From assembly GCF_026213295.1 (NCBI RefSeq), contig NC_079422.1, forward strand, positions 2,752,573 through 2,816,572: DNA of 64,000 bases, given 5' to 3'. This stretch comes from Gadus chalcogrammus. Taxonomy: Eukaryota > Chordata > Actinopteri > Gadiformes > Gadidae. The translations under genes were made by a program, and so were the position numbers. Positions 1 to 64,000 of this stretch are shown here, in pieces; the stretch's first letter is position 1; every line of letters starts with the position of its first letter. A model generated the notes under the pieces. The model did not search any database. It saw only the letters and a list, made by a program, of their open reading frames with translations, and was not told where the DNA came from.

Positions 1-148
1 TATTTATATTTAATTTAATGCTGCATTTTGTATTTTTTGTGTCTGTATTTTGTATGTCTGCCATTTCTGTACCCCCTGGCTGTTGTTGTATTGCTAATTG
101 TCAATAAAATGTATTTAAAAAAAAAACGTTTGTATGTGTCAGGTCAAT
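1..148 (+). repeat. Flank with retroposed-like 3' end (AATAAA plus short A tract)
   Basis: T-rich sequence without a usable reading frame. AATAAA lies at 103-108 and a run of ten A begins at 117, the usual end of a polyadenylated, reverse-transcribed copy. The last ~20 bases (about 128-148) match the flank of the empty-site paralog near 15784-15800, so the A tract probably marks a retrocopy inserted just left of that point. I cannot name its source. Confidence 0.35.
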
Positions 149-241
149 GGGGGATTATCACGCTGATACGTATTACTTCCGCTTTTGGTGTTCGTTGTGC
201 ACTGTGACATCCGGTGAATAACTCATCACTCGGGCGAACCG

Positions 242-2921
242 ATGATGGAGGACCGGCAGTTCACATTCACTACATCCCTGATAAATGCACCCAAAATCAC
301 GTTTTCTGACGTTCACAGACTCACAGAACAACATTCCATTACAGCCCGCTCCAAACTGGACAAGGATACAGTTTATTTTTCGAGAAATATATCTACGACT
401 ACGAAGGTGAGTGTCTAGCTAACGCTAGGTAGGTTGGCATGTTAACGTCAGTTTGGCGTCAGCTCAGACATTTCATTTTATTTTTCTGATGTTAGCGTTT
501 GTCAGTGTCAACTACCTAACGGCAACATACAAGTGTCCCTTTGCTAGAATGAACAATCCACAGTACATGCATTAATTATGTTTTTTTCTACCAGTGTCCA
601 ACATCATTGATAGGGAGGTGGCTGTCAGGTCTAGGTGTTACAGGTCGATGAAGAAGCGAGAACAGTCCCACTATTTGAAGGTTATTTTAGGAAGCTAAGG
701 AATAATGGCAAGAAGTTTAACCCCTTACACTCTTACCGGTTTACATCAAGTCAGTCAACAGCCATGTGCAAAAAAATTGCTATACCTTTGTGACATATGT
801 ACAGTATGCAAATATCAATATCATGATAATGTAACTTTGCATTTAAATTCTTTAATATCCTGTTTGTCCAACATGTTAATGGTGTAAGGGTTTAACTACT
901 CTACTGCGGTTGCAGATTTCCTAGAATTTTTGGTTCATTGCAATGCTCTTCCTTACATTTCTATATAATTTGCAACAATCAGTTTATTTTAGTTTAACTT
1001 TATCAACTTAAATATTTGTAGATTGTTTTCCAAGCTGACGGCGCCAATCTTCAAGAAACCACATGCAGCTGTACAGCAGGCAAGGTTCTTTGCAACCATC
1101 TAGTGGCCTTGTTGTTCCAGAGTGCCCATTACAGCATGTTGCAGGTGAGGGCTGAGGTCTGGGATGATGTTCACATGGGCAGGTTGATTGGAGTGACACT
1201 GGTTCTAGAGGTCTGCCTTCGATTATTAACAAGCACATCCTCAATCCCGGTTTGCTCTTCTATCTCTTGTTCTGCAGGTGAGAGCTGTACCACCTCCTAT
1301 GGCCTGCACAAGCTCTCTGCAAACATGGCATCGACCAAGGACTAAGGTAACATTGTAGCTGTGCGGAGCTGCACCGCATTGAATAGATTTCCAGGCTATT
1401 TTCAGCCGCGTCGTACCCCGCCCCGCGTGCCACGCTACGCTCTGCGAGCAGTGTGTTACAAACGTTACACACCTTTCGCAGAGTGAAGCGTGGCACGCGG
1501 GGCGGGGTACGACGCAGCCGCAGCTGTACGTCTGGCTACATTGGTTAACATGGGAGTGAATTGGAAGCGGCGCCGCTCCACGTGGCTTTATACTACTACA
1601 AGCAAGATACTATTACAATCATGGCTAATTGTTGATATCATTCCCAGGGGATCCATGCAGAGCCGGTTCCAGACTTGGTGGTTAGGAGACCAAAGCCATC
1701 CCCCAGGAGTGTATGCAAATCAACACTCTATCAAGCATACACAGGTGATGTTACTACTGTAACTAATATCATACTGTTGGCTGCTGTATAATACATAATT
1801 GTATCTTGCCACTTTAATACTCATAGATTATGTACCAAATATAACACTGCAGTGAGCTATTCTCCAGAAAGACTCTTGACATCAGAATTGAAAACCAAAA
1901 CAAGAGATGTGTGGATAATTTCACACTAACAGTTTTTCATTTTATGTTTCAGGATCCCTCCCTGACCCGCAAGTCTTGTCTCTTGGGGAAAGACTGAAAA
2001 AAATCATGCCGCAACCACTGATATCCTCAGTGCTACATGGCTTGTCTGAAGTCTCCATGGTCGACTCCAGCTTCGGACCTGTGCCGCGGGGTTCACCCCT
2101 GTCCTACCAGTGTCCTCCTGTGGTCAAACTCAGAAATGATGTTCAACATCCAGATGCACCAACATTCCCTAAACTGCCTTTAGAGGGGTCAACGTGTCCC
2201 ACTACTTTTCCTAAATTTGCCTCAAACTCCCAACAGTTTCTCCATTTGGACAGCTTAACTGTGACACATGAGATGGCAGCTGAGAGAGAGGAGCAGACAC
2301 GTGAGCAGAGTGCCCATTATGGCAAGCTTTACGCAAGCCTAGAGTGACAGCTAGTAGGTTCTATGAGGTTAGCCATGTGAAAGGACCGTCTTCTGGTCAG
2401 ACCCTGGCAGGGCGGATACTTAAGGGTGTACGCCAAACACCCGCAATGAAAAGGGGCCTTGATCGCGAGCCGCAGGTGCTGGAACAATATTCAAAACATT
2501 GCAATGTAAATGTCTTGCGCTGTGGATTTGTCATCCATCCCGATGCTCCTCACCTCGGGGCTAGCCCCGATGCGAGAGTATATGACCCAAGTGCCGCGTT
2601 CCGTGTTTTGGGCTGGCTGAAGTTAAATGCCCAGACATCTCTAACATTTCTGAGGCAGGACATGTTAAAATCGTGAATGGTCAGGCAAAACTGAAAAAGA
2701 ATCATAAATACCACTGGCAGGTTCAAGGTCAATTGACAATAACTGGATTGAGTTGGTGCGATTTTATAACAGACACTGAGGGAGACTTCACAGTCGAAAG
2801 AGTCTGGAGGGATGATGAAATTATCAAAGAAATGAAAAATAAGGTAGACTTGTACTTCTTTGGTACATATATGAATGTGTATTTTCAGCAGAAAGTGAAA
2901 TTAACTGAAAGAATAAAATGA
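242..2921 (+). pseudogene. SWIM zinc-finger / YqaJ-type nuclease gene of the ISL2EU element (two frameshifts)
   Basis: Five exons are readable: 242-406 (ATG at 242, donor GTGAGT), 1022-1144, 1278-1346, 1648-1744 and 1953-2921. The phases agree and each boundary has AG and GT. Exon 2 holds a SWIM finger (C-S-C, then C-N-H) around 1076-1110. Exon 5 carries the YqaJ/lambda-exonuclease fold: a short VTASRF motif near 2344, RGLDRE near 2455, GASPDARV near 2562 and AEVKCP near 2618, which together give the PD-(D/E)XK metal site. Frames change near 2330 and again near 2600-2615 next to a TTTT run, so the protein cannot be made intact from this copy. The family is expected to be an alkaline exonuclease or recombinase acting on DNA ends; its role in the transposon is unknown. 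It converges on the transposase gene, with about 250 bp between the stops. Confidence 0.75.
1404..1517. repeat. Near-perfect 114-bp hairpin in an intron of the YqaJ gene
   Basis: Left arm GCCGCGTCGTACCCCGCCCC is followed by CGTGCCACGCTACGCTCTGC. The right arm repeats the same text in reverse complement with few differences, around a short AT-rich loop containing AACGTT. It is GC-rich, unlike its surroundings. It resembles a tiny fold-back or MITE landing in intron 3. I found no clear target duplication. Confidence 0.7.
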
Positions 2922-3089
2922 TTTAATTCATTCCCTTTCTCTGAGTACATAATTTACTACATTACATATTAACATTTTGAATACTTTCTGGATAGACTGA
3001 CTGGACTTTAAAATTGATTATAGATGCAAGACTTCTCATTCAATTATATACATGTCATTCAAAATATATACAATGTTTTCAGCATACAG

Positions 3090-3140
3090 AATTACAGCTC
3101 CGGAAAAAATGAAGGGACCACTCCAAATGTTCAGTGTCTC
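3090..3140. repeat. Short DNA-transposon end fragment (tentative)
   Basis: The text ACAGCTCCGGAAAAAATGAA followed by GGGACCACTCC resembles the terminal sequence of a dispersed fish DNA transposon that I recall only loosely. Only this fragment is present, in the gap between the convergent YqaJ and transposase genes. The rest of 2922-3175 is AT-rich and shows nothing else. Confidence 0.25.
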
Positions 3141-4227
3141 TCGTTTTAATATTTACAGATATGTTTGAGTAAACACTATTCTACAGGGATGTAGCCTTTT
3201 AAATCAAGGGGTCCCTGGAAGTTGGTCATCACGCAGCAGACCGTCCACAGCTGGTTGACTGTCCCAGACAAGGTGAGAGGGACAGTGCGATCCCAGATGC
3301 GGTACTCCTTGACTCGGCGTATTGCTCTTTCCACAAGGATTCGAAGTCGGGCGATTGCTTGCGTTTTTAGAGCATCCTCTTCGGTGAACTGCGCTGTGGT
3401 TAGAGATAAGTTAATTAGTATTATTTCACATTTGGGTCAGTTTTAAATTGAAATGTTCATTCCTTTCATGCCTACCTGTCATCTTGAAGGGTGGTATAAT
3501 CAGCTTTGCCCCACGGTCAGCTAGCAGCTTCTCAATGGTGAAACCCTTGTCTGCCATGCAGCCATCTCCTGGCTCCAGCAAATCCAGCAGTCCACAACGT
3601 TCGGTCAGCTCTCGGTCAGAGATGGAGCCGGTGAAGAGACTCGACACAAAAGTCACAGCACTACACGGGGCAATCCCAATCAAGGCTTTAAAGGTTGTCG
3701 TGTTTTTGTAAGAGGAGAAAACCTCAGACTGGAGAGTGAGGGATGACGGATTCTGACATTGCACCTCGGTGCAGTCGATGATTACCCGAACATCGGGACT
3801 GTACTGCACAAATTTGCGCGGCATGGTGTTCTTTACTTGCTGTTTGCTCATCCAGATGGGGAGGGAGCCAAGGAGCAGGTAAAGGTAGTTGGCCCATGTT
3901 ATAACTACACGGGAGACAGTGGACACACTGACCTGAAACATGTCAGCCAGTACCTTCTCTTGCAGGCCTGAAGCAACCCGGCAGCAGAAGAGAAAAAAAT
4001 CATCATACAGTTGCAGTCTACGCGTTGGACTGGGAGAAATAGGTTAAAAGCTTTGTTGGTTCTTCTGAGCTTTCGAACAATAAACTAACATGGAGGCAGA
4101 TGGTCGAATAGCCTCCCAGAAGTGACAAAAAACCTCTCGTGATGTGAATCTTGTGTAAAATAAAATGTCCTTGTCTGAGACACAAAATGTGTGAAAGGGC
4201 ACATGACCCACTTTCAGCTGTGACAGC

Positions 4228-5682
4228 CAGTGGCAGCTGGTCGTTTTTAAAGTGAGGGAGGAAGGACTGCGCGCTTGGTTGCCATTGGCCTGCTTGCAAT
4301 GTTGGTGTATGGTGGCATAAGAATGTGAGACTCAAGTTGTTTCAGGGTGTTTTGGTGAACTACAAAATAGCAGGGAGGGAGTTATGTGAATAAAATGTAT
4401 ACAAAGCCACCAGTGGCAACACCGTAATTTGAGAAGGAAAGGATGCAAAGCATATTAGTCAAATCAGGCCTACTATTGATTTGTAAAAGTAAATAAAAAA
4501 ATCTGGGCCTATCATTGGGCCTATTTTTGCCCTCACTGACTGAAGTTATTTAGCTATGTTTATTTTCAGTTACAATTGTTTTAAGAAAAGACTCATGAAC
4601 TAAAGTGATGCCATTTAAAATGCATCATGCTCTGAATCATTCACTAACACCCTTTCCACAATATCAAACAGAGCGGTCAGAGTAACAAACTAGTAAAAGA
4701 ACAACAAGAACATTATTTCAAAACTATTTACATGGGCTGTAAGCCTAACTATTCAGATTGAGGGACTTCATTTATAGATCAGGTCAATCCTCCTTGCTGT
4801 TTGCGTTGCGAAGACAACATCAGTGAAACCATGAACAGCCCACGTTGGAGATTTGCTATTATTCATAAGCAAACAAGTCGATTGCTTGTAATGCTACCAG
4901 TAAGCCATGCGTACCTAGCAAACCATGTAGCACTCACAACACTGACGTTGCCATTACTTCTGGTGACCTTGATTTTGGGAAGTGGTCTACCTCTTTCTTT
5001 GGTCGCTAACTTAGCACTGTAACTGAATGAATGGAATGATTTTTGTAATAAGACGTTAACAATGTCCTCCGTTTCCAATGTTTCCATTGTGCATTTAGGA
5101 TCTCGCTATCGCAGATTTCACTTGCTCTGCGTCTCGACTGAGCACCGCGGCAATGCAGACCGGGTTTGTTATCGATAGCGTTGCCAGATTGGGCAGATTT
5201 CCCGCCCAAAGATAATTGTCCCAGCCTAACATGGTTAAAAGTAGCCCAATTGGGTGGGAAATCTGACCAATCTGGCAACACTGCTCAACGTCCAGGGATC
5301 CTGCTTATTGGTTCATAGCGCAGACGGATAGATTTTTGCGCGAATCAGACCCCTTAAGGTCCCACCCACTCAGAGGAGGATTTTCCTCCTCTCTCCCATT
5401 GAAACCCATGTTATCCACCGGCCGCCAGTACTTTCGGGGAAATGAATGGGAGTCAACGGAGGCGAACGGAGGACGTTCCTCCCTGAAGTAATTGTCAATA
5501 GGCAATAGGGGGTGCTAATGTCCCTTTACCCAGGGAAACGAACATTATATATTCAAAGGCAATAAAGTAGTCATATTTAAGGGCATTAATTCATTACAAT
5601 AGTCTGGGCAATCTACATTTTTTATTCTCAACAATGTTAGGGAGGATATTCCTCCCTCTCCACAATGGAGAAGCCTCCACTG
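4228..5682 (-). mobile_element. hAT-like non-autonomous element, copy A
   Basis: Bounded by a perfect 8-bp duplication GTGACAGC (4220-4227 and 5683-5690). Ends are CAGTGGCAGC on one side and CAGTGGAGGC read from the other, the CAGTG-type terminus usual in hAT elements. Most of it aligns in reverse with copies at 6046-9677 and 18933-20072. It has no transposase; short frames in it, such as one starting MLGR(T/I)F, recur in the other copies and look fortuitous. It lies in exon B of the THAP transposase, so it inactivated that gene. Confidence 0.85.
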
Positions 5683-6939
5683 GTGACAGCTCTCTTGTCA
5701 GCTCCTCTACTGTTTTCTCTAATTGCTGTATGCGTGCAGCAGCAGCATCCAGCGCACCTGTATGAGATGAGAAAAAAAATTAACACATCTGACCCAGATT
5801 TTGACTGTGACTTGCATATTGGAAGTAGTTTGGACCTCTAAAGAAATTGCTTTTTATAGCTCAATATTGCTTTTAAAATTTACTTTTTATAGCTCAATAT
5901 TCACCTTTACAATTAAGTAAGATATAAAATGCAACATTTGCACTTGTAATGAAGCTTTTCACATTGTGGTATTGGTCAAATGCTGGGACATCAATAAGAC
6001 TAAACATTTTGTGCAGAGTTCTGAAAAGTTGACCTGCCTCCTCGGCAGTGGAGGCTTCTCCATTGAGGAGAGGGAGGAAGGTCCTCCCTAACATTGTTGA
6101 GAATAAAAAATGTAGATGCCCAGACTATTGTAATGAATTAATGCCCTTAAATATGACTACTTTATTGCCTTTGAATATATAATTTTCGTTTCCCTGGGTA
6201 AAGGGACATTAGCACCCCCTATCGCCTATTGACAATTACTTCACCTCCGTCATTCTCCGTTGACTCCCATTCATTTCCCCGAAAGTACTGGCGGCCGGTG
6301 GATAACATGGGTTTCAATGGGAGAGAGGAGGAAAGTCCTCCTCTGAGTGGGTGGGACCTTAAGGGGTCTGATTCGCGCAAAAATCTATCCGTCTGCGCTA
6401 TGAACCAATAAGCAGGATCCCTGGATGTTGAGCAGTGTTGCCAGATTGGTCAGATTTCCCACCCAATTGGGCTACTTTTAACCATGTTAGGCTGGAAGAA
6501 TTATCATTCGGCGGGAAATCTGCCCAATCTGGCAACGCTGTCGATAACAAACCCGGTCTGCATTGCCGCGGTGCTCAGTCAGAGATGCAGAGCAAGTGAA
6601 ATCTGCGATAGCGAGATCCTAAATGCACAATGGAAACATTGGAAACGGAGGACATTCTTAACGTCCTATTAAAAAAAGCATTCCATTACAGTGCTAAGTT
6701 AGCGACCAAAGAAAGAGGTAGACCACTTCCCAAAATCAAGGTGACAGAAGTAATGGCAACGTCAGTGTTGTGAGTGCTACATGGTTTGCTAGGTACGCAT
6801 GGCTTACTGGTAGCATTACAAGCAATCGACTTTATTGCTGGCCCTGTTTGCTTATGAATAATAGCAAATCTCCAACGTGGGCTGTTCATGGTTTCACTGA
6901 TGTGGAAAATCTTGATAGGGCAACCAAACGCCACGACAA

Positions 6940-6981
6940 GTGTCAAGATCACGTTGGTGAGCACCAACGTGATCTTGACAC
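6940..6981. repeat. Perfect 20-bp inverted repeat with 2-nt loop
   Basis: The arms GTGTCAAGATCACGTTGGTG and CACCAACGTGATCTTGACAC are exact reverse complements separated by AG. The segment is missing from copies A and C of the host element, so it arrived later. It may be the residue of an inverted-repeat transposon or a fold-back repair product. Confidence 0.8.
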
Positions 6982-7019
6982 CCGTCGAGATCTAGGCCCA
7001 ATGATAGGCCCAGATTTTT

Positions 7020-7421
7020 AGGGGTCCTTTCTAATTGGCCAAAGGAATGTTCTTCAAACTATAAGGGAACCATCAAGGGGCAAACCCGAGTCTATATAGA
7101 AAATATGGCCAAGAATTATTAATGTGGGCGGGAGTTATTTGGCAAAGGAAAATTGTCTTTGGAAAATTTCGCCACAAGGGGGCGCAAATAAACGACGAAA
7201 TAATATATCTCCTAACTGGCCAATGGAATGTTCTGAAAACGCGTTTTAGGCTATAACTCCCACACCGAAGCTCCCACAGTCAAAAACGTCATATCCACAG
7301 ATTCACTGGAGTCAGCTGCATCTTTTGGCATACGCCGTTCCTCAATTTCGAACACATGCTTCGCGTTGTGCCGGCGAAATGCACACTTCTTGGACCCCTG
7401 CATAACTGCTTGCAGTTCTAG
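7020..7421 (+). mobile_element. Helitron-like non-autonomous insertion, unit 1
   Basis: The unit begins AGGGGTCC after a T and ends with a hairpin (ACTGC TT GCAGT) followed by TCTAG and then T. A short 3' hairpin followed by CTAG, no target duplication and insertion between T and T fit Helitron/Helentron-type termini. It shares with unit 2 the blocks 'gctataactcccacaccgaa' and 'ttgtgccggcgaaatgcac'. It has no coding capacity. Confidence 0.55.
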
Positions 7422-7423
7422 TT

Positions 7424-9406
7424 AGGGGTCCAAGCCAACAGGTTGGATCCCTATTGTTTTTGTAAGGATTTTTATTATTCCCAGCTAGAAGTGATACCAC
7501 AGCCCAAACCGTAAATGGTGCACACACGCCAATTGCATGACTAGATCCAGGTACGTGAGGTGACGGCAGACGACCAAATCCAGACATGCCGGCCACTAGG
7601 TGGCGCTATACCAAGGAATACGCGTTTGGGGCTATAACTCCCACACCGAACCTCCCAGAGTCCAAAAACTTGTACACACAGATGCACTGGAGTCTGCTGC
7701 ATCTTTTGGCCTAGGCCACGCCCATTTGCGTCTATGAATATTTTACGCTAAATCGCGAAAACCGCAAAACAGTTTTTTCGCTACTCCTCCCACATTTCTC
7801 GCCCGATCAACACCAAACTTTGCACACGACATCGTCAGACGCACACAAAAAATAAAATTCGAACACTTTTTTGATCCGACCTTCGACAACGAAACGGTAG
7901 CTCTTGGAATATTGGTATATTAGCTAAATTAGACGTGGAAAATGAAAAATCCAAAAAAATCCAAAATTAGACATCGGATCGAGTCCAAATTCTACACACA
8001 TGTTGGTGCTATCCTTAATGACGTTCGATAAAAAAATTGGAAAATTTCGCCATTAGGGGGCGCAATAAACGAGGAAATTGTATATCTTCTACAAAATTTC
8101 GCCGCGAAAACGCTACACTGACTTCTCGCTACTCCTACCACAGTCAAATCCTTTGTATCCACAGGTTCAGGGTAGCGTTTTGAACACATGCTCCGCGTTG
8201 TGCCGGCGAAATGCACATTTCTTGTCGCGTTGTGCCGGCGAAATGCACACTTCTTGTTATTCTTACCTCCCTAAAAGTGGGCCCACAGCCCAAACCGTAA
8301 ATGGTGCCGACACGCCAATTGCATGACTAGATCCAGGTCTCTTCGGACTACGCAGACGACAAAATCCAGACACGTCGGTCACTAGGTGGCGCTATACCAA
8401 GGAATACGCGTTTGGGGCTATAACTCCCACACCGAACCTCCCACAGTCAAAACCTTTGTATCCACAGATTCACTGGAGTCAGCTGCATCTTTTGGCATAC
8501 GCCGTGCCCATTTGTTTTGAACACATGCTTCGTGTTGTGCCGGCGAAATGCACATTTCTTGGACCCCTGCATAACTGCTTGCAGTTCTAGTTATACTACC
8601 TCCCCCCGAAAGTGGAACCACAGCCCAAACCGTAAATGGTGCACACGCGCCAATTACATGACTAGATCCAGAATCGGCACCGCTAATCAGATAACAAAAT
8701 CCAGACACGCCGGTCCCTAGGTGGCGCTATACCAAGGAATACGCGTTTGGGGCTATAACTCCCACACCGAACCTCCCACAGTCCAAAAAAGTGTACACAC
8801 AGATGCACTGGAGACTGCTGCATCTTTTGGCCTAGGCCACGCCCATTTGCGTCTATGAATATTTTTCGCTAAATCGCGAAAACCGCAAAACAGTTTTTTC
8901 GCTACTCCTCCCACATTTCTTGCCCGATCAACACCAAACTTTGCACACGACATCGTCAGACGCACACAAAAAATTAAATTCGAACACTTTTTTGATCCGA
9001 CCTTCGACGACGAAACGGTAGCGTTTGGAATATTGGTATATTAGCTAAATTAGACGTGGAAAATCAAAAATACAAAAAAATACAAAAGTAGACATCGGAT
9101 CGAGTCCTAATTCTACACACATGTTGGTGCTAACCTTAATGTCGTTCGATAAAAAAATCGGAAAATTTCGCCATTAGGGGGCGCAATAAACGAGGAAATT
9201 GTATATCTTCTACAAAATTTCGCCGCGAAAACGCTACACTGACTTCTCGCTACTCCTACCACAGTCAAATCCTTTGCATCCACAGGTTCAGGGTAGCGTT
9301 TTGAACACATGCTTCGCGTTGTGCCGGCGAAATGCACATTTCTTGTCGCGTTGTGCCGGCGAAATGCACACTTCTTGGACCCCTGCATAACTGCTTGCAG
9401 TTCTAG
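7424..9406 (+). mobile_element. Helitron-like non-autonomous insertion, unit 2 with internal ~1.1-kb duplication
   Basis: It starts AGGGGTCCAAGCC two bases (TT) after the CTAG end of unit 1 and ends with the same hairpin plus CTAG at 9406. A third hairpin-CTAG lies at 8567-8590, so this stretch is itself two units run together. Blocks near 7620-8350 recur near 8740-9390 at a spacing of about 1.12-1.13 kb. The same 5' end is found alone at 51591-51638. Short frames repeat because the DNA repeats. I see no Rep or helicase gene. Confidence 0.55.
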
Positions 9407-10348
9407 TTTTATTTACTTTTACAAATCAATAGTAGGCCTGATTTGACTAATATGCTTTGCATCCTTTCCTTCTCAAATTACAGTGATGCCACTGGTGGCT
9501 TTGTATAAATTGTATTCACATAACTCCCTCCCTGCTATTTTGTAGTTCACCAAAACACCTTGAAACAACTTGAGTCTCACATTCTTATGCCACCATACAC
9601 CAACAGTGCAAGCAGGCCAATGGCAACCAAGCGCGCAGTCCTTCCTCCCTCACTTTAAAAACCACCAGCCGCCACTGCTCCTCGGTATAACCTACCAAGA
9701 GCCCATTCTGTGATTAAACCATTGGTCAGGTAGGTGGTGTAAGAACAGTATGGGGTACTAGTAGGCCAATATTTCAGAACACTAACAAACCTGGTTTAGG
9801 AGCAGAACCGTAATCATGGTCTGTCAGCACCAGCGAAGCTGCAATCTCCTCCACCGGCTCTTCTTCACACGGCAGCGGTTGCTCCAGCGGAAGGGCTGGG
9901 TGAACGTCATTGCCTAAGCGAGATGATGCTCTTTTATATACGGACTCCCTTCTTGGCAGTCCCCAGTTTTTCCACTGGAAACGGGAGGGTACAGACCCGA
10001 TTTTTTGGTTGCTACAGACCCGGTTGGTTGCTATCCTTATCGCTGTAGCGTTGGTGTAGTCTGAATCACTGAAGTGCCGGCTACAAACAAACGTGCTTCC
10101 TAGTTTTATTTTAAAGTTTGGCCCTTCATCCCGGCGAACCGCTTGGATCCACTTCTTCCTGAGACTAGTATCAGTCGGGAATCTATGAAAATTTAAGTAT
10201 GGTTGGCGTTGTTTGTTTGATATACAAAGTGGAACAGAGCAGTGACATCTAGCTTTTGTTTCAGCCATTGTTGAACTGCGCCGGAAGTGTTCATGCACAA
10301 CGAAGACAAATCCCGCCACCGGAACCAGGAAGCGTGATAATCCCCTAT

Positions 10349-11023
10349 GGTCACCAATGGAGGAGATTATTGATACGCTCCGAAGTTTGGCCGATGATGC
10401 GGAGAACAATCGTGTTGAAGACACAGATGCAGTTGATAGAGGGCGTGTTCTGGGAGATAGGATAGACGACTTATCCTCACTGGTATGTTTTGACGCCAGT
10501 GTGGTAAACAGAGACCCACCGTGGAGATACCCTTGGAGGCAATAGGAAGTGACGTAATTCCCGCCCATACGCTGATTGGCTGATACGTTTGTCACTTTGC
10601 ATATTGACTTTTTGAAAAACGTTTTGGATTCCGTTTTGGAAAACGTTTTGGATTCCGTTTTGCCAAATCTTTTGCAAAGCGTTCGTTTTGCGGATTGAAA
10701 TGACATTTGAATATCGCAACACACGGAGCGTGGCGAAGTGGATTGCAATCACGGGGACGCTATAGCTTTTCAATTTGAATAAAGGAACTCAAAGAATTTG
10801 ACAAAATGTTATTCTATTTTTATTGTTATAACTTTTGCAAATTTAATTGAGGATTGCATTGTCACTTTGCATAGGCCTATTAAAATACACTTAGAATAAC
10901 GTATTTACAAATTACTTTCTAAAATTGCATAATGAATTGTCAATTGCATAATGTAATGACCTATTGAATTGCAAATTGCAAATTGCATTGCCATTTGAAT
11001 TTTGCTACATATATGCTTCCATA
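10349..11023 (+). mobile_element. Right half of a TATGGA...TCCATA inverted-repeat element (host of the ISL2EU insertion)
   Basis: It aligns with 15821-16682: a central segment from GATTATTGATACGCTCCGA, then an AT-rich terminal arm ending ...GCTTCCATA at 11023. The left half is absent or replaced by the retrocopy at 1-126. A frame beginning MEEIIDTLRSL (10357-10545) is shared with the second copy (there starting MVIIDTLRSL). It could be an old exon or chance, and it has no recognisable domain. CCAAT- and CRE-like strings occur near 10550-10580. Confidence 0.6.
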
Positions 11024-11315
11024 CCAGTTGTTCTGTGTGCATGTATTGTAATGTTCTTCTTGTCAATCAGTGTGTGGGCGAATCATTAGGTCAGCTGGGG
11101 GAGGGCCTTGGAAGAACACGAGGGTGGGGGCCAGGCCCCCAGGACAGGCATATACTTCCGCAATCCACCCGTGCTCAGAGGCCAAGCCTGGTATTGCAGC
11201 TGTTTTAGCTGGGAGTGGACGGGGGTCCGTCATTTCATGTGGCCCAGAAGTAGATATCGCCGTCCACTCCAATACAAGTGGGGAACAGGATTGTGTCTCC
11301 GCAAAAAATGTCTGG
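11024..11315. other. Unassigned GC-rich stretch
   Basis: Three overlapping short frames exist, none recognisable. Runs such as GGGGGCCAGGCCCCC give local palindromy. I see no splice-consistent exon and no second copy in the window. Confidence 0.4.
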
Positions 11316-11850
11316 ATATCAATCAAAGGCTCATAATTATCTTTCTACCCTGTTCTAAAAAAATGTAAGTTTTTTCTTTTCAAAACGCCTCCTCAAGCGT
11401 TTTATTAGCAGTTGATGTTGGGTGGGCAGCTGAAAGGAGCCGTACTGAAACAAACGGCTCCTTGCTATGGACCTATTTTGAAGTGCACGGCTCCATTAAC
11501 TTCCGAATTAAATTAAATTCCGAATTAACTTCCATTAACTCCATTAACTTCCAAAGTCTGAGATTTGTCCTTTTACTTAACATGAATGGCGTTGAACACG
11601 GATATATAACACACATCATTGAAATAGCTGTAACAGGCACGGACGTATTGATTACCTGAATGATTATGGGAGACCTACGTAATTTTCATAATATTGTTAA
11701 TTGTCTAATATTAACATTTCAGTTGCGTTGGTAGGTATTTCATTTTCATTTGCTTGTTTAGCTATGTATGACAGGGTTATGGTTAGCTATGTATGACAGT
11801 TGACAATGTTGGTGTATTACAATTCAATATTTGGGTAGGCTACTCCAACT
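11316..11850 (+). repeat. Unnamed dispersed repeat 'D', copy 1
   Basis: It matches 44083-44640. Shared blocks are TCAATCAAAGG(C/T)TCATAATT, a small hairpin (AACGC...GCGTT) near 11383-11402, GGGCAGCTGAAAGGAG and TTAGCTATGTATG. No reading frame or inverted terminus is visible. The copies have diverged by substitutions and indels. About 11490-11550 holds a short local repeat of the 'ccattaacttcc' type. The stretch 11851-12185 after it shows nothing I can identify. Confidence 0.55.
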
Positions 11851-12189
11851 TCGTTGCTGGTCGATATGTAAACATTTACTTTTATATAAATTATTGATTG
11901 CATTCTTCGTAAAATAGTTAGTTGGAAGGAATCTGTTTCTTAAGCAATAACATTGAACTGATTTTTTTAGGCCTACATACGTTTACTATGTTACTATGGT
12001 ATTATATGGAGCAATCTTACATACCTATGAAGTTTTCCAGATCAATAAAGTTCTATATCTTTTTTATTTGAACTGCCTGTATGTCCTCTTGATTATAGTA
12101 TTACAGTCTGTACCTTGGTTATCAGCTATCAATAATAACCGCTCTTAGATGGGTTGTAGATACTAAGTTTTATAACAAATAATTCAATA

Positions 12190-12331
12190 CGTGAAGATTT
12201 GGTGATAGAGGTAAAGCATCTTCTTTTAAATATTATAAGCCTTGGTTTAGTTATTCAGTTCTGTTGGATTCCAGCCCACCATGGTATATATGGCAATGAA
12301 ATTGCTGATAAATTAGATAAAAGATACTAAC
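12190..12331 (+). pseudogene. RNase H remnant of a non-LTR retrotransposon
   Basis: One open frame reads ...VIQFCWIPAHHGIYGNE followed by IADKLDKRY, then a stop. This matches the C-terminal motif of LINE-type RNase H (W-I/V-P-x-H-x-G-I-x-G-N-E-x-A-D). RNase H domains occur in I- and R1-type elements, not in L2, so this is a different family from the LINEs at 12880 and 36845. Nothing upstream is readable as reverse transcriptase. The sequence 12332-12700 is AT-rich, then contains an AGAAGAAGAAG run near 12580, and is otherwise unassigned. Confidence 0.6.
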
Positions 12332-12879
12332 CTAATTAGAAGAATTTAACCTTAAGTATATATATATTTTTTTTTTATTTATTCATTTCTTTTGTTAGTT
12401 TGTTTTATTTTGTTTATTTTGTTTCGTTAGTTTGGTTTTTTCTTTGAATTTATTTGTATGATTTAAAGTATGATTTGCCAACCTCCTTGTCCTTGTCAAC
12501 GTCCTTGTCACAAACTCCTGTGTAGTAGTCCAGTAGGTCGCGGTATATGGGGAAAAACTATGATCCGCCACTAAACTAGAAGAAGAAGAAGATCTCTGCA
12601 TCCGGTACGTCACGGACTAGGTCACGTGTCCTGGCCGCAAATCGCTCCTGTATGTTACCATGCGCCACTGAGCAGTTTGCATAGGAATGAATGGGCGGCC
12701 ATTTTCTATGGAAGCATATATGTAGCAAAATTCAAATGTCAATGCAATTTGGAATTCCATTATGCATTTGACAATGCATTATGCAATTTTATAATGTAAT
12801 TTGTAAATACGTTATTCAAAGTGTATTTTAAAATGCAAAGTGACAATGCAATCCTCAATTAAATTTGCAAAAATTATTG

Positions 12880-15514
12880 TCTAGCATCTCCACAGACTTT
12901 GACTGTCTAGTTATAACTGGTGACTTCAATTTTCATACTGATGATTTGAATGACAAGTGTGCAAAAAAACTTTTTACCATTTTGGACACATTTGAACTGT
13001 CCCAACATGTGAAAGAGACTACTCATTGTAAGGGCCACACTCTAGACCTGGTTATCACAAAGGGCCTCAATGTTTTTGATCTCTCTGTGACTGATCCTTC
13101 CTTGTCTGACCACTTTTGTGTTTTCTTTAATATATCGTTTATTCCCGACATACAGACAAAATCAAATACTGTCAAAAAACGGTATATCAATGAAGAATCG
13201 TATGTACTTTTTAGAAAGGCCATCTCCTTACTACCGCCTCTCAACCCATGTTCTGCTGATGATCTTGTAGAAAATTTTGAAAATCATGGATGTCATTGCA
13301 CCTTATAAGGTTAAAACGATTTCTGGAAAGCAAAAGGCACCCTGGAGAAAAGCTGCCTCTGTAACAGCACAGAAAAAAGAATGCAGGAAGGTTGAACGCA
13401 TCTGGCGTAAAACAAAACTTCAAATTCACCATGATATCTACAAAGAGAGCCTCCGTGCCTACAATTCTGACTTAAAAAGTGCTAGAGAAACATTTTTCTC
13501 CAATATCATTAAATCCAATAATAATAATGCAAAAACCCTATTTGCAACTGTTGACAGACTGACCAACCCCCCAACACAAATTCCACCTGATCTCCATTCC
13601 ACGCAGAAATGCAATGAGTTTGCAGCTTTTTATACTGATAAAATTGAAGGCATCAGACGCGCCATCAATATCTCCACTTCAAACAAAAATGTTGGACTAC
13701 CACCCTGTTCAAGCAAAAGTAACGTGGCAGGGATGGCATGCTTTAATGTTATTGACTCTAAAACTCTTGTGGAAACTGTTGCACAACTAAAGCCATCCAC
13801 CTGTTGCCTTGATTCTTTACCTACCAACCTCTTTAAGAATGTTTTTGACTGCCTAGCAATAGACATATTGCAGATAGTTAACAACTCTCTCCAGTCAGGC
13901 AACTTCCCAAAAGCCCTGAAAACTGCAGTTATTAAACCCCTTTTAAAAAAGCGGAGCCTAGATACCTCTATTATTAACAACTACAGACCAATATCAAATC
14001 TGCCCTTCATAAGTAAAATCATTGAGAAAGTTGTCCTCCAGCAACTTAATCACTTCCTGGCATCAACTGGTTGTTATGACACCTTCCAATCAGGATTTCA
14101 ACCCCTGCACAGCACTGAGACCGCCCTCATTAAAGTTGTAAACGACATCCGTCTTAACACAGACTCTGGCAAAACCTCAATACTAATGCTACTAGACCTC
14201 AGTGCTGCATTCGACACTGTAGACCATACAATACTCTTGGACAGGTTAGAAAACTGGGTGGGGCTTTCAGGCACAGTCTTAAATTGGTTCAGATCCTACC
14301 TACAAAATAGGAACTACTTTGTTTCCATCGGCGACTTTGTATCAGAATCAACCAACGTGATGTGTGGAGTCCCACAAGGTTCGATCTTAGGACCCTCTTT
14401 ATTCAACATCTACATGCTCCCACTAGGGCAAATCATGCATAATAACAATATTGACCATCATTGCTATGCTGATGACACGCAAATCTATGTATCGCTATCA
14501 CCAAATGACTATCGGCCCATAGATCTGCTGTGCCAGTGCATTGAGCAAGTGAAAGACTGGATGTGCCGAAATTTCCTTCAGCTAAATGAGGATAAACAGA
14601 GATAATTGTATTTGGTGCTAAAACGGAAAGGCTTAAAGTAACCCAACACCTTCACTCTCTGTCCCTGAAAACCTCAATCAAAGCCAGAAACCTAGGGGTT
14701 ATCATGGATTCTGATTTACATTTCGAAAGTCACATCAAATCAGTTACAAAATCTGCATATTATCACCTTAAAAATGTAGCAAGACTTAGAGGGCTCATGT
14801 CCACAGAAGACTTACAAAAACTTGTACATGCCTTTATCACTAGTAAGCTTGATTACTGCAATGGTCTCCTTACAGGTCTCCCAAAACAAACTCTAAGGAA
14901 GCTTCAGCTTGTTCAGAATGCTGCTGCTAGAGTATTAACAAAGACCAAAAAATTTGAACATATTACACCAATTCTTAAATCGTTACATTGGCTTCCTGTA
15001 GGTCAGAGAATTGATTTTAAAATCATGTTGCTAACCTATAAATCCCTACATGGTTTAGGCCCAAAATATTTAACTGATATGCTTCCACTACATAAGCCTT
15101 CTAGAACACTAAGATCTTCTGAGACCAATCTGTTAATTATCTCCCGAGTAAACACGAAACATGGGAAAGCAGGATTTAGTTACTATGCAACAAATAGCTG
15201 GAATAAACTCCCTGAGGATTTAAGACTTGCCCCAACTCTGAGCACCTTCAAAACAAGATTGAAGACTTTTATGTTTGCTTTAGCTTTCTGCTAAATCTTA
15301 AATACTTTAGCTTATTTTACTAAAATGCCTTTTTAACTCACTTTCAATTTTACTTACTAAAAAGCCTTTTTAACTTTCTATTTTACTCATTTCTTTGCAT
15401 ATGTTTTCTTTTCTTTTTTTAATGTATAACAATGTTTATATGTGAAGCACTTTGAGTCTGCCTTGTGTATGAAAAGTGCTATATAAATAAAGTTGCCTTG
15501 CCTTGCCTTGCCTA
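12880..15514 (+). mobile_element. L2-type LINE, 5'-truncated, copy 1
   Basis: It begins inside the endonuclease domain and ends with a 3' UTR that contains a GCACTTTGAG block, a CTATATAAATAAAG block and a TTGCC tandem tail (15493-15513). The flanking sequence is the arm of the 12707-16682 element, whose uninterrupted version is readable at 10795-10860, so both junctions are known within a few bases. The second copy (36845-38383, minus strand) has the same 3' end and tail. The clade is L2 or the related Rex1 group; I cannot separate them here. Confidence 0.8.
12890..15294 (+). pseudogene. L2-type LINE ORF2: endonuclease C-terminus, reverse transcriptase, C-terminal domain
   Basis: 12890-13300 gives the end of an APE-type endonuclease (LVITGDFNFH, TLDLVIT, SDHFCVFF). 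The frame then shifts near 13280-13290. From 13285 to 14600 comes reverse transcriptase with NNYRPISNLPF, LLDLSAAFDTVDH, GVPQGSILGPSLF and the catalytic YADD at about 14466. A second shift near 14595 loses one A compared with the other copy. The rest (to TAA at about 15292) is the L2-type C-terminal region. In life this protein nicks DNA and copies its own RNA at the nick. Here the 5' truncation and two shifts abolish it. Confidence 0.85.
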
Positions 15515-16019
15515 ACAATACAAATAGAATAACATTTTGTCAAATTCTTTGAGTTCCTTTATACAAATTGAAAAGCTATAGCCTCCCCGTGATTGCAATC
15601 CACTTCGCCACGCTCCGTGTGTTGCGATATTCAAATGACATTTCAATCCGCAAAACGGAATCCAAAGAGGGAATCCAAAGAGGAATCCAAAAAGTCAATA
15701 TGCAAAGTGGCAAACGTATCAGCCAATCAGCGTCTGGGCGGGAACTACGTCACTTGCTCGTAATTTCCTTGTTCACTTCTAGTTCGTATGTGTCAGGTCC
15801 ATGGTCACCAATGGTGATTATTGATACGCTCCGAAGTTTGGCCGATGATGTGGAGAACAATCGTGTTGAAGACACAGATGCAGTAGATAGAGTGCGTGTT
15901 CTGGGAGATAGGATAGACGACTTATCCTCACTGGTACGTTTTGACGCCAGTGTGGTATACACAAAGATTTCCCAAGTGCTACAGGCACTGGGTGCAAAAC
16001 ATAGGGTCGGGAGACCCAC

Positions 16020-16240
16020 CGTCTCCACCCACTCCTCACCTACAAAGCTCTCCACAACCTAGCCCCCAGTTACCTCTGGGACCTCTTCCAAGAATACACT
16101 CCCTCCCGCTCCCTCCGCTCAACCTCTGCTGGACTACTATGTATCCCCACATCACGACTCATTACAATGGGTGCCCGGTCATTCAGCTGTTCAGCACCCA
16201 GGCTCTGGAACTCCCTCCCCCCACACATAAAACAGTCTGA
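16020..16240 (+). pseudogene. Second LINE C-terminal fragment
   Basis: The frame reads HSLTYKALHNLAPSYLWDL, then TPSRSLRST and LWNSLPPHI, the pattern found near the C-terminus of L2/CR1-type ORF2. It differs from the copy at 14700-15294 and is only about 70 codons long. It lies in the centre of the 12707-16682 element and is absent from copy 1 (10349-11023), so it arrived separately. Confidence 0.55.
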
Positions 16241-16688
16241 CACAATAGAAAGTGACGTAGTTCCCGCTGGTGGCTGATACGTTTGCCACTTTGCATATTG
16301 ACTTTTTGGATTCCTCTTTGGATTTCCTCTTTGGATTCCGTTTGGATTCCGTTTTGCGGATTGAAATGTCATTTGAATATCGCAACACACGGAGCGTGGC
16401 GAAGTGGATTGCAATCACGAGGACGCTATAGCTTTTCAATTTGAATAAAGGAACTCAAAGAATTTGACAAAATGTTATTGTATTTTTATTGTTATAACTT
16501 TTGCAAATTAATTGAGGATTGCATTGTCACTTTGCATTTTAAAATACACTTTGAATAACGTATTTACAAATTACATTATGAAATTGCATAATGCATTGTC
16601 AATTGCATAACGTAATTACTTATTGAATTGCAAATTGCAAATTGCATTGCCATTTGAATTTTGCTACATATATGCTTCCATAATTTTC

Positions 16689-17133
16689 CAGTCCGTGGTC
16701 CATCCTTTATTATGTCCATGGTGGGGGCCTGCACGTGAGTGAGACCGTGTTGGGGGTTGCCGGGGTAACCGGGGTTTGTTTTGGGTGGGATTTCTGCCGT
16801 TAGTTACGGGTTTCAGTGACCTGGTTTTGGTTCATTAAAAGTTCCTTCAATTACTAATGACTCGACATCGTTATGTCACCGGCGAGGTCATTACAATATG
16901 TTCAATAAAACGTAATCACGGACAAAATACGTTTTTTAGACAAACGTAATTGAGAATGCCGAATAGTTCTCTGGGAACGTAATTTTGATGAGAAAGGGTT
17001 GCTCTGTCAGTTGTCAAAAAAACGATTGTTTCTCTCAATCAAAACACAAAACAGGACAACGGATGCCCATAAACTTAACCCATACATGTTTTGTAATTAA
17101 CAAGGACAAGTTGGTGTAGCCTGGCTCCGCCCG
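16689..17133. other. Unassigned stretch, no gene seen
   Basis: 16700-16900 is G-rich with TTCATTAAAAGTTCCTTCAA and GTCACCGGCGAGGTCATTAC, which faintly resembles an LTR 3' end. 16900-17130 has no frame and no recognisable motif. I found no second copy in the window. Confidence 0.35.
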
Positions 17134-17139
17134 CCTAAG

Positions 17140-18232
17140 TATGGAGTTAGATTCATGCCAAAACCCCTCACACACGTAAAACGTGTTTTGCTCACGCAAA
17201 ACGTGTTTTGCTCACGCATAACGATTCACACGCACACAAAACGTGTTTTACTCACGCAAAATGATTCACACACACGCTCAGTGTGGTTTGCAAATGCAAA
17301 ACATCATTCACAAACTAAAGCATTTTGCTTCAGAAACAAATACAGTATGTTTTACACAAAGTACAAAAAAAAATCCTTCAAGTACACAAAACAATTCTAC
17401 AAGTACGGAACACGAAAGCTGCGCGTGGATCGGAATGCATTTGCGCACGGATCGGATTGCATTTGTGTGAGGAACAGCAAGGCGGAAAATTAGTGCCAAA
17501 AGTCACGTGACAAATAAATGTCCTGTTATTCACACTACACAATAGCAGGTGGCGGTGTTGAGTCAGTTTAAGGACGCCAGGACGATCTTTTTTCTCCCCA
17601 AAATCTTTATTTGATGCCGGCCAAACGTGTGTGGATTCAACTCCATACTATGCGAATTGCCGCCCCTTTGTCACGGAATCGTACGACACGGAGAAAAGCT
17701 AGTTTGGGAGATTAAATTGAACAAAATGAGCGGCCAACAGGTGAGTCCAATGGAAGTGTCGCCACTCTGTTTTGGAATCAAATAAAGATTTTGGGGAGAA
17801 AAAAGATCGTCCTGGCGGCCTTAAACTGACTCAACACCGCCACCTGCTGTTGTGTAGTGTGAATAACAGGACATTTATTTGTCACGTGACTTTTGGCACT
17901 AATTTTCCGCCTTGCTGTTCCTCACACAAATGCCATCCGATCCGTGCGCAAATGCATTCCGATCCACGCGCAGCTTTCGTGTTCCGTACTTGTAGAATTG
18001 TTTTGTGTACTTGAAGGATTTTTTTTTGTACTTTTGTGTAAAACATACTGTATTTGTTCTGAAGCAAAATGCTTTAGTTTGTGAATGATGTTTTGCATTT
18101 GCAAACCACACTGAGCGTGTGTGTGAATCATTTTGCGTGAGTAAAACACGTTTTGTGTGCGTGTGAATCGTTATGCGTGAGCAAAACACGTTTTGCGTGT
18201 GTGAGGGGTTTTGGCATGAATCTAACTCCATA
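17140..18232. mobile_element. 1.09-kb palindromic DNA element with 6-bp target duplication
   Basis: The ends TATGGAGTTAGATTCATGCC and their reverse complement are flanked by CCTAAG at 17134-17139 and 18233-18238. The arms (17140-17620 and 17775-18232) are nearly identical and contain alternating blocks of AAACGTGTTTTGCTCACGC type. The spacer 17630-17770 is unique and holds a possible first exon. Many short overlapping frames here are mirror images produced by the palindrome and are not genes. No transposase is present. Confidence 0.8.
17726..17740 (+). other. Possible leader exon (ATG plus splice donor) in the palindrome spacer
   Basis: ATGAGCGGCCAACAG is followed directly by GTGAGT, a strong donor. 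It encodes only MSGQQ and lies in the only single-copy part of the element. It could be the first exon left from an autonomous parent whose other exons were deleted. Chance is also possible. Confidence 0.25.
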
Positions 18233-18315
18233 CCTAAGTACTTCCGCTCAATTTGAATTTCCCTTCAGTACTAGGTCTGGACCTGCTGTATGTAATTTGG
18301 TTTTCTGGTGCCGCT

Positions 18316-18834
18316 GTCATGCCAAATTTGTACCGGCTGCCAAATTTGTACCGGGCGCGTCATCCATACGTATCCATTCCAAACCTGCCTGGCAACAGAT
18401 GTTCGCGTCGTCCAAATATAAAGTAAAAACACTTGTTTTTACTTTATATTTGTATTGTATTTAATTGTTTAATTAAATTTAGCTAGTAAAGTGAGTGTTT
18501 AAAGCGGGTTTCAAAAAACATTCGCGCTCATGTTGCCAAAGACGAAATAACATAATACAGAAAACGGATCGCTAGATAACACTTGTTTTTACTTTATATT
18601 TGTATTGTATCTAATTGTTTAATCAAATTGAGCAAGTAAACTGAGTGTTTAAAGCAGGTCAAGGACGAAATAGCACAATACAGATAACGGATCGCTAGAT
18701 AGAAGGTTTGCGAATGTCCGTGAACCTTTCACGTCGTTCGATGCGATCATCTGTTGCCAGGCAGGTTTGGAATGGATTACGTATGGATGACGCGCCCGGT
18801 ACAAATTTGGCAGCTGGAACAAATTTGGCATGAC
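18316..18834. mobile_element. Inverted-repeat element with internal 150-bp direct repeat
   Basis: The ends GTCATGCCAAATTTGTACC and ...AAATTTGGCATGAC are inverted, and the match runs inward through the CCATACGTATCCATTCC region. Inside, ACACTTGTTTTTACTTTATA begins at 18429 and again at 18579, so about 150 bp is duplicated head to tail. I could not find a convincing target duplication (GCCGCT against ACCGCC). It is non-coding. Confidence 0.6.
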
Positions 18835-18932
18835 ACCGCCACAGCGGCCCCCAATCAGCGAACAGAGGGTGTGTCTGAGAACAATGACGATAAAGTCGTA
18901 CACCAGTTTGAGTTGTTGTTGTAGGTCGGTAG

Positions 18933-20072
18933 CAGTGGAGGCTTCTCCATTGAGGAGAGGGAGGAAGATCCTCCCTAACATTGTTGAGAATAAAAAATGT
19001 AGATTGTGCAGACTATTGTAATGAATTAATGCCCTTAAATATGACTACTTTATTGCCTTTGAATATATAATGTTCGTTTCCCTGGGTAAAGGGACATTAG
19101 CACCCCCTATCGCCTATTGACAATTACTTCAGGGAGGAAGGTCCTCCCTCCGCCGCCGTTCACTCCCATTCATTTTACTGAAAGTACTGGCGGCCGGTGG
19201 ATAACATGGGTTTCAATGGGAGAGAGGAGGAAAATCCTCCTCTGAGTGGGTGGGACCTTAAGGGGTCTGATTCGCGCAAAAATCTATCCGTCTGCGCTAT
19301 GAACCAATAAGCAGGATCCCTGGATGTTGAGCAGTGTTGCCAGATTGGTCTGATTTCCCACCCAATTGGGCTACTTTTAACCATGTTAGGCTGGAAAAAT
19401 TATCATTGGGCGGGAAATCTGCCCAATCTGGCAATGCTGTCAATAACAAACCCGGTCTGCATTGCCGCGGTGCTCAGTCTGAGAGACGCAGAGCAAGTGA
19501 AATCTGCGATAGCGAGATCCTAAATGCACAATGGAAACATTGGAAACGGAAGATAGTGTTAACGTCTTATTACAAAAAGCATTCCATTCTTTCAGTTACA
19601 GTGCTAAGTTAGCGACCAAAGAAAGAGGTAGACCACTTCCCAAAATCAAGGTCACCAGAAGTAATGGCAACGTCAGTGTTGTGAGTGCTACATGGTTTGC
19701 TAGGTACGCATGACTTACTGGTAGCATTACAAGCAATTGTAACTGAAAATAAACATAGCTAAATAACTTCAGTCAGTGAGGGCAATATTAGGCTCAGATT
19801 TTTTTATTTACTTTTACAAATCAATAGTAGGCCTGATTTGACTAATATGCTTTGCATCCTTTCCTTCTGAAATTACAGTGATGCCACTGGTGGCTTTGTA
19901 TAAATTATGTTCACATAACTCCCTCCCTGCTATTTTGTAGTTCACCAAAACACCCTGAAACAACTTGAGTCTCACATTCTTATGCCACCATACACCAACA
20001 GTGCAAGCAGGCCAATGGCAACCAAGAGCGCAGTCCTTCCTCCCTCACTTTAAAAACCACCAGCCGCCACTG
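18933..20072 (+). mobile_element. hAT-like non-autonomous element, copy C (complete)
   Basis: The perfect 8-bp duplication GTCGGTAG lies at 18925-18932 and 20073-20080. The ends are CAGTGGAGGC and GCCGCCACTG. It is the shortest of three copies and serves as the reference for what was added to A and B. Its two halves are conserved with A and B. The middle differs: C lacks about 340 bp present in A near its centre. It has no transposase. Confidence 0.9.
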
Positions 20073-20251
20073 GTCGGTAGTTGATTTACAATGTGCAATT
20101 TTTCCCTGATAAATTAAATTTGACGAACCAAACCTGCAGCTGTCGTTGACGGACATTTTTGTGCAGACGCGCAAGGTGTTTGGTTTGTGTACAACCTGCG
20201 CGTGATTCCCGGCGCATAACATACGTCACAACCAAACGTTAGCGATTGGTT

Positions 20252-20320
20252 ATGGCAGATCCAGAGTGGCACTGGGCAGATCCAATCATTTCAAACTTCA
20301 ACAGACACCCGCCTTCAAGT
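20252..20320 (+). other. Possible orphan first exon
   Basis: ATG at 20252 opens MADPEWHWADPIISNFN followed by RHPPS, then a potential donor (CAA|GTGAGT). The ATG follows GCGATTGGTT, an inverted CCAAT box, and a CRE-like ACGTCAC is 25 bases further up. I recognise no homologue and found no following exon, because a transposon begins 35 bp downstream. It may be a transposon gene or a host gene fragment. Confidence 0.2.
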
Positions 20321-20356
20321 GAGTTAACGTTTGTCAATTGATTAGGTCCAGACCAG

Positions 20357-21740
20357 GGCCCCGTTTCCCGAAAGCGTCGTTAGCCTAAGTGGATCGTGAA
20401 GTGCGTCGAAAGGGCATCGTAGAGTTTTCAACGCGTTTCCCGAAAGCATCGTGGGGAACGAACGTCTTGAAAACGCTCGTAGCTAACGAGTACTCCAGGG
20501 GTGCTCGTAGGTACTCGTAGGATGCTAAGAGCATCGTCAGCTATAGCCTCAGTGGCGACACCATCGGACATTCCGTCTATTGGATGCGTTTATTAAACGC
20601 ATTGCGCCTTTATGTTCTTAGTTTGGTAATTAATAAAGATTATTAATTAATTTATTAATAAGATGTTCAAATGGCCAAAATAAAACGGGACAGTCCAGAA
20701 AATGTTTGCGCAGGCAGGGCACTCAAAATGTGTGAGAGAAAGTGGGGGGATTTTTGCAGACTGACATAGGCTACTAGCATAAAATAATGTAAAAAATAAA
20801 TTAAATTAAACAAATTAAAAAAAATAAAAAAATAACGAAATAAAAGAAATTAAAAAAAATAAGAAAATAAAGAAATACAATTTTTTATAAAAACAAGCAA
20901 AGGAGCAGGCAAAAGGCTGGGATATGGTGGGGATTGGTCACGTTGACGGGAATGTTTAGTGACATGAGGGAGGGTGGAGGGGGTTAAAAAAAAGTCTCAA
21001 TCACTATTCGACGCGCATGAAAACCAGCCGCGTAGTTATGAGGGAGGCCGTCCTCACACCGATCTTCCTCATCGTCATCGTCCTCAACGTCCTCCGGTTC
21101 AAGCAATGCCACCCCAGCCTTAGCTGCAATATTGTGCAACATAGCCGTCACACATATCACGGCGCATGACTTGGCCGGAGAAAACTGGAGCCCTCCGCCT
21201 GACTTGTGAAGGCATCTAAAGCGCAACTTCCACCTCCCGATCGTGCGCTCAACGATGCACCGGGCCAGACGGTGGGCTTCGTTGTATTCCTCATCATGGA
21301 CGTCTCCCGGGTTATTCACAGGTGTGAAGAGGATTTTTTTAAGGGGGGAAAATGCCGTGAAACGCACAGTGCATTCAGGATTAGGACTGATATATGTCGG
21401 TTTAAGCCTAATCAATTGTGTTTTAATGTCTTAGCATTCATATAATTGCAGTCTATTTTTTTCGTAGGCTACTCTGCTGTTGTCCTTGATGGGGATATAT
21501 TTTAACCCTTTTTAACACAATTTTTCCTGCGACATTCCTGCGTCTCCCCCTCCTACGGAGCCCATTTCAGCACCGTGTCAGTAGACAGTTACAATCCTAC
21601 GACGTCGTGAGTGCAGCGAATGCGCGTTCACGTTAAGAGGAGTTTCGGGAAACGCTCCAAAGAAATTGACGATGGATCGCAAGATCCATCGTGAGAATGA
21701 TCGTACGAGCGTGGATCCATCGTTATCGGGAAACGGGGCC
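20357..21740 (-). mobile_element. PIF/Harbinger-type element, internally deleted
   Basis: The termini are GGCCCCGTTTCCCGA on both ends, inverted, with a 3-bp duplication CAG (20354-20356 and 21741-21743). Subterminal blocks (GCATCGT, GATGGATC and variants) repeat near each end. 20630-20900 is AT-rich filler with A-runs. A transposase fragment occupies 20984-21415. Three-base duplications and this transposase type are standard for PIF/Harbinger. Confidence 0.8.
20984..21415 (-). pseudogene. Harbinger transposase C-terminal fragment (DDE_Tnp_4 type)
   Basis: The open frame of about 143 codons includes NNPGDVHDEEYNEAHRLAR, CIVERTIGRWKLRF and CVTAMLHNIA. The Glu of the ERTIGRWK block is the third catalytic residue of the Harbinger DDE nuclease. 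The regions carrying the two catalytic Asp residues, and the Myb-like partner gene, are missing. An acidic tail (EDVEDDDDEED) follows. The fragment cannot catalyse transposition alone. Confidence 0.8.
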
Positions 21741-21890
21741 CAGAGCTATAGAGAGAGAGAGTTGCGACACTTCCATTGGACTCCGTTGTAGAGCCTACTT
21801 CCGGGGTATGGAGCCTCGAATAGTTCCAAACACCATTTTACGGCGTAGGAGACCGTTCATTTCCATTGCTGGCCGCCGAGTAACTTCTGA

Positions 21891-22262
21891 GGTAAATTGA
21901 TTAAATAGCTACCTCTTTTGAATTGTCAACTGTCTATATTGTATCAGAGGCCCTTTTATGATGCATATACTGATCTTTATTTGTAAATGCACAGCGTAAT
22001 TATATATATATTTTATCTTGGTAGACGACCGATTGCTTGCTAGTTTGTTAGCTCGATTTCACCATCTGTGAAGGTATCTTCCAGGGGTAAATTGATTAAA
22101 TAGCTACCTCTTTTGAATTGTCAACTGTCTATATTGTATCAGGACCTTTATGATGCATATATTGATATTTATTTGTATATGCACAGCGTAATTATATATA
22201 TTTTTATCTTGGTAGACGACCGATTGCCTGCTAGTTTGTTAGCTCGACTGCACCATGTGATG
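21891..22262 (+). repeat. 194-bp tandem duplication
   Basis: GGTAAATTGATTAAATAGCT starts at 21891 and again at 22085. The copies agree through TTGGTAGACGACCGATTGC with a few indels. The unit is non-coding and occurs only in this element. Confidence 0.8.
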
Positions 22263-22495
22263 GTATCTACACCAACAATTACGAAGTTCAGTACTAGTGA
22301 ATCTAACTTTTATTTAGTTAGTTATTTATGTTGGAATTACTAGGATAATTTAGGTTGATTTAAGGACGGGTTTTATGATGCGATAGCTAGTAGAAATAAC
22401 TGTTGTTTAATTATATCCTGGAAGGGTGATGTTCAGCACATGAAGCCCTACAGATGCCGCCGATTCAACAATGCTGATTATGATGGGCGGTCAAT

Positions 22496-23704
22496 TTAAC
22501 CTGTATGGCTTTTTCGTTTTAACTTCTTGTTGACTGAATTGATTCTCTTTCTTAGTGCCAAATTTATTCTTTTTTGTTTTGCAATAGCCCTCTCTGCTCT
22601 CCTTCTCATACATTTTTCCTTTTCTAGTTGCCTTATTAGGTCCTCCACAGTCGCCCCATCAGTCCCTGGCAGTCTGGTCCCTGGAGCAGCTGGCCCTGGC
22701 AAAAGTTATTCCTTCACTGTTGACCCCTGAAATCCCTGGATCACCCGCCACTGGATCACCCGCCCCTGAATCACCCGCCCCTGAATCACCCGCCCCTGAA
22801 TCACCCGCCCCTGAATCACCCGCCCCTGAATCACCTGCCCCTGGCAATGTGGCCTCTTGATTGCTCTCTCTGTCTCCTGTGATGTCCTTTTCAACGCTCT
22901 TGAAATCCACCTAAATTTCTCCCTCAATCTCTGTAACAATTACAAGGTAATGTTGCTGTTATATGTATTTTGCCTTTGCATTTGCAACTACTGTCATCTC
23001 CAATGTAAAAAAATGAATTAAAGCAAAACATTTCTGTAATCTGAATTAAATCATCTGCCACAATCAGAAACTAATACAATTTATAAATGGATCTACCGGC
23101 AATTGTTAATTGGGTAGAAATGTGTCGATTATCTACATTGTGTGCAAATCCTCAGAGAATCCCTTCCTTCTGGTTGTTTTTTAAACTGAATGTACAAATA
23201 TGAATTATGTAATCTCATTAGTAGTGTAGTCTATCCTTGAATTACATGAAATGGGGAATATTGTTAGCTGCATGGATCATACCGAAGTTTAATTTGGCGC
23301 AATATGTGTGGTCCGTTGCACTTGGTTCCGGAGGCACCCTCACAGAAGGGGGTTTCCTCCTCTTCGGTTTAGGGCGATGGATGAAAACTGTTGGGCCTGC
23401 ATCGGGCCTCAACTTCAACATCCTATCTAATTTGTGGCTTGAATTGGTCATTTTCAAAGTGTACCTGTAGGTAGGCTTGTAAGATCAGTTTCCATTGCAC
23501 TTCAAATATCATTGGAAAGTCATAATTCTCTACACTTAGAATTATTATGCCCTTTGAAATGCTAGCAAGTGATCTGAACATTACGTTACATCGTTTTTGA
23601 CTGTTGCTGACTGTCAATAAGTTTTGACGGCTGACCATTGCCAGCCATTTCTCCCTGCGCTCTTGGGGAAGCCGTGATAACCCTTCTCGGACCGATTGGA
23701 GCAT
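22496..23704 (-). pseudogene. Decayed THAP-like / coiled-coil coding remnants with GAGDS repeat
   Basis: Minus-strand pieces: near 23704-23590 a THAP-like start (YHGFPK in one frame, then RREKWLAMVSRQN in another, split by a frameshift near 23660); 22910-22704 a low-complexity stretch with repeated GAGDS from a 15-bp minisatellite; 22702-22496 a basic coiled-coil-like segment (ATVEDLIRQLEKEKC, then LALRKRINSVNKKLKRK). THAP followed by a helix-rich segment is the usual N-terminal order in P-element and related transposases. No catalytic domain was found. The assignment is tentative. Confidence 0.35.
22736..22846. repeat. 15-bp minisatellite, about seven copies
   Basis: The unit CCCCTGAATCACCCG repeats head to tail; the first two copies have GGATCACC instead. 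A 15-bp period keeps the frame, so the minus strand reads as repeated GAGDS, but nothing shows that it is translated. Confidence 0.85.
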
Positions 23705-24576
23705 CCAAATGCTGCACAGCCAACCATGGTATGACCATTGATCTATAAAATGTTAGTTGTAACCAAGAACCATGACACCATTGAAGATCACAGAGCGGGT
23801 AACAACTGTTCCTCAACCACTTATGCCCCGACTTTTGAGAATAGGTTAGAGGTCAGAGTTCATGACCAAACGAGGATCCTCCCTCCTAAACCCATTTAGA
23901 ATTTGCTCAGGGCTATTCTAAGTATTGAAATGGCATAAAGTATAGTATATTTGCAATGTTATATGTTAATGGTTTGCCCTAAGTATATAGTGTTCCCTGC
24001 TGTGTCCATTGTTGAATCTGTTCACACAATCGCAATCACTTGTTCTTGTCACACTAATTGTTTAATAAAAAAAAAATACAATTTCATTCATCCAAGCGTA
24101 ATGAGTTGTTATTCTTTAATATATTTGATACTTTGTGTGGCTTATATCTTTAAATGATCATGGTAGAACATCTTGAATACTTTGATTTCAACACAGATGT
24201 AAGGTAAAAGTTAAGGTTAGGCCAGTATGCTAACACGAACATGAAGCTTTCCCTCCGAAACTTAAAAACGTATCTAAGTAATAGCACTTATAGATAGCTT
24301 TCAGTTGCCCCCCTACCGCTCTAAATGTAAAACTGACATTTACAAATATGTAATAATGCAATAACAGTCAGACAAATACTTGTATGTGATTTTTTCATTC
24401 ATATTTACCATTTAATATTGAAATCTCTGCTGTCGTCCCATAGAATAACATTGAAAGCGCGGCGTGTTTGGAACTATTGAGGCTTACATGAACCACGTGA
24501 CAACCACGTGACCACCCTGTCGGCGAGATCATAGCGTGTCGCAACTCTCTCTCTCTATAGCTCTGGTCCAGACTCT

Positions 24577-25370
24577 CTGTACAAATGAAATGAAATGAAG
24601 TGAAGTACGAGAGTCTGGTAGAACCAGGCTAACGTTGGTGTAGTTGTGTTGAGGAATGTCACAGATTTCACTGTAACTTCGCCGTTAATGTGCAGCCGGG
24701 TCTTCCGTTAGCCAATGGGATGAATGCTCATAGCTTCATATATTGCCGTGGAGGGATTACATTGCAATGAGTGGGAAACCCCATGCGTCGAAAAAAGAAG
24801 CACATGGTCCTCCGTTAGCCAATGGGATTAATGCTCATAGCGTCTCTATGCGCAGCCGTCGGGTCCCCCGTGAAGGGGTTACATTGTAACGAGTTGGAAA
24901 CCCCATGCGTCGAAAAAAGAAGCACAAGGGTACCCTTTTGCGTCAGAAACTGAAGCCAAAGTCACTGACCAAAAATCGACGCGTTCGGAGTGAGAATGTG
25001 TTTAAGTGATTCCGTCAGACCAGCACGGATTTTGAGTCAAGCCCCCGCCGTGGTAAACTTTGACACACACACACGGGAATCTGTGTGTGTGTGCCACGGA
25101 ATATCAGTGTCATTTACTTGCATTGGAGCAACTTCCGTGGACACATCAAGGACAATTTAAGTGTTTTCAGTGAGACCACCTCGGGTTTTGAATAATCCCC
25201 CGTGGTCGACTCGCTCGTTGAAACGGGGATCCGTGTGTGAGCCACGGAACATCAGTGTCATTAACTTGCATTGGAGCGATTCCGTGGCACATCAGGGAAA
25301 TCGGCGTGTTTCCGTGATGTGGCCACGGATTTCGAGTTAAGTGTCCGTAGTCATTACACAGATTCCTGTG
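24577..25370. repeat. Degenerate direct-repeat mosaic, non-coding
   Basis: CCGTTAGCCAATGGGAT recurs near 24705 and 24812, AACCCCATGCGTCGAAAAAA near 24778 and 24899, and ATCAGTGTCATT...ACTTGCATTGGAGC near 25100 and 25250. Spacings differ (about 107, 121 and 150 bp), so this is not one simple array. A (CA)n/(GT)n tract lies at 25060-25095. 25371-25690 follows with no identifiable content. Confidence 0.5.
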
Positions 25371-25689
25371 AGACCAGGTTGGGTTTGCTTGTCATCACAA
25401 AACATGAATGAGCAAGGTCATTGAGTAGCTTACTGACAACAACAAAACACCTTAGACCACTTTCCTTGATAATTGTGTACAAACTCCTCCACAAAAAACT
25501 TGTACCCCTTTGTCAGCCTGGACTGTGGTGTTGTTGAGTGTGTCTCCACAATCTTCTGCACATCTTCAAATCCCAAATTGGGAAAACCCACCGGGGAAGT
25601 GGCGAAGAAACAATCCATTTTTGCATTGACAGCAATACAAAAATGACTTTGCCCGGTGTGACATCATTTCCAATTTTTGTGAGAGAGGC

Positions 25690-26945
25690 CCATTGTCATT
25701 TCAGATATCCACAAAGACATTCCTCATAGGCGAAATGACGTCATTTTCGCCATTCATGTCTATGGGGTTTCTCATTGCAGATATCTACAATTCAGATTGC
25801 GGATATCCACTTTTGTGAATTACCGATATCTGCAACTGAATTGTAGATATCTGTAATTCCCAGTTTGAGGATATCTACAATTTGATTCTGACTAGTCATA
25901 ATTCCAGTTCAAGATATCTTTAATTTCACCTCAATTCAAGATATCTACATGTCCCTTTTCAGATATCTTAAATTAAGTTTTGACTAGGCGAAATTACGTT
26001 GTAGATATCTCTAACTGGAGTTACGACTAGTCAAAATGACGTTGTAGATATCTCTAACTGGAGTTACGACTAGTCAAAATGACGTTGTAGATATCTATTA
26101 TGAAGTGATAGATATCTTGAAAGGAATTTTGATGAGAGATATCTACAATTGTAGATATCTGTAACTTTCATTCCGCCTAGTCAAAATCTAATTACAGATA
26201 TCTTGAACTTGAGTTTTGACTAGGCAAAATGACGTTTCAGATATCTGTATTGACAAATTATAGGACCGCCTCCCGCGAATAAAACGATTATTCCCAGAAA
26301 ACTGAGTAATAAAACGTACCTTGCTCGATATCAACAACTTCTTTCTGACTAGTCGTAATTACATTTTGAATAGTTGGTATATCTAGTAATATATATATCT
26401 CATTCAAGATATCTGTAAAGTCATTTTGCCTAGTCAAAACTCAAATTCAAGATATCTGTAACGTCATTTTACCTAGTCAAAACTCAAATTCAAGATATCT
26501 GTAATTCGATTTTGACTAGGCGGAATGAAAGTTACAGATATCTATATCTCTAATCAAAATTCCTTTGAAGATATCTATAACTTGATAATAGATATCTACT
26601 ATTAAATTATGACTCCAGTTTGAGATATCTACAACGTCATTTTGACTAGTCGTAACTCCAGTTAGAGATATCTACAACGTCATTTCGCCTAGTCAAAACT
26701 TAATTTAAGATATCTGAAAAGGGACATGTAGATATCTTGAATTGAGCTGAATTAAAGAAATCTTGAACTGGAATTATAACTAGTCAGAATGAAATTGTCG
26801 ATATCTCAAACTGGAATTACAGATATCTACAATTCAGTTGCAGATATCCGTAATTTACAAAGTGGATATCCACAACTGAATTGTAGATATCTGCAATGAG
26901 AAACCCCATATATGGGGTTTCTCATTGCAGATATCTACAATTGCA
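25690..26945. mobile_element. Large palindrome built of GATATC-centred motifs
   Basis: The arms 25759-26270 and 26330-26910 mirror each other. ATGGGGTTTCTCATTGC starts the left arm and its complement closes the right. TACATGTCCCTTTTCAG near 25947 pairs with its complement near 26710. Within both arms the motif AGATATCT or a close variant recurs every 20-40 bases, alternating with GACTAGTC/GACTAGGC and with CAATT, GTAATT or TAAATT linkers. The central 60-70 bp (about 26258-26330) is single-copy. A small perfect palindrome closes the right end (26890-26935). A fragment of the same family lies at 58790-58905. No protein is encoded. Confidence 0.75.
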
Positions 26946-27125
26946 AAATCAGCAAAATCCAAAGTGTTAGATATTCAGTGTTGGAGTGAAGTGTAAAACA
27001 TATAGAGTTGTTTCAACACTGTTTAGTGTAATTTAACTACAAGAGAGTTATTCTTCAAAAAGAGTTGGTGTTAATACAGGGAGTCAAATTTATTCTGCAA
27101 AACACTCAACAGTGTTGATTTAAAA
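26946..27125. repeat. 'AGTGTT'-rich non-coding repeat
   Basis: Short blocks such as CAACACTGTTTAGTGTAATT and CTCAACAGTGTTGATTTA occur in both orientations. A similar style of sequence lies at 58553-58745. It may be a small MITE; ends are not resolved. Confidence 0.35.
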
Positions 27126-27130
27126 ATATA

Positions 27131-30100
27131 GTGTTACTCCAGAAGACAAACCATTGGTGGTTGTCTGAAAGAGGCGTGAGTCTAGCCAGATACACTCTTT
27201 TCTTTGGACTGGAAAATGATCAGACAGTCCAACAGAACTCTGCAGTTCAGTCCCGGAGATGCTCAACCACCGCTACATATCAAGATGGTCCAAAGAGCAG
27301 GAGGGATTTACGCCTAACTGACAAGCAACTGTTTGGCAAGGAATGCCGCGAGGCAATCTCTTTATTGAAGCACACGACTGATGCAACAATTGTCCAAGAG
27401 AAGATGAGGGCAACATTTCAATACCGCCAGACACTGGTTCAAGACCAGGAAAACTCCTCCACAGTCCTGTATGTTTTCCCACGTTTCCTCGATACCCCTG
27501 GCTTGGTAGGAAATACATAGCATTGTTTAATTAATTTTAAAGAGAACAATGATTACTGGAGGATTACACTTTCATTTAAACAAGCATAAAAATACTGAAA
27601 TTTAATTTGCGGATGGTTGGTGTCTATGAGAGGTTGCAAGGACTTAAAGTGTTTCTACTGTAGATTGACCAAGACTTCACCATGATGTTCAGAGAGGATG
27701 CTTCTGGCAGATTTTTGGAAAAATGGCCCACCTACTTCAAACCTAGGATCCTGGCAAACTCCAAGAATTTGAATGAGTTCGTCGAAGACCTCTTGTCTGG
27801 AAATCAACGCTCCGATGGGTCTGGTAAGCATGGCTCATTAGCTCTTTGAAAACAATTTAATTCATACTGAATGCTCCAAAATATTGCTATGTGCATAATC
27901 TGGTCTAATTAAAGTGGAAAGGAAGCAATCAAATAAACAGATGTCTTAGCATAGTTAATATTTCAATAGACCAATAATCAAAATAAGTCGGAAATATGAC
28001 CATTATTAGAATAAAGCCACAAACAAGTGCATAAATTATAATGTTTTCAGCCTGTGCGCCGCCATCTCTGTTTTCAGAATACGATGACGGTCAGAGAATG
28101 GGTGGTAACATTCTATGTTGTTTTACATAGCGGCTCATCAGCCTCACTAGCCGCGTTAACATGGACACATCTGATCCGCATAGATTTCTAATGCGGCATA
28201 GATCTTGTTTCCTAAAATGTGTCCGAATGTACTGTATACATGGCAGTAACAAAAGTGTCCGTTATGTCTCCGCGCACACTGACCACAACATCTGGACCGG
28301 CGGCGACATAATGGATGTCTTACACTAGCGGGGATTTTTAAATTTGATTTTAATGGAAAAGCACAGCAGGAGAGAGCTTTTCTCTGCTTGCTGCTCATTA
28401 AGAAGGGGAAGGACAGCGCAGAAAACGTATTATTATAATAACCCTAAGCTCCGCCGCAACATGAGGAAATTTGATGCGGAGTCCGCAGCCACGACTGGTG
28501 GGAGGGAAGAGTGGTCTTACGGGAATTTAGTGACCAGGAATCCTCGAAGGTCCATTTGCGAACTACTGCAGCTGCCATCTCTCTAAGTTAAGCAGTATTT
28601 TAACGTTCAGCCTGCAAAAGTACTACTAGTAGCCTACTCATTTACAGTTACCTCGGACGCGCGCGGACACTACGATACGCGAAACACGTCATTAATAAAC
28701 ACCCATGTCCCGTCGCTTAGCAAACCGGACACGCTTACCGGACTACTTTTACGGAGTGATAACAAAGACGTGAATCAGGCAATAAATCCACTTTCCTTGA
28801 CAGCGGTGAAGTTCGGTGTGCTTATAAGTACCGACGGAGCTCAGTGGACCAATTGCGAACTACTGCGGCTGCTCTAAAGTAAACCCCAATCTATTCGGAA
28901 TAAGTGCATACATGGCGATTAAAACGGACTACACCACCTCTTCTATTCAGCATAGAATCTATGCCGAACAGATAATTGTATTCCGAATGAGGCGTATACA
29001 TGATCATTTTCTGTTCCGCATAGAAATCTATGCGGAACAGGTGTGTCCATGTAAACGCGGCTACTGGAGGTGATAATAACTGAGATCTCCCGGCTCTGCC
29101 CGTCCACAGGATGTTGTTTACAGCTATGAAAAGTAGTAGCCTACACGGGTGCAGCAGCTGGGCTACCACGCTGTCTTAGAGTTCGTTCATTTCATGATAC
29201 AGTAATTGTCGTGCCATTTGGTGGCACATGATATGCGAAATAGTGCAACGACGGTGTTTGCAAGGATTATTGTCCAAATCAAGGATTATTTTGGCGATGG
29301 ATTAAGAATATGATCAAGAGCATGGAGCGAGTCTGCAAACACGACAATCTTCGCAACGGAGTGTACAATTTCTCTGTTTCTCTAGTACTAGAAAGCAAGT
29401 TTACCTCTCGTTCTCTGCCTGGCAAGCGCGTTTCTGCACTCTCTACTGGCATAAGAACCACAGCGCCCGGGTCCGATTTGACAGGTCGTCCGTGCTAGAC
29501 TCTCCAGACTATACCACTAAAATAAAATTGTTGGCACCCGCATTCTGGCTTCAGCGATGTGGGACAGCACAAGCACCCTCTTCCAATGTAATCAGCCTCT
29601 AAAAAGTGGTTCCTACATACTCTCTGCACTCATCCATTCCGGGGCTGAGGCGTTCAATGCAGCTAACATCTTTGGAGCAGTTTAGGCTTCTTGACAGGAA
29701 TGACATGGCAATAACTATTTTACCACTCTCTTTTACCCGATAATATTTGTTTGAACATCAGGGGCAATACAAAATGACCCCCCTGTTCTTCTTTCCAAGA
29801 TTCGACATGTATTGAAAGGCTAACCATCTGTGACGTAGGGCCTGATTTTTAAAACAGGCGCGCCTAGTGCGAAAGTCGTTATCAACATTTCATTTTCCGT
29901 GAAATACTGAATTTCATGTTAATGGAAAATCCATGTATTCTCAAAAATGAAAAAGCAACCAAAAAATGGTCACAGTTCTCATTGCTTCATTTCCACTTTA
30001 AGGTTGTTTTCAGATGTAAATCTTTCTGACAATCTTGTACTTTCTTCTGCTTTCCCCCTAGGCTGGGACAGTGACCTGTCAAGCATACTTCTGCTGATTC

Positions 30101-30190
30101 ACCTACTTCCCCCCACTGCAAAAGGACACAAGAAGGGTCCTAGAATAAGCTCATATCAAGCTGTCTAACATCTTGTGAGATATCTGACGG
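27131..30190 (+). pseudogene. SAMD3-like fish gene family member, broken, introns retained
   Basis: Three exons are readable. The first (27131-27508) includes LRLTDKQLFGKECREA and ends VFPRFLDTPGL at the donor TTG|GTAGGA. The second (27672-27821) begins IDQDFTMMF after a pyrimidine-rich AG, includes RFLEKWPTYFKPRIL and ends at a GTAAGC donor. The third starts about 30061 after CCCCCTAG with GWDSDLSSILLLIHLLPPTAK and hits a stop at 30166-30168. The order and spacing fit a family that fish genomes annotate as sterile-alpha-motif-domain-3-like; I rely on memory for that. The SAM domain itself is not here. The second intron has a transposon at 28150-29061. The ERV starts 50 bp after the last exon and probably removed the rest. 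Retained introns show DNA-level duplication, not retroposition. Confidence 0.6.
28150..29061. mobile_element. Inverted-repeat element with TA duplication
   Basis: The ends GCCGCGTTAACATGGACAC and GTGTCCATGTAAACGCGGC are flanked by TA on both sides (28148-28149 and 29062-29063). Subterminal parts with CCGCATAGATTTCTA mirror AGAAATCTATGCGG. A TA duplication suggests a Tc1/mariner-related MITE. A frame at 28344-28586 is inside it and has no recognisable domain. 29062-30060, the rest of the intron, includes dispersed-repeat-like text near 29330-29515 and otherwise nothing identifiable. Confidence 0.6.
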
Positions 30191-30239
30191 TAAGCAATAT
30201 TTATTGTAAGTTCTTCTGTGCAACTTGTGCATGGGCTGC

Positions 30240-30598
30240 TGTAGTAGATTAATCGAGATATAAACACTTAGACTAATTCAAGAGAGAGAGAGAGTAAAAT
30301 GAAAACGAGGGGGTCCGGAAGCAAGAATTGCAAATACTTTATCGTGCAGAAAAAAACAACGACAAACAGCCTGAGTGGGGTCATAGGAGTCACGTGGTTC
30401 AAACAAAACTGCGGCGTCTTTTTATCCACACAAACTGGCTTCTCTTGAGGTGTCTGCTAGTTCAGTCATAATTCACTTAACTGAACACGGTTCAGCAATT
30501 GGTCAGCAAATGGTCACAAAGATCGCCCAAAACACTAGGCTGAGGTCAGCATGCCTTAACCCCGTAGCTCCCTGCTCCTTTTAGGGGCCCCACCATCT
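30240..30598 (-). repeat. ERV 3' LTR (left in the window)
   Basis: It starts TGTAGTAGATTAATCG on the + strand and ends GGGGCCCCACCATC. It matches the right LTR over its whole length with scattered base changes and small indels. The divergence suggests an old insertion. The + strand contains GAGAGAGAGAGAG near 30281. Confidence 0.8.
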
Positions 30599-31966
30599 GT
30601 TCTGAACCCAGACTCCCAGGCTGGGTGTTTTCCACTATTAGATATACAGACCTCATAATAATCATAGTTTACCATAGAATATAATCATTAATTTCTACCA
30701 CATATCCACCCTTTTGTGACTGCCAAGATCACAACAAAAACATAACAGTCGTTTAGGCTATATTTTGCACTACATTTGATCATCATTAAAAACCTTTAAG
30801 CATGTTCAGGAATCTCAACCTGAATAATTCTCAGGATTTTTAAACCTGTTTAAGGCAAAAAGATCTATCAAATGTTTAACTAGAATTCACACATAACATA
30901 GTATTTTCAGCATGCATTGAAAATTAGCATTTCAGAATATATGACATAAAAAAAATATGAAACTCAAAAAATGACATTTCAAAAAATAAGTAAACAATAG
31001 AAATCAAAATAAAAAGAAATAAAAACTAAGATTGTCAACAAGCTTGCATAGATTTGGATAGCTCTGATTATCGTCATATACCGGTATACTATATAACGTG
31101 GGGGGTTTGGGCATCGTGGTTGTTGCTTCTGTTTGCAGCCACCAGCCCTGAAACCCATTAGTCCAATGTCCATTTGTTCACACTGTCTGAAATGGTTGTG
31201 GTTCACATGAGGGGTCTGAATTCTCACATTCCGGTCTCCTCTCTAGTTTCACTCCAATCTATCTCCCCATAGAGCATCCTCTCCCAGTCACCCGACTCCT
31301 CTATGCCCAGACACCATTTCATTGAATTATGGATATGTAATTCACACTGATCTTTCCTATGCACCATGTTCATGATTCTGGCGGAAGGTTAATGCACATA
31401 AGGCCGGTTGGTTATCCGCCATAACAGGTAAACCACAAATTCATTAACTTGGTCCTCCGCGGTGGTATCCTGAGTATATAAGGACAGTTTCCCCTTGTTG
31501 TCAATTAGTCCTGAATGATTTTTGGGCCGGATTATCCTGTGTTCCTCTCTGGCTTTCTTCAGTAGGCCTACCACCCTAATTCCTGGCCCTTCCAGGTTTG
31601 TGTTGTCCCCGTGGTTTCATCCTACCTCGGGGTCTGTGCTTGTGCCAGCGAAATCTGGCACAACCCGTAAAGGATCAGAAACAGGCTCCCCGTTTTCAGC
31701 ATCATCATGCTGCTGTATCTCTTGGCTCGACTGGATCTGGTCCTGGGGCAGCTGGTCAGCCCCACGTGTGTCTGCGTCTGGCTCCTCCTTCTCACGGTCG
31801 TCCCTGGCTTTGGGTTGAGCAGCTTTTGTGCAGTGGTTGAGATGATACCACGTGGCACTTCCTTCCACTTGGATGGATGTTGGTGTTGCGCTGGTGACTT
31901 TGTATGGTCCTTCTCTCCTGGGCTAGTTCCACTTTCTCCTGAACATCCTGAGATACACTTGGTCAC
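30599..31966 (-). pseudogene. ERV env remnant and integrase C-terminus
   Basis: About 32138-31620 gives the integrase C-terminal (GPY/F-type) region: EPGDQVYLRMFRRKW, then in another frame REGPYKVTSATPTSI and TWYHLNHC, typical of gammaretrovirus-like pol. A frame shift near 31940 separates the parts. Overlapping its end, in a different frame near 31720, a hydrophobic N-terminus (LFLILYGLCQISLAQA) looks like an Env signal peptide that soon meets a stop. Downstream, 31574-31389 and 31227-30979 are open but have no diagnostic motif; the second ends in a hydrophobic stretch. 30600-30975 is AT-rich without motif. Confidence 0.6.
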
Positions 31967-32138
31967 CTGGCTCCACCCCCCTTGGTGGCTCCTTCTCCAA
32001 CTCTGGAACTCTGTCTTTCTCTTGTTGAAAAATAAGCCTGTGTATGCCAGTTAGCTGTCCCAAATAGCGTCTTAATTCAGTTTCCAATTGTTCTAATGGA
32101 GGTCCTTTATGAGGCCCTCGAATGACAGGTGAAGGCAT

Positions 32139-33829
32139 GGGTCGACCCGTAACATTTCATGCGGGGTTAGATGCGTCGTTCTGTTAGTTTTCATGCGATA
32201 ACTCATTAGTGTCAGTCGTAGTGCATTAGTCTTTTAATTTAGTACTCTAATTTAATTTAGTTAATCTTTGTCTTAAGCGTCCGATTCCTCTCTCCACCAT
32301 ACCTTGTGGTTTGAGGAATGTAGACACAGCCTAATCTTTGTTTGACATGCAGATGTTAAATCACTTGTTTGAGTGTTTTCTGAATAAACGCAGCTCTATT
32401 GCCTGAGCTAATTTGTGACGGAATTCCAAACCTTGGCATGACTTCTCTAGTCAGAACCTTGATTACCGTAGCCGCACTTTGGTCTTCTGATGGGACTGCT
32501 TCTACCCATCTGTTGAACACTGTTTTTTCAATATTTCACACTTATTTAGCTGGATGTCAATCATTGTTTGCAAGTATGGTGAAGAAAAACCTTGTTTTCA
32601 ATTTTTTTCCTAATTCTCCTCAATACCTCCCCCCTTGCGCAATGGTCAAAACCATGCGCATTAAATGATAAGCAAATCTAAGAACGCCGTTGGTGCAACC
32701 AACGGCGTGACATATCTGACTCCTGTTCCCCCTCCACCTTTCATCAGCCGGCTTTTCCTATGATGGTTGCAGTCCGTCACTCCATGATCAAGTGAGCCAG
32801 TGCTCACAGTGACTCTGCCAAGTAATCGTGACTGTGCCTGCTTTAGGTTGTCCCGGGCTTCAAGGTGGGATCTTACCCGTCGTTGGCTAACCAGCCTTCC
32901 ATACTGGCTTATGCAGGATGCCGTACCTGGGATACGATCAATCCCCACCTATATGGTGGTATAGATCGCAAAGTGGAGGGATGGAGACAGAGTCTTCAGC
33001 CGCATCTGCCGTATGCAGCCATGTGTGTGCACATCAGGGCGACTATAAAACAAAAGATAATTTATCAGAGTTAAAATTATTAAAGTGTTGCAGCAGCATT
33101 AGTGGCATTTGAAGGTAAACCCACTACTTCCGAATCCAATTTGACAACATAGCATGTATGATCCCTTCCCAGCAGATGTGGCGTCAATCCACCTATTGTC
33201 CTTAACTAGGGAGATGTGAAAGAAAACAAAAATCACAATATTAAAACTTGCATTTTCAATATTGGGCGACTCACTTCTGTCTTAACCGTTACTCAAATCA
33301 CAATTCTCTTCATAATCCTACCCGATTGCCCTTCACGATCTATTTAAATTGGACGACCTAATTAAACCTTTTATTCTACCTATTGATTACATTTAGTGTT
33401 TTCCACATTTTGATTCACTACTATACCAAACCCAAACCCTCTACGTTAATTAACCATGTTGTTTTATCTGAAGCATGCTTTCAGTATCCCCTTGTGTATT
33501 CCATCACTTCCAGTAGGGGAGGGTTCTCCCCTACCTCGGCCGTCCTGACACACACACACGAGAACAGGCTCACACACACATCCTTTCTTATTCTATTTTA
33601 CTTATTTATGTTAAATGACATTTTGTCATTGTGGATAACCTAAATTAGAAATTTGGATAACGTTTTATCATACTTATTTGGTCTAATTTTTAAGTATTGC
33701 CGATTGTTTTTTCTAAATTATAAGATTACTTTTAATAAATTGTCTATTACTTATCATAATCTCTAAGGAAATATTTTATTTGTGTTGTTATCTTGGCACC
33801 TAGACCTCGTCAGGTCCAAGCACCAAAAT
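32139..33829. other. ERV interior, pol region deleted or unreadable
   Basis: I see no reverse transcriptase, protease or RNase H motif on either strand. Small frames occur at 32399-32668 (+) and 32661-32948 (-) without recognisable content. A (CACA)n-like tract lies near 33550-33580. Extensive decay or replacement is the likely reason. Confidence 0.4.
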
Positions 33830-33839
33830 AACATCCACC

Positions 33840-34120
33840 TATCCACGCAGAGTCCATGGGTTGGGTCCGCTCCTCTTTGATGAGTCACTTTACCCTGGCG
33901 CCATTGAACCCATTGACTCCTGTGGAGTGTGGTGTGCAGACAATTTTTAACACTAATTGCTCATGTTTTGGAGTCTAGATAATTATTCCTAAATCCTGTG
34001 ATCACCATGTAACTTACCTCAGGGACACATCAACACTCAGCTAGGAGGGAGATGGGGATCGAACTAGCAACCTTCGGTTACAAGACACCCTCTACTTCCT
34101 GAGCTAAACCGACCCCCAGC
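33840..34120 (-). mobile_element. tRNA-derived SINE
   Basis: On the minus strand from about 34120 the sequence reads GGTTTAGCTCAGGAAGTAG (A-box-like), then GGTTGCTAGTTCGATCC (B-box-like) about 45 bases later, the split promoter of RNA polymerase III. A body with TGATGTGTCCCTGAGG and a following AATTAGTG-type stretch is in the style of fish SINEs. The tail limit is approximate. It lies within the deleted pol part of the ERV. Confidence 0.6.
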
Positions 34121-35279
34121 CTCCTCTCCGCTGATTTATTACCTCTGCGTCGGTCCGCATCAGCCCTTTTTGCTGTCATTACATTCCTCTCCCTTCTCCA
34201 AACACCTTCTCCCTCTGATCCAACCTGTTGTCTCACCAGTGCTCTGTGTACCAAGATGTAATGATCTATACCACATGGTGTTCCGACGCGATGCAGAGTC
34301 TCCAAGAGCCAACAGAATCACCAATCCCAGTGGTGGTTCTATGTTTTCTCTAAAACAGTGGACATAGGTTACATTCAGGGACCAAATACAGAGTAAATCC
34401 AAGCACACAAATAATCTATTCAGTACAATGCAAATTCAGTCTCTTTCTCTCTGTTACGTTCCTTCTCTCTAGCTCTCTTTACCTCTCTTTACCTACTTCC
34501 TTTGCTTTCACAAATCTCCATAACCATTTTCACTTTCAGTAATCCTTTCCTTTCCTTTCTGGTTATTCGTTTTTGGACACACTCCAAAACTAGATTATTA
34601 ATCTTAAAAGACCATCGAAAGATATCATTCTCCCCAAAGAAAATTCTAACCGGAAAGCCTTCTCCAATCTCATCGCCACTTCTCGTTGCCAATCCACACA
34701 CTCTTCCTCTTCTCTGTCTCACTCTTCACAAATCACTTCATCTGACCCCTCTAACTCAACTCAATGTAACTCTTTCTCACTCACTCACTCACTCACTCAC
34801 TCACTCACTCACTCACTCACTCACTCACTCACTCACTCACCACTCATTCGCTCACATATACAACTTAAAATAAGAATGGAGCTATACCTATGACTTGGAG
34901 CTGTCATAGGTATTAACTGCGTGTGTTCGAGAATCCTAAAGTTTTGGTGAATTTTCCTGCCATGGGGAGGTGAGAGGCATAATTTGGACCTACGCAAGTG
35001 TTAGTGGCTCCAGTGTGGGCCATCATTGGCATGCCTCTATAATTTATCAGAACCTGCAGTATCGGTTCCTCATCAGCTTGTTTTGTGATTGCTACAAGCT
35101 GACCCTCCCCCTGTGGATTCTCTGGGCACCCCTAGTATCCCTGTCCCATAAAGGGACCTGCCTGGTAGCTACCTCCTTGTTCCTGCCTTCCCTGATAACC
35201 GTTACCCTGTCCTTGCTGGGATGGTAGAGGGTTAGTCAAACAATTTCTCTTCATATGTCCTTCCTGGTTGCACCCATAA
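34121..35279. other. ERV interior without readable gene, with CTCA microsatellite
   Basis: 34775-34842 is a (CTCA)n microsatellite of about 17 units. The remainder is pyrimidine-rich (34180-34760) or plain, and several long frames there result from that bias. The gag 3' end may extend to about 35100. Confidence 0.45.
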
Positions 35280-36864
35280 CATATTAAAGGACCTCTGCGT
35301 TGTCCTTGGAATCCTGCTGTTGATTATTTCTATTCTGTCCTTGGGACCCCTGTTCCTGATTCTGTCTATTTTTATTTGTGGGGTTCCCATAATTATGGAT
35401 GTGTACATGTGTAACAGGTGGAGTAGGTGACAGTTGGCTCTGAGGCTGTTGTACTGGGAGAGAAAATGCCAATCGTGGATATTGGTTTTGAAGTGCGCCC
35501 TGCTGGGCGGCTTGCGATATTACAGCAGCTGGTTCTAAACACCTGCATGTCTCTTCTTATCTCTTTCCTTCCTTGTGAGATCTTCCAGCTGAAGCTGATA
35601 TAGCTTCCTCTGAACCTCCTTGCTTTGTTCCTGTATTCTTTGTTTATTCTGACGATATTCATCCACTGCATGAACTAAATGGTCATTAAAATCTCTGAGA
35701 TCCTGATGTAAACAGTCCAACCACATCCTCTAGCTTGGCTTTGATTTGGCTGGGAAGTGTCTCTATCACAGAGTTTCTAAACAAAACGGAGAACACCGGA
35801 TGGATCTCAGGATCCTCATCCGTCTCCATGCGCCATCTGTCTACTTGGCCCTGTAGGTAGGATGCAGGGTTCTCTGTGTCACCAATAGGGAGACCTCTCA
35901 TGTTTTTAGGATCCATGCGGACCGGGAACTCCCTCCTGAGTGTGGCCCACATCGCCCCTCTGTAATGATCAAGTGTAGTCTCATCATACTTTCCATCCAG
36001 TATATCCAACCCTCCATTCCTCAGTACAGACTCCATCTTAGATAACCCCAATACTCTTGCCAACAGAGCTTTCAGGTCCCCCACTGCCATTAACTTTCCC
36101 ACTGTGAGTTCCTCAAATGTTCTAACCCATTTAGACGCCCCGTTTTGTATGTTAGGGAGTTTAGAAATGACTCCCTCCAAGTCCTGTGAGCCCCACGGTT
36201 GATAGTGGACCTGTTGTCCTTTGACTAAAATAGGAAAAATTCCTGGGACGGTGTCGGGTGCCTTTTTTCCTCTTTGTGATTTCCTTAGTTTCTCATCTAA
36301 CTCGAGTGGTGTGGGGCTTAGTACTGCTGTACTGCAGCCAGGCTCCTCTGCCCCTTGTGTCCCACTAGACCACTCCTCCTTTCTTTCGTTCCGCTTCTTT
36401 AATTTCCTTTCAGCATTCTTAGTAATGTGTTTTACACATGGTTGTGATGACCCTTCACCAACATGCTCAATGTCATCCTCCTCCTCTCCTTCATTCTCGT
36501 TTTCACCCTCACTACATTTATTATCTCCTTAATCTAGTGTGACTTCCCCTTTAAATTCCACGTTGCCTGTTACCAGTGGATACATGTTGGTTGGTTTGTA
36601 CGGCGGTGGCTCAAGCTTCAGAGGCAAAGGTTGAGCCTCTTCTTCCTTTGTGATTATTTTTCTGGCCACTCGTTGTAATGCGCACCACCTCTCTCCTTCC
36701 TCTAGGAACAAAGCTAGTACTAACTTTTCCCTGTCCCTCTTCGCTAAGGCCGTTTTTCCACTTCTGTTATCTATGTAATTCCTTATCACTACCTCCATGT
36801 CCCTATACATTATTGGATCAAAAGTCCCTTCCATGGGCCATATAGGCAAGGCAAGGCAAGGCAA
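35100..36864 (-). pseudogene. ERV gag, capsid and nucleocapsid parts
   Basis: Pieces in order on the minus strand: 36864-36529 a matrix-like segment (MYRDMEVVIRNYI, KLVLALFLEE); 36180-35686 a capsid-like segment (WVRTFEELTVGKLMA, YRGAMWATLRREFP, FSVLFRN); 35726-35535 a charged coiled-coil segment (RQNKQRIQEQSKEVQRK); and near 35285-35245 a zinc knuckle C-Y-G-C-N-Q-E-G-H-M-K-R-N-C (CX2CX4HX4C) followed by Q/G-rich sequence. The pieces lie in different frames, so indels have accumulated. The knuckle packages RNA in functional relatives. The N-terminus is displaced by a LINE and resumes at 38385-38501. Confidence 0.75.
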
Positions 36865-38383
36865 CTTTATTTATATAGCACTTTTCATACACAAGGCAGC
36901 CTCAAAGTGCTTCACATATAAACATTGTTATACAATAAAATAAAATAATAGATAAGTAAAAGAAAACATATGCAAAGAAATGAGTAAAATAGAAAGTTAA
37001 AAAGGCATTTTAGTAAGTAAAATTTAAAGTGCAATGTATTTAAGAAAGTGAGAAAATTCAATTGAAAGTTATTTAAGATCAGATCAACAGACTCTCTGGA
37101 ACCCAAGTCGGGACTACAACCCGACCTAAAGGACAATATTCTAGGACTCTAACCCAGCTTCTAGGACTCTAGCCCAGCAACCTTTCTCTCTGGTATCAGA
37201 TCATGCATTTTTCTGGTAAAAATAGAAAATAAAGGGAAAGTTAAAAAGGCATTTTAGTAAAATAAAGGTACACGTATCAACATTGACAAACTAGCAAAGA
37301 TGAACAAATCACTTGGATGACATGCTATTACAATATTCTAGGACTCTAACCCTGACCAAAGGCCTTATTCTACAAACTCAGGACTCTAACCCTTATACAA
37401 ATACAAACTAAACTCAGGACTCTAACCCTTATACAAATACAAACAAACTCAGGACTCTAACCCTTATACAAATACAAACAAAACTCAGGACTCTAACCCT
37501 TATACAAATACAAACTCAGGAGCAGAAAGCTAAAGCAAACATAAAAGTCTTCAATCTTGTTTTGAAGGTGCTCAGAGTTGGGGCAAGTCTTAAATCCTCA
37601 GGGTGTTTATTCCAGCTATTTGTTGCATAGTAACTAAATCCTGCTTTCCCATGTTTCGTGTTTACTCTGGGGATAATTAACAGATTGGTCTCAGAAGATC
37701 TTAGTGTTCTAGAAGGCTTATGTAGTGGAAGCATATCAGTTAAATATTTTGGGCCTGAACCATGTAGGGATTTATAGGTTAGCAACATGATTTTAAAATC
37801 AATTCTCTGACCTACAGGAAGCCAATGTAACGATTTAAGAATTGGTGTAATATGTTCAAATTTTTTGGTCTTTGTTAAAACTCTAGCAGCAGCATTCTGA
37901 ACAAGCTGAAGCTTCCTTATAGTTTGTTTTGGGAGACCTGTAAGGAGACCATTGCAGTAATCAAGCTTACTAGTGATAAAGGCATGTACAAGTTTTTGTA
38001 AGTCTTCGGTGGACATGAGCCCTCTAAGTCTTGCTACATTTTTAAGGTGATAATATGCAGATTTTGTAACTGATTTGATGTGACTTTCGAAATGTAAATC
38101 AGAATCCATGATAACCCCTAGGTTTCTGGCTTTGATTGAGGTTTTCAGGGACAGAGAGTGAAGGTGATGGGTTACTTTAAGCCTTTCCGTTTTAGCACCA
38201 AATACAATTATCTCTGTTTTATCCTCATTTAGCTGAAGGAAATTTCGGCACATCCAGTCTTTCACTTGCTCAATGCACTGGCACAGCAGATCTATGGGCC
38301 GATAGTCATTTGGTGATAGCGATACATAGATTTGCGTGTCATTAGCATAGCAATGATGGTCAATATTGTTATTATGCATGACC
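36845..38383 (-). mobile_element. L2-type LINE, 5'-truncated, copy 2
   Basis: Same family as 12880-15514, in the opposite strand. The 3' end carries the tandem tail (GGCAA)n at 36846-36871. The 3' UTR has expanded by a ~36-bp tandem repeat at 37373-37516 (CAGGACTCTAACCCTTATAC units, about five). It begins inside the reverse transcriptase. It splits ERV gag between its N-terminal start and the matrix-like segment, so it is younger than the provirus. Confidence 0.85.
37516..38379 (-). pseudogene. L2-type LINE ORF2 C-terminal half, open but truncated
   Basis: 287 open codons start within the palm of reverse transcriptase and run to the natural end (TFMFALAFCS). Frames are intact, unlike copy 1. 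The catalytic motif reads YAND (HHCYANDTQIY) where copy 1 has YADD, so a metal-binding Asp is changed to Asn. Together with missing endonuclease and fingers it cannot be active. Identity to copy 1 is very high in the shared part. Confidence 0.85.
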
Positions 38384-38384
38384 T

Positions 38385-38501
38385 TATGATATAGTGCCTG
38401 ATCCTTCTGTCCTTTCTTCCCATTTCTCAGAGATCTTTATCATCTCTCCTTTGAGCAATAGACGGTCTCTACTCAAAACTTCTACCGCTGTTGTTGCCAT
38501 T
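38385..38501 (-). pseudogene. ERV gag N-terminal start, cut by the LINE
   Basis: ATG at 38501 opens a frame of 38 codons (MATTAVEVLSRDRLLLK..) that stops at the LINE junction. The position just inside the leader and upstream of the matrix-like segment fits the start of gag. Confidence 0.5.
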
Positions 38502-39861
38502 TTTAATTATTACTTTATTACTTTATTTATTTATTTTGAAATACACTATTTATTAATACAATTTATTTGAGTTTATTCTAATAGTTAGTTTCAATACTTC
38601 ATTATCTCTAAGCTACAAACGTGAACTCCCCCCCCGGCGCTTGTCTCCCTCCCTGCTTTGCAGGCTCCTGCTCGTCCCCTGTGTGATTGCTCGTGCACGT
38701 GCAGTTAGTCAGCGCGATGATGTTTAAATCAAAGAAGATTTACACATTTATTCAGTACTTCAACAAGTTAACTATTCTCTATCCGTCTAATTTATTTATG
38801 ATTATCAACTACTTCAAACAAATTAACTATTCTCTGTCCGCCTAATTTATTTATGACAGAATCAACAAAAATAAACCGGGTCGTAAAAATCTCCGAGGTA
38901 ACTTAATCCTAACATGACTTAAATACAGACAATAAACCGATTCATACAATTTTAATATTATATTGAAAAATGTCTGAATTGTTTGCAATTAATTACAAAG
39001 AAAAAGTTGACCGAGTGTAGAAACTGGCCTTTTGATTAAAACATGAACAGTCGAGTACCCCAACTCTGAGCTACTAACCCGAACTTAAAACACAGTAGTC
39101 GGCACTTCAAGGAAACTCAAATAAAATGAAATTAATTCATCGACGGCAATGAATTTCAACCCAACTCCAACGAGATCTCAGAAACAGGTACGAACTCTTT
39201 CGACCTGCGGACCCAACTCGAATCGAGATCTCAGAAATCCAACAGGCTCGCACTCTTTCGGCCTGTGGACCCAACTCCAATCGAGATCTCAGAAATCCAA
39301 CAGGCTCGCACTCTTTCGGCCTGCGGACCCAACTCCAACCGAGATCTCAGAAATCCAACAGGCTCGCACTCTTTCGGCCTGCGGACCCAACTCCAATCGA
39401 GATCTCAGAAATCCAACAGGCACGCACTCTTTCGACCTGCGGACCCACACTGTCCTTCCTTCCTCCAGAAGACAGCCACAGGACTTTACAGAAGGCCTAT
39501 TTAAACAAAACACCAAAACACCAATAACAACAACTCGTATCAAAATAGGGAGCCACAAAGCGTCTTGGTCATTTAGAACCACAGAACACGTTATGGCATA
39601 TGTGCGCGCGCACGTCAATCTCTCCCGGAGCCCCCGTATCGCTCACTCGCTCATTTATCTATAATTTTGGTTTGTTTGATCAAAGAGACACTTTACCTGC
39701 TGCTGAGTGTTTCAGACGGGGCAAGAACAGATCAAACGACTCTATCCTATATATGTCAAGACAACTTACCCTTGAGCTCTGGTCGTATGATCCGTTCGCG
39801 TCCCGTCCTCTGGCCCGGCAGCTGGCGAGTCCCTATTTCCTCCTGGTCGTTACGCCAATTA
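38502..39861 (-). other. ERV leader region
   Basis: Non-coding by frame inspection except chance frames. 38510-38600 and 38720-39000 are AT-rich; 38620-38720 is GC-rich. The 58-bp tandem repeat is at 39180-39445. The primer-binding-like site touches the LTR at 39845-39860. Confidence 0.5.
39180..39445. repeat. 58-bp tandem repeat in the ERV leader
   Basis: CTCTTTCG recurs at 39195, 39253, 39311, 39369 and 39427, exactly 58 bases apart. Each unit contains CTGCGGACCCAACTC and GAGATCTCAGAAATCC. 58 is not a multiple of three, so the long + strand frame over it cycles through frames and is not a protein gene. Leader repeats may enlarge an RNA structure. Confidence 0.85.
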
Positions 39862-40221
39862 TGTAGTAGATTAATCGAGATATAAACACTTAGACTAATT
39901 CAAGAGAGAGAGAGAGTAAAATGAAAACGAGGGGTCCGGAGCAAGAATTGACAAAAGACTTTATCGTGCAGAAAAACAACAACGACAACAGCCTGAGTGG
40001 GTCTATAGAGTCACTGTGGTTCACAAACTGCGGCGTCTTTTTATACACACAAACTGGCTTCTCCTTGAGGTGTCTGCCTCCGTTCAGTCATAAATTCATC
40101 TTAACCTGAACAGTCAGCAATTGGTCAGCAAATGGTCAACAAAGATAGCCCAAAACACTAGGCTGAGGTCAGCATGCCTTAACCCCGTAGCTCCCTGCTC
40201 CTTTTAGGGGCCCCACCATCA
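39862..40221 (-). repeat. ERV 5' LTR (right in the window)
   Basis: It starts TGTAGTAGATT and ends CCACCATCA on the + strand, giving TG...CA ends. It matches the left LTR. The flank to the right immediately becomes CACTA-like transposase coding sequence, which shows that the provirus (or a recombinant) cut into that gene. Confidence 0.8.
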
Positions 40222-40224
40222 TAG

Positions 40225-42046
40225 AAAGTTGTTTGGGTCAACTACCAAATCCTTTCGCAGTCTTAAATACAGGAGCCAAACGACAGAAGTTCTAAAAGTG
40301 AAAAGTGGGAAATAGTTGAGCCTGTTGAGTATGTTCTTGGGGTGCGATTTGATGTACGTAGAGATCGAACAACAGGAGTTTACAATCAGATCCCTGTAAC
40401 GGATAAATGTGTGTATGTACCCATCTTAGGAACCTTGAAGTCTATGTTCAGAAATAGTGAATTGTGCAAAAGTTTCCTGCAGGACAAACAACAGGAAGAA
40501 GGTATTTTTAAAGATATATGTGATGGTTCATACTTCAAAACAAATGCAGTGTTTTGCCAGGAAAAACATGCTTTACAGATTCAACTGTATTATGATGATT
40601 TTGAGACCGCAAATCCCTTAGGGTCAAAGAAGGGGATACACAAGCTTGGTTGTATTTACTTTATATTGAGGAACCTGCCCCCAAAATGCAATTCTGTATT
40701 TATGAATATTCATGTTGTGGCACTTTTTCACTCACAAGACCTGAAAAAGTATGGATTCAGTGAAATACTGAAGCCTCTCATTGATGATGTTAAAAAACTA
40801 GAAATTGAAGGAATAGAAGTGCCTTTCTCTGACTCACCATTGCTAGGGTCCATCATTCAAGTAACAGGTGATAACCTAGGTTTACACGGGCTGTTTGGTT
40901 ATCTTGAGTCCTTCTCTGCAACGTATTGTTGTAGATTTTGTTTAAGCACTAAGGAAGAGCTTCAATCTGTCTTCACCGAAGATCACCCTGGCTTGATTTT
41001 TCGTACAAAATAAATCCATACAGAACATTGTGCAGCTCTACAGGAAGATCCTATGTCGGCGTCAACATTTGGTGTCCAGAACACATGCGAGCTCAATACA
41101 TTGCATTTTTTTCTACATCTCTGATAACTATGCGGTTGACATCATGCACGACTTGCTTGAAGGTGTAGTGCAGTACGAACTAAAACTTGTCTTTCAATAC
41201 CTTGTCAAGGAGAAACATCTTTGGAATCATTATCACAAAGAATTCAAAGTTTCAACTATGGTTTTAATGTGGGAAGAAACAGGCCCAGTGGGTTGAAAAT
41301 GGATGAAGGTAGCAAATATCTTGGTTTGAATGCTATTCAGTCATGGTGCCTTGTGCGAAACACTCCTCTAATTTTTGGTGATGTAGTTGAAAGAAATAAG
41401 TTTTTGGAACTTGCTCCTCCTCTTGATTCAAATTGTGAATATAGTGTTTTCACCAGTTGTTACTAATGGTATGACATATTATCTGAAGCATTTAATTAAT
41501 GATCACAAGCTGTTCAAATATTTGTTTCCTGAGAGAAGACTTATTCCAAAGCATCATTTTATGATACATTACCCCAGCTGTATTCGTAAAATAGGCCCAC
41601 TCCTTCATGTATGGTGTATCAGGTTTGAGGCCAAACATAACTTCTTTAAAAGATCTGTCAAGAATTTCAAAAATATCACAAAAGCATTGGTAAAACAACA
41701 CCAGAGACAGTTAGCTTATCACTGGGAGAATTTTCAGAGGTTTGAGTTTGGTCCAGTAAGGAAGGAAACAATTCATAATTAGGAAGGTGGTGAGACTTTA
41801 CTTGCAATGTTAAACTTGAATGCATACTCTGATGTTTCAACTACCAAGTGGGTGAAGAACTATGGAACTGAGTATCAAACTGGTATGTTTGTTTGTATTT
41901 CATCAAATATAGAAATGCCTGTTTTTGGAAAGATCAACAGTATCATTATAAATGACGATCAAGCTTTAATTTTGACTGGCACAGTTGATACTCTTTATTT
42001 TGATGAGCACCTTAATGCCTACTGTATCCAGGAGAGGAATGATTAA
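40225..42046 (+). pseudogene. CACTA (En/Spm)-like transposase gene, 5'-truncated and frameshifted
   Basis: The longest part (40342-41013) reads VYVPILGTLKSMF, NIHVVALFHSQDLKKYG, VTGDNLGLHGLFGYLESF and a C-x2-C-like CCRFC. A stop at 41011-41013 is followed by STFGVQNTCELN in the same frame, then a shift near 41105 at a T run. DIMHDLLEGVVQYELK follows near 41140, then another shift near 41270. The C-terminal part (41465-41782) has LIPKHHFMIHYP and WCIRFEAKHNFFK. The D-x-MHDxxEG block and the HxMxHYP block recur in large fish and invertebrate transposases that I associate with CACTA elements; the superfamily name is less certain than the transposon nature. No terminal repeats were found, as the ERV removed the 5' end. 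Confidence 0.6.
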
Positions 42047-42419
42047 TTTTCTGTTATTTCTGTTGATAAGTTGATTTATTATAGACCCTATGATAAACAG
42101 TTTTCTAATGGGATGGATGAAAAATTATACATTGTGCCATATTGTGTGACCCTATGAGAGGAACAGTACTCTAATGAGATGGATGAAGAAATGTACATTT
42201 TGCCATATGGTGACCCGTGCTGAGGCTGGCAGTTGTTAAACATGTTAAAGCTAATGCTGTGTTAAATGTGGTGTACTTGAAAATACAATTTCATTTGAAC
42301 CATCTTTTTGCCTTGTTTTTTTTCTTCCTTATAATAATGCACTGTAGGAATATAATATGATTTAGAAGTAATTATATTTGACCATGTAGCATTAGGGATT
42401 ACAGTGTTTAAAAATATAT

Positions 42420-43027
42420 TGTTACGCCCCAGTCTAGGGGTGCCTAGGGCCTAACATGAATGAGCCCTTGTCTTCCCCAACTCCCAAGTAGCCACAACCC
42501 AAATCATAATTTGTGTGAAGGAAAGATTTATTTATGCAAGTTAGTAAATAAATCTATAGATATACAAAATAAACTTCAGGGCGGACCAAGGCCAAAATAA
42601 CAAATAACACAAACCTATCTAGAAAGTAAGAAACTAGCCTTAAGAAAACAAACTACAAATCTTACCTCCCTATCTAAGTAAAACAAGAGAAAACACCGTA
42701 AACAAAACTGGCAGTCCACCCTTACGATCACACACGTTAACTATCAACTATTAGGTAATGTCCCACAAGACAGAACGACAATGTGGCCGGTTGGAAGAGG
42801 AAGAGGACGGGGGAAAAACCGGCTGCCCACAGACGGCCGCCATCTTGGCTCCTTTGTAGTGGTTGGTTCCCGGCTGCAGCCAACCACAGGCCAGGGCTCG
42901 AACCTCGTCCACCAATCATCTCCGCGTCCTGGCACACTCATTTATGCATGTCAGGAGAAAGAGAAAAAAGCACAGGGCACACAAGCACACAGCAGACCGA
43001 ACACAAGAAATGACCATAGTCATAACA
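42420..43027 (+). mobile_element. Solo LTR, 608 bp
   Basis: It starts TGTTACGCCCCAGTC and ends GACCATAGTCATAACA, the TG...CA pattern, and is flanked by ATAT on each side (42416-42419, 43028-43031). The interior has AATAAA-type strings (42546, 42588) and no gene; frames at 42737-43035 are fortuitous. TGTTACG starts are common in fish Gypsy LTRs. Loss of the internal part by LTR-LTR recombination explains the structure. Confidence 0.65.
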
Positions 43028-43135
43028 ATATATAAATCAACTCTTTAGAGGGTTAGATATTGAGTAACTCTGGAAGCAACTCTATTCAGTGTTAAACAAT
43101 AATACACTGATGGTGTTACATTTTGACACTGCAAA

Positions 43136-43290
43136 TGTTAAGCTTGCTGGTAGTTCTACCATGAGGACTCAAATCATGCGCGGCTGGCCGCCAATCACCA
43201 ATCACCAGCTACCAATCACCTACCTACACCTGCTCTATAAAGAGTAGTCTAACATTTGTCTTTGCTGCTCAGGTCTTCGTTCGACGCACG
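43136..43290 (+). promoter_or_regulatory. Terminal repeat A1 with TATA-type promoter
   Basis: It matches 58183-58333. CTCTATAAAGAGTAGTC gives a TATA box near 43232, about 55 bp before the end of the shared block. Both copies keep it, which fits the transcription start of a retroelement terminal repeat. Confidence 0.5.
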
Positions 43291-43384
43291 CTGCTGCTTT
43301 ACTGTGCTTCCGATTATCTCGCATATCTCGTCGCTCAGTTGCTATGTCGGTTAATACACACCAAGAGGTCATAACTTCGGATTC

Positions 43385-44035
43385 GTGCTGGTCGGCCTAC
43401 TACTTCTGGTCCGGGGCAGGCGAGCGCAGAAAGCCATTCATTTCGGTCCCCGGTATCCTCAACAACACCACCAACAAGTTCCCAACACGGACATCCGCCT
43501 GGTTCTACAAACCCTCGCCGAGTTGGTGCAAAGCATTGGCGCCAGGATGGACGCCATCGAAACACCATGCGGAACTCCCGGACGGGTCCAGGCCCCCAAC
43601 CCGCTGTTGTCAGTCGCCACGGCGCCTTTCTACTTCCAGAAACCGCTCGGCTTCCTCCGCCTTCACAGGCTACGCACCTGGCACGTGCCCTGCTACCATG
43701 GCTACTGCAGTCCCCGCGTTAGCCCCCGCAGCGTATTCTCTCTCACAGCTCTACCAGTCCAGCTTCAGGATGCGGCTCCCTCGGTCGGGTTCGGGGGTTT
43801 CTTCCAAGGGCAATGGTTTGCTGAGAGATGGCCAGTCGAAGCTGGCACGTTCGCCCTCGGGTCAGAGTCGTCTGCGCTGTTCGAGCTTTACCCTATCGTA
43901 GCAGCTAGTGTTCTGTGGGGCCAAGCATGGCGGCGTTAACGTATAACTATGTTTTGCGATAACAAAGCAGCGTCAAAACGGCTGGGAAGGTGGTCTTCCA
44001 CAGCATACGGATTTTACATCCGGTCGAATTCGGTG
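43385..44035 (+). pseudogene. DIRS/Ngaro-type internal-deletion remnant: gag-like helix, RT/RNase H end, recombinase tail
   Basis: One frame from 43385 has a helix-forming segment (VLQTLAELVQSIGARMDA) of the kind found in DIRS Gag. Then GFGGFFQGQWFAERWP and ELYPIVAASVLWG, characteristic of the RT-RNase H junction and RNase H of these elements, appear before a stop at 43939. A frame shift away, FCDNKAA continues RNase H (about 43950) and SKRLGRWSSTAYGFYI (43977-44025) is the C-terminus of a tyrosine recombinase, with the nucleophile Tyr near its end. Most of reverse transcriptase and the recombinase core are missing. The alternative frame from 43344 overlaps and looks spurious. Confidence 0.6.
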
Positions 44036-44082
44036 AGTTCGTTGCACACGTCGGTGTGGTACAACACAGAACTCTACGTTCG

Positions 44083-44640
44083 CAATCAAAGGTTCATAAT
44101 TATCTTTATACCGTGTACTAAAAAATGTGTAAGTTTCCTGTTCATAACGCCACCTCAAGCGTTTTATTAGCCGTTTTCTGTTATTACTTTTTGCTGGAGA
44201 AGGAGGGGTGGGCAGCTGAAAGGAGTCGTAGCGAGACATGTTGTTTCGGCCTGGCATTCGAGAGGGCCTAGTGCACTGCTCAGTTAACTTCTCGTGTCCG
44301 AGGTTTTTTCCTTTCACATTAACATGAATGAAGTTGATGGGTTTTAGGCACTGTGGTAATTGATTATCACTAAAAGGTTTTTACACTAACTCACTAACTC
44401 TCACGTTCCTCTGCTCGCGATGCGATTCACATATCGATCCATTTATTCAAAAGATCCAAAGACAAAGAACGGGTACATTACGGTATAATTTTATATTATT
44501 ATTTATAATAATATATCTATTGTCTATTATTGTTAATAGCTTCAGTCGCGTTGGTATTTAATTTTTCATTTGCTCGTTTAGCTATGTATGGCAGTTAACA
44601 ATGTTGGTGTATCACAATTATTTATGCGAGTAGGCCATTC
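44083..44640 (+). repeat. Unnamed dispersed repeat 'D', copy 2
   Basis: It matches 11316-11850 from CAATCAAAGG through GCTATGTATGGCAG. It follows the recombinase tail directly, after one unit of the CACGTCGGTG-type repeat. 44641-44793 then has no identifiable content before the fold-back element starts. Confidence 0.55.
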
Positions 44641-46147
44641 CAACTCACTCTTGATATTTCAAATAGATTAGTGTGCTCTCTCAGAGCTGGGAGATTTCAT
44701 CCTTATTTTAACATATTACTCGAGACAGTGTTTCTCACAGCGTTCTATGGGTTCATGCGTTCATGCGTCCACGCGTAAACGTCTCGGTAACCCTTCCTTT
44801 TACAGTCCCCTAATTACTAGGTATTTACCCGGTACATACATGGTAAATTATAGTGTATTACTGGGTAATTACCACTGGTAATAAGAAGGTAAATACAGAG
44901 GTAGTTACCCGGTAAATACATGGTAAATCATAGTGTATTACTGGGTAATTACCACTGGTAATAAGAAGGTAAATACAGAGGAATTATCCGGTAAATTATA
45001 GTGTATTACTGTGTAATTACCACTGGTAATAAGAAGGTAAATACAGAGGAATTACAGCTGATGTACCAAGTAAAACCTCCACTATTACCCATCAACTCAA
45101 CTAAGTAGTGTGTAGTTGTAACTGTTTTAGGTTGGTAATAACTCCGATATTGTGTACTTCCTAGGAAATTTGGCAACCAATTCTTAGAAACACCTATTAT
45201 CCAAGGTTTATGTAGGTAACAGCCCAAATATAATGATGTACTATCTATAAATTAGCATAGTACTTTCCAATAAAATACTTTTTCTTAGTTATTATTCGTA
45301 GCTACACCCATTTAGAAAGGGTTTATTCGATTTACCACTATGGAATTACTTACCTGGTAACAACCTCTGCAGGAACAGTTTTCCTCTAGTGTTATGGTAC
45401 ATCTTCTTAAATACTGGGTACAAAGCCGTTTGTTTCCATGGTATTACCAGGTTCTTACTAGGGCTGGGATAAACGATTATTTTTTAAACGATTAATCTAG
45501 CGATTATTTTTTCGATGCATCGATTCATCTAACGATTCATTTTTTCAGTTCGATTCGATTTCGATTATCGATTATCTCCCAATTAATTGACTAATAGCAA
45601 TTTTGATTTACATATCTGAATGAAAAAAACATGAATTCCTTTTTGCAATGCATGTTTATTGCCTAAAAATGCCATAATAAGTGCAAAGGAATACATTCTT
45701 AGAAGGTAGCATTCAATGAAACCTTCAAGCCTTGAAAACACAAAGGCCTTCCGTCCTTCCTGAACCAACAGAATTGAACATTTATGAAAACACAGCTAGC
45801 TTACTGGAAAAAAAAGTGCATATTTTAATTCCTTATTCACATAAAAATAACAAAGTATAGAATTTTTCAAAATTCTAGTAAGAGTGTACAAGAGAAAAAT
45901 AAACATTCTGATGTCAATATAATTCAAGCATTCAATATAAAAATAAAAAGGTAAACCAGCCACCCTTTCTTAGAGCTATTGAAAGAATACAGTAACTTTT
46001 GTAAACGTGGGGGCTTTAAGCTAATATAAAAAAGTGCTTTTCCAACAATAAATAAAAAATATTCAGAATTCAACATTTATGTTTTTTATGAACTTATGAA
46101 CATAGTCCTAGCTTACTGAAAAAAAGCATCTTCATTCATGCAAATAA

Positions 46148-46291
<144 letters not shown>

Positions 46292-46309
46292 ATTCAAGAC
46301 AAAATACAG

Positions 46310-48661
46310 TCATATATTAGAGTGGAGGAATGTAAGCATTTCCACATGCTTAGGAGTCAGGCTTGCCCTTTTTTTGGAAACAATGTTCCCAGCAACTGAG
46401 AAAAGCCTTTCAGATGGCGTTGATGTGGCAGGTATAGACAAATAAGATTTGGCTACTGCAGCCAGGGTGGGGAACCTTATGGCGTTATCCTTCCACCATG
46501 TAAGGGGGTTATCATCCCTTGGGATAGGGTTTTCCTCAAAATACGACATCACCTCTTTCCTGACTGTCTCACTGTCCCTGTCACCATCCACCTGGTCCAT
46601 GTTTTGTTCGTCTTCCCCCTCAGAATCTGAGCCCAACAAAGTGTCCAACAAAGAGCAGGACCTCTTCTTTGGTGGGGAGCTTGCTGAGGCTTCCTGCCTC
46701 ACAGCTGCCTCTAACAATTTCTGCTTCCTTCCGATATCAAGAGCAAAACTCTGTATTTGCACTTGCAGTTTGAGAGCATCATCTGCTGGAAGGAACTTCA
46801 ATTTCCGAAAACGGGGATCAAGTGCAGCAGCAATGAGAGACACATTTTTCCCACCCTCTTTAAATACAAACACCTGCTGCCACCTTGACAATATCCCCTC
46901 TTCTGCTTTGGTCTGGAAAAAGGTCATGGCAGCAGAATCAAATGATTTTTTTCGGGTGGATTTCAGGAGACCCTTCAGCAGGGGGGGGAGAACAGAGGCT
47001 GTGACATAAGATTGACCACTAAGGAAAACCGTGGCTTGCTCATAGGGCTTGAGCACAACCTCCAGTTCCTCCAGAAGAGTCCATTGATAGTTTTTCAGAT
47101 CAAGATAGTGCTTTCCGCGCTGTGTGATTTCTGGATCTGATAGCGTCGCAACCACCGGCCATCGCTGCTCTAAAACACGTTCAATCATGTAGTATGAACT
47201 GTTCCAACGGACTGCTACATCCTGTATCAGTTTATGTTCAACTGTGCCCATCTGTTGTTGTTTAAGCTTCAGCTTAGTGGTAGCTGGCTCACTTTTCTTT
47301 ATGTGTTTTACAAGGCACCGTGTAGCTGCGAGTGCCTTGTCAATCTCAGGGTTCTTCATTGCGTTGTTGACTACCAGTTGAAGTGTATGCCCAGCGCACC
47401 GATGGGATACCACCCCAAATCTCTCTTCCAAGATTCTGAGAGCTGCCACAATGTTACTTGCATTGTCATGGACGATAGCAAGGACATTCTCAAACGAAAT
47501 GTTGAATTTTTCTGCCACATTCTCCAGCCATAAGGCAATGTTTTCTGCTGTGTGGCGTTCTTCAACTGGCAGTGTTATCAAATTGAAGGAGACAAGCTCC
47601 CAATTGTCATCAATGAAATGACAAGTTACCCCTAAGTAGGCTTCTGTCACCAGACTGGTCCAGGCATCAGTGCTAAGGGAGATTTTGGATGTGGCCATTT
47701 TAAGTTTGTTTTTAAGTTTCTCTACTGAAGTTTCATACTTCTTCTCGATCAGAGTAGTGAAATGGCGCCTAGAAGGTAGAGTGTAACCTGCTTGGAAGGT
47801 GGTCAGCATTTCTTTAAATCCCTCGCCCTCAACCACAGAAATTGGCCTCATGTCTTTGCAAATCATTGATACAACGCTCTCAGTAAGTATGGCAGCCTCC
47901 TGGGGGGTGCAGGGGGTTGTATTTTTCTTGCAAAAGTAGTTTTCCAAACTATTCTTCTTATCCCTGAAAACAAAGTACACACACGCATTAAAATAAATAT
48001 AATAAACCAACAACAAAGAAACACAATATACGATTTTTCTATGTATCCACCTCAGCAGAGGATATGCCCTATGATTAATATCAACAAGTAGGCTAATCAA
48101 TTCCTATTATTATAAACATTATTATGTTTGTAACATAATACATAAACGTCACTTGCGCAGTCATTGCATGACAGTGAACACAGTTACTATGACATGCGCC
48201 AATTTTTCGTTTAAAACCGGAATAGCACTAGTTCTGGCATCTAACTGTGCTCACTGACGTGCCATGACTTGCTCAAGCGTTGTAATTTCACACGTTGAAT
48301 ACACGACTATATTAAATGTAGTAATTAATTACACCGAAAACTTACACTACATACCCTAAAACTTTAGGTTTCGACAATGTATTATAGCCTACTTCAACAT
48401 CGAGTGCGAAGTGGGGAGTTGAAAAAAACCTTACGGTGCTCGGTCATCCGCAGCTGCTCCCGGGTGGCGCCTCTTCAAGTGCTGGTGCATCGCCGTGGTG
48501 CTGGAATGGAAAGCCATCTCCAGTTTGCACAGCCGGCATATCACCGAATCGTTCCCTTTTAAATGAAAATATTCCCAGACTTTTGAAGAACGACTGCGTG
48601 TCGCCTTGCACTTTAGGAATTCTGAAGAGCCACTTGCGTTATTACGCTCCTCCGCTGCCAT
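46310..48661 (-). CDS. hAT transposase, BED finger type, two exons
   Basis: Exon 1 is 48661-48435 and exon 2 is 47963-46310. Donor ACC|GTAAGG and acceptor TTTTCAG|GG join in phase to 1881 nt, 626 residues, without an internal stop. The start was chosen as the ATG (MAAEERN) before the BED finger; an in-frame ATG exists upstream at 48769. The finger (about residues 25-70) has SKVWEYF, C-R-L-C and H-Q-H-L-K-R-R-H. Exon 2 includes LSTDAWTS (first catalytic Asp), HDNASNI (second), [13 protein letters not shown] and, near the C-terminus, the dimerisation region with [14 protein letters not shown]. Length fits ZBED1-like hAT proteins of about 600-700 residues. It cuts and pastes the surrounding element in the nucleus. 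Nothing visible prevents activity. The intron (48434-47964) contains in-frame codons that could look like an N-terminal extension, but this lacks the finger. Confidence 0.85.
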
Positions 48662-48766
48662 CTTTATTTTGCGTCTTTCGAATCGACGCGCATTTTTCGC
48701 GTCGACGTAATTTCTGCGTCGACGTAATCGATTACGTTGACGCGTCGTCCCAGCCCTAGTTCTTAC

Positions 48767-49783
48767 CATATAATTTATAATAGATACATTCCATTATCCA
48801 TGCAGTCAACACAAACTTGTACCATGTACGTTCTGCGACGTTACCAAGTAAAACACACCAATTTACCTAGTAATTAAGCTGAAACTGTACTGTAAAAGGA
48901 AGCCTCGTTTGTTTACATGGTATTACCAGGTTCTTACCATATAATTTGTAATACATTATTCCCTTTTCCATGCAGTCAACACAAACTTGTACCATGTACG
49001 TTACCAAGTAAAACACGACAATTTACCCAGTAATTAAGCTGAAACTGTACTGTAAAAGGAAGCCTCGTTTGTTTCCATGGTATTACCAGGTTCTTACCAT
49101 ATAATTTGTAATACATTATTCCCTTTTCCATGCAGTCAACACAAACTTGTACCATGTACGTTCTGCGACGTTACCAAGTAAAACACGACAATTTACCCAG
49201 TAATTAAGCTGAAACTGTACTGTAAAAGGAAGCCTTGTTTGTTTCCATGGTATTACCAGGTTCTTACCATATAATTTGTAATACATTATTCCCTTTTCCA
49301 TGCAGTCAACACAAACTTGTACCATGTACGTTCTGCGACGTTACCAAGTAAAACACGACAATTTACCCAGTAATTAAGCTGAAACTGTACTGTAAAAGGA
49401 AGCCTCGTTTGTTTCCATGGTATTACCAGGTTCTTACCATATAATTTGTAATACATTATTCCCTTTTCCATGCAGTCAACACAAACTTGTACCATGTACG
49501 TTCTGCGACGTTACCAAGTAAAACACGACAATTTACCCAGTAATTAAGCTGAAACTGTACTGTAAAAGGAAGCCTCGTTTGTTTCCATGGTATTACCAGG
49601 TTCTTACCATATAATTTGTAATACATTATTCCCTTTTCCATGCAGTCAACACAAACTTGTACCATGTACGTTCTGCGACGTTACCAAGTAAAACACGACA
49701 ATTTACCCAGTAAGTAAGCTGAAACTGTACTGTAAAAGGAAGCCTTGTTTGTTTCCATGGTATTACCAGGCTCTTACCATATA
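48767..49783. repeat. 170-bp tandem repeat array, left arm
   Basis: Units run from TTCTTACCATATAATTTG through GTTTCCATGGTATTACCAGG. Six are recognisable; four are nearly identical and spaced exactly 170 bp (CATGCAGTCAACACAAACTT at 49131, 49301, 49471 and 49641). The first units differ slightly, and one lacks the TTCTGCGACG block. The minus-strand frame of 69 codons that recurs three times only mirrors the repeat (170 is not a multiple of three). Confidence 0.9.
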
Positions 49784-51450
49784 CAGGGTATCTGCAGGTT
49801 TCAGCAAGTCAAATTTAAGACTTTTTAAGACCTTTTTAATACCACCTTGAATGAAATTTAAGACCTTAAACACGCGATGGTGGGGGGGATCCCGCTGTAT
49901 TACAACCCAAGCATAGCATGTGTGTCACTCAATGAGACTCATTCAAGTTTACTTTCTGTCTGTTTATTGAACATAAAGTGATAGTCCAGGGCTCCAGACT
50001 AACTTTTTCCTTGGGTGCACTGGTGCGCCTACATTTTTAATTTGGGTGCACCAGCACGTATTTATGGTATTAAATAAATGCCTTCAGTAAGACCTGGGGG
50101 GTATACCACGAACCTTGTTGAACATACCCAGGCTTTCTTGGGAAAACCTGGCTCGACAGAGCCGCAACTCGCAATCACAGTTAAATGGTACCACGACGCT
50201 CACTTTAGATTCAATTAGTTGAACCAGGTTTTCCGCTTTAGGTTCAATGCGCGTTCACATAAAAGGGGCGTTTCTCGCGTCATTTGACTCACCCTTATGC
50301 AAAATAAATCGCGCAAGAGCGGTGTATTTCATCCAAGGCGAGCAATGTATTATTATGAACTCCTACGAGGAATTCAAAGTTCAAATCACAGCCAAGGGGA
50401 ACACGGTTGCCCATAATATGGCTAGGGTGGCGTGCTGGCAAAAATAGCCGACCTTGTTCATTCGTAAGTGAAAAGATTCTGCATATCGTCTAAAAAATAT
50501 TATGCATCATCATCCCTTTTACCCCCATATATGTGGGGCCCCATGAATTGCGAGCCCAAGTACCGGGAATGCACTCGATCTCCGACCCAATATCGGACGT
50601 GCACGTCAAGTTGCTTGCTTTTAGTGGCGTGGTTCAACGTCTCAAATATCAAAACAAAATCAGCCTTGTTGACGCTGCAGATTCGCTCGTTTCGGATGAA
50701 AGGCGCTGGTCCGAAGCGAGTTATATACGCCGTTGTGTCCCTTCCAGCAGTAAAGGTGCTCGCGATTTGAGAGTCAGGGAACATCAAACCGAAGAGATCT
50801 CCTATCCCCTCATTCGAGTTGTAGGACTGGTGCTTGACCACTGTGTTTAGAATCCACAACACCTCCGCTTTCAGTGTTGGTGTCGCACCAAATGCTACCC
50901 TCAGGTCAGTGCTAGCAGCGCGGACCGTGTGCGGCGGTGGCGCCGGAGCAGAGATGCAAAACGTAGAAATGGCTTGGGTCTGTGTGTGGCTCCTGGCAGA
51001 GGTATTATGTTTTTGGCTCTGCATATGGCTGACGACAGCCTTAATCCCCATGGTGCCGAGCTTGAATGTAGGCTACTTTTGCACGGAATGCATCTGGCCT
51101 GTTCTGGGTTGGCAACGGACGCTAGCCAACCTCGGAAACGGACGTCTTCCAGCCAACTGACGTTGAACTTGCATTTACCCATTGTTGCAGACTAGCTAGC
51201 AAGCGCGCAGACATCCGTTTATATATGCAGCTAGCAAGAAAGTAGCCCCTCGTACATCTCCTTCCCGAAAAGTCCCGCGAGAAAAAAATAAAATAAAATA
51301 ACCCTGCCCCGACAAATTTAAGACCTCCGAGTTATAAATTTAAGACCAGCAAATTACATTTTTGACGGATTTAAGACTTTTTAAGGCCTTAAATTTAGAA
51401 AAATGAATTTAAGACTTTTTAAGACTTTTAAGACCTCCGCGGACACCCTG
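49784..51450 (-). mobile_element. hAT-like element with 5-bp duplication and zinc-finger gene remnant
   Basis: The ends are CAGGGTATCTGCAGG and, inverted, CAGGGTGTCCGCGGAGG. ATATA occurs at 49779-49783 and 51451-51455. The opposite arm of the fold-back reads uninterrupted across this site with a single ATATA, so the duplication is five bases. Near both ends AATTTAAGACTTTTTAAG repeats in inverted orientation. Some hAT subgroups make 5-bp duplications; that placement is inference. Confidence 0.75.
50500..51182 (-). pseudogene. Zinc-finger transposase 5' part, frameshifted and truncated
   Basis: An N-terminal piece starts at an ATG (51182) with MGKCKFNVSWLEDVRFRGW and C-I-P-C. After a frame shift near 51060 the frame from 51051 has GIKAVVSHMQSQKH, giving the C-x2-C...H-x5-H finger. 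It continues with EVLWILNTVVKHQSYNSNEG, LFGLMFPDSQIASTF and QLDVHVRYWVGD. This order resembles an uncharacterised fish transposase family that I recall with hAT-like features. The frame closes at 50500, and the catalytic C-terminal half is absent. 49790-50490 holds only terminal repeats and unassigned sequence. Confidence 0.5.
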
Positions 51451-51590
51451 ATATAAGTTGTAACTGGTTATCCCTTTTCCATGCAATCAACACAAACCAT
51501 ATATGTTCTGCAACATCGTTCACCAGTAGTTAAGCACTTTAATTGTTGTTATAAAACCCCAAACCACTGTTGATGAAAGACATATTAAAA

Positions 51591-51638
51591 TAATCCTTAC
51601 AAAAACAATAGGGATCCAACCTGTTGGCTTGGACCCCT
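51591..51638 (-). mobile_element. 48-bp Helitron-like 5' fragment
   Basis: It ends GGCTTGGACCCCT before AATTAA; its reverse complement AGGGGTCCAAGCC is the start of the unit at 7424. The other arm of the fold-back (about 54585-54605) is the empty site, so the insertion is exactly these 48 bases without a target duplication. It carries only the 5' end and no hairpin. Confidence 0.6.
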
Positions 51639-52705
51639 AATTAAACAAAACCAAAGGCTTATCTTTCAAACAATGCATATCTCACACTGAACACTGAAGA
51701 AATCGGACAAAAAAAAGAGCCGTCCACATCAACTCAATTTAAATGTTACTGATAGTGTTTTCATAAAACACATGACAGTGTTAAGGCAAGTGACCACAAG
51801 GAAGACTGCTTCAACCGCTACAATTTGAATAAGTGGTGAATGCCATGCAGCAATCTGCCTATGGGAGCATCTTTGTGGTCATTCGCAAACCAATGAGTCC
51901 ACTCGATGAATGAGAGATGACTCTTTAGTGTCTTCTCTGTGAGGTATCCCTGCAGTCTCCACATCTGGGATTTGAAGGCTGACCAAGACCTGACCAGGTA
52001 CCTCCAAATCTCCCCTTCAAGAATCAGAAGACAAGAAAATAAACATTAGGACTGTCAATTAATGAAGATTTCTAGAACATGGAGAACTCAAAGATTATTT
52101 TGTTTATCAGTTAAGAAAGGATGCTGGAACTCTGGCCATTGTGTTTGGTCATATTGAAAAGAGAAAAAGGCATAGCCATAAATACAGTTAATAGGACGGG
52201 AGGGGACAGGCAGTTAGCTCCGGTTAGCCCTTTAGCATCGAGCTAGCGGAGCTTCTGTCATTCAAATAACTCGGACATGTTGTTTAAAACCTATAACACC
52301 CAATTTATTAAAATATCCGGATTTAATCGGGCTCTCTCCCATAAGTACAGTTAATAGGACGGGAAGAGACAGGCTCTGTTAGCCCCGGTTAGCGCGATGC
52401 TAAAGAGCAGCTATACCGGAGAATGCAAACTCAACAGGTGCAAGTTAGCCTCTGGTTTGATATTCGCCGGATATTCGGTTTACCACCCAATCGGATTCAT
52501 CAACATAAGTGCAATACATCACGGGCTTAGTATGTTGAGGACGGTTTAGGACACCGTATCGCGAAAAATCACAAACACATGTTGTCGCCATCGATGTCTG
52601 TGCAACAACGTCATTTACGTTCTCTGGCTGCTACCTGTTTTAGGGACCGTCAACAAGTTACACTCACCGACTGGTGGCAGAGACGTTACCATGGAATTGT
52701 TTCTG
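51639..52705. repeat. Inner left arm of the fold-back element
   Basis: Pairs with 53636-54584 and 52952-53055. It contains no gene. Two related blocks starting CAGTTAATAGGACGGGA (52186 and 52347) are separated by about 160 bp, each near a GTTAGC/GCTAGC-rich string. Confidence 0.6.
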
Positions 52706-52951
52706 GAAATAAATCATATAAAATAACATAAAAATCACTAAAAAATACATTTTGTAACCTGATTGTAGTAGTAGTTGCCAATGGTGGGCTGCTACTTAGT
52801 GCAGGTAACTTTGCTAATATATTGCATTATTGTTAAACGGGATGCAATTAATAATTTCAAATATAGTTTGGTCGATTTTTTTCGAATATTAAACTATTAA
52901 CTGCATTATGATTAACTATATTGCAATATATTTGTGTGATTAATTTCCTGA
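52706..52951. other. Single-copy centre of the fold-back element
   Basis: About 245 bp of AT-rich, unpaired sequence between GGAATTGTTTC and GAAACAATTCC. No frame or promoter was identified. This is the turn of the hairpin. Confidence 0.6.
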
Positions 52952-53058
52952 AACAATTCCATGGTAACGTCTCTGCCAACAGACGGTGAGTGTAATTTGT
53001 TGACGGTCCCTAAAACAGGTAGCAGCCAGAACGTAAATGACGTTGTTGCACAGACATT

Positions 53059-53632
53059 AGCTGTGTTCGAAATCGTTCCCTATACACTCGTTCCCTATTC
53101 CCTATATAGTGTACATGATATAGTGCACTATATAGGGAATAGGGAACGAGAATTCGGACACTACCCTTAACATTTCTAAACGTCATTTGCGTCAGTAAAT
53201 GCGCCGGGTATTTGTGTGACGCAGACGGATGCGCCCACATCAAGTAAACAAACCGGGCACTCACGACGAAAGCTGGAGGTTGTATTGATGTTGAATGTTA
53301 CATTTCCTTGTTTAATTAATTTTGAATGTTAAATATTCTATGTTAAATCACAAATAAATTGTTGACATTTCTAAACGAAAGCCGGAGACTCCATCATTAA
53401 ATGTATTCGTTTTCGCGGTTATTCGGCTTCTTCTTCTCCCCTGGAAAAATACAACCGCATTGCATTGTGGTATACGGGAGTAACATGTAGGGAACATCGT
53501 ATGTACCCTATTTTAAGTCCACTATATAGTGCCCTATATAGTGGACCACTGAGAATTCGAACACCCTAGAAAATGGCGTGCACCCTATTTAGTGCACTAC
53601 ATCCATGATAGGGAACGATTTCGAACACAGCT
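53059..53632. mobile_element. 574-bp MITE with 3-bp ATT duplication (Harbinger-like)
   Basis: The ends AGCTGTGTTCGAAATCGTTC are inverted, flanked by ATT (53056-53058 and 53633-53635). The other arm of the fold-back shows the empty site. An internal palindrome centred on TAGTGCACTA lies near 53125. The ends have no CTAG and there is no gene. Three-base duplications suggest PIF/Harbinger, though ATT rather than TWA is unusual. Confidence 0.75.
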
Positions 53633-54679
53633 ATTGATGGCGACAACATGTGTTTGTGATTTTTCGCGATACGGTGTCCTAAACCGTCCTCAACATACTA
53701 AGCCCGTAATGTATTGCACTTATGTTGATGAATCCGATTGGGTGGTAAACCGAATATCCGGCAGATATCAAACCGGAGGCTAACTTGCACCTGTTGAGGT
53801 GGCATGCTCCGGTAGAGCTGCTCTTTAGCATCGCGCTAACCGGGGCTAAGAGAGCCTGTCTCTTCCCGTCCTATTAACTGTACTTATGGGAGAGAGCCCG
53901 ATTAAATCCGGATATTTTAATAAATTGGGTGTTATAGGTTTTAAACAACATGTCCGAGTTATTTGAATGACAGAAGCTCCGCTAGCTCGATGCTAAAGGG
54001 CTAACCGGAGCTAACAGCCTGTCCCCTCCTGTCCTATTAACTGTATTTATGGCTATGCCTTTTTCTCTTTTCAATATGACCAAACACAATGGCCAGAGGA
54101 CCAGCATCCTTTCTTAACTGATAAAGAAAATAATCTTTGAGTTCTACATGTTTTAGAAATGTTCATTAATTGACAGTCCTAATGTTTATTTTCTTGTCTT
54201 CTGATTCTTGAAGGGGAGATTTGGAGGTACCTGGTCAGGTCTTGGTCAGCCTTCAAATCCCAGATGTGGAGACTGCAGGGATACCTCACAGAGAAGACAC
54301 TAAAGAGTCATCTCTCATTCATCGAGTGGACTCATTGGTTTGCGAATGACCACAAAGATGCTCCCATAGGCAGATTGCTGCATGGCATTCACATCTTATT
54401 CAAATTGTAGAGGTTGAAGCAGTCTTCCTTGTGGTCACTTGCCATAACACTGTCATGTGTTTTATGAAAACACCATCAGTAACATTTAAATTGAGTTGAT
54501 GTGGAAGGCTCTTTTTTTTGTCCGATTTCTTCAGTGTTCAGTGCCTGTTTGTGAGATATGCATTGTTTGAAAGATAAGCCTTTGATTTTGTTTAATTTTA
54601 ATATGTATTTCATCAACAGTGGTTTGGGGTTTTATAACAACAATTAAAGTGCTTAACTACTGGTGAACGATGTTGCAGA

Positions 54680-55260
54680 ACATATATGGTTTGTGTTGAT
54701 TGCATGGAAAAGGGAATAACCAGTTACAACTTATATGGTAAGAGCCTGGTAATACCATGGAAACAAACGAGGCTTCCTTTTACAGTACAGTTTCAGCTTA
54801 ATTACTGGGTAAATTGTCGTGTTTTACTTGGTAACGTCGCAGAACGTACATGGTACAAATTTGTGTTGACTGCATGGAAAAGGGAATAATGTATTACAAA
54901 TTATATGGTAAGAACCTGGTAATACCATGTAAACAAACGAGGCTTCCTTTTACAGTACAGTTTCAGCTTAATTACTGGGTAAATTGTCGTGTTTTACTTG
55001 GTAACATCGCAGAATGTACAAGTTTGTGTTGACTGCATGGAAAAGGGAATAATGTATTACAAATTATATGGTAAGAACCTGGTAATACCATGGAAACAAA
55101 CGAGGCTTCCTTTTACAGTACAGTTTCAGCTTAATTACTGGGTAAATTGGTGTGTTTTACTTGGTAACGTCGCAGAACGTACATGGTACAAGTTTGTGTT
55201 GACTGCATGGATAATGGAATGTATCTATTATAAATTATGTGGTAAGAACCTGGTAATACC
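54680..55260. repeat. 170-bp tandem repeat array, right arm (inverted)
   Basis: Three full units and one partial unit of the array at 48767-49783, in reverse complement. Units differ by short deletions near 55020. The 60-119-codon frames here are again repeat translations. Confidence 0.9.
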
Positions 55261-55774
55261 ATGGAAACCAACGGCTTTGTACCCAGTATTTAAGAAGATG
55301 TACCATAACACTAGAGGAAAACTTCCTGCAGAGGTTGTTACCAGGTAAGTAATTCCATAGTGGTAAAATCGAATAAACCCTTTCTAAATGGGTGTAGCTA
55401 CGAATAATAACTAAGAAAATGTATTTTATTGGAAAGTACTATGCTAATTTCTAGATTGTACATCATTAAACTTCGGCTGTTAAGAACATAAACCTTGGAT
55501 AATAAGTGTTTCTAAGAATTGGTTGCCTAATTTCCTAGGAAGTACACAATATCGGAGTTATTACCAACCTAAAACAGTTCCAACTACACGCTACTTAGTT
55601 GAGTTGATGGGTAATAGTGGAGGTTTTACTTAGTACTTCAGCTGTAATTCCTCTGTATTTACCTTCTTATTACCAGTGGTAATTACCCAGTAATACACTA
55701 TGATTTACCATGTATGTACCGGGTAAATACCTAGTAATTAGGGGACTGTAAAAGGAACCATCTCCCCTCTACAC

Positions 55775-57375
55775 TGGCCACTCCTTCCGGATTGGAGCGG
55801 CAACCACAGCCGCTCCAATCCGCGTCGATCAAACGGCTGGGAAGGCGGTCTTCCACAGCTTACGAATCCTACATCCGGTTGAATTCATGGTTCTTCCTTC
55901 AAGCGCACACGATGCTCTCTAACGTCGGTTAAGGCAGGTTTATCACGTTTGCTACTACAGCCGTTTTTGGCGGCCTGTTTCCATTCTAGTTTTAGTCTTG
56001 GTGTCAAGGTGTCATTTTTGTTTTTATTAGTTTTAGTCACGTTCATACTCTTTCCAGTGATATCGAAATTCCGTTTAGGTATTATCGAAGATTCAAGTTC
56101 GTAGATTTGTTAAATAAGGTAAAAGGTCGAAAATGTATATAGTTATGTCTCAAACAGTTGAAGTTCCAGTTGGACAAAATAACGTTATTACAGTTTATCG
56201 CCTAGTTTAGGTCAACGGAAATGAAGACATTTTAGCAGTCTTATTTTGTAAAACACTTTCAGTCTCGTTTTTATTCGCCAACAACATTGCACTACGTATT
56301 TAATTATAGTTATTGTCATATGACCAGCATTGTTTTCCTCACGCGATAAAGGTTAGTTGACGACATTCAGTCATAATTTTCGGTGTCAAAAGCAACACTA
56401 TTTGCAACTAGTGGTGGTGGTTATCAGGTACTAAACTCATAAAGCAAAATTTGACTATATAACTCAAGGTTAACCTGTAGCAACCCCGGCAAGTGTGACC
56501 ACGTCGGTGGATCATCTAGAAAACACTCTTGAGTTCGGTGTCACGTCGGTGGCATATCATGGAAAAAATAAGACTCAAGGTTTGCAGCGGCGACCCCGGT
56601 GAGTGCGTTGACCATGTCAACGCACAACTGGGGCACAACTCGTTGCGCAAGTCGGTGCGGTACAACACAGAACTCAACGTCCTACATCCGGTCGAATTCA
56701 AGGTTCTTTCTTCAAGCGCACACGATGCTCTCTAACGTCGGTCAAGACAGGTTTTACACGTTTGCAAGCATAGCTGTTTTTGGTGGCCTATTACCTTTCT
56801 AGTGTTAGTCTAGTCTAGTCTCAGTCATTTTAGTTTTTATTAGTTTTTGTCACATTCATACTTTTTCCAGTGTTATCGTAATTCCATTTAGATATTATCG
56901 AAGTTACAAGTGTGTAGTTTTGTTAAATAAGGTAAACGGTTGAAAATTTATGTTATGTCTGGAACAGTTGAAGTTCCAGTTTAACAAAATAACGTTAAGT
57001 CTTTACCGCCTAGTTTAGGTCAACGAAAATGAAGAGACATTTTATCTTCGTGGAACACATTTTAGTTTTGTTTTATTCGCCAACTATATTGCACTATGTA
57101 TTTAATCAGTTTTTCTCACGAGATAAAGGTTTGTTGATGACGACGCTTAGTCATAATTTTCATTGCCAAAAGCAACACTATTTGCAACTACTGGCGGTGG
57201 TGGTTATCAGGTACTAAATTCATAAAGCAAAATTCGGTTTCAGAACTCGGGTTAACCTGCAGCAACCCCGGCGAGTGTGACCACGTCGGTGTATCATAGA
57301 AAACACTCTTGAGTTCGCTGTCACGTCAGTGGCGTAACATAAGAAAAATAAAACTTAAGGTTGCAGCGGCAACCC
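55775..57375 (+). repeat. Retroelement 3' region with 812-bp tandem duplication and recombinase tail
   Basis: 55820-55880 encodes SIKRLGRRSSTAYESYIRL, the C-terminus of a tyrosine recombinase, with frames closing soon after. From GAATTCATGGTTCTTCC at 55880 a block of about 800 bp repeats starting at 56693 (GATGCTCTCT at 55911 and 56723). Both copies include TTAGTTTTAGTC-like T-rich text, then GCAACCCCGG(C/T)GAGTG units. Confidence 0.6.
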
Positions 57376-58150
57376 CGGTGAGTGCGTGACCACGTCGGTG
57401 GCACATCAAGGGCACTCGTGAGTATGACCACGTCGGTGGCACGTTATCTAATACTCATGGTTTGACTGCAGTAACCCCGGTGAGTGCGTTGCCCACGTCT
57501 GTGGGAACAACTCGAGCACTCGTGAGTTCGTTGCGCACGTCGGTGCGGTACAACACAGAACTCCACGTTCGCTGCAGTAACCCCGGTGAGTGCGTTGCCC
57601 ACGTCGGTGGGAACAACTCAAGCACTCGTGAGTTTGTTGCGCACGTCGGTGCGGTACAACACAGAACTCCACGTTCGCTGCAGTAACCCCGGTGAGTGCG
57701 TTGCCCACGTCGGTGGGAACAACACAGAAATCCACGTTCTCTGCAGCAACCCTGGTAGTGCGTTGACCACGTCGGTGGGCACAACTCGGGCACATGCAAA
57801 TTTAATTACCACGCCGGTGGCATAATATCAAACGCTCAAGTGTAGGGCACTCGGAGTTCATTGACCACGTCGGTGTTCAACACGGAAGTACACAATATTT
57901 GCTGCAGCAACACCGGTGAGTGCGTGACCACGTCGGTGGCACAGCAAGGGCACTCGTGATTTCGTTGACCACGTCGGTGTTCAACACGGAAGTACACATT
58001 ATTTTCTGCAGCAACACCGGTGAGTGCGTGACCACGTCGGTGGTACATCAAGGGCACTCGTGAGTTCGTTGACCAAATCGGTGGTTAAACGCGAAAGCAC
58101 TCGGGTCACGCAGCGACCCCGGGGAGTGAATCGACCACGGTGAATCGACC
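57376..58150 (+). repeat. Irregular tandem array with CACGTCGGTG core
   Basis: Repeats of (GTTG)ACCACGTCGGTGGCACA, CTCGTGAGTTCGTTG and GCAGCAACCCCGGTGAGTG alternate with periods of about 55-120 bp. CACGTCGGTG recurs about a dozen times. All frames on both strands stay partly open because of the GC-rich repeat; none shows a domain. Similar single units lie at 44035-44080 and 56505-56600. Confidence 0.7.
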
Positions 58151-58544
58151 ACTTATCGGTGATCGAGTCTTTATGGGAGAAATGTTAAGCTTGCTGGTGG
58201 TTCTACCATGAGGACTCAAATCATGCGCGGCTGGCCACCAATCACCAGCTACCAATCACCTGCCTACACCTGCTCTATAAAGAGTAGTCTAACGTATGTC
58301 TTTGCTGCTCAGGTCTTCGTTCGGCGCACCTCCATCCACCCCACCACCACCAGGTCGGCCTCAGTCCATTTGTCCAGGGGAAGGCTCCGCCCCTGCTAGT
58401 CCTGGCAGGATACGCCGAGTCCGCACGTCATCCTGGATCAGTGCCGGGGCTCATGCCAAAGATTTACCATGCTAAATATTCCCATGTCGTTATTTAAATA
58501 AATCCTGTTCATACTTATCGGTGATCGAGTCTTTATGGGAGAAA
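58151..58544 (+). repeat. Split direct repeats B1-A2-B2
   Basis: B1 (58151-58182) and B2 (58513-58544) are the same 32-bp string beginning ACTTATCGGTGATCGAG and ending GGGAGAAA. A2 starts right after B1 and matches A1 at 43136 for about 150 bases, including the TATA box. AAATAAATCCTG at 58496 may hold the poly(A) signal. Confidence 0.75.
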
Positions 58545-58552
58545 CTAGTGTT

Positions 58553-58925
58553 GTGTAAATTTAACCCTGGGGAGTGTTGACCAGTGTTAAATTTCAACTA
58601 TTGAGAGAGTTGCTGCAACTCTGTCACAGTGTTAAGTATTTAACACTTTTAAAAGTGTAATTTTAACTCAATCTGGTGTGGACCAATATAGACACTTTCA
58701 AAGTGTTGAATTGAACTCTAATGGTGTTGAATTAGATTTTGCTGTGTATACATGAATGGTGAAAAAGACGTAATTTCTCCCAGGAGGAATGTCTTTGTGG
58801 ATATCTGAAAGGACAATTGTGGATAGGAGGAATGTAGTTGCGGATATCCGAAATGATAGTTTTGACTAGGCGCAACTGAATTGCAGATATCTGCAACACA
58901 TATCCAGTCTAGTGAATTCATGTCA
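58553..58925. repeat. 'GTGTTAA' non-coding repeat and GATATC-family fragment
   Basis: 58553-58745 has repeated TTAACACT/AGTGTTAA in both orientations. 58790-58905 carries GGATATC, CAGATATCTGC and GACTAGGC, the vocabulary of the palindrome at 25690-26945. No ends were resolved. Confidence 0.5.
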
Positions 58926-59039
58926 AATTGGCTTGCCATAGGCGCGAGCAAGGAGATGGCTGTGACGTCATTTGGTCACATGACATGCAAACTTCTGATT
59001 AGAAGTAAAAATATGATTGAAGTAAAATTGTTCTTTTAA

Positions 59040-59290
59040 TTTCTTCTAGGGGGTTCATTATCTGCTACAAGGCAAACTAGACAAAACGGGTTTGAAACAG
59101 AAAGTTCACTTAGACGGCACAGCGATCCGGGGCTATGCCGAAAAGATCCGGGGCTATAGCCTCGAATGCCCAAGTCTAACAACGCGCCTGTCCTCCACCA
59201 CAATAGAACAGCGTGAAACAGGAGCACCAGAGCAATTTTCTTCACCAAAACCGACTCACAGGGCATTCCCTGCTACTAGTGACCACCGCT
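59040..59290. other. Unassigned repeat-like segment
   Basis: GATCCGGGGCTAT occurs twice, 25 bases apart. Frames on both strands are open for 66-76 codons without any domain. A T-rich AG precedes 59050, so a pseudo-exon is conceivable, but no donor or partner exon is seen. Confidence 0.25.
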
Positions 59291-60347
59291 AAAATTAATG
59301 AAAAAACAATGTAATGACACCTTTAAATTGTGTAAGCCATATGTTTTAACAGGAAGTGGTATTATTCAGAAGAACAGTCCAGAGGTACGAGCATTGAATT
59401 TATTCATATCATTGACAATCAGCAGATTCAGTTTGAATTGTCCCACAGGCTGGAGTCCATAAAGCACTAAGTGAGTGACAGTTGAGACAGAGTATGTTGG
59501 ACGGCTGCTGCCCCTTCTACGCATCTCAGGCCACAGTTAAAAAGTAACAGAATAATACATTACCCTATCCGACCACTAGAGGGAGCCATTCAACAAGATA
59601 TAGTTTCTGAAAGCGGCAGTTCAATCAAACGCAGTTTTCGGGCTGTATGCAGGTTTGCTGTAATGCTTTATAAATTCTCAACCACAACATGCTTAGTCAT
59701 TTATCCATCAATGTATTATTTTGGATCTGTTTTTACATTGAGATAATCACAGTGCTCCTTTTTCATTTTGCAATGTAGGCTTCACCAAAATGCTAAGTCT
59801 GCTATACAGACTAAAATGGAGCAGATTTTGCAAATGTTCCCAAATGTTTGTTTTTTTTCCAATACATTTAAACATTATCCGCCTTTTCTCAGACGTGGAG
59901 GTGTTTCCGTTCCGTGCCCTCAGTGACTGTCCTGGCCTTTAACATGACTATCTGTGGCGTGACCCCTGCTGTGCAGGACCCGTACCCTGCCATTTCCTTA
60001 CCAACGCTATGAGCATTGTATCATTTTGCTGTCAGCAATTTACTGGCTAGCTGTTGTTGTGTGATGCCAATGAGAGGGAAGGGAGGGCATGTCGTTATAC
60101 AATGCAGCATCAATCTACTATCTGCCACGCACCCACAGTATATTTGTGCAATGGCAACGAGGATGCACTACAGTTTACCAGACTATGATCTTTTCCAACT
60201 ATGGCTGCAAATGATGATGGGACTATGCTTCTTCTTTCTTTCTCCTTCCTTATTTCTTTCATTAATCGAGAAGTGAGTTAGAAACTCATACTGTTTGGAT
60301 AAGGCTAACACAAATGGGGTTAAACCTTCAGAAGTAGGCCTGTTATA

Positions 60348-60384
<37 letters not shown>

Positions 60385-61490
60385 AATTGAAACGTTAATG
60401 GAGTTCTCCCGACACCTTTAAAGTTGGTAACAGCTTCTGGGGAAATGTCTCTATATCTGATATTCATCTAGGTGCAGATGATTTTCATGATTGCATCACA
60501 TATAAATGATGTTCGCCTAGCTTGTCTGTGTAGATTGAAAAAGTAATCTACACACCCTAGCACAATCTCCACCTTGACCCTGGAGTGTTTGCAGTATTTT
60601 ATCACAGTTTTGACAAACATGAGGCGTTAAGGGATATCCATCATGCTAAGCACTACACCAGGGGAGTATCTGCCTAATGGGAGTCAATCTACCAACGGCT
60701 TTAGCATAACCCTCATCTGAGTCTCTGGGGAGGGGGCTCAGGTTCACAAAATGAACCTACCACATAAATTAGGTCAATGTGCCAATTGAACCGTGTTAGA
60801 TAAGACTGTTGCTACAGACCAAGTAAACAGGCTCTTCCTGTGGTCAATATGGAGTTAATTACATCCCAGCACTGCAGAGTGAAGATAGATAAAGAGCCCA
60901 ATAATCTCATAGAAGGCTATCAGACAAGGAAGACTCTGAATAGGCTTCTTCAGCAAGGCCTGGTCTGTTAGCATGCTGCTGCCACCGTACAGAAGGTCAA
61001 TGTCAAATATACCTCATTTAAAAGTCAATCGCGGCGTTGCACATCATCTCCTGGGAATTCTGTCCGAGGACTCTTCCAGATGGCATTGTGTCCTATTCTG
61101 TTAGTAGAGGATAGCCAGAGAGCTTTTTTAATTTTGACCTTCCATTAAAATCTGCTTCAAATCACAAATTACCGGTCTAAAATGAAGACATAAGCTCCCT
61201 TACAAATCATGGACCAGGCAGTCTCCAGGGAGGTTTTTTTGATGCTGTTGGACATACATACACACAAACACTCACACACATCTAAGAATATGAGATATGA
61301 TCACAGCATTATGATGTGATTCCCTCAACAATATAAAACGATATGCTTAGCTCTAATCTATTTATCTATACATTAAAATACAGACATGCAGTCCTGCTAT
61401 TAATGCAACTATGTTTCAGTTATTTAGTTGATTTTTATTTATATTTTTTTATAATATAGGTTGATTGCTACAGATCTCTGGGTGCACTTT
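59291..61490. other. Intergenic, mostly unique; ATT microsatellite
   Basis: 60342-60381 is (ATT)n. Frames at 60016-60276 (+) and 60183-60467 (-) include the microsatellite or lack motifs. 60840-61230 has even base composition and is not repeated within the window. I see no exon with supporting motifs. Confidence 0.5.
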
Positions 61491-61494
61491 TCAC

Positions 61495-61755
61495 AATCGA
61501 GGCATACCCAATATGAAGTAATAAAAGAAAATAGATAAGTAAAAGAAAGCAAAGGCAAAGTAAAAGAATGCGTTGCAGAAAGTGCAATGTTTTAAAGATT
61601 TAGCAGAAAGCTAAAGCAAACATACAATAAAATGAAGTAATAAATTAAAATAGATACATAAAATAAAATGAAGGCAAAGTTAAAAAATGCATTGTAGAAA
61701 GTGCAATGTATTTAAGGTTTAGAAGAAAACTAAAGCAAACATAAAAGTCGTCATA
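61495..61755 (-). repeat. L2-type LINE 3' UTR fragments, duplicated
   Basis: GCAGAAAGCTAAAGCAAAC at 61603 and the near-identical AGAAAACTAAAGCAAACATA at 61723 match 37521-37550. The preceding AGATAAGTAAAAGAAA and AAAGTGCAATGT blocks match 36950-37040. Two partial copies in tandem, about 120-130 bp apart. Confidence 0.6.
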
Positions 61756-64000
61756 ATATAATACATAATGTTGTAATGACAACATTAATGACAGTAAAGT
61801 CTTCTCACCACTGCAGACAGCAGGGTCTCCATTGTAGACCACATGGTCAAGGCTTCTTCATCCCAAGCTTAAATTATACATACCCTAAATATACTTATTA
61901 TTATTACTAATCCTTAATATAAAATATGATGATTCAGCTATCATGCATTACATTTAAATAGTATTAATACACTGAGAGGTCAAGATCTAATTGCATACTT
62001 TCGCCTAAGAGTAATATCTACGTAGTAATAGATTTGACGCATTATATTATTCCTGGCCTATATAATGGTAATAGTACTATTAGACATCCGGTATGGCTTT
62101 TACATAGAAATTTTACTTGATAGTTATATCTCCAGAGTAGGCCTATATAATACATAATTCGGGTTCAAGGAACACGCCGGGGTTGGAATGATGTTTCTAA
62201 GACCTTCCTTTCCGGAGTTACAGACATTTCAAAATGTATGATTGCTTTTTCCTGTTCCCAAATAAATGGGACTGGAGTTAATGTGTTTTTCTCAAACCTA
62301 GAATGTTGTAGGAGCACGTTTCAGGCCATTTAGGCCATTAATTGTAGATGTATGTAAGGTTCTGCCAACTGAGCTGATAATTACGGGGACATAAACAAAA
62401 ACTTTGTATTTGAATTATTTCAAAGTTGAGGCAGCTTTTATTAAATATATATTTCCAATAACAATTCATAAGGTAATAATGTTGGTCGGACGACAAATGA
62501 ATGTTTTTCAGAAGTCTCCCCGCCCATGCTTACACATTCTTCTGCGCAGTCATCTGTAATGGGACCCCCAAACATGATCTCCCAAATAGATAATACATAA
62601 TACATGAAAACACATACAGTTGACTCGATGCGTGAGTTAACAGTTATGGCTGGAATAAACATGAAAGCACTTAGGGGATCAAGCCTAATAATATATAGTG
62701 CATATAGGAATATTTAGAAGAATAATGTATTATCCAACAACATTACTTAAAGTCGGAGACATTACAATTGTTCAAAACAACGAATTCTTTCCCGTCAGAT
62801 CCTTGATAAACACACTATTTCCACCATAAAAGAAAAAATCCTCTGAGCAGTTACCATATGATTGCCTCCCAATTAAGTTCTTCCATGGCAGATAGCTGTG
62901 GAATATTGTGTTTCTTTGCACACATTGATATAATATATGACAGAGGACCCTGTTTCACAGCGGGAGATTATGATCTGCATGCGTTTAGGAGGAAGGAGAA
63001 GAAGAAAAAGGGAACGTTTGATTCATAACAAATTATAAAAGATGGAGGCTCACAATCATTTGTACTTGTATTGTTTCGCAAATTGCTTCCTTCATCAGCT
63101 TTAATTGCAGTGATCACTTATGCAGCATTCCTAACAGTCACATCGGCTGCATGTAATTACTTTCAGGGGAACGCTTCATTGCCCTCCTAATGAATTCCCT
63201 GTATACACGCATACAGGTTACTGTTTGGTTAACATAATGAAGGACATTAGTTTTTCGTTTTATTTGGATGGCAGAAAATCTGGGAGACAAAATTGCTAAA
63301 AAACACACATTAGGTAGTTATGGATTTTTCTTTCCTCTGATAAGATAAAACTCAATGATTGCTTGTATCTTAGTCGTTGGGTTGAATGATGACAAACGAT
63401 AGGAATAAAGATATCTCTGAATAATTTAAGACAAAGACGATTATTTTTAAAAATAAAATATTATCTATTCCCAAAATCTCATTTCACTTTATTAAATGAA
63501 TAAAGTAGATGATATTAATTGCTTCAGAGTATTAAATTAAAAAAAAGTAAACCAAGTAGAAACAATACCATTTTTTTGGTTTTAAACAAGTTAGTACTTA
63601 AACATTTACACAATCTAACAAACTACAACACAAAATACACTTCCAAAACATAAACAATAACCACATTTTATAAGATGACATTTGATTACATTATAGGTTA
63701 AAATGTACTTAAATCCCATATGGTGAATGAGGGAATGAATGAAGCACTAACAATGTTTTCTCTTAGGATTTTTATTATTCCTGTGTCAATAAATCATGTT
63801 GAATTAATATTTGAATAATATATCTTGAATACTTTTGACTGCCACTTACTGCAGGATATTCCCGATGTGGCGGGTATTTACACAGGTGATTTGGCCAATA
63901 ATGCTTTTGATGAAACAGAATTGAGTTCATCTCCCGAGCTCAGGCGCTATCATAATTAGATTACATGCTTAAGTGGTTGCCGGGAACAGCTGCCTGAGAT
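61756..64000. other. Intergenic, AT-rich unique sequence
   Basis: No repeat family recurs here and no frame longer than 73 codons exists. 63080-63230 and 63840-64000 have balanced composition with homeodomain-like TAATTA and ATGCTTAAG strings, so they may be regulatory. No transcript feature can be supported. Confidence 0.45.

Follow-up and report, generated by a model that had tools for sequence, protein, structure and literature searches.

A decayed two-gene ISL2EU transposon of walleye pollock and the SWIM-like finger of its YqaJ nuclease

Two convergent multi-exon genes, a SWIM-YqaJ gene of six exons and a transposase gene of three, lie between inverted ends near the start of the window (i.e., the whole 64,000-nucleotide stretch of walleye pollock, Gadus chalcogrammus, DNA analysed here). 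The features are as follows, with the exon coordinates of the SWIM-YqaJ gene mapped by eye from the model of a sister copy, L042, which equals protein P0001:

147..148, no strand, left copy of the AT target-site duplication (AT in the same place at 39 of 41 sister-locus ends)
149..163, + strand, left inverted end, (R)GGGGATTATCACGC (exact match)
242..406, + strand, SWIM-YqaJ exon 1 (L042 model; one frame-breaking deletion in the window copy)
595..680, + strand, SWIM-YqaJ exon 2 (L042 model)
1022..1144, + strand, SWIM-YqaJ exon 3 with the SWIM-like finger CSCTAGKVLCNH (Pfam SWIM 9.6e-4; ligands conserved)
1278..1346, + strand, SWIM-YqaJ exon 4 (L042 model)
1648..1744, + strand, SWIM-YqaJ exon 5 (L042 model)
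1953..2921, + strand, SWIM-YqaJ exon 6 with the YqaJ nuclease domain (Pfam YqaJ 4.3e-10; two frame-breaking indels)
3176..3393, - strand, transposase exon 3, the DDE end with the catalytic E (DDE_Tnp_4 2.3e-12; model equal to P0241)
3476..4227, - strand, larger part of transposase exon 2, with the HTH and the first two catalytic D (DDE_Tnp_4 2.1e-23)
4228..5682, no strand, nested insertion A (CAGTGG ends, 8-bp duplication GTGACAGC)
5683..5758, - strand, 5' part of transposase exon 2, detached by insertion A (L042 alignment)
6046..9677, no strand, nested insertion B (CAGTGG ends, 8-bp duplication CTCCTCGG)
9791..10268, - strand, transposase exon 1 with the THAP domain (THAP 2.3e-15)
10332..10346, - strand, right inverted end (exact match)
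10347..10348, no strand, right copy of the AT target-site duplication

A preliminary description of this DNA had reported shared inverted ends and an AT duplication, and both are borne out: GGGGATTATCACGC is exact at 150-163 (+) and 10332-10345 (-), which gives inverted ends of 14 bp, and AT stands at 147-148 and 10347-10348. No third site with up to two mismatches was found in the window, where 0.21 sites are expected at that tolerance and where two matches were reached in 3 of 100 shuffles. Genome-wide (630 Mb), the exact motif occurs at 38 + 43 = 81 sites vs. 0 + 1 for the pattern read backwards, and 13 bases of the end with one mismatch allowed give a weaker contrast (368 vs. 256 for the reversed pattern). 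At the sister loci, AT adjoins 39 of 41 ends and is preceded by A in 33 of 41, in a sample that includes duplicated contigs and hence some duplicate loci.

Alignment with sister copies reduces the ancestral element to 149-4227, 5683-6045 and 9678-10346, or about 5.1 kb. The other 5,087 of the 10,198 bases, i.e., half of the span, are insertions A and B, which are absent from the sister copies and foreign to the element. Exon 2 of the transposase is interrupted by insertion A, and its intron 1 contains insertion B; the two insertions have identical CAGTGG ends and opposite orientations. Judged from their ends alone (8-bp duplication, CAG...CTG ends), both have what we take to be the hallmarks of hAT elements. 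The first reading had missed these two nested insertions, as well as the disruption of both genes in the window copy.

The two intron-bearing genes could be confirmed by splicing L042: its nuclease model is 100% identical over the full length to P0001 (497 aa, LOC130378926), and its transposase model likewise to P0241 (505 aa, LOC130378925). This sister copy is intact in both genes. The window copy is dead, with three small frame-breaking indels in the nuclease gene and, in the transposase, an in-frame stop at 4044-4046 (relative to L042) in addition to insertion A. A profile search for the four domains named in the preliminary description recovered YqaJ, THAP and DDE_Tnp_4, and left SWIM just below its cut-off. 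In the intact sister transposase, THAP (2e-16), HTH_Tnp_4 (2.4e-7) and DDE_Tnp_4 (4.4e-39) are all above cut-off, and the intact sister nuclease matches Pfam YqaJ at 8.6e-17; HTH_Tnp_4 in the window frames (1.1e-5, 25.4 bits) is just under the Pfam cut-off of 27.

ISL2EU is a group within the PHIS (PIF/Harbinger-ISL2EU-Spy) superfamily (PMC4482050, PMC9179366), published as animal elements averaging about 4.8 kb that duplicate AT at the target A|AT|T, usually have ends starting with GG, and carry a THAP-HTH-DDE gene and a YqaJ gene. The element examined here shares these features: its ends start with GGGG, its length without the nested insertions is close to the published average, and its target is A|AT|T-like, the window copy itself being flanked by A on its left side and by G on its right. 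It differs in that the window copy is dead and holds two nested insertions. Since all published ISL2EU features put to the test agree, the window copy is a member of this already known transposon group, as had been proposed, and we consider it very probable that 149-10346 is, in class and layout, a decayed two-gene ISL2EU cut-and-paste transposon.

The best solved relative of the nuclease profile is the LHK-type phage exonuclease 3syy (1.8e-22), with mimivirus R354 matched at 3e-7. The 3syy match spans the YqaJ domain and aligns the D, E and K motif positions, so that the catalytic D, the E-x-K and the preceding E of lambda-exonuclease/YqaJ nucleases are all present. When 62 of the 120 homologues among the matches listed were aligned (teleosts, an acorn worm and a nematode included), E354 and E404 were found in 62/62, and D388 and K406 in 61/62. 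Unlike LHK-type and lambda exonucleases, the animal protein has an N-terminal extension with a finger, whose CxCx(n)CxH ligands are retained in 60 (C99) or 61 (C101, C108, H110) of the 62 homologues. This finger misses the Pfam SWIM cut-off of 19.6, with 19.1 bits (9.6e-4) in the window and 16.1 bits in the intact sister protein, and the SWIM model is matched at E 0.01 by only 3 of the 62 homologues; we therefore call it “SWIM-like”, while UniProt labels several homologues “SWIM-type domain-containing”. No annealing partner gene was seen within the element, unlike in the lambda-exonuclease family. YqaJ matches have elsewhere been counted as recombinases (PMC10225492). A comparable arrangement is that of KolobokE and other nuclease-bearing Kolobok, DNA transposons with an added lambda-exonuclease-like (PD-D/ExK) nuclease, which differ in their transposase superfamily, in a TTAA duplication and in a nuclease placed downstream of the transposase domain; Kolobok lineages with further accessory nucleases have also been described (PMC9587614).

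Evolutionarily, dN/dS is 0 to 0.07 between close YqaJ pairs (seven comparisons, which are non-independent) and 0.05 to 0.15 between close DDE pairs (four comparisons). Measured against L042 in YqaJ exon 6, the window gives a ratio of about 0.26, L039 one of 0.10 and L049 one of 0.50 (over 140 codons). The nuclease is thus under modest constraint in the window's own lineage, with dN/dS of about 0.1 to 0.5.

Association of the two genes was evaluated across the genome. Of the 30 YqaJ loci with the highest Pfam scores, picked regardless of their ends and with near-identical copies among them, 24 show a related DDE gene within the 1.5-kb flank, convergent in all 24; a SWIM exon was detectable in 19 of the 30. 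L020, one of the six others, has its DDE about 3 kb downstream. In the matches listed, at least 69 of 124 YqaJ have a DDE no more than 6 kb away (59 of the 69 convergent). Random placement, run 1000 times with lengths assumed for some contigs, yielded 1.1 such cases on average and never more than 7, so that the co-occurrence asked about in the preliminary description goes well beyond chance. The DDE set comprised 150 of 152 matches, and 150 of 413 candidates were scored. The other 55 of the 124 YqaJ matches listed have no DDE within 6 kb by this count; four of them (L012, L018, L027 and L030) do have one by direct comparison, which makes 69 an undercount. Counted in reverse, at least 71 of the 150 DDE matches listed have a YqaJ within 6 kb, and short derivatives are among those that do not. 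Ten of the 69 pairs are non-convergent, at least seven of them divergent as judged by eye, including C12:22484226, C4:917058, C7:4198069 and C7:2610799, with 2.3-2.5 kb between the two domains. YqaJ genes lying mostly outside the present termini had been named as an observation that would speak against the element: most do lie elsewhere, but many of those are members of other families, where a DDE gene again accompanies them.

The two genes also diverged together. YqaJ and DDE distances correlate with r = 0.95 over 17 loci, selected from loci with both genes, and with r = 0.90 over 11 non-redundant families; in neither case did any of 5000 permutations reach the observed value. Chance adjacency was accordingly rejected on the pairing counts and the co-divergence: the pairing is not fortuitous, and the two genes have long been co-inherited.

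These data also bear on a possible viral origin of the YqaJ gene, i.e., an endogenous viral gene that came to lie beside the transposase by accident. Pfam PF01771 matches the SWIM-YqaJ protein as well, and YqaJ and viral alkaline exonuclease matches in a clam genome have been counted as endogenous viral elements (PMC7826175). Against this stand the pairing statistics, the presence of both genes between the same ends in independent insertions (the window, L039 and L040-L043), and the consecutive locus numbers of the pair both here (LOC130378926/5) and in three other fishes (Engraulis LOC134447153/2; Leuciscus waleckii PO909_029872/1 and PO909_016488/9; Coilia ACEWY4_006222/3). We regard a viral origin as highly improbable, and rejected it on the pairing counts and co-divergence.

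Copies of the element fall into a two-gene form and a short form. L040-L043 have common flanks and represent one insertion on duplicated contigs, and L039 is a separate insertion, about 99% identical; counting the window copy, the alignment covers three independent two-gene insertions. Matches on C1 (YqaJ at 7136941, DDE at 7144076, an end at 7145804) suggest a fourth, and L049/L050 hold a partial, more diverged pair. Exact GGGGATTATCACGC ends form 23 neighbouring +/- pairs 1.3 to 12.6 kb apart, of which 14 measure 2.5-2.93 kb. The short form was compared at 12 loci (L044, L045, L047, L048 and L051-L058): in 11 of these the match ends at 465-467 and restarts at 2801-2802, leaving out nearly the whole nuclease gene, and in L056 the right edge of the gap alone is visible. 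The junction is identical in the four loci compared. In all ten short copies compared, the last exon of the transposase has the same one-base frame break, which is absent from L049. Seven DDE matches within end pairs of 2.5-2.84 kb have the same 255-aa frame with one TAA, whereas the short copy L044 has no stop at that position. Relative to L042, dN/dS of the short copies is 0.19 to 0.24 for the DDE exon and 0.32 to 0.51 for THAP.

Copies without the nuclease are thus common, and the one gap seen in 11 of 12 short loci could mean that the nuclease gene is a dispensable passenger, spread through its position between the ends. However, the transposase lesion common to all ten short copies compared led us to reject the 2.5-2.9 kb form as an autonomous nuclease-free element. 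Judging by their sequence, the short copies look like non-autonomous derivatives mobilised in trans, and because of this shared lesion they are silent on whether the nuclease is needed. Together with the co-divergence over 11 families and the low dN/dS in a few close YqaJ pairs, this makes the passenger explanation a rather improbable one.

A deeper sister clade adds a further domain. YqaJ proteins of this second clade are ~30% identical to that of the window and again face a convergent DDE; they have the finger motif (CTCMAGIAEACTH in L027; apparently split by an intron in L062, as judged by eye) and, C-terminal to YqaJ, a PHD finger. Pfam PHD is matched by L027 above cut-off (2.3e-7) and by L061 under it (0.011), with no match at 0.05 in L062, and the frames of all three gave no Pfam SWIM match. 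The L061 element ends in AGACCAATTTT, adjoining AT, with a longer inverted repeat just outside that does not occur at the one L046 end compared. Among the listed relatives of the L061 protein, 116 of 120 have the nuclease motif; a C4HC3 pattern occurs in 78 of the 92 motif-bearing relatives with at least 150 residues past the motif (0 in shuffled tails), and a SWIM pattern in 16 of the 34 with a long N-terminus. Both patterns occur together in 12, including sea urchin P0187 and amphioxus P0196. In the first, window-type set, the nuclease motif is present in 102 of the 120 proteins listed, SWIM in 61 of the 70 with a long N-terminus, and the PHD pattern in none, no protein there having a 150-residue tail. 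Since the SWIM motif is present in both clades, we rejected it as a peculiarity of the window's family.

One possible reading of these fingers is a protein that chiefly binds DNA or recruits partners, much as Myb-like proteins do for Harbinger, by way of its SWIM finger and, in sister-clade members, of PHD as well, with its nuclease activity minor. The zinc ligands are as conserved as the catalytic residues (60-61 of 62), the PHD pattern is frequent in long-tailed sister-clade proteins (78/92), and the protein is termed DNA-binding in the literature (PMC4482050). Yet the catalytic residues hardly vary across fishes, an acorn worm and a nematode, an argument for the importance of catalysis, and we consider a mainly binding role unlikely.

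Alternatively, the nuclease may work within transposition itself, trimming the ends or the gaps or flaps at the target, with the SWIM-like finger as a guide. Tight pairing and co-divergence fit a direct partner of the transposase, and the published A|AT|T target (PMC4482050), along with AT at 39 of 41 ends, implies staggered ends to be filled or trimmed. PIF/Harbinger elements likewise encode a related DDE transposase and, in a second gene, a partner protein, and the two genes evolve congruently (PMC9179366), but that partner is Myb/SANT-like and not a nuclease (PMC9179366), and their duplication is a 3-bp TWA (PMC4482050). Because the Harbinger partner is Myb-like, end processing by a nuclease is unneeded in this sister group, and a role of the nuclease within transposition is, in our view, somewhat doubtful.

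The reading we favour, though tentatively, is that the nuclease resects the donor site left by excision. In relatives of these proteins, THAP binds DNA near the ends, the DDE transposase excises the element and joins it to its target, and nucleases of the lambda-exonuclease fold degrade DNA in the 5'-to-3' direction; by analogy, the THAP domain, DDE transposase and predicted nuclease here would do the same. The SWIM-like finger might anchor the nuclease at the ends or on the transposase, and after excision the nuclease would resect the broken donor site. Such resection could bias repair toward recopying the element from the sister chromatid, and aborted copying would leave internally deleted copies. 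Consistent with donor-site resection, the internally deleted derivatives have one common junction, as aborted repair copying would give. Internal deletions arise in nuclease-less transposons too, and for this reason do not single out a resection role. Also counting against the overall explanation, a two-gene ISL2EU element with a resecting nuclease, are the 55 of 124 listed YqaJ matches that are unpaired by the 6-kb count (four of them paired by direct comparison), the 10 of 69 non-convergent pairs, and the modest dN/dS constraint.

The pairing of a DDE transposase with YqaJ in ISL2EU is already published (PMC4482050, PMC9179366), so that the expectation of a poorly described system was misplaced for the pair and holds for the SWIM part, on which no paper was found (most subscription journals and Repbase lay outside the search). 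The accessible text of PMC4482050 and PMC9179366 contains no mention of a SWIM finger, and the function of the second ISL2EU gene is stated there to be unknown (PMC4482050). Hence the pairing is known, and the finger domains of the accessory nuclease are under-described. More speculatively, the ISL2EU SWIM-YqaJ(-PHD) protein could be a dedicated repair-steering nuclease, tethered to chromatin at the excision site and resecting the donor so that the host recopies the element, a proposal that we offer as a long shot. No earlier description of such a histone-reader-bearing transposon nuclease module was found in the literature searched.

More generally, YqaJ or viral-exonuclease matches in animal genomes are often transposon genes, not viral ones, and should be read with this in mind. 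A genome with an intact pair and nuclease-less derivatives, all with the same ends, represents a ready set for testing a transposon-borne exonuclease, and the PHD-bearing clade hints at a protein acting on chromatin. If the repair-steering proposal were true, these elements would encode a recombination module with a histone-reader finger on its nuclease, in a deep clade that extends across several animal groups.

Two insertions are nested within the window's two-gene ISL2EU element, with CAGTGG ends common to both and opposite orientations, and insertion B contains internal repeat blocks lying between ~7235 and ~9409. Intron 4 of the nuclease gene contains an inverted repeat (arm complementarity 87%), at which sister copies differ from the window.

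Window 4228-5682: nested insertion A, CAGTGG ends, 8-bp duplication
Window 6046-9677: nested insertion B, CAGTGG ends, 8-bp duplication
Window 1405-1518: 55-bp inverted repeat, close to perfect, with one arm at 1405-1459 and the other at 1464-1518

Elsewhere in the genome, derivatives at 12 loci (L044, L045, L047, L048, L051-L058) have lost the nuclease gene and kept a broken transposase gene, and 11 of them share the edges at which their match stops and then resumes (465-467 / 2801-2802). Among the DDE matches listed, none lay within 6 kb of the YqaJ genes at L021, L023, L033 and L034; these genes, including the one at L021 with its 370-aa open frame, are possibly orphan or domesticated copies.

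In a deeper clade, the same gene pair encodes a YqaJ protein with a C-terminal PHD finger in addition to the SWIM motif (SWIM-YqaJ-PHD), and sea urchin and amphioxus are represented among its 120 listed relatives.

Genome loci of this clade: L061, L062, L027, L024-L026, L028
Proteins of this clade: P0121-P0240 (relatives of the L061 YqaJ protein)

Finally, lists of domain matches place YqaJ and DDE in divergent rather than convergent order at four Gadus chalcogrammus loci, with the two domains 2.3-2.5 kb apart.

C12:22481234-22484660: divergent YqaJ and DDE pair
C4:917058-920368: divergent YqaJ and DDE pair
C7:4198069-4201386: divergent YqaJ and DDE pair
C7:2607808-2611125: divergent YqaJ and DDE pair

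This divergent order represents a second predicted layout of the gene pair.
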